DNA from: Bacteroidota bacterium
GTDB lineage: Bacteria > Bacteroidota > Bacteroidia > CAILMK01 > JAAYUY01
Assembly (NCBI GenBank): GCA_018698135.1
Contig: JABINZ010000240.1
Span: 1-32,396 of the forward strand
Reading direction: 5' to 3'
Length of the DNA: 32,396 nucleotides
In this document: positions 1 to 32,396 of the stretch, piece by piece
How the letters are laid out: each line of letters begins with the position of its first letter
How positions within the stretch are numbered: the stretch's first letter is position 1
The notes under the pieces: generated by a model
Database searches by the model: none
What the model was told of the DNA's origin: nothing
The model's input: only the letters and a program-made list of their open reading frames with translations
Made by a program: the position numbers and the translations under genes

Positions 1-50
1 ACCAAATAGGGCATTTTAAGAGATTAATATGCAAAAGCTAAATAGTCAGA

Positions 51-1808
51 CTATTTAAACATCTTGCCTATTTCTTTCTCATATTTCTTTTCGATGAAAT
101 TTCGCTTGACTTTCAGGGTAGGAGTGAGCTCACCAGTTTCTACTCCCCATTCGTGTGGTACTAAATCAAACTTGATAATTTTCTCATGAGGATGAAATAA
201 CTTATTATATTCATCAATTTCTTCTTGAAACTTTTTGCGGATTTCAGGATTTTGAACAGCATTGATATAGTTTCCCCAGCCATGACCTTCCAGTCTGCAC
301 CAATCTTTTAAATATTGCTGATCAGGTGAAATAATGAGTCCAACATATTTCTCATTTTCACCTAAAATAATAGCTTGTTCAATGAATTTTGATTCCCTCA
401 ATTTATTTTCCATGATTTCAGGAACAATATATTTACCCATTGATGTTTTAAACATGGATTTTTTACGTCCGGTAATTTTTACATATTTACCATCTTCTAA
501 TACACCCAAGTCCCCAGTATGGAACCATCCATCTTCGCTGATCACTTCCTTGGTCAGTTCAGGAGCTTTGTAATAACCAAGCATAACATGTGGCCCTTTG
601 GTCAGAATTTCTCCATCTTCAGCAATTTTAACTTCTACATTGTCCAATACGGGCCCAACTGTTCCAAATTTAAGTCCACCTTCTTTAAAAGTATTTACTG
701 AAATAACAGGTGATGTTTCTGTCAAACCATATCCTTCAAGCACTGGAACATTTGCTGCCCAAAATATTCTAGCTAATCTTTCCTGTAGTGCAGCACTGCC
801 AGATGCAATAAAACGGACATTACCTCCAAAAGCTGCTCTCCATTTATTGAAAACAAGTTTATCAGCTATGCTAAGTTTAAACTTATACCATCCAGAATTA
901 TTCTCTTGATATTGATGTCCTAGTTCTAAAGCCCAATCAAAAATGGACTTTTTAATTCCGGTTAACTGTCTTCCTTTAAATAATATTCTATCGTAAACTT
1001 TTTCTAAAAGGCGTGGTACTGTTGTAAAAGCATGAGGTTTAATTTCCTGAATGTTATCAACAATGGTTCCCATGCTTTCTACATAATACACCGAAGCTCC
1101 TAAAAACTGGAACACATAATTGGTCATGCGTTCATAAATATGATTGACAGGTAAATAACTAAGGACTTTAGACTCTCTGTCTAAAGGGAATAAAGGGCCT
1201 GCAGCTCTAACATTACTGAGAATATTGTCGTGGCTTAACATAACACCTTTCGATTGCCCTGTGGTTCCCGATGTGTATATAATGGTAACCATGTCGTTGG
1301 CTTGAATCCCATCTTTAATCTCTTTTAATTTCTCAGGATTTGGATTGGCTTTCCCAAGATCGACAATCTCTGTCCAAAGCTTATCATATGTATTGAGTTT
1401 TTCAAATGTATAGATATCCTTTAAGGCAGGGGATTTGTCAAGTGAATTCTTAACTTTATTGTAAATTATCTCAGAAGAAATAAATACATACTTTGATTCT
1501 GAATGATTCAAAATGTACTCATACTCATCTTCTAAAATATTTGGATAAAGTGGAACGTGGATAGCACCAATCTGACTAATGGCCATATCTACAAAATTCC
1601 ATTCTGGTCGGTTATTAGAAATAGTAGCTATTTTATCACCTTTTTCAACCCCCAAAGCCCACAATCCATAGCTGATGTTATTTGTAAAATCAATGTATTC
1701 AGAAGAACTATATTCTCTCCATTCTCCATTTTCTTTTGCACCAAATGCATTTGGCTTATCAAGTTGTTTGTGCCACTCTAATAAGTCAAAGGTTCTTTTG
1801 ATTTCCAT
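51..1808 (-). CDS. Long-chain fatty acid--CoA ligase (AMP-forming), copy 1
   Basis: Adenylates a long-chain fatty acid with ATP and transfers it to CoA, at the inner membrane or in the cytoplasm. The AMP-binding P-loop YTSGTTGQSKGVML is at about residues 178-191; further along are the family motifs GYGLTETSP, GWFHTGDLG and TGRKK, and near the C-terminus GELTPTLKVKR with the catalytic lysine. The length of 585 residues suits bacterial/ACSL-type synthetases. The frame is open 28 codons further upstream, but I start at the ATG giving MEIKRTFDLLEW because the paralogue at 10932 begins with the matching RTFDLLE and the extra residues look random. It is last in a minus-strand row after a histidine kinase, with a gap of 166 bases that may hold its own promoter. 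The substrate chain length cannot be read from the sequence. Confidence 0.93.
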   Translation of the reverse strand: MEIKRTFDLLEWHKQLDKPNAFGAKENGEWREYSSSEYIDFTNNISYGLWALGVEKGDKIATISNNRPEWNFVDMAISQIGAIHVPLYPNILEDEYEYILNHSESKYVFISSEIIYNKVKNSLDKSPALKDIYTFEKLNTYDKLWTEIVDLGKANPNPEKLKEIKDGIQANDMVTIIYTSGTTGQSKGVMLSHDNILSNVRAAGPLFPLDRESKVLSYLPVNHIYERMTNYVFQFLGASVYYVESMGTIVDNIQEIKPHAFTTVPRLLEKVYDRILFKGRQLTGIKKSIFDWALELGHQYQENNSGWYKFKLSIADKLVFNKWRAAFGGNVRFIASGSAALQERLARIFWAANVPVLEGYGLTETSPVISVNTFKEGGLKFGTVGPVLDNVEVKIAEDGEILTKGPHVMLGYYKAPELTKEVISEDGWFHTGDLGVLEDGKYVKITGRKKSMFKTSMGKYIVPEIMENKLRESKFIEQAIILGENEKYVGLIISPDQQYLKDWCRLEGHGWGNYINAVQNPEIRKKFQEEIDEYNKLFHPHEKIIKFDLVPHEWGVETGELTPTLKVKRNFIEKKYEKEIGKMFK

Positions 1809-1974
1809 ACTTAGCAAGATTAATTGATTATTGAAAAGGTATATAAATGCATTATCACATAAGGATATATTTATATAACAATTATACAACAATTAATTAA
1901 AACCTGATTAACATAGCAGAAGAGAGTGAGTTTATGTATACAGTTTATATGGGAAAGTCAGGCTCAGTGATTAA

Positions 1975-3162
1975 TTATCGTTTTTTCATCAGTTTAACTC
2001 TGAAAATACTTCCTTTATCTATTTCAGACCATTTTACGAATATTTGTCCTTTATGATAAAGCTCAATAATACGCTTGCTCAAAGAAAGTCCCAAGCCCCA
2101 ACCCCGTGAATTTGTTGTATAACCTGCTTTGAATATTGTTTTTTGCTTATACCTTGGAATCCCTTTGCCATCATCCTCAATGTCGATAAATGCAAATTTA
2201 TCAGAATTAGAAATATTAATTTGGATATGCCCTTCACCTTCCATGGCGTTTATCGCATTTTTTAATAGATTTTCGATGACCCAATCGAAAAGAGAAGGAA
2301 TAATGTTTACTTTTAACTCCTCATCAGAGCCATTAACAAAATCAATACTTACTTTAGAAGAAATACGAGGCTTTAAATAATTAACATTTTCCAGAACAGA
2401 TTTATGTAATACCTTTTCTTCAAATTTTGGGATAGAACCGATTTTTGAAAATCTATCCGTAATAACTTCAAGACGGTCGGTGTCTTTTTCAAGCTCAAAC
2501 AAAAGCTCATTACTTATTTTACCATCCGAAATTTTTAGATTTTCCTTTAATGCAATTAATGAAGAAACAGGCGTTCCCAGTTGGTGGGCTGTTTCTCGAC
2601 TCATGCCTGACCATATTTTATTTTGTTCGTATTTACGAGACGAATTGAAGGCAAAGTAAGAAACTAAAATAAAGAGTATAACCAAAATCAATTGAATAAA
2701 GGGATAAACGGTTAGTTGATAAATAAGCTGCGAATCTTTATAATACACCAAATGACGATCGTTAGATGAATAATTTATTGAAATTGATTCATGCTGACTT
2801 CTCATAATTTCCAACTGGTTTTTCAGATACTCAGGCTTGAGAACTTTAGTAGAATCCAGGTTCCGATGTTCCAGTATATTATCATTGGTGTCGGTTAATA
2901 TCAGTGGAATATTTTCATTGGATTTGATGATTTCAAACAAAAAGGAGATGTCGCCAAACTGATTAGTCATCATCATTTCATTCAGATTCTTATAAGCATC
3001 TGCTAAAACTGTAATCTGCTTGTATTGGTCCTCTTTTAGATTATTAACCAGAATTCTAGTGTATAATAAGGTGCCGACACTTATCAATATCGCAAATAGA
3101 AAGATAATCCCTTTCCAGTATTTTTTTTGTTGATAGTTTATTGATTTAAATTTCATTTTCAT
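1975..3162 (-). CDS. Membrane-bound sensor histidine kinase
   Basis: A two-component sensor that autophosphorylates on a histidine. It has a short cytoplasmic N-terminus, TM1 at about 17-38, a periplasmic sensor region of roughly 110 residues with no recognised domain, and TM2 at about 152-172. The dimerisation/H-box is ETAHQLGTPVSSL with the phospho-accepting His193. The HATPase domain follows: N-box NLLKNAINAM (298-307), DDGKGI (330-335) and RGWGLGLSLSKR (about 353-363). The AHQLGTP form of the H-box is typical of Bacteroidota kinases. No response regulator lies beside it, so it is an orphan here. It follows the AsmA-like gene by 58 bases on the same strand. A second ATG two codons in (MKF...) is an equally possible start. 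Confidence 0.93.
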   Translation of the reverse strand: MKMKFKSINYQQKKYWKGIIFLFAILISVGTLLYTRILVNNLKEDQYKQITVLADAYKNLNEMMMTNQFGDISFLFEIIKSNENIPLILTDTNDNILEHRNLDSTKVLKPEYLKNQLEIMRSQHESISINYSSNDRHLVYYKDSQLIYQLTVYPFIQLILVILFILVSYFAFNSSRKYEQNKIWSGMSRETAHQLGTPVSSLIALKENLKISDGKISNELLFELEKDTDRLEVITDRFSKIGSIPKFEEKVLHKSVLENVNYLKPRISSKVSIDFVNGSDEELKVNIIPSLFDWVIENLLKNAINAMEGEGHIQINISNSDKFAFIDIEDDGKGIPRYKQKTIFKAGYTTNSRGWGLGLSLSKRIIELYHKGQIFVKWSEIDKGSIFRVKLMKKR

Positions 3163-3172
3163 TTAATCAAAA

Positions 3173-3186
3173 GAGGAACATTCCTC
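3173..3186 (-). other. Short inverted repeat between AsmA-like and kinase genes
   Basis: A perfect palindrome, GAGGAA-CA-TTCCTC, lies in the 58-base gap between two minus-strand genes. Read on the minus strand it is followed by CTTTTG, which is too weak a T-run for a confident terminator. It could be a partial terminator, an operator or an mRNA stem. Its position just upstream of the kinase start is the only context. Confidence 0.3.
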
Positions 3187-3220
3187 AAAAATAAAACAGT
3201 TTAACGCAAAAACAACGAAC

Positions 3221-5689
3221 TTATTTTTCATCTTCCCATTCAAACTCCAATTCTTCTTCAACAACTATCTTTTTCTTTTTGCGAAACAAATCGAAGAATT
3301 CTTCTTTCTCATCTTTCAGATTGGCATTCATATTTTCCTTGACAGCTTTTCTATCCATTCTGTAATTGGTTTTATCGGCTGTACCAAACATGTGGACGTA
3401 TAAATTCAGTCCCCCTTTATTATCGGTTTCAGCGTCTTTAAAATCGTGTAACATTTGCTGGTGGCGTTTGAAAAATAAATCAGTGAGGTTTATTTTGAAA
3501 TGATAATCAATTTCATCGTCAAAGTTATGAGTTCCTGCCAGCGACATCGTGAAAGCAGAATTCCGGATGTCCATATTGGGAATGGTAATGGTTCGGTCTT
3601 TAATCAATATCGAATTTTCCAGTCTGTCAAATTCAATGTCCTTCATTTTCTTCATTTTGACAAAACCCATTAAATCAATCAAAGGTTTAAAGTTTTTAAG
3701 ATTACCATGATCAACAACCACATCCGACAGTACAAATAATTTGTCTAAATCAAGATTTAAATTTTGATCCCAAATAGAACTAAACTGAACTTGTCCATTA
3801 ACCTGACCATACAAATGCTCATGGGTAATATAATCTTGTTTGAAATTGTTAAACAGAATTAAGACATCATTAATATCTATTTTGTTAAGTCTTGCAGCTG
3901 CATCAAAAGAAAATTGTGCATCGGGAGTTTCTTCTATCATACCTTTCATTGAAACCAATCCCTGTGCAACATTTAAGTTTAGCCGATCGAGCATTATTCT
4001 CTTATCTTCAATCGATATCCATCCGCGAATTCGTTCTGTAACGAAATTCTCATAAATCAATCCGTTACACAGCAAATCGAGCTTGATGTCGATATTAGAA
4101 GGTAAATGCAAACTATCATTGCTATTGGAATGCTCATTTTCTAATAATTCGTCCAACCGGAATGCAGATGTTACAAGTTTTAACTTTCCTGTTAGTTTTG
4201 AGTTTTGATCATATAAATAAGAAAACAAAGAGTTGAGTGATCCATCTATGTCAAATGCAATGTCAGTAAATATACCTTTCATATTTTGAAACAAGACTTC
4301 CTCTTTGTTCAAAGTAACTATTCCGTTCACATCTTCTAGCTTGTATTTGCTACTATCGTATTGTATATTGATTTTGTCGAGAACAATTTCGGCATTTATA
4401 AACTCCAGTGCCCTGATGTCTTTTGTCAGGTTACTTAGTTTTGAATTTACTTCTGCTTTTATAAATAGATTGCCATTTAAATTTTTAAAATTATCAAAAG
4501 GATAAAATGAATTCAAATCTGATAAATTAACATCATTTTGAAATCCGCCTTGTATGTGTGCATCGTTGAAATTTGTAATATTGAAATTAGCAAATTGCTT
4601 TCTATTGTTTAAGCTTGCATGCAGCTTACTAAGTATTAACGAACTAGTTTTTGCTGAGTTTTGATCTCCATTATTAAGCTTGCCATGTAATGACATGTCG
4701 GTTAAGGCTGCATTCGTTTCATTGTTGGTAATAATACCGTCAGTAATTGTGAAATCAATTTCAATATGCGGATTCTGTTCTTTACTCATTAAACCAGAAA
4801 TGTTAGCGGAAAAGTCGAAAATCCCTTCAGCTGTATATTTTTCAAACACTATTTGATTTGAATCTGGAATGAAAACCAATAATTTTTCAAGTGCAATTCC
4901 CTTTGCAGTGCTTTCCAAATCAACTAAAAATGTGGAGTCATTTTCAGCCAATACATTCCCCGTAAAATCAAAAGCAATGTCATCCAGTTCAACAGATGTT
5001 GATTCTATTGTATAGGAATTCTCGACCGTATTCACTTGTATTGCAGCTTGAATAGAGAGCTTGTCGTTTTCTACATAAGTGGTATTTCCGATCCGAAAAG
5101 AATGCAAGAATGCTTTTGCATTTGCATCAACTCTAAATTGTTTTTCAGTAAATAATCCTTTGAAGTCGACTTCTGTAATATCTGCTACTAATTCTTGATT
5201 TAAAGAATTGTCCAAATAGCTTAGTTTGCAGTCGTTCACTAATATTTTCTTTATTTCAAGAGTATAGTCTTCACTTTTTGATTTGCTTTGTTTCCAAATG
5301 TTGTAATTAACCTGTCCAGTACTATCAATTCGGACAAAAACATCGGCCTTGCTAAACTCAACTTTATCAACAACATAATTCTTCTTGAAAAAAGTAAACG
5401 GATTCATGAAAAGATATATTCTATCAATGGAAGCAAGGTTTTGGTTTCCAAAGGCAGGATCTTCTTTAATCTGAATGTCCTTTAAAACCACTGCTATTTT
5501 GGGGAAATTTTTAAACGGAGAAATTTTGGCTTCTTCAATTTTGATATCTGAAGTAAAATTGACGGCTATTTCTTTTTTAACTTTTTCAAAAATCTCATCC
5601 TGATAGGTATATAACACCAATAATAAGGCTGAGTTTAATAAAACAAAAACGGCTAAAACGTATGCAACTATTTTGAGTTTTTTCTTCAT
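3221..5689 (-). CDS. AsmA family protein
   Basis: A large protein of 822 residues anchored by one N-terminal membrane segment (about residues 5-27, after MKKK), with the rest predicted periplasmic. AsmA/TamB-like proteins are thought to form long beta-sheet grooves that carry or organise lipids between the inner and outer membranes. Visible signs are the N-terminal layout (TM, then a short 'DIKIEEAKISPFKNFPKIAVVLKDIQI' type segment), many repeated amphipathic beta strands, and a C-terminal segment 'IPNMDIRNSAFTMSLAGTHNFDDEIDYHFKINLTDL' characteristic of AsmA-type C-termini. The C-terminus is highly charged (KKKK/EEE). The frame is open 20 codons further upstream, but the start at MKKKLKIV places the membrane segment correctly. 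It heads a minus-strand row with the kinase downstream. Confidence 0.85.
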   Translation of the reverse strand: MKKKLKIVAYVLAVFVLLNSALLLVLYTYQDEIFEKVKKEIAVNFTSDIKIEEAKISPFKNFPKIAVVLKDIQIKEDPAFGNQNLASIDRIYLFMNPFTFFKKNYVVDKVEFSKADVFVRIDSTGQVNYNIWKQSKSKSEDYTLEIKKILVNDCKLSYLDNSLNQELVADITEVDFKGLFTEKQFRVDANAKAFLHSFRIGNTTYVENDKLSIQAAIQVNTVENSYTIESTSVELDDIAFDFTGNVLAENDSTFLVDLESTAKGIALEKLLVFIPDSNQIVFEKYTAEGIFDFSANISGLMSKEQNPHIEIDFTITDGIITNNETNAALTDMSLHGKLNNGDQNSAKTSSLILSKLHASLNNRKQFANFNITNFNDAHIQGGFQNDVNLSDLNSFYPFDNFKNLNGNLFIKAEVNSKLSNLTKDIRALEFINAEIVLDKINIQYDSSKYKLEDVNGIVTLNKEEVLFQNMKGIFTDIAFDIDGSLNSLFSYLYDQNSKLTGKLKLVTSAFRLDELLENEHSNSNDSLHLPSNIDIKLDLLCNGLIYENFVTERIRGWISIEDKRIMLDRLNLNVAQGLVSMKGMIEETPDAQFSFDAAARLNKIDINDVLILFNNFKQDYITHEHLYGQVNGQVQFSSIWDQNLNLDLDKLFVLSDVVVDHGNLKNFKPLIDLMGFVKMKKMKDIEFDRLENSILIKDRTITIPNMDIRNSAFTMSLAGTHNFDDEIDYHFKINLTDLFFKRHQQMLHDFKDAETDNKGGLNLYVHMFGTADKTNYRMDRKAVKENMNANLKDEKEEFFDLFRKKKKIVVEEELEFEWEDEK

Positions 5690-5774
5690 GAAAATTATTT
5701 CATCTTTACATGCAAATAAACTGCGAAAATCATAGATTAGTATAAACAATTATTAACAACTTGGTATTATTGAT

Positions 5775-5808
5775 TTTGCTGTGTGTAAATTGGTTATGAA
5801 AATATTTG
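5775..5808 (+). promoter_or_regulatory. Candidate Bacteroidota-type promoter for LETM1-like gene
   Basis: TTTG (5775-5778) and AATATTTG (5801-5808) are 22 bases apart, resembling the TTG / TAnnTTTG layout with one mismatch in the -7 box. They lie 67 bases before the ATG at 5876, in the divergent gap. By eye only. Confidence 0.3.
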
Positions 5809-5875
5809 CTAAAAATATGTTTTGAGGCTGTTTTCTTTGTTTTCTCATGCTAACTGATTAAATTATTTATATCAA

Positions 5876-7162
5876 ATGAATCCTGTTGAAAAAGGCTGGT
5901 TGAAAAAATATCTGGATATGAATAAGAAGCAAATTCTTGAAGAAGATGAAAAGCAAACTATGCTCAGCAATTATTCAAGTGAAGAAGAAATGCTTTATGC
6001 GATACTTCAACCTACAGGTGTTTTATATGGTCATCCGGTAAAATTTCCTCATTTACAGTATAACGAAATCGCCAAATGGGAAGATAAAGACAAGGCGAAA
6101 GTGCTATTGGCAGATAGCTTTATAGGTTCAACTTATAGGTTTTTTGAAAAAGATGTAAAGTCGGAAAAGGATTCGGAAGAAATTAATCGCATGTTGGTAA
6201 AACAGGTGTCTGATTATTATCTGGAAATATTCCCGCATCTTATTAAAGATTCTGCAAAAAAAAGATTGAGCCGTAAAAAGCAAGAGAATGAATTCACAGA
6301 GTCAATTATCAATAACCGAATTGAACTCAAACGAAAATTAGACAAGAATTTCTGGACCAGTTTCTTTCAAAATAGTTTGTTGTTTCTGGATATATACTAT
6401 TTCAATCAATGGATTAATCCAGCACATCTAATTTCTCATGATGATATTCATCAACAGCATGATGATATTCGTCTTTGTGTGTTAGAAATAATTGCTGCAG
6501 CTGCTCATGCAAATGAAGTTGTTGAGTTGGAAGAACGCAATTTATATGATTATTTTTTACAATCCTGTCAACTACCTTCTGAGAAGGAAAAAGAAGCCGC
6601 TCAGTATATCGATGAAGGAATGAACCTTACGGACATTGATTTGACAAAATGGAAAGATTCATGGTTACTCAAAAAGTATTTATTGGAGCTTGCAATACTA
6701 ACTGTTTGGTCCGATCAGGATGTTCATGAAAAAGAAGATGAGTTTATTAATGAGTTAGGTGCAAAACTTGACTTTTCTGATGAAGATATTGAAAGTAGTA
6801 AAATTGCCATTGAAACTTTTGTCATGAATAATTATGAGCAGGTGCATTATCTGCAAGAAAAACAAAACTATAAAATAGTTGCGCAGCGTTTCAACCGGAG
6901 TATGAAAAAAATGCTGAATTTCTACAAAAACAGTATTGTTCAAGAAGCTAAAGAAAGCAAAGAGCTGGTTTATCTTTTAAATAAATCAACAAAAGAGGGC
7001 TTAAGTCTCGAAGAAAAGGAAAAAGTGAGGTTGCAATTGCTCGATGTATTGAAAACTCTACCCATATTTGCGTTGATAGCTTTGCCGGGTAGAACTTTAA
7101 CATTGCCAATTCTATTTAAGGTATTACCGAAAAATGTGTTACCGTCTGCATTTCAGAATTAA
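5876..7162 (+). CDS. LETM1-like protein with TerB-like domain (LETM1-related biofilm-associated type)
   Basis: A soluble protein of 428 residues without signal peptide. The middle (about 190-300) is acidic and helical and reads like a TerB-like tellurite-resistance domain ('LCVLEIIAAAAHANEVVELEE...LTVWSDQDVHEKEDEFINELG'). The C-terminus, 'LKTLPIFALIALPGRTLTLPILFKVLPKNVLPSAFQN', matches the LETM1 ribosome-binding-type core of mitochondrial LETM1 (membrane-leaning helix, then LP...LPS.F). NCBI uses the name LETM1-related biofilm-associated protein for proteins of this build in Flavobacteriia; I assign it by resemblance from memory. The function is not established: ion/membrane homeostasis or a surface-growth role are both possible. 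It is transcribed alone, divergent from the AsmA-like gene. The ATG start sits at the first in-frame position after the promoter region. Confidence 0.75.
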   Translation: MNPVEKGWLKKYLDMNKKQILEEDEKQTMLSNYSSEEEMLYAILQPTGVLYGHPVKFPHLQYNEIAKWEDKDKAKVLLADSFIGSTYRFFEKDVKSEKDSEEINRMLVKQVSDYYLEIFPHLIKDSAKKRLSRKKQENEFTESIINNRIELKRKLDKNFWTSFFQNSLLFLDIYYFNQWINPAHLISHDDIHQQHDDIRLCVLEIIAAAAHANEVVELEERNLYDYFLQSCQLPSEKEKEAAQYIDEGMNLTDIDLTKWKDSWLLKKYLLELAILTVWSDQDVHEKEDEFINELGAKLDFSDEDIESSKIAIETFVMNNYEQVHYLQEKQNYKIVAQRFNRSMKKMLNFYKNSIVQEAKESKELVYLLNKSTKEGLSLEEKEKVRLQLLDVLKTLPIFALIALPGRTLTLPILFKVLPKNVLPSAFQN

Positions 7163-7234
7163 GAGTATTCCTACTCCAATTGTAAATTACTTAAACAATA
7201 ATTTCCATTATATTTCGATAGAATAGAAAAGCCT

Positions 7235-8827
7235 ATGAATAGAAAAGCTATAATCTTCGCTCTAATCTCAATTCTATTTTCATCTATTAGCTATAGTCAG
7301 AACTTCTCTGTTTTTACTACTTTGGATGAAGTAGTTCGGTTTTTGGACAAAAATTCATCAGATAGCACTAAGAAAATTATTAAAGCTAGTGAGCTAAAAG
7401 AAATTGAAGATTTTTTTGATTATTATTCAGGTGAGGAAATGACTAATTGGGAATATCTTGAAGATGAATTTCCATTAGCTGAGTATTTTATTGACAAGGG
7501 AGTGAACTTTATTCCACACATGCAAGCTATTATGCTTCAAGCCCTTCACTTATATTTAAATGAAGATAAAATCAACGAACATGATCTTATTAAGACATTT
7601 ATGAAGATAGAAAAAAAATGGGCAAAAGAAGATGATAAAAGATTTAACTCCAGCATGCTTAGAGGAGTATATATCCCTGAGAAGCTTGATGATTGTTTTA
7701 AACAAATTGATGTTTTTTGGAATGATTCTGTCAGAAATGCTGTAAAAAATATGGATGAGCGTGAATTTGTTAGCATGGCACATTTTAGTTTTGCTATGTG
7801 GATTCGTAACAATTGGCAATTATGGGGTGGATCACGTTTGACGAAGTATTTTAATAGCATGGGTATCTATCACCCCGATGATATGTCAAGCATTATTATA
7901 ATCTCCTATCATCGTTATTTAAATAATGTCCCAATTGAACTGGAAGATCAATTGCAGTACTATTATACCTATTGGGAAGAAGTCAAGAAAAGAGAACAAG
8001 GAACCAATGATGAGGCCATAGCCACAAAGAATAAACTCGATAGCCTTGGTGTCAGACTCAACGATTTATTCAAGGTCGATCCTAGGAAAATTATCTATTT
8101 TAAAGATAGTTTCCCCATTGTTCATGAACGAAAAGGTGATAGCTTATTTTACTGGACAGCTGGAATGAGCGGGCCTCTCGCAATAGATAAAATGGATGAT
8201 TTGATAAATAGTGCTGAATTTGGTAAGACTTCATTTTTTTCTTCTATTTATCCTGATGGACGTCCTGAACTGGAAAACCTGAGTAAAAACACCTATATAT
8301 TAAAAAATGACACCTTGTTTAAGACTTCAGGATATTATACAATTTCAAAAGACAGTCAAAATATTTTAAGAAATCTAGCCTGGTCAGCTTTAGTTGAAAA
8401 AGATACAGTAGTCGATTTCCCAGGTATAAATGCAAGTTCAAGTGAATACGAAACATATATGACAAAAAAGTATACTGCTGAATCGAGGATTGAATTAGCA
8501 AAGTGTATTCAGATTCTTGCTGCCAATTATGTTTCAACCCTAAATCCTATGTTTTGTTGTACATTTTTTAATGATGGTAAAAACAAATATGTAATAAATC
8601 CGGAAGATAGCTGCAGTGACGAAATTGAATTAATTGCCCATTGGAAACATGAGGATCATTACTATTATTCATTCTTAGTTAGGAATAAATGTGATGAGAC
8701 CAAAGGAGGATACACAATAGATGAAAATTTTAATTTTTATTCTTTTGGTGGCTACCATCATCCATTGATGGATAGTCAAAAAAATTCGAAATCATTATTG
8801 AATAATGTTTATTGTAAAATGAAATAA
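7235..8827 (+). CDS. Secreted protein of unknown family
   Basis: I do not recognise this family. The first 22 residues are a classical signal peptide (MNRKAIIFALISILFSSISYS, cleavage near SYS-QN), so the protein goes to the periplasm or outside. The mature part (about 508 residues) is rich in aromatic and acidic residues and mostly helical in its first 250 residues ('EKLDDCFKQIDVFWNDSVRNAVKNM', 'FAMWIRNNWQLWGGSRLTKYF'). Cysteines cluster in the last 90 residues (FCCTFFND, DSCSDE, NKCDETKGGY), possibly disulfide-bonded. No membrane segment or sorting domain is seen at the C-terminus. The stop is one base before the next ATG, so the downstream beta-barrel gene is certainly in the same operon and the two may act together. 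Confidence 0.85.
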   Translation: MNRKAIIFALISILFSSISYSQNFSVFTTLDEVVRFLDKNSSDSTKKIIKASELKEIEDFFDYYSGEEMTNWEYLEDEFPLAEYFIDKGVNFIPHMQAIMLQALHLYLNEDKINEHDLIKTFMKIEKKWAKEDDKRFNSSMLRGVYIPEKLDDCFKQIDVFWNDSVRNAVKNMDEREFVSMAHFSFAMWIRNNWQLWGGSRLTKYFNSMGIYHPDDMSSIIIISYHRYLNNVPIELEDQLQYYYTYWEEVKKREQGTNDEAIATKNKLDSLGVRLNDLFKVDPRKIIYFKDSFPIVHERKGDSLFYWTAGMSGPLAIDKMDDLINSAEFGKTSFFSSIYPDGRPELENLSKNTYILKNDTLFKTSGYYTISKDSQNILRNLAWSALVEKDTVVDFPGINASSSEYETYMTKKYTAESRIELAKCIQILAANYVSTLNPMFCCTFFNDGKNKYVINPEDSCSDEIELIAHWKHEDHYYYSFLVRNKCDETKGGYTIDENFNFYSFGGYHHPLMDSQKNSKSLLNNVYCKMK

Positions 8828-8828
8828 A

Positions 8829-9488
8829 ATGATCAAAAAATTCCAAATATTAAGCATTCTGCTATTATTCAGTGTTATTGGGAAAAGTCAAATTATAGAT
8901 AAATATGGTGTAAATATTGGCCTTATTGCAGCCAATCAAAGTTGGGATTATAAATTAAATTCACAATTTTCTAAATACCAAGATTACAGAAATGGAGTTT
9001 CTATTTTTTGTGAAGCTGAAAAAGAGTTAATTAATGTATTGAGTTTTCGAGCAGAGTTAGGTTATGTGCAAAAGGGCTTTCATCATGATTTTCTTTTACC
9101 TGATAGCACAAGTCCGCAAAATAGTAATGTGCTACTCAATGTATTAGCCATGGATTTAGGCCTAAAATACAGCCCATTCAAATCAAAAGTTAGAGTATAC
9201 TCATTTGCAGGATTGCGAAGCGATTATATGTTTGCTTTTAGGGATATCATTTTTATCGAACAGGGTAGCAGTCAGCCATTAGAAGTTTTTCAACCAATTC
9301 TTGAGATGTTTAATACATTTAATTTGAGCGCCCTTGTTGGCTTAGGATTGGATTTTAAGAACACCTATTATCTGGAGTTAATCCTGAATCCTGCTCTAAG
9401 CAACCGACTTAATATCGATTGGATTCTTATTAAAGATCAAAGCTATAGTCTTAAGTTTGGTGCTTATTTAAATGAATTAATTAAATAA
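8829..9488 (+). CDS. Outer-membrane beta-barrel-like protein
   Basis: A protein of 219 residues with signal peptide MIKKFQILSILLLFSVIGKSQ, then alternating strands with aromatic belts typical of small 8-10-stranded outer-membrane barrels of Bacteroidota (PorT/OMP_b-brl type): 'YGVNIGLIAANQSWDYKL', 'FRAELGYVQKGFHH', 'LAMDLGLKYSPF', 'RVYSFAGLRSDYMFAF', 'LSALVGLGLDF'. The ATG is one base after the stop of the secreted protein upstream, indicating translational coupling. There is no ligand or enzymatic motif. It might hold or export the upstream product, but that is inference only. Confidence 0.8.
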   Translation: MIKKFQILSILLLFSVIGKSQIIDKYGVNIGLIAANQSWDYKLNSQFSKYQDYRNGVSIFCEAEKELINVLSFRAELGYVQKGFHHDFLLPDSTSPQNSNVLLNVLAMDLGLKYSPFKSKVRVYSFAGLRSDYMFAFRDIIFIEQGSSQPLEVFQPILEMFNTFNLSALVGLGLDFKNTYYLELILNPALSNRLNIDWILIKDQSYSLKFGAYLNELIK

Positions 9489-9575
9489 AACTTTTTTTGA
9501 GTGAATAGCAGACTGAATAAGCCTTGTGATTTTAAATTCAATGATAATAACAACCAAAATTAATCTATTAAATCA

Positions 9576-10235
9576 ATGGATTTCGTAACATTCAATAAAT
9601 ACAAAAGCCAGAAAGAGGCACTAAACCTTATTGACTTACTTAATGTGAATGGAATTGAGTACTTACTCGATGATATTGCCCCAGCTTATGATATTAGTAT
9701 TACTGGTGGAACAGCACTAGCCGATAAAGTCGCACTTAAAATCCATCCAGACAACTTTGTAAAGGTTAATCATTTATTAGAAGATATTGCCCTTAACGAT
9801 CTGGAGTTTATTAACAAGGATCACTATTTATATAATTTTAGCAATGAGGAATTGATTGATATAATAGCAAATTTCGATGAATGGAGTAAAACTGATTATC
9901 TGCTAGCAAAAAAAATACTACAGGAAAAAGACATAAAATTTACGGATGAGGAGATACATAACTTTAGAATTAAAAAGATAGAACAATTAAAGCAAGCCGT
10001 ATCAGGAAGAAAAACTTGGATTATCATTGGATTTATGACAGCCATTATTGGAGGTGTTCTGGGCATTTGGATGGGGATTCATTATTACAATTTTAAGAAA
10101 AGGATAGTCACAGGCGAGAGAGTGTATGCTTATGATAACAATACACGAAAACTAGGAAAGCGCATGTTTACAATTGGAATAATTACTCATTTGATTATAA
10201 TTATTGGATTTGTATTTTATGTTTTATTGAAATAG
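9576..10235 (+). CDS. DUF2007-like membrane protein
   Basis: The N-terminal 75 residues ('YKSQKEALNLIDLLNVNGIEYLLDD...VALKIHPDNFVKVNHLLEDIA') have the ferredoxin-like layout of DUF2007, a putative signal-transducing domain. A helical middle follows ('DHYLYNFSNEELIDIIANFDEWSKTDYLLAKKILQEK'), common in Bacteroidota members of the family. Two membrane segments are at about 147-168 and 197-217, with a short loop between them. There is no signal peptide, so the N-terminal domain is cytoplasmic. The biochemical role is unknown. The pentapeptide-repeat gene starts 8 bases after the stop, so the two are co-transcribed. The first ATG is used. Confidence 0.75.
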   Translation: MDFVTFNKYKSQKEALNLIDLLNVNGIEYLLDDIAPAYDISITGGTALADKVALKIHPDNFVKVNHLLEDIALNDLEFINKDHYLYNFSNEELIDIIANFDEWSKTDYLLAKKILQEKDIKFTDEEIHNFRIKKIEQLKQAVSGRKTWIIIGFMTAIIGGVLGIWMGIHYYNFKKRIVTGERVYAYDNNTRKLGKRMFTIGIITHLIIIIGFVFYVLLK

Positions 10236-10243
10236 GAAAGATT

Positions 10244-10810
10244 GTGAAAATTATAGATAATATAGATTTTAAGGGCAACAACTATACTGTTGTAGGTCTA
10301 GAAAAAGGAGAATATGAACAATGCAATTTTGTGAATTGCAACTTTAATCGCACTGATTTATCGCATATTAAATTTGTTGAATGTGATTTTAAAGACTGTG
10401 ACATTAGTTTAGCAAAAATTATTGATACAACCTTTAGCGATGTTACATTCAAGAACTGCAAATTATTGGGTTTGCACTTTGAAAATTGCAATGAATTCTT
10501 GTTCTCAGTTGATTTTGAGGCTTGTCAATTGAATCTGTCTTCTTTCTTTAAGCTAAAATTGAAGAATACAATTTTTAAAGATTGCAGTTTACATGAAGCG
10601 GATTTTGTCGAAGCGGATTTATCTAAATCTGTATTTGATAATTGCGATTTTGCCGGAACTAGTTTCGAACGAACAAATTTAGCAGGTGCCGATTTTCGTA
10701 CATCCTTTAATTATAACTTCGATCCAGAACTAAATCATATTAAAAATGCAAAATTCTCATTGACTGGGATAGCAGGTTTATTGAGTAAGTACAACATTCA
10801 AATTGACTAA
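10244..10810 (+). CDS. Pentapeptide-repeat protein (Qnr/MfpA-like build)
   Basis: A protein of 188 residues made of A(D/N)LXX-type five-residue repeats, visible as 'NCNFNRTDLSHIKFVECDFKDCDISLAKI' and 'ADFVEADLSKSVFDNCDFAGTSFERTNLAGADF'. These fold as a right-handed square beta-helix. The C-terminal tail 'FNYNFDPELNHIKNAKFSLTGIAGLLSKYNIQID' resembles tails of chromosomal Qnr-like pentapeptide proteins. Some relatives mimic DNA and protect gyrase; many have no known role, so no resistance function is claimed. The frame begins with GTG at 10244, preceded by AGGAAAG at good spacing; no ATG fits before the first repeats. It is last in the 9576-10810 pair. Confidence 0.85.
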   Translation: MKIIDNIDFKGNNYTVVGLEKGEYEQCNFVNCNFNRTDLSHIKFVECDFKDCDISLAKIIDTTFSDVTFKNCKLLGLHFENCNEFLFSVDFEACQLNLSSFFKLKLKNTIFKDCSLHEADFVEADLSKSVFDNCDFAGTSFERTNLAGADFRTSFNYNFDPELNHIKNAKFSLTGIAGLLSKYNIQID

Positions 10811-10904
10811 TTATCTTTCAGCTTCATAATCCTGAAATATTCTTTGTTTGTTAAATAACCATGGGAAAATGCAAATCATTTCTCTCAATAAAATTAATAA
10901 TCAA

Positions 10905-10912
10905 TAAATTTG
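10905..10912 (+). promoter_or_regulatory. Candidate -7 box (TAAATTTG) for the acyl-CoA synthetase operon
   Basis: TAAATTTG is an exact match to TAnnTTTG and lies 20 bases before the ATG at 10932, which would give a very short leader. No TTG is seen at the proper distance upstream, so the call is weak. Confidence 0.28.
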
Positions 10913-10931
10913 GTAGATAATAAACTGCGCT

Positions 10932-12713
10932 ATGAACGTTACTCGAACATTTGACTTACTTGAAAGATATAGAACTAATTTTAGCAAACCCGATGCTTTG
11001 GTCTCAAAAAAAGAGGGTGATTGGGTAAAAGTTAGTTCTCAGGAATATTTCGATCACTCTCACTATGTGGCTTATGGTTTATTGGCTAAAGGATTTAAGA
11101 AAGGAGACAAAGTAGCAACCATCTCTACCAATTGCCCTGAATGGAATATTGTGGATATGGGTTTAGCTATGGCAGGAATTGTACATGTGCCTATTTTCAA
11201 CACTCTAAATGCTGATGAATATGCTTATATATTTGATCACGCTGAAATTAAAGCAGTGTTTGTATCAGATTTCTGTACTTATGAGATGATTGAGCCTGCC
11301 GTAAAACAAGTGAAAAATGTGGAGTTCATTTATTCTTTCAATAAAGGCTCAGATGCAGCAGATTGGTTAGAGATAATTGAGTTGGGTAAACAAAACGAAA
11401 GTAAGTTCAAACAAGAATTAGAAGACATTAAGGACAGCATTAAACCGAATGATTTTGCAACCTTAATATATACTTCAGGCACAACAGGAAAAGCAAAAGG
11501 AGTGATGCTTTCTCATAATAATATGGTGCAAAACTTTCTGGCAGCTTCTGCCATATTTAATTTGAAAGATGATGAAAGATATTTAAGTATTTTGCCCTTA
11601 TGTCATGTGGGAGGTCGTTTGGGAAATTACCAGACCCAATATAGCGGAACCAGTATTTATTATGCCGAAAATATGGGTTCAATTGCTAAGAATATGAAAG
11701 AAATACAAGCTGCTGGTTTCGATGCAGTTCCCAGAATATTAGAGAAAATTTTTGATACCATAGTTGGTAAAGGTAAAAACCTGAAAGGGATGAAGAAGAA
11801 AATCTTCTTTTGGGCTGTGAAAACAGGTTTGAATTATCGTATTTCTGGATTCGGTTTGCCATTTTACAAATTAAAATTAAAAATTGCTGACAAATTGGTT
11901 TTTAGCAAATGGCGTGAAGCAATTGGTGGAAAGGTGCGATTAGTTGGTTGTGGTGGTGCAAGTCTACAAGCTCGAATTGAACGTGTGTTTTGGGCAAGTG
12001 GAATCAAAATCCTTAATATGTATGGATTAACAGAAACTTCACCCATAATAACCATCAATAGAACGCATAAACCTCACTTGAAATTAGGCAGTATTGGTAG
12101 TGTAATTGATGGTGTTGATGTTAAGATTGCAGATGATGGCGAAATACTTTGCAAAGGCCATAATGTGATGCTGGGTTATTACAAAGATCCCGAAATGACT
12201 AAATCTGTATTTGATCAAGACGGTTGGTTTTGTACCGGTGATATTGGATATCTAGAAAAAGATAACTTTCTGTATGTCACAGATAGAAAAAAAGAAATTT
12301 TCAAACTTTCAAATGGCAAATTTGTTTCGCCTCAGCTTATTGAGGGGAAAATTAAAGAATCTCTATTTGTCGATCAGGTGATGGTGGTAGGTGAACATGA
12401 AAAATTTGCCAGTGCACTTATTTCTCCAGATTTTAATTTCATCACCAATTGGTGCAAGGAGCAAAATATTGAGTTCAGCACCCGAGATGAGATAGTAAAA
12501 CAACCTCTGTTGCTCGAAATATTAAATTCTGAAATGAAACAGTTGAATGCAAGCTTAAATGGCCCTGAGAAAATTCTAAGATTCAGGCTTGTTACTGACG
12601 AATGGACACCCAATAGTGGTGAATTATCACCAACATTGAAATTGAAAAGAAAAATTATTTCCGATAAATATCAGGAAACAATATCCGAAATATATGTAAA
12701 ACAAAGCATTTAG
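10932..12713 (+). CDS. Long-chain fatty acid--CoA ligase (AMP-forming), copy 2
   Basis: Second AMP-forming acyl-CoA synthetase of the window, 593 residues. The P-loop YTSGTTGKAKGVML is at about 180-193; downstream are MYGLTETSP, GWFCTGDIG, VTDRKKEIFKLSNGKFVSP and GELSPTLKLKRK with the catalytic lysine. It aligns with copy 1 along its whole length, starting from the shared RTFDLLE. It differs in motifs that shape the active site: LPLCHVGGRLGNY against LPVNHIYERMTNY, and TDRKKEIFKLSNGK against TGRKKSMFKTSMGK. Different acyl substrates are therefore likely. It is first in a row with a GNAT-fold acyltransferase and a carotenoid/retinol-type flavoenzyme, which suggests it supplies an acyl-CoA to a dedicated lipid pathway rather than general beta-oxidation. 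Confidence 0.92.
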   Translation: MNVTRTFDLLERYRTNFSKPDALVSKKEGDWVKVSSQEYFDHSHYVAYGLLAKGFKKGDKVATISTNCPEWNIVDMGLAMAGIVHVPIFNTLNADEYAYIFDHAEIKAVFVSDFCTYEMIEPAVKQVKNVEFIYSFNKGSDAADWLEIIELGKQNESKFKQELEDIKDSIKPNDFATLIYTSGTTGKAKGVMLSHNNMVQNFLAASAIFNLKDDERYLSILPLCHVGGRLGNYQTQYSGTSIYYAENMGSIAKNMKEIQAAGFDAVPRILEKIFDTIVGKGKNLKGMKKKIFFWAVKTGLNYRISGFGLPFYKLKLKIADKLVFSKWREAIGGKVRLVGCGGASLQARIERVFWASGIKILNMYGLTETSPIITINRTHKPHLKLGSIGSVIDGVDVKIADDGEILCKGHNVMLGYYKDPEMTKSVFDQDGWFCTGDIGYLEKDNFLYVTDRKKEIFKLSNGKFVSPQLIEGKIKESLFVDQVMVVGEHEKFASALISPDFNFITNWCKEQNIEFSTRDEIVKQPLLLEILNSEMKQLNASLNGPEKILRFRLVTDEWTPNSGELSPTLKLKRKIISDKYQETISEIYVKQSI

Positions 12714-12756
12714 AAATTCAATGATTTTCTAATTAGCATCTCCCAAATCAAAAAAA

Positions 12757-13926
12757 ATGAAGATCTCTCAAGTAATTAGTAATACCGACAAAAAACAGTT
12801 TCTTGAAGCCGCAAAAATCATATATAAGAATGATAAAAACTGGGTTTGTCCTCTGGATAATGATATAAACAACATTTTTAATCCTGAAGAAAACGATTAT
12901 TTCAATCATGGATTAGCTGAAAGATGGATATTGCAAAATCAATCAGGTGAACTGATTGGAAGACTAGCTGCTTTCATTGACTTTAAAACTTCAGCTGCAG
13001 AAAATCAACCTACAGGTGGCATTGGTTTTTTTGAATGTGTAAATGACCAACAAGCTGCAAATCTGCTTTTTGATACGGCAAAAAAGTGGCTGGTTAGCAA
13101 GGATATGGAAGCTATGGATGGCCCCATTAATTTTGGTGAAAGAGATAGCTATTGGGGATTATTAGTTGATGGATTTACGCACCCATCTTATGAAGTGGCT
13201 TACAATCCAGCCTATTATCAGCAGTTATTTGAGTCATATGGATTTAAAACCTATTTCAAACAAGAAGGCTTTCATCTGGATGTTACAAAGAAACTGCCAG
13301 ATCGTTTTATGAAAATTGCCGAATGGGTTGCCAATAAACCTGGTTACGAATTCAAACATTTTAGCTGGAAAGAGCAGGATAAGTTTACTGAAGATTTTGC
13401 GGAAGTTTTCAATACGGCTTGGGATTCATTTAAAGAAAATTTTGAACCCTTAAAGGTCGAATACATTCGAAATGCACTTGAAAAAGGCAAGATAATAATT
13501 GAAGAAAAATTTATCTGGTTAGCCTACAAAAATGGAAAACCAATCGCTATTTATTTGATGTATCCTGATGTAAATGAGATATTAAAATATCTGAATGGCA
13601 AACTCAATTTGTACACTAAATTGAAATTTGTTTATTTGAAAAAGCGAAAAGTAATTGCACGAGCACGAGGGGTTTTAATGGGTGTGATCCCTGAATTTCA
13701 GAATCTGGGAATTGAATCCGTATTTATCATGAAAATTGCCGAAGTCATGAAGCAAAAGCCTCAATATAAGGAAATAGAGTTCTCATGGGTTGGTGATTTC
13801 AATCCTAAAATGAGGAAAATATTTATTTCGGTTGGAAGTATTCCTGCAAAACATTATATCACTTACAGATATATGTTTGATCGAAGTTTGGAATTTAAGA
13901 GATATCCAATAGCCAATGAAAATTAA
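12757..13926 (+). CDS. GNAT-fold acyltransferase-like protein (YghO-like)
   Basis: A cytoplasmic protein of 389 residues. The N-terminal third ('VCPLDNDINNIFNPEENDYFNHGLAERWILQNQSGELIGRLAAFID') and the segment 'RARGVLMGVIPEFQNLGIESVFIMKIAEVM' (about residues 303-332), which resembles the acyl-CoA-binding loop of the GNAT fold, place it in the Acyl-CoA N-acyltransferase superfamily. Overall length and order recall E. coli YghO-type proteins, whose role is unknown. The acceptor substrate cannot be read. It lies 43 bases after the acyl-CoA synthetase, an arrangement that would let it use the CoA thioester produced next door (inference). Confidence 0.7.
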   Translation: MKISQVISNTDKKQFLEAAKIIYKNDKNWVCPLDNDINNIFNPEENDYFNHGLAERWILQNQSGELIGRLAAFIDFKTSAAENQPTGGIGFFECVNDQQAANLLFDTAKKWLVSKDMEAMDGPINFGERDSYWGLLVDGFTHPSYEVAYNPAYYQQLFESYGFKTYFKQEGFHLDVTKKLPDRFMKIAEWVANKPGYEFKHFSWKEQDKFTEDFAEVFNTAWDSFKENFEPLKVEYIRNALEKGKIIIEEKFIWLAYKNGKPIAIYLMYPDVNEILKYLNGKLNLYTKLKFVYLKKRKVIARARGVLMGVIPEFQNLGIESVFIMKIAEVMKQKPQYKEIEFSWVGDFNPKMRKIFISVGSIPAKHYITYRYMFDRSLEFKRYPIANEN

Positions 13927-14009
13927 TACAATATTAAAAAATTATTGAGTCAGAAAATGAATCAAGTAATTCATAATAAAAATCAAGAAATAACTGAAAA
14001 GGAAGCTAA

Positions 14010-15446
14010 ATGACATATGATGTAATAATTATTGGTGCAGGTTTAGGAGGTCTTACAGCAGGGGCAAAATTATCAAAAGAAGGGAAGAAAGTTTTACTGG
14101 TTGAACAACATACTTTACCTGGTGGCTGCGCTACAACTTTTAAGCGAAAAGATTATCTTTTTGAAGTTGGTTTGCACGAGATGGACGGACTTCATCAAAG
14201 AGATTTAAAAACCAAGATATTTCGCGATTTAGGTGTATTTGATCATGTTGAGTTCTTGCGGGTTCCTGAGTTTTATCGCTTTGTTTATAAGGATTACGAC
14301 ATCACCATTCCTCATGATGTTGAAGAAGCTAAGGCTGTTTTATATACTAATTTTCCAGATGAAAAAGAGGGAATTGATGCTTATTTCCATCAATTATTAA
14401 ATGCCAGAGAAATCATAAAAAATTCAAAAGAGGAAAAGGAACAAAATCTAGGTGAATTTCTTGATTCCATAATCAGAAACGAAGATTTGAAATTAGCCTT
14501 ATTGGGTAACTTAGGTTATTTTCATGACGATCCTTACACACTTTCGTTAAGCTATTATTCAGTAGCACAAGGAAGCTATTATGCAGGAGGTGGGAACTTT
14601 ATTAAAGGAGGATCTCAAAAACTATCTGATTATTTAGTAGAGTTTATTCGTGGAAATGGCGGTGAAGTTATTCTGAATCATTTGGTCAAAGAAATTATTA
14701 TTGAAAATGATAAGGCCGTAGGTATTTCATTCGAGAATAATAGAACCAATGAAGTTTATTCTGCACATGGAGAACATATTATATCTAATGCGTCAATTCC
14801 TTATGTAGCAAATAAGCTTTTGCCCAAAAAACAATCGGAAATGCTAGTCGAAGGGATTAGCAAAAGAGAAATTGGAGCTTCTCTTTTATCAATTTATTTC
14901 GCTTTTAAAAAGCCACTTAAAGAAATTGGATATAACTACTATTCTACCTTCATTTATGATGATTCAATTGAAAAAATGGCTGATATTATCTCCAATAATA
15001 AAGGTGATTTTGAGAAGCGGAGTTTTACATTTGTCGATTATGGACAGATTGATTCAGCTTTAGCTCCAGCAGGAAAAGGAGTTGGTGTAATTTGTAGTAT
15101 CGATTATGTTAGCGATTGGAATAAATTAAGTGCTGAGGATTATCAAGTTCAGAAAGAAAAGGTGGCACAAGCATTTATTGCCAAAATGGAAAAGCTTATT
15201 CCAGGATTTGTTGATTGTATTGATTTTCATGAAGTTGCTACTGCTAAAACAGTTGAAAGATACACATTAAATGCTGGTGGAGCAGTGTATGGCTTTGCTC
15301 AAACGCCAGAGAGAGTAAAACTGGAACCTTTGAGAACGATTGAAAATTTGTATTTTGCTTCGGCATGGACAAAAGTTGGTGGTGGATTTTCAGGAGCAAT
15401 ATTCAATGGGTATTTAACTGCGTATGAAATTATTCGGAAAAGATAA
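14010..15446 (+). CDS. FAD-dependent oxidoreductase, phytoene desaturase / retinol saturase-like
   Basis: A protein of 478 residues with an N-terminal FAD Rossmann motif (DVIIIGAGLGGLTAGAKLSKEGKKVLLVEQ, GxGxxG at 9-14) followed at once by the GGCATTF segment typical of the CrtI / all-trans-retinol 13,14-reductase superfamily. The C-terminal FAD motif is 'TIENLYFASAWTKVGGGFSGAIFNGYLTAYEI'. Members saturate or desaturate isoprenoid or polyene chains, and some act on other lipids. No phytoene synthase or other carotenoid gene is in the window, so a carotenoid role is not supported. The neighbours (acyl-CoA synthetase, GNAT, Yip1-like membrane protein) point to a lipid substrate. The ATG follows a purine-rich stretch (GGAAGC). 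Confidence 0.85.
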   Translation: MTYDVIIIGAGLGGLTAGAKLSKEGKKVLLVEQHTLPGGCATTFKRKDYLFEVGLHEMDGLHQRDLKTKIFRDLGVFDHVEFLRVPEFYRFVYKDYDITIPHDVEEAKAVLYTNFPDEKEGIDAYFHQLLNAREIIKNSKEEKEQNLGEFLDSIIRNEDLKLALLGNLGYFHDDPYTLSLSYYSVAQGSYYAGGGNFIKGGSQKLSDYLVEFIRGNGGEVILNHLVKEIIIENDKAVGISFENNRTNEVYSAHGEHIISNASIPYVANKLLPKKQSEMLVEGISKREIGASLLSIYFAFKKPLKEIGYNYYSTFIYDDSIEKMADIISNNKGDFEKRSFTFVDYGQIDSALAPAGKGVGVICSIDYVSDWNKLSAEDYQVQKEKVAQAFIAKMEKLIPGFVDCIDFHEVATAKTVERYTLNAGGAVYGFAQTPERVKLEPLRTIENLYFASAWTKVGGGFSGAIFNGYLTAYEIIRKR

Positions 15447-15473
15447 AAATGGCTTTTCAATATTCAGATAATT

Positions 15474-16016
15474 ATGTTTGCTAAAGTATTTTTTTATTTC
15501 TTCTTATCTCCATTTATTCCAAGAAGAACATTTCGTTACTTTTTCAGTGAAGAGAACAAAAAACAAATCGGACTAATTTCATTTGTATGTGGTATACTGC
15601 TTGTGTTTGTCGTATTTATTATTTCCACGTCTGCACTTGATTATCAGGATATTAATAGCAGATTAGCGAATTTGGCCGGATTTCTATTGGGTTTGCTTTT
15701 TCGAAATCTTTGGTTTGTTTACTTAATAGTACTGCTGGTAAATAAGCTCAAACTCGCCCATATCAATTGGCCTGAATCATTGGCTATTGTTTCTTTTGCC
15801 TTACTTCCAATTGCAATTGGCCAAATTTTGAAACCTATAGATTCACAATGGGCAACGATTATTCGTTTATGCTTTACTATTTGGAATGCCCTTATTATTG
15901 TTTTGGGATTGAGTGTGCTAAAGCAAATAAACATTTGGAAAGCTCTATTTTTAGTGACTGGAATAAGTTTAACTTTAGCAGTCATAAATTCAGCATTTTT
16001 TGGAAAAAAAATATAA
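15474..16016 (+). CDS. Yip1-like integral membrane protein
   Basis: A protein of 180 residues, almost all hydrophobic, with about five membrane segments (roughly 38-57, 65-90, 98-118, 127-148 and 153-175) after an N-terminal 'FLSPFIPRRTFRYFF' amphipathic stretch. The pattern resembles bacterial Yip1-domain proteins, including the 'NWPESLAIVSFALLPIAIGQIL' segment. The function of bacterial members is unknown. It lies 27 bases after the flavoenzyme and 2 bases before the next ATG, so it belongs to the same operon. Confidence 0.7.
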   Translation: MFAKVFFYFFLSPFIPRRTFRYFFSEENKKQIGLISFVCGILLVFVVFIISTSALDYQDINSRLANLAGFLLGLLFRNLWFVYLIVLLVNKLKLAHINWPESLAIVSFALLPIAIGQILKPIDSQWATIIRLCFTIWNALIIVLGLSVLKQINIWKALFLVTGISLTLAVINSAFFGKKI

Positions 16017-16018
16017 TT

Positions 16019-16573
16019 ATGAAGGCATTAACATTGAAGAATATCGCAATATCTATTATTCTCCTATTATCATTTACATATGCACAAGCTCAGCTAGAAT
16101 CAGGAATCCAATCTGAAGATATTCCTGCTTTTAATATAGATTTTCCACATACAGAATTTGATGTCAAAAGATCAACGAGTAAAGTGTCGGAACTTGGAGG
16201 AGTAATTATTACGAACTGGATATTACAAGGAAAAAATAGTAACGATCCCTATATGTATTTTGTTGCCCATAATAAGTTTTCTGCTGACTTAGAAGATCAG
16301 GTATTTACAGATAAGAATTTTTTAAATACTTTTTTTCAAGCTGCTTTAAAAAGTTCAGCTCTTAAACTCGGAGGTTCTGATTTTCAATTTACTGAAATAG
16401 ATTTTGAAAATTACAACGGAATGGAATCAGTTTGCAAAGTTTTTAGTGGAGAGGGAGTTATCAAAAGCAGAGTGTATAAAATTAATGACAATATTTTCAT
16501 GATCAGTGCAGGAGGAAAAAACATTGATTTAAATTCAGTTAACGATTTTTTAGACTCTTTCTATTTAAAATAA
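16019..16573 (+). CDS. Small secreted protein of unknown function
   Basis: A protein of 184 residues with a signal peptide (MKALTLKNIAISIILLLSFTYAQA-Q). The mature part has mixed strands and helices ('FDVKRSTSKVSELGGVIITNWILQGKNSNDPYMYFVAHNKF', 'IDFENYNGMESVCKVFSGEGVIKSRVYKINDNIFMISAGGKN'), reminiscent of small periplasmic single-domain proteins, but I cannot name the family. The frame is open further upstream, but the ATG at 16019 is right: it begins the signal peptide and sits 2 bases after the stop of the Yip1-like gene, implying coupled translation. Confidence 0.78.
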   Translation: MKALTLKNIAISIILLLSFTYAQAQLESGIQSEDIPAFNIDFPHTEFDVKRSTSKVSELGGVIITNWILQGKNSNDPYMYFVAHNKFSADLEDQVFTDKNFLNTFFQAALKSSALKLGGSDFQFTEIDFENYNGMESVCKVFSGEGVIKSRVYKINDNIFMISAGGKNIDLNSVNDFLDSFYLK

Positions 16574-16610
16574 TATTGCTGTAATTTGTTACACTTTTAA
16601 ATTATATATC

Positions 16611-17039
16611 ATGATTAAGTTATTGAGCTTATTTGTTTTTGTGTGTTTTTCTTTGATGTCTAGCGCTCAAACATTGGATTCAAATAAAATCAAAGGAAAC
16701 ACTATTCCTGCAGAACAGGAAGAATCCATTTTTATATATACGGAAGAAATACCTCAGTTTCCAGGAGGAGAACAGGCTCAGATGAGGTTTATGTCTGAAA
16801 ATATTCGATACCCCGAATTTGAAAGAGATAGTGGTATACAAGGCTTAGTAGTTGCCAGTTTTATTATTGAAAAAGATGGTCGTATAACGGATATAAAAAT
16901 ATTAAAAGGAGTAACTCCTGATATTGATAAGGAATTAATTCGGGTTTTGAAAAAAATGCCGAGATGGAGTCCAGGTAAGCAAAAAGGAAAAGCTGTTCGT
17001 GTGCGGATAAATTTGCCTGTTAGGTTTACGTTAAATTGA
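16611..17039 (+). CDS. Short TonB C-terminal domain protein
   Basis: A protein of 142 residues with N-terminal signal peptide or anchor (1-19, MIKLLSLFVFVCFSLMSSAQ) and a TonB-C fold at about 60-142: 'RFMSENIRYPEFERDSGIQGLVVASFIIEKDGRITDIKILKGVTPDIDKELIRVLKKMPRWSPGKQKGKAVRVRINLPVRFTL'. The motif EIPQFPGGE (46-54) is typical of Bacteroidota TonB-C proteins. It lacks a proline-rich periplasm-spanning linker and the usual inner-membrane anchor with an ExbB/ExbD contact site, so it is unlikely to energise TonB-dependent receptors itself; many such short proteins have no known role. It lies 37 bases after the small secreted protein. Confidence 0.85.
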   Translation: MIKLLSLFVFVCFSLMSSAQTLDSNKIKGNTIPAEQEESIFIYTEEIPQFPGGEQAQMRFMSENIRYPEFERDSGIQGLVVASFIIEKDGRITDIKILKGVTPDIDKELIRVLKKMPRWSPGKQKGKAVRVRINLPVRFTLN

Positions 17040-17175
17040 TGAAATTGAATTTATTACATATGCCTTGATGTAGTATTCCCTTAAGTATAATTGAATTGAA
17101 GTATGGTGTAATAAACAAATAAGTATCACAGATTATGCAATTGGAAAATTAAATTATTTAGTGAATTCAATACCA

Positions 17176-17203
17176 AGTTCAAAAAAGAAAGCTAAATTTG
17201 AAC
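17176..17203 (+). promoter_or_regulatory. Inverted repeat with -7-like box upstream of cold-shock gene
   Basis: Arms GTTCAAA and TTTGAAC bracket 13-14 bases, and TAAATTTG (17193-17200), an exact TAnnTTTG match, overlaps the right arm. If this is the promoter, the cold-shock gene has a leader of roughly 85 bases. No proper TTG upstream is seen. It is the only structure I notice in the 256-base gap 17040-17295. Confidence 0.28.
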
Positions 17204-17295
17204 AAAATGCAGTTATTGACCATTTTATTGAAACATAATTGAGTAAATCAGTGCATAATAATTAGAAACCTAAAAATAATAATAGATAAGTAAGA

Positions 17296-17748
17296 ATGGC
17301 TAAATCTCAAGAATCCTATAACAAAAAAGAAAAAGAAAAGAAGCGTTTGAAAAAACGCAAAGACAAATTAGAGAAGAAAGTAGAGCGTAAAGCAAACTCT
17401 GATGGTGGTGGCCTCGAAAACATGATGGCCTATGTTGATGAATTTGGAAACATTACTGATACTCCTCCCGATCCGACTAAAAAGAAGCAGAAAATCAAGG
17501 CTGAAGACATTGAAATTGGTGTCCCGAAAAGAGAAAAAAAGGATATTGACCCTATAAAGAAAGGGAAAGTTGAGTTTTTCAATGACTCTAAAGGCTATGG
17601 CTTTATAAAAGAAGTCGGAACTCAGGAAAAATTCTTTGTTCATGTGAATGGTTTGCTTGAAGAAATTCAGGAAGGTAATATGGTTACTTTCGAACTAGAA
17701 CGAGGAATGAAAGGAATGAATGCTGTACGCGTAAGTAAAACGCAATAA
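17296..17748 (+). CDS. Cold-shock-domain protein with charged N-terminal extension
   Basis: A protein of 150 residues. The C-terminal 62 residues are a cold-shock domain: KGKVEFFNDSKGYGFIKEVGTQEKFFVHVNGL, with RNP1 KGYGFI and RNP2 KFFVHV. It binds single-stranded RNA or DNA and melts secondary structure. The first 90 residues are a Lys/Glu-rich, probably helical or disordered extension (KKEKEKKRLKKRKDKLEKKVERK) ending in a linker with KKKQKIK. Bacterial CspA proteins are only about 65-70 residues; this extended form is common in Bacteroidota. A strong terminator follows. The DEAD-box helicase downstream is a plausible partner in resolving RNA structure (inference from proximity). Confidence 0.9.
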   Translation: MAKSQESYNKKEKEKKRLKKRKDKLEKKVERKANSDGGGLENMMAYVDEFGNITDTPPDPTKKKQKIKAEDIEIGVPKREKKDIDPIKKGKVEFFNDSKGYGFIKEVGTQEKFFVHVNGLLEEIQEGNMVTFELERGMKGMNAVRVSKTQ

Positions 17749-17765
17749 GCTTTCAAATTTTATAT

Positions 17766-17806
17766 AATGCACCAGAGTCTGTAAATAAGGCTCTGGTGTA
17801 TTTTGT
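17766..17806 (+). terminator. Intrinsic terminator after cold-shock gene
   Basis: A long stem, CACCAGAG (17770-17777) with CTCTGGTG (17791-17798), extends inward and outward by several pairs, has a loop of about 7 bases, and is followed by TATTTTGTTTT. It separates the cold-shock gene from the helicase. Confidence 0.85.
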
Positions 17807-17896
17807 TTTGGGCTTTATTTGAAAAAAATGTATTGAATCGATTTAAATACCGATAGTCACAAGTTCAATCAACTAACAGCTTATTAATAGCATATC

Positions 17897-19243
17897 ATGA
17901 ATTCTTTTAGCAATTTAAATCTGACTAAATTCTTACAAAATGCTTTAGATGATTTAGGATTTAATACCCCTACACCAATTCAGACTGAAGCCTTTACTGT
18001 AATACGTTCAGGTAAAAATGTAGTGGGAATTGCTCAAACAGGCACTGGAAAGTCATTTGCCTATATGTTGCCAATGCTTCATGATTTCAAATTTTCACAA
18101 CAATTCATCCCCAGAATAATTGTTTTAGTACCAACAAGAGAATTGGTTTTACAAGTTGCAGAACAGTTTGAAAGCTTATGCACCTATATGAATGTGCGTG
18201 TTTTAGGCGTTTATGGAGGGACAAATATTAATACACAGAAACAATCAGTAGCTCAGGGAGTTGACGTGCTTATTGGTACTCCAGGACGATTATATGATTT
18301 GGCAGCTTGTGGCGTATTACAATTAAAAGGAGTGAAAAAGCTGGTCATTGATGAAGTCGATGTAATGCTGGATCTAGGTTTTCGATTTCAGCTGACTAAT
18401 ATTTTCGATCTTTTACCTGAAAAAAGGCAAAACCTAATGTTCTCGGCTACTATGACTGATGAAGTGGATGAACTTATCAATGAATTTTTTATTGCACCCA
18501 CTAAAATATCCATTGCAGTCAGTGGAACTCCGCTTGAAAATATAACACAGACTTGTTATCAGGTTCCCAATTTTTATACTAAAATAAATCTGCTTTCTCA
18601 TTTGTTAAAAGATAAAACTGAGTTTAGCAAAGTACTGGTATTTATGCCCAGTAAAAAAAGTGCAGACAAATTATATGATGCACTGGAAAGTATGTATGGC
18701 TCAGAAACCGGAGTAATTCATTCAAATAAATCGCAGAACTACAGAATACGATCAGTAGAGAAATTTAATAAAGGGAAAAACAGGATATTGATCAGTACCG
18801 ATGTGATGGCTCGCGGTCTGGATTTGGAACTAATCACACATGTGGTTAATTTCGATACACCTAATTTTCCAGAAAATTATATGCACAGAATTGGTCGAAC
18901 TGGAAGAGCAGAACAAGAAGGTAAATCAATCTTGTTTTATACGGAGCTTGAAACGGAAGCAAAAGAGGCTATTGAATCATTGATGTCTTATCAAATACCC
19001 CTGATTGATTTCCCTGAAGAAGTTGCTATCTCAAAAGAATTAACACCAGAAGAACGACCTAAAAGTGCTGCAGGCAAAAACCCTGGTCGTAATAAGAAGA
19101 TTTCAGTAAGTGGACCAAATACGCACGAAAAGAAGGACAAAAACAAAAAAATGAATCAAGGTGGTTCCTATCGAAGAGAGCTAGCCCAAAAATATAAAAA
19201 ACCTAAAACTAGGGGCGATAAGAAAAAGAATCGTAAAAAATAA
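17897..19243 (+). CDS. DEAD-box RNA helicase (DEVD variant)
   Basis: An ATP-dependent RNA helicase of 448 residues. Motifs in order: Q-motif TPTPIQ (24-29), Walker A AQTGTGKS (46-53), PTREL (79-83), GG, TPGR (128-131), motif II IDEVD (151-155), SAT (183-185), then the second RecA domain with STDVMARGLD (300-309) and HRIGRTGR (330-337). Motif II reads DEVD in place of DEAD; catalytic D and E are kept, and the variant occurs in other Bacteroidota helicases. The last 80 residues form a Lys/Arg-rich tail (KKDKNKKMNQGG..., KKPKTRGDKKKNRKK) for RNA binding. It likely acts in ribosome assembly or RNA decay, and cold response is suggested by the preceding cold-shock gene. Confidence 0.95.
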   Translation: MNSFSNLNLTKFLQNALDDLGFNTPTPIQTEAFTVIRSGKNVVGIAQTGTGKSFAYMLPMLHDFKFSQQFIPRIIVLVPTRELVLQVAEQFESLCTYMNVRVLGVYGGTNINTQKQSVAQGVDVLIGTPGRLYDLAACGVLQLKGVKKLVIDEVDVMLDLGFRFQLTNIFDLLPEKRQNLMFSATMTDEVDELINEFFIAPTKISIAVSGTPLENITQTCYQVPNFYTKINLLSHLLKDKTEFSKVLVFMPSKKSADKLYDALESMYGSETGVIHSNKSQNYRIRSVEKFNKGKNRILISTDVMARGLDLELITHVVNFDTPNFPENYMHRIGRTGRAEQEGKSILFYTELETEAKEAIESLMSYQIPLIDFPEEVAISKELTPEERPKSAAGKNPGRNKKISVSGPNTHEKKDKNKKMNQGGSYRRELAQKYKKPKTRGDKKKNRKK

Positions 19244-19373
19244 TTTTCAGGAATAATCCATGCATCAATTTGTATTTTCTTCATTCTAAATTGCAATACA
19301 ATTTTGAAAATTAAGCAACCAAAAACAGGCTTTATTACTCTATCTTTAATAAAACATTATTAATAAAAATATC

Positions 19374-20516
19374 ATGAAAAAAGTTTATTCTTTGCTCATC
19401 ATCATTGCTATTATCATTCTTTCAAGTTGCAGTAAAGATTCATCAATTGATTCATATTCAGGAGCCGACTTTGGCGATGATGGAGGCGATAGTACCGGAT
19501 ATGCTGGTTTAATTACAGCAGGAGAATGGAACGATTTGGATAATTGGGGTTTTTGGGATGATTTACTTGCTTTGAAGGATTACTCCTTGAAATCTGAATA
19601 TTGGGATTTTTATACAAATAACCGAGTTTCTGTGCTTCTTAAAGACAATAGTGGACTTGCAGTTTGTAATGTGCAAATTGACCTAAAATTCAAAAATGAT
19701 ATAGTATGGACTGCCAAAACTGATAATTTTGGTAAAGCTGAATTGTGGGTTGGATTATTTGATAAACAAACTTCAATAGATACAAAAGACTTGACTCTAT
19801 TTGTGAATAATATTCAAATATCAACAGCAGTCAAGCTATATAAAGATGGTGTAAATGAGTTGGTTACATCTCCTCAAGCATGTGGTAAAAAAGTTCAGCT
19901 CTCGTTTATTGTTGATGCAACAGGATCTATGGGTGATGAAATTGAATTTTTGAAAAAGGATTTGAAGGATGTGATAATGGATGTGGAAAACAACAATCCT
20001 GCATTAGACATTTATACATCCACTGTATTTTATAGAGATATAGGTGATGCATACGTTGTTAAGCATTCATCTTTTACAGATAATATTTCATCCACAATCA
20101 GTTATATCAATAATCAGAAATCTGCAGGAGGGGGCGATTTTCCTGAAGCTGTCCATACAGGTTTAAACGAGGCGATCAACAAATTAGATTGGTCAGATCA
20201 GGCATACACCAGAATAGCTTTTCTGCTTTTAGATGCACCACCTCATTACGATCCTCAAATTATTAGTGAAATTCATGAATTAATTAAGGAGAGTAGCAAA
20301 AAAGGAATCAAGATAATTCCTATTTCTGCAAGTGGAATAGATAAAGATACAGAATTTTTGTTACGTTTCTTTTCCATTTCAACAAATGGAACCTATGTTT
20401 TTATTACCAACCATAGCGGTATTGGCAATGATCACATTGAACCTACAGTTGGTAGCTATGAGGTGGAGTTTTTAAATGAATTAATGATTCGCTTAATCAA
20501 TAAATACACTGAATAA
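19374..20516 (+). CDS. Lipoprotein with von Willebrand factor A domain
   Basis: A protein of 380 residues. The lipoprotein signal peptide ends in LSSC with lipidated Cys19. An acidic linker follows (SYSGADFGDDGGDSTG), then the segment 'ITAGEWNDLDNWGFWDDLL' seen in Bacteroidota vWA lipoproteins. A carboxypeptidase-regulatory/Ig-like domain (about 83-155, 'NNRVSVLLKDNSGLAVCNVQIDLKFKND...AKTDNFGKAELWVGLF') precedes a vWA domain from about 174. The MIDAS motif is DATGSMG (181-187), with Asp, Ser and later Thr/Asp residues to hold a metal ion. It is anchored in a membrane, probably the outer one, and likely takes part in protein-protein contacts. It begins after a 130-base gap and ends before a weak terminator. 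Confidence 0.88.
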   Translation: MKKVYSLLIIIAIIILSSCSKDSSIDSYSGADFGDDGGDSTGYAGLITAGEWNDLDNWGFWDDLLALKDYSLKSEYWDFYTNNRVSVLLKDNSGLAVCNVQIDLKFKNDIVWTAKTDNFGKAELWVGLFDKQTSIDTKDLTLFVNNIQISTAVKLYKDGVNELVTSPQACGKKVQLSFIVDATGSMGDEIEFLKKDLKDVIMDVENNNPALDIYTSTVFYRDIGDAYVVKHSSFTDNISSTISYINNQKSAGGGDFPEAVHTGLNEAINKLDWSDQAYTRIAFLLLDAPPHYDPQIISEIHELIKESSKKGIKIIPISASGIDKDTEFLLRFFSISTNGTYVFITNHSGIGNDHIEPTVGSYEVEFLNELMIRLINKYTE

Positions 20517-20522
20517 GACGTG

Positions 20523-20553
20523 CTTAATAATTTCGGCATTAAGTGTATTTTTT
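20523..20553 (+). terminator. Weak possible terminator after vWA lipoprotein gene
   Basis: CTTAAT (20523-20528) pairs with ATTAAG (20538-20543) around a TTCGG-containing loop, followed by TGTATTTTTTATTT. The stem is short and A/T-only apart from its closing pair. Confidence 0.4.
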
Positions 20554-20578
20554 ATTTACTTTCAAAAATTGATCAAAA

Positions 20579-21181
20579 GTGATTGACAAAAATATTAAGA
20601 AACTGTGGGATTGGTTCATTAAGCATGAAAAACAAATTCGTAAGAGTATTGAAGATGAATCAGCTACCGAACAACAATTGGTTACTGATCAACTCAATAA
20701 TTTAGTATTGGAATTAGGTATGTTTACTTGGGAAGTAGCACCTGGGGAAACCAAACCTTGGTCGTTTCTTATTTCTCCTAATGGAGATGCTGAACTATTA
20801 GTGAAAAGCAAAAAAATAATTCACGAAGCTCCTGATTTGAAGGATTGGGCGTTTTATTTTGCCAGACAAGCAAAACTGTGGGATCAAAAATTACTACTAT
20901 ACGATAGTGTGATGGATGAACAGGAAGTTGATGCAAGCAAATGGAAGTTTGTTAAAATAGAAAAGCAAAGAGCAAAGTGTGATTTAATAATAGAAGCGTT
21001 AAATATGGCACATATTGATGAGGAAACCCTTAATAAAGCTGCTCATATGCTTGTTGTTAATGAAATTGGGGAAGAAACAAAAATTAATAAAATTGCTTCT
21101 ATTGAAGTTGTTCGGAAAATTCCTGCACAATATGAATCAAATAGGGCAGATATTACTGTATTGCGAAAAGAATTGTATTAA
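20579..21181 (+). CDS. Hypothetical soluble protein (immunity-like superfamily resemblance)
   Basis: A protein of 200 residues, no signal peptide or membrane segment. The N-terminus 'KKLWDWFIKHEKQIRKSI' and middle 'TWEVAPGETKPWSFLISPNGDAELLVKSKKIIHEAPDLKDWAFYFARQAKLWDQ' follow the pattern of a widespread bacterial family (WxWF..., elviSpnG..., ...AP.L.dW.f...r) sometimes found as immunity-like genes. I have no firm family name and no toxin gene is adjacent. The start is GTG at 20579, preceded by TCAAAA; the motif with Trp at residue 10 must be included, and the first in-frame ATG (near residue 48) would cut it off. The final TAA overlaps the ATG of the next gene (TAATG), so translation is coupled to the membrane protein downstream. 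Confidence 0.7.
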   Translation: MIDKNIKKLWDWFIKHEKQIRKSIEDESATEQQLVTDQLNNLVLELGMFTWEVAPGETKPWSFLISPNGDAELLVKSKKIIHEAPDLKDWAFYFARQAKLWDQKLLLYDSVMDEQEVDASKWKFVKIEKQRAKCDLIIEALNMAHIDEETLNKAAHMLVVNEIGEETKINKIASIEVVRKIPAQYESNRADITVLRKELY

Positions 21182-21666
21182 TGGAAAAGCTGCACAAACA
21201 ACTTCGAAAAAAGATACGAATTTGGATTATCTTCTTTATCATAGCGCTTGTTTTGAGTGGGATTACTGCCTTTCCGATTGAAATGCAATTAAAGCTAGCG
21301 GTCAAATATTTGACATTTTTACCTGCTTTTCTTTATGCTTGGATCAATGAAGTGTATATTGGTATCAACTCAACCAATGCAAATTTTCCTTTTCTAGCTT
21401 ATGGAACCGATTGGCTTGCTTTTGCACATATAGTAATTGCAGTTGCGTTTGTTGGTCCATTAAAAGATCCTGTAAAGAATATCTGGGTCATACAATTCGG
21501 GATGATTGCCTGCTTAATGGTTATTCCTTTGGCTTTAATAGCTGGAGCCATTAGAGATATTCCTTTTTTCTGGAGAATGATTGATTGTTCATTTGGTGTA
21601 TTTGGTATTATTCCTCTCTATATTGTTTACAAATACATTAAAAAATTAGAGCATATTCGATGCTAA
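21181..21666 (+). CDS. Integral membrane protein of unknown function
   Basis: A protein of 161 residues with about four membrane segments (roughly 12-30, 38-57, 77-95 and 104-126) and a C-terminal hydrophobic stretch 'CSFGVFGIIPLYIVYKYIKKL'. The N-terminus is basic (MEKLHKQLRKKIR). I do not recognise the family. It overlaps the previous gene by one base (TAATG), so the two are co-translated and possibly form a soluble/membrane pair. It is convergent with the minus-strand ARPP-1-like gene. Confidence 0.78.
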   Translation: MEKLHKQLRKKIRIWIIFFIIALVLSGITAFPIEMQLKLAVKYLTFLPAFLYAWINEVYIGINSTNANFPFLAYGTDWLAFAHIVIAVAFVGPLKDPVKNIWVIQFGMIACLMVIPLALIAGAIRDIPFFWRMIDCSFGVFGIIPLYIVYKYIKKLEHIRC

Positions 21667-21749
21667 CAAAGCAGAGTGTTTTTCAGGTGACTCTGATGTT
21701 CGTTCTTCAGTTGTTTTAACTTTTCCCCTCATCTGGTCTCTCAAAGATG

Positions 21750-21885
21750 AAGTTCAATGTCTCAGTGTCACTCAGCTTTATTGCTTTATGTCTTTTGCTT
21801 TGTAAAAGTGGAGACACTGAGGGGACAGAAGTTCAATCCCTCAGTGTCACACAGTTTTTTGTATTGTAAAAATGGAGAAACTGAT
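21750..21885. repeat. Duplicated palindromic intergenic element
   Basis: Two related units lie head to tail. Unit 1 (21750-21822) and unit 2 (21829-21885) both begin AAGTTCAAT, continue YCTCAGTGTCAC-CAG and end TTGTAAAA-TGGAGA-ACTGA. Unit 1 is itself palindromic: CTCAGTGTC (21761-21769) with GACACTGAG (21813-21821). The right arm of unit 1 also pairs perfectly over 11 bases with unit 2: GACACTGAGGG (21813-21823) with CCCTCAGTGTC (21838-21848), loop 14 bases. The right arm of unit 2 is degraded. The element fills the gap between two convergent genes and could act as a two-way terminator; it may also be a dispersed genomic repeat. Confidence 0.75.
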
Positions 21886-21908
21886 GCTTAAGATGGCGAT
21901 TTGGAATT

Positions 21909-22844
21909 CTAAAATACAGAAATATGAACTTTCATATTTTCATGCATAAACACATCTCCATTTTTACGTAAGGATTCTTCCTGTTTGCTTTCATCTTTTA
22001 GGAAAGCTTCCAGATACTTAGTGATTTCGGTCATTGTAATCGTCACTGTAGATCCATTAGAGATAGCCTCAGTAATGTAAGAGTGTAAAAGATTGTTATA
22101 GGCATTTTTAAAAATATCATGTGTCGCAAATATATCACAACCAATTACTTTATTACCTGAAACTGCAATCATCCCTACAACAGTAGGATCATGATCCCAT
22201 GCCGAGTGGAAGACTGATAAATATGCTTGCATCTTATCCTTGTATTCTTTCGATTTTTCCAAGGCAGTATAAGCTCCTGTACTTGAACTTACACCATTGC
22301 TGGAATTAACTTGGCTGACGTTCGACCATACTTCGCCCTGATTTTTACTAATTACAGCAGCTTTTCTTACATTCTGACTCACACCATTTGAATAGCCTTC
22401 AAATTTTGTCCCTGATTCCTGAGCCGACCATCTGCCACGCTCAACACAAAAAGCTGAAATGTTTTTCTTTTCACCCGCTAGGATAATAACGTCTGAACCG
22501 ATAATTCGGTCTTGTTTACCTCCCTTGATAATTTCTCCAGCCATCAGGTAAATGGTTTCCTTCGAGATATTTTGTGCGTATAAGGTATTAACAGTCCCTG
22601 AAGTGCTTACTTCTGTTACAACAATCTTGTTAAGCCTGATTGCGGATTCCAGATTGGTGAATTTACTGATGTCTTTATGAGCCGCTGTAAATACCTTATT
22701 GGCTTTAATGGGGTAAATCTTAATAAGATTGTCTGTTGAAGTTCTCAATTCCAGATATTGGGGTTGAAGATTTTGCAAATTATACTGTGCATGCAGACTC
22801 AGAACGGCCATTATCAGTAATAGTAGTATGCTTATTTTTTTCAT
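21909..22844 (-). CDS. Secreted ARPP-1-like domain protein (DUF6569)
   Basis: A protein of 311 residues with signal peptide MKKISILLLLIMAVLSLHA-Q, so exported. The mature part shows the ARPP-1/DUF6569 signature: 'YAQNISKETIYLMAGEIIKGGKQDRIIGSDVIILAGEKKNISAFCVERGRW' (about 90-140). This corresponds to the family pattern of a '.D GE.. G.KQ.R......v...g....i...CVE.GRW' strand-turn block. The family was named for association with ADP-ribosylglycohydrolase and rhodanese-phosphatase proteins; no molecular activity is established as far as I know. The C-terminal half contains 'VVGMIAVSGNKVIGCDIFATHDIFKNAYNNLLHSYITEAI', also typical. It lies 47 bases after the SIMPL-like gene on the same strand. Cys and Trp in the CVERGRW block are intact. 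Confidence 0.8.
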   Translation of the reverse strand: MKKISILLLLIMAVLSLHAQYNLQNLQPQYLELRTSTDNLIKIYPIKANKVFTAAHKDISKFTNLESAIRLNKIVVTEVSTSGTVNTLYAQNISKETIYLMAGEIIKGGKQDRIIGSDVIILAGEKKNISAFCVERGRWSAQESGTKFEGYSNGVSQNVRKAAVISKNQGEVWSNVSQVNSSNGVSSSTGAYTALEKSKEYKDKMQAYLSVFHSAWDHDPTVVGMIAVSGNKVIGCDIFATHDIFKNAYNNLLHSYITEAISNGSTVTITMTEITKYLEAFLKDESKQEESLRKNGDVFMHENMKVHISVF

Positions 22845-22891
22845 GATTTTGATTTTAATATTTGAATAAATTTCAAAGGTTTAAATGGTCC

Positions 22892-23959
22892 TTATCTTTT
22901 CTTAAACAAGCCTTTTTTTGCCCGCTCTTCGTTTTCTTTTTTCCTTTTGTTTTCAATTTCTTTGCGGTCGTCCCATGCCTTTTTATTTGTTGATGAGTAC
23001 CTTACTTTTAACGTATAAAAGAACTGGATTCTTGGAGCGACAAAGTCAGCATTCATAACCCTGTCAAATTGATTGTAAGGGATTTTGTTATAATAAATGG
23101 TCTCTTTCTTTTCCGTATGATTTACAATAAACCTAGTTTCATCTTCGTCTTTATCGTAGTTATTTATATTAACCTTTTGATTACTTCCACTAACGTAAAC
23201 ATTTACCGCACGGTCTTTTCTTTTCTTGGCAATTCTTACTTCTTCAATTGAACTCCCCGTATTGAATGCTGTATAACTTGCATATCTCTCCAATGGATAG
23301 GCTACATTAAAACCGTCCGACATATTTTCAACCTCCAGATGAAGTCCCATTTTTTCATATAGTTTTTCTTTCATTTTAATAACCAGACTGGCAGCTTCCA
23401 TTAATGAGTCATATACCGCCTCAATATTTGACAAATTGTAGTCAACTTTTACAATGTCATAAATTTCAGCTTTAGCAACGTGAGAGATGATTTCAGAAAG
23501 CTTATCATGATTATAGAAAATAACATGGATGTTTTTCTTCATTTGAAAACCTGTGGGTATTTCATTTGCTGTATGGCTAAATTTCTTCTTCTCAAGCTTT
23601 ATGGAATAAGTGGGTAGCATTGAAATTACATCAATATGGATATCACTAGCTTTAATACCCATTTGTTTCAATCCATTTTCAACCATGGCTAACCGAATAT
23701 TCAATAGTGAATCTGTTTCAGTAGCCGTTTTCCCATTTTGTGTTGCACTAAATATGGCAACATAACTTGTTGGCTTCATGTTTATTAATACATCGGCCTG
23801 CAGAATAACATTTCGATTATCAGGTGCACTTATATTTACAAGTACTCTTTGTGGTTTAACCGCTTGAGGATTGTTGTAAATTACATTTCCTGCTGATTGT
23901 CCGAAGCTTGCATTTGCAATTAGTAGTGCCAGAACGCCTAAAATAATTTTTGTTTTCAT
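22892..23959 (-). CDS. Secreted SIMPL (DUF541)-like protein
   Basis: A protein of 355 residues with signal peptide MKTKIILGVLALLIANASFG-Q. Residues about 35-230 follow the SIMPL/DUF541 layout: 'VLINMKPTSYVAIFSATQNGKTATETDSLLNIRLAMVENGLKQMGIKASDIHIDVISMLPTYSI' (strand, helix with xLL.xxxAxVxxGLKxxGI, then D.....S..P.Y), followed by 'GFQMKKNIHVIFYNHDKLSEIISHVAKAEIYDIVKVDYNLSNIEAVYDSLMEAAS'. SIMPL proteins are periplasmic or outer-membrane, with loose links to stress and cell-surface signalling. The last 100 residues are basic and unassigned (ending KKGLFKKR). It is first of a two-gene minus-strand operon with the ARPP-1-like gene, divergent from the LytS/LytTR system. Confidence 0.75.
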   Translation of the reverse strand: MKTKIILGVLALLIANASFGQSAGNVIYNNPQAVKPQRVLVNISAPDNRNVILQADVLINMKPTSYVAIFSATQNGKTATETDSLLNIRLAMVENGLKQMGIKASDIHIDVISMLPTYSIKLEKKKFSHTANEIPTGFQMKKNIHVIFYNHDKLSEIISHVAKAEIYDIVKVDYNLSNIEAVYDSLMEAASLVIKMKEKLYEKMGLHLEVENMSDGFNVAYPLERYASYTAFNTGSSIEEVRIAKKRKDRAVNVYVSGSNQKVNINNYDKDEDETRFIVNHTEKKETIYYNKIPYNQFDRVMNADFVAPRIQFFYTLKVRYSSTNKKAWDDRKEIENKRKKENEERAKKGLFKKR

Positions 23960-24003
23960 TTGTTTTTTTTAAAATTGAATAAAATTTAATTTCGATTTTG
24001 AAT

Positions 24004-24030
24004 CAAAACTAAGGGGCAAATCAGCTTCAA
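24004..24030 (-). promoter_or_regulatory. Candidate promoter of the SIMPL / ARPP-1 operon
   Basis: On the minus strand TTG (24030-24028) and TAGTTTTG (24011-24004) form a -33/-7 pair of Bacteroidota type; the -7 box is an exact TAnnTTTG. The spacer of 16 bases is one short of the 17-23 usually quoted. It would give a leader of about 40 bases before the ATG at 23959, and the TTAGG boxes lie immediately upstream. Confidence 0.5.
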
Positions 24031-24041
24031 AAAAGCTACTT

Positions 24042-24088
24042 TTAGGGAGGACAATAAAGGAGTTAGGCTAGGGGGGATTTTTATTAGG
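24042..24088 (+). repeat. Three TTAGG boxes phased at 21 bases
   Basis: TTAGGG begins at 24042, TTAGGC at 24063 and TTAGGC at 24084: exact 21-base steps, i.e. the same face of the helix. The flanks share A/T before the box. The cluster lies directly upstream of the candidate SIMPL promoter. Direct repeats about 21 bases apart are the usual operator form of LytTR regulators, one of which is encoded in the divergent operon. Confidence 0.6.
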
Positions 24089-24194
24089 CAAAAAAAAATA
24101 GCATGTTTTATTATTGTGAAATTGGAACTCAATGATAGATGGAGTCGGTAGTCAGAAAAGCATGTTGCATGAAAAAACTGAGAAAAACTAGCAA

Positions 24195-24220
24195 TTAGGT
24201 AAGCCCCTAATCCAATTAGG
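24195..24220 (+). repeat. Two TTAGG boxes phased at 21 bases
   Basis: CAATTAGGT (box from 24195) and CAATTAGGC (box from 24216) are direct repeats exactly 21 bases apart. CCTAAT between them also makes a small palindrome with the second (CCTAAT-CCA-ATTAGG, 24206-24220). They are on the side of the spacer nearest the LytS/LytTR operon, about 110-135 bases from its ATG. The rest of the 371-base spacer 23960-24330 holds no gene that I can support. Confidence 0.55.
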
Positions 24221-24277
24221 CAAATAGAGTGTAGGTTGAGGGAAAGCATGATTCCATTGAGCTAAATACCTCTGAAA

Positions 24278-24310
24278 TTGAAACTAGCTCTGAATAATTT
24301 GTTACTTTTA
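24278..24310 (+). promoter_or_regulatory. Candidate promoter of the LytS/LytTR operon
   Basis: TTG (24278-24280) and TACTTTTA (24303-24310; one mismatch to TAnnTTTG) are 22 bases apart, and the ATG follows 20 bases later. The call is by eye. Confidence 0.38.
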
Positions 24311-24330
24311 CTTGGTCAAACAAGAAGCGC

Positions 24331-26295
24331 ATGTTAAAAAAAGTGTCATTTTTTTTTCTATTTCTACTGATTATCATCTCGGTTGTTTATTCGCAGAGTA
24401 ATTCATTTTCACAAAGACAAAGTTTTAATGATGTTAAAAACTATTCATTTTCTGATATAGACTTGCTGTTGGATTCAGTGAGCATGCAACTTGAGACGAA
24501 TCCTGAGAAAGCTTTCAACTTTATTGAAATGGCAATGATTCTCTCCTTAGAAGAAAAAGACAAAACAAAGCAGGCAAGAACATTCGAAGTTTTGGGTGTT
24601 TATTATAAACATTTCAAACAATACGATCTTGCCGCAATGAATTATCAGAAAAGTGCACGATTATATGGTGCGAAAAATTCTAGATTTTTTGATAATAATC
24701 TGGTCGCTGCTAATCTTTACCTTCAAGCTAAAGAATATCAAAAAAGTATTGACCTATTTAATTTACTCCTTAATTCAAGTGTTAATAAACAGCAAAAATT
24801 GCTAATTCAGGAAGGATTAGGTGATAATAATTATTCTGCCAAATTATTTACTGAAGCCCTTGTCAATTTCAAAGAAGCTGAAAAAATTGCTACTGAGCTT
24901 TCACAGATTGATAAGAATACAGAGATAAAACTAAAAATTGCTATCATTCTAATCGAAATTAATGATGAGAAAGCTTTGCATTATTTAACAGAAGCAAGCA
25001 AACAAGCAATTTCAACAGCAAACGGAAAACTTCAACTTAAATCACAAAACCTACTTGCTGAATATTATGCACTAAACAAAATGTATAAGCAAGAGATTGA
25101 ATCTCGAAACTCAATTAGCAATACTTTAACTGAAAATATAGATGTATTGCAAAAGCAGGAAATTAATGTATCAGAAGAGTCTTTCAGAAACAATACATCA
25201 ATAGCACAGGCGTTAAATGGTCAGAATCAACCTGATGAAGCACTTGATGTTATTAAAAAGAATGAGAAGTTAGAACAGGAAAAAATTGGTATTGAATACA
25301 AAATTGAAGCAGCAAAAACTCAATCTGAAAGTTATGTAGAGCTAGGTTTAGGCAATCAAGCCATTGAAAGTTATAAAACTTATGTTGATCTGGTTGATGA
25401 ATTATACAAGATAAAGGAAAATGAGATAAACGAAGTGATTGATGTGGCAAAAAAACTGACAGATAATCAAAACCGTATCGTTTTGTTGGAACAAGACAAA
25501 CAGCTTTTTGACATTCAATTGCAATCCATGGAAAAAGATCAGTTATTGATTACAGAAAGTAATAAGTACCAAAGGAATTTGATCATCCTTCTTTTTATTG
25601 TGGTTGCTTTGCTCGTCTTTGCATTGATAAGTGCCTTTCAACGAATTCGAATACAGAAAAAACACAATCTTTTTCTTGACTTGAAATCTTTACGAACACA
25701 AATGAATCCTCATTTTATTTTCAATGCATTAAACTCTGTAAATAGTTTTATTGCTAAAAACGATGAGATTAAAGCCAATAAATATTTATCCAGTTTTTCA
25801 CGGCTAATTCGAAGTATTTTGGAAAATTCAGAATATGATTTTATCCCATTATCAAAAGAAATTGAAATGCTAAAATCCTATATTGAACTTGAGAATATCC
25901 GGTTTGCTGATAAGTTTAGCTATACTTTCAATATTGACAAAAACATCAATGCAGATGAATATAGAATTCCACCCATGTTAATTCAACCCTATATTGAAAA
26001 TGCAGTATGGCATGGTCTGAGATATAAAGAAAAGGACGGATTGTTAAAAGTTGAGATTATAAAAGAAGACTCCTGCTTGAAAGTAGAAATTATTGATAAT
26101 GGGATTGGGCGAACAAAATCCCAGGAACTTAAAACGGAGAATCAAAAGAAGAATAAATCGAAAGGTATTGTAAACACAACGAAACGATTGGAAATACTGA
26201 ATAAACTGTATAAACAAAATATAGAGTTGAATATTGAAGACTTGAATCATAATCAGGAAGGAACAAAGGTGACATTGACTATTCCTGAATTATAA
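24331..26295 (+). CDS. TPR-containing LytS-type sensor histidine kinase
   Basis: A protein of 654 residues. The signal peptide or TM is at 1-21 (MLKKVSFFFLFLLIIISVVYS). Periplasmic TPR-like helical repeats at about 40-400 include 'RTFEVLGVYYKHFKQYDLAAMNYQKSARLYG' and 'LIQEGLGDNNYSAKLFTEALVNFKEAEKIA'. Then come a coiled stretch, one TM at about 412-434 (LIILLFIVVALLVFALISAF), and the His_kinase domain 'LRTQMNPHFIFNALNSVNSFIAKND' with phospho-accepting His461. The HATPase_c domain has 'RIPPMLIQPYIENAVWHGL' and 'VEIIDNGIGRTKSQ'. LytS/YpdA kinases phosphorylate LytTR regulators, and one follows 7 bases downstream. The TPR sensor probably reads a periplasmic protein or peptide. Candidate ligands are the secreted SIMPL and ARPP-1 proteins encoded divergently (inference). 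Confidence 0.94.
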   Translation: MLKKVSFFFLFLLIIISVVYSQSNSFSQRQSFNDVKNYSFSDIDLLLDSVSMQLETNPEKAFNFIEMAMILSLEEKDKTKQARTFEVLGVYYKHFKQYDLAAMNYQKSARLYGAKNSRFFDNNLVAANLYLQAKEYQKSIDLFNLLLNSSVNKQQKLLIQEGLGDNNYSAKLFTEALVNFKEAEKIATELSQIDKNTEIKLKIAIILIEINDEKALHYLTEASKQAISTANGKLQLKSQNLLAEYYALNKMYKQEIESRNSISNTLTENIDVLQKQEINVSEESFRNNTSIAQALNGQNQPDEALDVIKKNEKLEQEKIGIEYKIEAAKTQSESYVELGLGNQAIESYKTYVDLVDELYKIKENEINEVIDVAKKLTDNQNRIVLLEQDKQLFDIQLQSMEKDQLLITESNKYQRNLIILLFIVVALLVFALISAFQRIRIQKKHNLFLDLKSLRTQMNPHFIFNALNSVNSFIAKNDEIKANKYLSSFSRLIRSILENSEYDFIPLSKEIEMLKSYIELENIRFADKFSYTFNIDKNINADEYRIPPMLIQPYIENAVWHGLRYKEKDGLLKVEIIKEDSCLKVEIIDNGIGRTKSQELKTENQKKNKSKGIVNTTKRLEILNKLYKQNIELNIEDLNHNQEGTKVTLTIPEL

Positions 26296-26302
26296 TACTG
26301 AA

Positions 26303-27043
26303 ATGGAAATCAAAGCAATTATAGTGGAAGATGAACTGCCGGCAAGAGAAACGCTGGAAGCTTATTTAGAGAAATACTGTCCTGAAATTAAAGTTGTAGC
26401 TACTGCTTCTAATATAGATGAGGCGATACAGGCTATCCGAAATAATGATGTTGACCTTCTTTTCCTTGATATTGAACTACCTTATGGTAATGCTTTCGAC
26501 TTGATTGAAAAAGTAGGGAAGGATGATTTTGAAATCGTATTTATAACTGCATATAGCGATTACGCAATTGAAGCATTGAATAAAAAAGCCGCCTATTACA
26601 TAATGAAGCCTTTAGATATCGAAGAGCTTATCAAGGCTGTGGAGGAAGTAAAAAACAGGTTATCCCAACAAGGCATCATAGAAAGTATTAACAAAGTAAA
26701 AAACTTTGATGCGATTCAAACGAATAAGTTCATGTTTCCTCACCAGTTTGGTTTTGATTTATTGGAAATTGGCACAATAATACGGTGTGAAGGTGTCGAT
26801 AATTATACCCGATTTCATTTTACAGATGGTTCATCTAAACTAATAAGTAAAACACTCAAGAAAATCGAAGAGCAATTATCCGAATATGGCTTTATGAGAG
26901 TTCATAAATCAAATCTTGTCAACTTGCGCCATATCCTTAGCTATCACAAAGGGAAAACAGGCTCTCTGCTTATGTCTGATAAGTCTGAAGTGATGATAGC
27001 TTCAGGTAAAAAGAATAAGCTGGTTGAGCTCTTAGGATTATAA
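26303..27043 (+). CDS. LytTR-family response regulator
   Basis: A protein of 246 residues. The receiver domain at 1-120 has the acidic pair Glu9/Asp10, phospho-accepting Asp56 (LLFLDIELP), Thr82 (ITAYS) and Lys102 (MKPLD), all conserved. The LytTR DNA-binding domain at about 145-246 includes 'IIRCEGVDNYTRFHFTDGSSKLISKTLKKIEEQLSEYGFMRVHKSNLVNLRHILSYHKG'. LytTR domains bind pairs of about 9-base direct repeats on one face of DNA, spaced around 21 bases. It sits 7 bases after the kinase gene, so the pair is co-transcribed. The TTAGG boxes in the spacer upstream of the kinase are the obvious candidate operators. Confidence 0.95.
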   Translation: MEIKAIIVEDELPARETLEAYLEKYCPEIKVVATASNIDEAIQAIRNNDVDLLFLDIELPYGNAFDLIEKVGKDDFEIVFITAYSDYAIEALNKKAAYYIMKPLDIEELIKAVEEVKNRLSQQGIIESINKVKNFDAIQTNKFMFPHQFGFDLLEIGTIIRCEGVDNYTRFHFTDGSSKLISKTLKKIEEQLSEYGFMRVHKSNLVNLRHILSYHKGKTGSLLMSDKSEVMIASGKKNKLVELLGL

Positions 27044-27266
27044 TCTTAATCTTTGAATTTGTTTTTATCAGGACATTGTAAGCTTCATCCACATAGATCG
27101 AAAATTCTTGCTCGAGTATCACATTTTATAAATGATAGCATCGGGATTGTTTAATTAATCTCAGTCTCTGATATTTCACTACAATAAAATAATCATAGAA
27201 CTTATTTCGATACGGGCTAAAAGTCTTATTTTTACGGACAAGTTAAAAAAGATAAAAAAACAAGCT

Positions 27267-28832
27267 TTGCAGTACGATTACGACTATATCATCATAGGAA
27301 GTGGATTTGGTGGGTCAGTAAGCGCTTTAAGACTTTCAGAAAAAGGCTATAAAGTGCTTGTTGTTGAAAAAGGAAAGTGGTTTAAAGCAGAAGACTTTGC
27401 TAAAACCAATTGGAATCTGAAAAAATGGTTATGGATTCCTGCATTGCGTTTTTTTGGTATCATGAAGATCACAATCTTTAAACATGTTGCCATACTTTCT
27501 GGAAATGGTGTTGGTGGCGGATCGCTTGTTTATGCCAACACATTACCAATTCCAAAACCAAGTTTTTATAATCAAGGTAGCTGGAGTAAACTGGCAGATT
27601 GGGGATTGGAGTTGAAACCATTTTACCAAATTGCACTTGACATGCTCGGTGCAAGTCGAAATCCAAAACTGTTTGACGGAGATATAGCCTTAAAACAATT
27701 AGGAGAAGAAATCAATCGTGCAAACCAATTTGAACATCCGTATGTGAGTGTTTTTTTTGGAAAGGAAAATGAATTGGTTGAAGATCCCTATTTTAATGGA
27801 GATGGCCCAAAACGAGCAGGATGTAATTTCTGCGGTGGTTGCATGACGGGTTGTAGGCATCATGCTAAAAACACATTGGACAAAAATTACCTTCATTTAG
27901 CCCAAAATCTGGGTGCTGAAATTAGGGCAGAAAGAGAGGTTTATGATGTCAAACCAGTTGATTGTGATGGTTCAGATGGATATGAAGTATATATTAAATC
28001 TAGTACCCAGCTATTTGCTAGAAATAGCAAACTCATTGCAAAAGCGGTCATATTTTCAGGTGGAGTTTTAGGTACGATTAAGCTCATGTTAAAACTTAAA
28101 AAAAGCTCTCTTACCCATTTGTCCGAGAAGCTTGGCGATTTTATCCGAACGAATAATGAGACATTGATAAGCGTTTCCACATTAGACAGCAACAAGGATT
28201 TATCTAAAGGAGTGGCAATCGGAAGTTTATTGCATACGGATGATAATAGCCATTTAGAAGTGGTTCGATATTCTGAAGGATCTGGTTTTTGGAAGTTACT
28301 TCATTTTCCGCTGGCAACTGGAAGCAATATTTTTATTCGACTATTCAGAATGATAGTACAATTGCTTAAAGCTCCTTGGAGTTATTTCAAAGTATACTTT
28401 GTAAATAATTGGGGGAAAAGCACGGCAGTCCTTTTGTTTATGCAAAGCATTGATAGTACACTCAGGTTCAAAATAGGATTCTTTGGCAGTATGCGGTCAA
28501 TTGTAGGTAAAGGTAAAAAGCCAAGTCCATTTATTCCTGAATCGATTGATTTAGTTGAAAAATACAGCAAAATAGTAGGAGGGAAGGCTACTTCTTTTTC
28601 TTTGGAAACATTGGCAGGATTGTCATCTACTGCCCATATTCTTGGTGGTGCGGTTATGGGAGAAGATAGTTCAAGTGCAGTCATCAATAAAAACAATGAA
28701 GTTTTTGGTTATAATAATATGTACGTGATTGATGGATCAATGATATCAGCAAATCCTGGAGTCAACCCAGCATTAAGTATTACAGCCATTGCAGAAAGAG
28801 CTATGAGTAAAATTCCTAAAAAGGTAAAATAG
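27267..28832 (+). CDS. GMC oxidoreductase, cholesterol oxidase / long-chain alcohol oxidase type
   Basis: A flavoenzyme of 521 residues that oxidises alcohols. The FAD Rossmann motif DYDYIIIGSGFGGSVSALRL is at 5-23 (GxGxxG 11-16), then GVGGGSLVYANTLP (81-94). A four-cysteine cluster AGCNFCGGCMTGCRHHAK (C186, C189, C192, C196) is typical of this branch. The C-terminal block HILGGAVMG ... VIDGSMISANPGVNPALSITAIAERAM carries the catalytic His and Asn, as in cholesterol oxidases. The start is TTG at 27267: no ATG or GTG lies nearby, and the next ATG (about residue 66) would remove the FAD motif. The 223-base gap before it holds nothing I can name. Two bases after its stop the aldehyde dehydrogenase begins, so alcohol to aldehyde to acid is the likely joint reaction. 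Confidence 0.9.
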   Translation: MQYDYDYIIIGSGFGGSVSALRLSEKGYKVLVVEKGKWFKAEDFAKTNWNLKKWLWIPALRFFGIMKITIFKHVAILSGNGVGGGSLVYANTLPIPKPSFYNQGSWSKLADWGLELKPFYQIALDMLGASRNPKLFDGDIALKQLGEEINRANQFEHPYVSVFFGKENELVEDPYFNGDGPKRAGCNFCGGCMTGCRHHAKNTLDKNYLHLAQNLGAEIRAEREVYDVKPVDCDGSDGYEVYIKSSTQLFARNSKLIAKAVIFSGGVLGTIKLMLKLKKSSLTHLSEKLGDFIRTNNETLISVSTLDSNKDLSKGVAIGSLLHTDDNSHLEVVRYSEGSGFWKLLHFPLATGSNIFIRLFRMIVQLLKAPWSYFKVYFVNNWGKSTAVLLFMQSIDSTLRFKIGFFGSMRSIVGKGKKPSPFIPESIDLVEKYSKIVGGKATSFSLETLAGLSSTAHILGGAVMGEDSSSAVINKNNEVFGYNNMYVIDGSMISANPGVNPALSITAIAERAMSKIPKKVK

Positions 28833-28834
28833 CA

Positions 28835-30211
28835 ATGAAAGAAACAACAAATTCTGAAATAGATCATTTGCTGGCAAGGCAAAAAGCATTTTTCTCCTCG
28901 TTAAAAACAAAATCCTATCATTTTAGAATTGAACAATTAAAGAAGCTGAAAAAGGCTATACTACTTCATGAGGACTTTATCTATGATGCATTAAAAACTG
29001 ATTTAGGAAAATCAAAACAAGAAGCTTATTACACAGAAGTTGGGCTGGTACTTGATGAATTGGATTTTCATATAAAGAATTTAAAGGATTGGATGTCTGC
29101 TAAAAAAGCTCCAACTCCCCTTAAATTATGGCCTTCAAGTAGCAAAATTTACCATGAACCATTAGGTATTTCCCTTATCATGGCTCCTTGGAATTATCCA
29201 TTTCAATTGTTGATTAATCCTTTAATTGGATGTATTTCAGCTGGTTGTTGTGCCATTGTTAAACCTTCACCTTATACACCTCATGTTGCTAAAGTTATTG
29301 AGAAAATGTTACTTGATAATTTTGAGTCAGATTATATTTCATGTATTCAGGGTGGGCGTCATGTGAACGAGATTTTATTAGCGAAAAAGTTTGATCTGAT
29401 TTTTTTCACGGGAAGTCCTGCTATGGGTAAAGTTGTTATGAAAGCAGCAGCCGAAAACCTAACGGCCATTATTCTTGAATTAGGTGGTAAAAGTCCTTGT
29501 ATAGTAGATGAACATGCCAACATCGAGATGGCTGCCAAGCGAATTGCTTGGGGAAAAACGATTAATGCAGGACAAACATGCATTGCTCCTGATTATCTGT
29601 TTGTACATCATTCAATAAAGGATGAATTGATTGCAAAAATAAAAGCCTGTTTTACAGATATGTATGGTATTAACATCAAAGAAAGTGAGTTTTATCCGCG
29701 AATTGTAAACGAAAAAGCATTTGACCGATTGCATAATATGATGCAGCAAGGAAAAATTGTAGTAGGAGGCCAAACAGAAAGAGCAAATAAATATATTGAA
29801 CCAACACTAATCGACCATGTTAAGTCTGACTTTCTTATTATGCAAGAGGAGATTTTTGGTCCATTATTACCCATCATAAGTTTTGAAGAGATTAGTGAGG
29901 CTATCGATTATATTAATAAAAATGAAAAGCCTTTGTCGTTTTATTATTTTGGAAAAAGTAAACAAGCAAAAGAAATACTTCAACAAATAAGCTTTGGAGG
30001 TGGTTGTATAAATGATACATTGATTCATTTTGCAAATCATTATTTACCCTTTGGTGGAGTAGGGAACAGTGGTAAAGGTGTATATCATGGTTACAACAGT
30101 TTTCAGGCATTTTCCAATAGTCAGGGTGTAATGAAATCACTAAATCTGTTAGACTTACCACTCCGTTATCCTCCTTTTAAATGGTTTAAATTAGTAAAGA
30201 AAGTAATTTGA
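28835..30211 (+). CDS. Aldehyde dehydrogenase, ALDH3 (fatty aldehyde) type
   Basis: NAD(P)-dependent oxidation of aldehydes to acids; 458 residues, the usual length of the short ALDH3 class. Motifs: MAPWNYPFQLLINPL (116-130), FFTGSPAMGK (190-199), ELGGKSPCIVDE (215-226) with Glu215, and GQTCIAPDY (246-254) with the catalytic Cys249. The C-terminus, 'NSGKGVYHGYNSFQAFSNSQGV...LPLRYPPFKW', ends in the RYPPF motif of fatty-aldehyde dehydrogenases. ATG follows the GMC stop by 2 bases; the stop overlaps the TTG of the next gene. It probably oxidises the product of the GMC oxidase, and the acid could then be activated by one of the acyl-CoA synthetases in the window. Confidence 0.94.
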   Translation: MKETTNSEIDHLLARQKAFFSSLKTKSYHFRIEQLKKLKKAILLHEDFIYDALKTDLGKSKQEAYYTEVGLVLDELDFHIKNLKDWMSAKKAPTPLKLWPSSSKIYHEPLGISLIMAPWNYPFQLLINPLIGCISAGCCAIVKPSPYTPHVAKVIEKMLLDNFESDYISCIQGGRHVNEILLAKKFDLIFFTGSPAMGKVVMKAAAENLTAIILELGGKSPCIVDEHANIEMAAKRIAWGKTINAGQTCIAPDYLFVHHSIKDELIAKIKACFTDMYGINIKESEFYPRIVNEKAFDRLHNMMQQGKIVVGGQTERANKYIEPTLIDHVKSDFLIMQEEIFGPLLPIISFEEISEAIDYINKNEKPLSFYYFGKSKQAKEILQQISFGGGCINDTLIHFANHYLPFGGVGNSGKGVYHGYNSFQAFSNSQGVMKSLNLLDLPLRYPPFKWFKLVKKVI

Positions 30212-30531
30212 TAATCCTTTGGCTGAAAATAGTTTGTGTCATTTTATTAGTGATTGGTATGATTTATCGAACTAGAATAATTGAAACCCATTTAGATTAT
30301 AAACGAGAAGATGGATTGATTAAGCCTAAATTCAAGTTTAAAGACTATTTAGGAATAACATTTGATAATGAAGAACTTGGTCAGTTTAAGGTTTTTCTTC
30401 AATTGTTTTTGCCAACAATTTACAAGGGCGCTGATAATCTAATAAAAAGGAAAGTGTTACTTTCAAATATGGTGTTATTAGTGTTTTATTTATCAATATT
30501 AGTAGTAGTATTTGTTAGTTTATTCAAATAG
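30208..30531 (+). CDS. Small membrane protein
   Basis: A protein of 107 residues with a membrane segment at about 2-18 (IILWLKIVCVILLVIGM), a basic, acidic-patched central loop ('RTRIIETHLDYKREDGLIKPKFKFKDYLGITFDNEELGQFKVFL') and a second segment at about 86-105. I do not recognise the family. The start is TTG at 30208, overlapping the stop of the aldehyde dehydrogenase by four bases (TTGA). A later ATG (residue 17) would cut the first membrane segment, so TTG is preferred. It may anchor or assist the two oxidising enzymes, which is inference from coupling only. Confidence 0.6.
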   Translation: MIILWLKIVCVILLVIGMIYRTRIIETHLDYKREDGLIKPKFKFKDYLGITFDNEELGQFKVFLQLFLPTIYKGADNLIKRKVLLSNMVLLVFYLSILVVVFVSLFK

Positions 30532-30771
30532 AGAGAAAAAGTGTCAGATATTTAAGATTAAAGACAATACTTGAAAGTAAATTGAGAATAATTTAATAAA
30601 CAAAATAGCCTAATTATAAAATAAATATTTGTTTTAATCATTTGCCATAAAACCATTAGGTTTGACGTATGCTATTCTCTTCAAATCCCTTTAAATATAG
30701 ATGATTCAAGCATTCATGTTTTTTATAGGATAAGTATTTTTTTATAAAACAATTAGTAAAAATTAGCAAAA

Positions 30772-31395
30772 ATGAGAACATTTAAATTATTTACAATTCT
30801 ATTGATATTAAGTATGTTAAGTCTGAGCTCATATGCTCAGCTATTTACTGTTTCAGGACAAGTGGGATATGCTGGCCCCAGAGGTAATGCATTTACCGAT
30901 GACGTAACAGGAGATCGATTAAGCTCTTTTGGCTTAGGTTATGAAGCTGATGTGATGATGTGCTTAGATAAGTTAGATAATAAATTAGCCGTTGGATTAA
31001 TGTACAGCGGTGCTGCCTTAATAGGAAGTGAAGGGGAGTCGTTTTTTGATTTTGGGGTATATGGACTTGCTCTTTATGGACTTAAAAGTCAATATCGATT
31101 ATTAAACCCTGATAAATCATTCAGTCCCTATGGGAGTTTAGGTTTGGGCCTTTCTCAAATGTCAACACCAGATGTAACAGTTGGTACTGATGTAACAAAA
31201 GGTGGGCGTGCCTATTCATTAGGATTGCGTCCTGAAATTGGATTGGATTTAGGTGGCTTTTTAATTTCAGCATCTTATTTTGTTCCCATGAAATATAAAA
31301 TTGAATCACCAACAGGAGATTTTGATGGTACTGCTGGAGCATTCAATATTTCAATAGGCTACAGACACTATATGGATTTGACTGGAATATTTTAG
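30772..31395 (+). CDS. Outer-membrane beta-barrel protein
   Basis: A protein of 207 residues with signal peptide MRTFKLFTILLILSMLSLSSYA-Q, followed by glycine- and tyrosine-rich strands typical of small OmpW/PorT-like barrels: 'FTVSGQVGYAGPRGNAF', 'SSFGLGYEADVMM', 'FDFGVYGLALYGLKSQYRLL', 'FSPYGSLGLGLSQM', 'RAYSLGLRPEIGLDLGGFLISASYFVPM', 'AGAFNISIGYRHYM'. It ends in a strand with aromatic residues. It has its own transcript: a 240-base A/T-rich gap lies before it (nothing identified there) and a clear terminator after it. The cargo is unknown. Confidence 0.85.
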   Translation: MRTFKLFTILLILSMLSLSSYAQLFTVSGQVGYAGPRGNAFTDDVTGDRLSSFGLGYEADVMMCLDKLDNKLAVGLMYSGAALIGSEGESFFDFGVYGLALYGLKSQYRLLNPDKSFSPYGSLGLGLSQMSTPDVTVGTDVTKGGRAYSLGLRPEIGLDLGGFLISASYFVPMKYKIESPTGDFDGTAGAFNISIGYRHYMDLTGIF

Positions 31396-31419
31396 TCCTC
31401 TCTAAATTGGTTTGAATGC

Positions 31420-31452
31420 AAAAGCGCAGGTTAATTTTCTTGCGCTTTTTTT
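31420..31452 (+). terminator. Intrinsic terminator after beta-barrel gene
   Basis: AAAAGCGCA (31420-31428) pairs with TGCGCTTTT (31441-31449) around a 12-base loop, and the T-run continues to 31452. Confidence 0.85.
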
Positions 31453-31545
31453 GATTAATCTCGTCAGACACTGAAATTGAGAGAGTGTCTTATTCTACAT
31501 TATAAGAGAAGAAGGAAAAAAGAACACAGTATTGACAATATTTAT

Positions 31546-31574
31546 TTGTGAATTAAAATATTAACTTATATTTG
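31546..31574 (+). promoter_or_regulatory. Promoter of tRNA-Val
   Basis: TTG (31546-31548) and TATATTTG (31567-31574), an exact TAnnTTTG, are 18 bases apart, within the spacing reported for Bacteroidota primary-sigma promoters. Transcription would begin near 31580, about 55 bases before the mature tRNA. Confidence 0.8.
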
Positions 31575-31635
31575 CACCCGCATTTGGGCATTAGTTGTCT
31601 GCTTCAGGCAAAGCTCAAAGAGTTCTTTAAATATT

Positions 31636-31710
31636 GGGTGATTAGCTCAGTTGGTTCAGAGCACCTCGTTTACACCGAGGGGGTCGGGGGTTCGAGCCCC
31701 TCATCGCCCA
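31636..31710 (+). tRNA. tRNA-Val (TAC anticodon)
   Basis: A 75-base tRNA. The acceptor stem GGGTGAT/ATCGCCC has one G-T pair and discriminator A; the D-arm is GCTC...GAGC. The anticodon stem CCTCG/CGAGG has loop TTTACAC, giving anticodon TAC (31671-31673), which reads GUA and other Val codons. The T-arm is GGGGG-TTCGAGC-CCCTC. The CCA end is not encoded and must be added. Confidence 0.96.
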
Positions 31711-31716
31711 CATTAG

Positions 31717-31751
31717 AAAAGGCTTTCAGAGATAATTTGAAAGCCTTTTTT
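31717..31751 (+). terminator. Intrinsic terminator after tRNA-Val
   Basis: AAAAGGCTTTCA (31717-31728) pairs with TGAAAGCCTTTT (31738-31749) with a 9-base loop; the T-run extends to 31751. Confidence 0.9.
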
Positions 31752-31894
31752 CATGTCTTCACATCTAGGGTTTCATATATTGATAATTAAAATTAGTTAC
31801 AACACTTTTAAAACATTTCGATAGTTATTGGAACCAGATTCTTCTACAATAGGTTTTTATTGCTCAAAAATATATTAACTGCCATTGTTCGAAT

Positions 31895-32396
31895 TTATTT
31901 CACTAACACGAAAGCGGCCCATTTATATGGATCATTTTTGTATTTGGTTTTCATTTGTTTTTGGGTAAAATTAAAAGCTACGGGGATTGTTGTTCCTGAA
32001 AATAAACAGGTATAGAAAATTTCCATAAACTCAGCCGTTTCATTGTCAGGTACTTTCCAGAGACTCATAATAATGTATTCTACACCTGCCATTTTAAATG
32101 CACGTTGCAAACCAAACACCCCTTCGCTACCTTTGATATCACCCAGCCCTGTTTCACAGGCAGAAAGAACCACCAAACGGGTATTGGGTAAATACATATT
32201 AGAAACTTCATATGCAGTTAATATCCCATCTTCCAATTCTTGGGGAACGTCTTTACCGCTCCATGCATTGTTGGCTCCCGAAAATAACAAACCCGAGCGG
32301 TTTAAAGGATTGTCCGATTGCCTGTAAACCTTTTCTTTCCCTTCTGAAAAAGTATTCATTTCATTATAGTCTTTCTTAGGGTCGGGAAAGAAAAAA
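31895..32396 (-). CDS. CHAT-domain protein, C-terminal part (5' end outside window)
   Basis: This is the C-terminal end of a caspase-like CHAT peptidase. Visible motifs: 'NPLNRSGLLFSGANNAWSG', 'DGILTAYEVSNMYLPNTRLVVLSACETGLGDIKGSEGVFGLQRAFKMAGVEYIIMSLWKVPD', with the catalytic Cys in LSACETG, then 'DNETAEFMEIFYTCLFSG' and 'PYKWAAFVLV'. The frame has no stop up to the window edge; the first residues inside are FFFPDPKKDYNEMNTF. In TPR-CHAT proteins this kind of segment directly follows the catalytic His (ATHGF...), so the edge cuts just beyond it. The Met at 32359 is internal, not a start. The N-terminal part, probably TPR repeats, lies to the right. CHAT proteases can act in regulated proteolysis or defence; the role here is unknown. 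Confidence 0.88.
   Translation of the reverse strand, partial: FFFPDPKKDYNEMNTFSEGKEKVYRQSDNPLNRSGLLFSGANNAWSGKDVPQELEDGILTAYEVSNMYLPNTRLVVLSACETGLGDIKGSEGVFGLQRAFKMAGVEYIIMSLWKVPDNETAEFMEIFYTCLFSGTTIPVAFNFTQKQMKTKYKNDPYKWAAFVLVK

Follow-up and report, generated by a model that had tools for sequence, protein, structure and literature searches.

The operators of LytTR-type regulators consist of 9–11-nt repeats separated by spacers of 11–13 bp (PMC4847170), and what they keep is the spacing and not the sequence (PMC6193735); the repeat sequence is poorly conserved (PMC4847170). In the set of LytTR Regulatory Systems (LRS) the arrangement is ACCACTTAT-12 bp-ACCACTTAT, situated 4–11 bp ahead of the −35 element (PMC6193735). 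The intergenic spacer described here (positions 23,960–24,330 of a 32,396-nucleotide stretch of Bacteroidota DNA, which as a whole is called “the window” below) resembles the AgrA P2/P3, HdrR/BrsR, YpdB and PlnC operators in having 9–11-nt direct repeats, 11–13 bp apart, upstream of a promoter (PMC6193735, PMC4847170, PMC4227749). It differs from them in that the boxes form arrays of three or four instead of two, in that there are two arrays per spacer, in its Bacteroidota −33/−7 promoter, and in its box sequence, which has a CCTAA core in the window. The box period, exactly 21 bp in the window and over 68 spacers, fits the LytTR-operator range of about 20–24 bp, and the placement just upstream of the −33 element agrees with an operator of this type. 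The box of the relatives, read on the promoter strand as TTCACTCAT, shares 6 of 9 bases with the ACCACTTAT of LytTR-family operators; measured against consensus sequences of the ACCACTTAT type, relatives' boxes agree at 4–6 of 9 positions and the window boxes at 3–4 of 9, the consensus itself being poorly conserved.

The neighboring genes invite a similar comparison. LytS/LytTR systems such as YpdA/YpdB of E. coli have the same domain make-up of both partners and adjacent genes, whereas the kinase here lacks a multi-pass LytS sensor and has TPR repeats outside its membrane segment, and its targets would be secreted VWA, SIMPL or ARPP-1 proteins. LRS are like the present system in direct-repeat autoregulation, period and placement (PMC6193735); membership in that group was rejected, since an LRS pairs a receiver-less LytTR regulator with a membrane inhibitor, and the regulator here contains a receiver and is partnered by a kinase. 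Published ARPP gene neighborhoods have the ARPP domain in common with this locus, and the excerpted text of that study describes an exported ARPP pair with a PF01522 protein and gives ARG systems, HIRAN, WYL and PF01522 as ARPP partners, with SIMPL, VWA and LytTR not among the names in that excerpt (PMC9503650). The operator described here is of a known kind, and it serves a regulon for which we found no description.

The features of the locus are listed in Table 1. The N-termini of the SIMPL and ARPP-1 proteins are signal-peptide-like stretches by direct reading of their translations, and on the other side of the spacer a kinase gene adjoins a receiver plus LytTR gene, which by Pfam is the make-up of a two-component system. 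The receiver residues D10, E11, D56, T82 and K102 are invariant among 11 aligned sequences, so the residues for phosphorylation are present. The LytTR sequence of the window forms a long branch among those of its relatives; possibly it is a paralogue that has diverged and acquired its own specificity, and the long branch could be a cause of the TTAGG variant of the box found in this genome (below).

Table 1. Positions of genes, boxes and candidate promoter elements in the window; motif scores refer to the motif learned from relatives' spacers
Feature	Coordinates	Strand	Remarks
Secreted ARPP-1 protein gene	21909..22844	−	Pfam PF20208, E 3.9e-58
Secreted SIMPL (DUF541) protein gene	22892..23959	−	Pfam PF04402, E 6.9e-9
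Candidate −7 element of SIMPL promoter, TAGTTTTG (TAnnTTTG)	24004..24011	−	Offset exactly 28 from first box
Candidate −33 element/T-tract of SIMPL promoter, TTTTTTG	24028..24034	−	Aligned with relatives' T-tract, +5 to +10 from box edge
SIMPL-side array box 1, CTTTTAGGGAG	24039..24049	+	Promoter-proximal; edge 28 nt from −7 element; motif score about 1.4
SIMPL-side array box 2, GAGTTAGGCTA	24060..24070	+	Motif score 8.1
SIMPL-side array box 3, TTATTAGGCAA	24081..24091	+	Exact 21-bp phase; weak by relatives' motif, about −0.3
lytS-side array box 1, CAATTAGGTAA	24192..24202	+	Motif score 9.1
lytS-side array box 2, CAATTAGGCAA	24213..24223	+	Motif score 8.3
lytS-side array box 3, GGTTGAGGGAA	24234..24244	+	Motif score 13.1, the highest of any box in the spacer
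lytS-side array box 4, CATTGAGCTAA	24255..24265	+	Motif score 4.9; continues the 21-bp phase
Candidate −7-like element of lytS promoter, TACTTTTA; uncertain	24303..24310	+	
LytS-type sensor kinase with TPR repeats (lytS)	24331..26295	+	PF06580, E 6.4e-24; TPR_12
Receiver + LytTR response regulator (lytTR), presumed box ligand	26303..27043	+	PF00072 + PF04397

The original prediction had noted five TTAGG boxes in the spacer, and their positions (24042, 24063, 24084, 24195 and 24216 on the + strand) and in-cluster steps of exactly 21 were confirmed. The 32-kb window shows no excess of the word TTAGG (54 occurrences against 61.9 expected), and 1 of 3000 dinucleotide shuffles of the spacer produced as many as three single-lag pairs of one 5-mer, so it is the phase and not the word that is the unusual feature. 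The second cluster had been described as a pair; both of its boxes are real, but the array has four, at 24192, 24213, 24234 and 24255, of which that at 24234 was overlooked because it has no TTAGG. All boxes of both arrays have one orientation. An inverted CCTAA (24206–24210) lies between the boxes at 24195 and 24216 and creates a dyad, TTAGG-N6-CCTAA, at 24195–24210.

Relatives of the LytS/LytTR pair (39–50% identity) are found across Bacteroidota, nearly always divergent from genes for secreted VWA, SIMPL or ARPP-1 proteins. The module was absent from the same-family and same-order genomes searched, so there is no close orthologue of the exact SIMPL plus ARPP-1 arrangement for comparison. 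Class-level searches with LytS, SIMPL and ARPP-1 coincide, with a divergent LytS beside SIMPL in three genomes and beside ARPP-1 in one, and at ten LytS loci whose open reading frames were read and protein families checked, the LytS/LytTR pair is divergent from SIMPL, VWA or ARPP-1 genes. With the LytTR alignment as query, genome contigs yielded another 80 loci; in 57 of the 67 where both genes could be parsed, the divergent neighbor lies at normal distance. Of the 90 loci with a related LytTR (L131 and L225 being one contig), 83 hold a nearby VWA (78), SIMPL (23) and/or ARPP-1 (2) gene and 7 hold none. The type of divergent gene is preserved across distant clades. The window, too, has divergent secreted SIMPL/ARPP-1 genes with 21-bp boxes in the spacer, and with its SIMPL plus ARPP-1 pair it represents an uncommon form of a module that mostly controls VWA genes. 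SIMPL alone was rejected as the carrier of the circuit: none of its twenty best relatives (L058–L077) has an adjoining related LytTR; in L060 a pair does occur, but at a distance of about 5 kb. Five loci have a DUF4349 gene as the first divergent gene, as in L202, where this membrane protein (PF14257, 1752–2600, − strand) takes the place of SIMPL and a VWA gene is also there. The window itself encodes a further secreted lipoprotein-like VWA protein (PF25106, 19374–20516, + strand) about 3 kb from the SIMPL/ARPP-1 genes, which is not of the VWA family that is divergent to LytS in relatives.

The original prediction had asked whether boxes and phase are conserved in the corresponding spacers of relatives; the 21-bp phase is kept across Bacteroidota, while the literal TTAGG is mostly absent, and the prediction thereby withstood the test that it had named as able to refute it. 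Relatives' spacers mostly have no TTAGG pairs yet carry direct repeats at exactly 21 bp, for example GAATTAGGGAA/CACTTAGTGAA/GACTTAGTATG in L136. Repeated 6-nt words occur at lag 21 in 36 of 68 divergent spacers (3.7 ± 1.5 in shuffles) and at lag 42 in 18 of 68 (3.0 expected), and none of the other lags from 8 to 63 stands out. A lag-constrained motif search from which the window was excluded returned gAAT[GT]AGTgAA, with a log-likelihood of 724 at lag 21 against 248–415 at control lags; the literal TTAGG is thus no more than the form that the box takes in this genome. Of 304 control regions, taken from the remaining intergenic DNA of these loci, 1 has a lag-21 pair scoring at least 13, against 96% of relatives' spacers, a figure inflated by the same spacers having trained the motif. 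Because of this inflation a held-out test was run, in which a motif trained on Flavobacteria-type loci only gave the window a score of 20.2 (0 of 500 shuffles as high) and matched most other clades at lag 21, failing mainly in lineages with a TTGG core (L198, L243 and L247) and in L240. This TTGG core (GACTTGGTGAA) replaces TGAG/TTAG in the spacers of L129, L130, L198, L206, L243 and L247, which suggests that LytTR specificity and box may change together.

The relatives' motif ranks 24213+24234, 24234+24255 and 24192+24213 as the top three lag-21 pairs anywhere in the 32 kb of the window; all lie within 24192–24268, and the top pair score was matched by 1 of 5000 spacer shuffles. Such a score, and the way lag 21 stands out across the 68 relatives' spacers, reduce to a negligible chance the notion that the entire pattern is a coincidence in an AT-rich spacer; it can appeal to TTAGG not being enriched as a word, and it is refuted by conservation. 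We consider it highly likely that the spacer is the operator region of the LytS/LytTR two-component system.

The SIMPL-side cluster requires separate consideration, as its best pair scores 9.5, a value that 119 of 5000 shuffles also reached. It is conceivable, though unlikely, that this cluster is a chance run of TTAGG and that the lytS-side array alone is functional; the low motif scores at 24039 and 24081 are in keeping with this, as are the equally spaced 5-mer triples of any kind that turned up in 56 of 3000 shuffles. Against it are the exact 21-bp phase, the TTAGG core in common with the strong array, and the promoter geometry. The Bacteroidota −7 box is TAnnTTTG (PMC9723704), and in 46 of 64 relatives a distance of exactly 28 nt separates a TAnnTTT[A/G] from the first-box edge on the divergent side, any other offset occurring at most twice. 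In the window spacer TAGTTTTG is the only TAnnTTT[A/G] on its strand, likewise at offset 28, and the T-tract begins 5 nt from the first-box edge, positioned as in relatives. The three-box cluster is, by this offset and T-tract position, the positional counterpart of the conserved array; its boxes score poorly by the relatives' motif, and it is the phase and the promoter geometry that speak for them. A second SIMPL promoter at the four-box array was found to be unsupported: this array, too, has a T-tract at +5, but nothing at +28 matches a −7 element.

The following mechanism would account for this arrangement. The phosphorylated LytTR regulator would bind side by side to the direct repeats, in boxes of roughly 9–11 nt, and the 21-bp phase, equal to two helical turns, would place the regulators on one face of the DNA. 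At the SIMPL-side array (24039–24091), which abuts the −33 T-tract, the bound regulator most likely helps RNA polymerase, and the secreted SIMPL/ARPP-1 operon is most likely switched on from there; we regard activation as the probable effect on these two genes. The stronger four-box array (24192–24265), nearer lytS, would most likely serve feedback on lytS-lytTR and perhaps also act as a high-affinity loading site. Control of the secreted pair by the LytTR regulator, the central claim of the original prediction, gains support from the lag-21 repeats across Bacteroidota and the shared 28-nt promoter distance.

The neighboring LytTR protein very probably binds the boxes. Another transcription factor, such as a different LytTR paralogue of the genome, is a quite improbable ligand: several LytTR-like paralogues do exist in this genome and the window boxes match the published LytTR consensus at just 3–4 of 9 positions, but the boxes go with this LytTR subfamily throughout Bacteroidota, intergenic DNA elsewhere in the same loci is without them (1 of 304 regions), and known LytTR operators keep spacing and not sequence (PMC6193735).

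At five loci (L169, L171, L187, L213 and L220) lytS has no divergent VWA/SIMPL partner and the best lag-21 pair of the locus is still just upstream of lytS, and this retention supports feedback on lytS-lytTR, which we judge rather likely. The same five loci, the position of the window's strongest array on the lytS side, and a lytS −7 element that in many Flavobacteriaceae is likewise at a fixed offset (70 in 24 loci) might be taken to mean that the arrays serve lytS-lytTR autoregulation only and that the SIMPL/ARPP-1 operon is a divergent bystander. Such a restriction is made improbable by the box-to-promoter distance on the divergent side, which the window shares, at exactly 28 nt, with 46 of 64 relatives, by a box orientation and placement that are those of a classical LytTR activation site, and by the maintenance of the divergent gene type in distant clades. 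Read as the published LytTR repeat, the box orientation points to SIMPL and not to lytS; all arrays having a single orientation, however, orientation cannot assign an array to a gene. The idea that the regulator perhaps controls itself has support in the boxes kept before lytS in the five partnerless loci, but the assignment of one cluster to each gene is not established, and a division of labor between the arrays can be put forward only tentatively.

The genome-wide search for paired TTAGGC boxes 21 apart that was originally recommended proved too loose to find a regulon: TTAGGC-N14-16-TTAGG pairs show no genome-wide excess, with 5 found and 12 in the reversed control. A degenerate scan with TKAGNNAA-N13-TKAGNNAA gave 10 matches (7 + 7 in the control). 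Three of them are overlapping matches within this spacer; the remaining seven include four inside reading frames, and none of the seven adjoins a SIMPL, VWA or ARPP-1 gene. This degenerate scan, a weak test, gave no sign of a wider regulon in this genome. The relatives' type of VWA has no match elsewhere in the genome (a weak negative), and a scan of genome contigs with SIMPL peptides gave no matches.

The module was not found described in the open-licence papers searched, in accord with the original remark that no account of such a circuit was known. By a shared regulator, operator and promoter geometry it would join SIMPL (DUF541), ARPP-1 and the VWA family, all without settled function, in one regulon in many cultured marine Flavobacteriaceae, which makes the inducing signal and function of these proteins directly testable; cultured relatives with the same layout include Maribacter, Winogradskyella and Kordia. 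It also provides a model of the sites predicted to be bound by a large LytTR subfamily of Bacteroidota. As a broader proposal, to which we give somewhat less than even weight, this would be an envelope-signalling module found throughout Bacteroidota and not described before. In it a single LytS/LytTR system would act via two-to-four-box 21-bp arrays, set at a fixed 28 nt from the −7 element, to drive secreted VWA, SIMPL and ARPP-1 proteins that are interchangeable, act in one periplasmic or surface process and possibly feed back on the TPR-bearing kinase.

Two minor observations may be added. In the spacers of L135–L137 the third box is followed at once, at offset 1, by a TAATTTTG or GAATTTTG element that reads towards lytS. 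Other clades do not show this, and feedback on lytS may be of another sign in L135–L137. At the end of the window a cut-off open reading frame (31895–32395, − strand) contains the stretch LSACETGLG...GLQRAF, which is suggestive of a CHAT peptidase domain.
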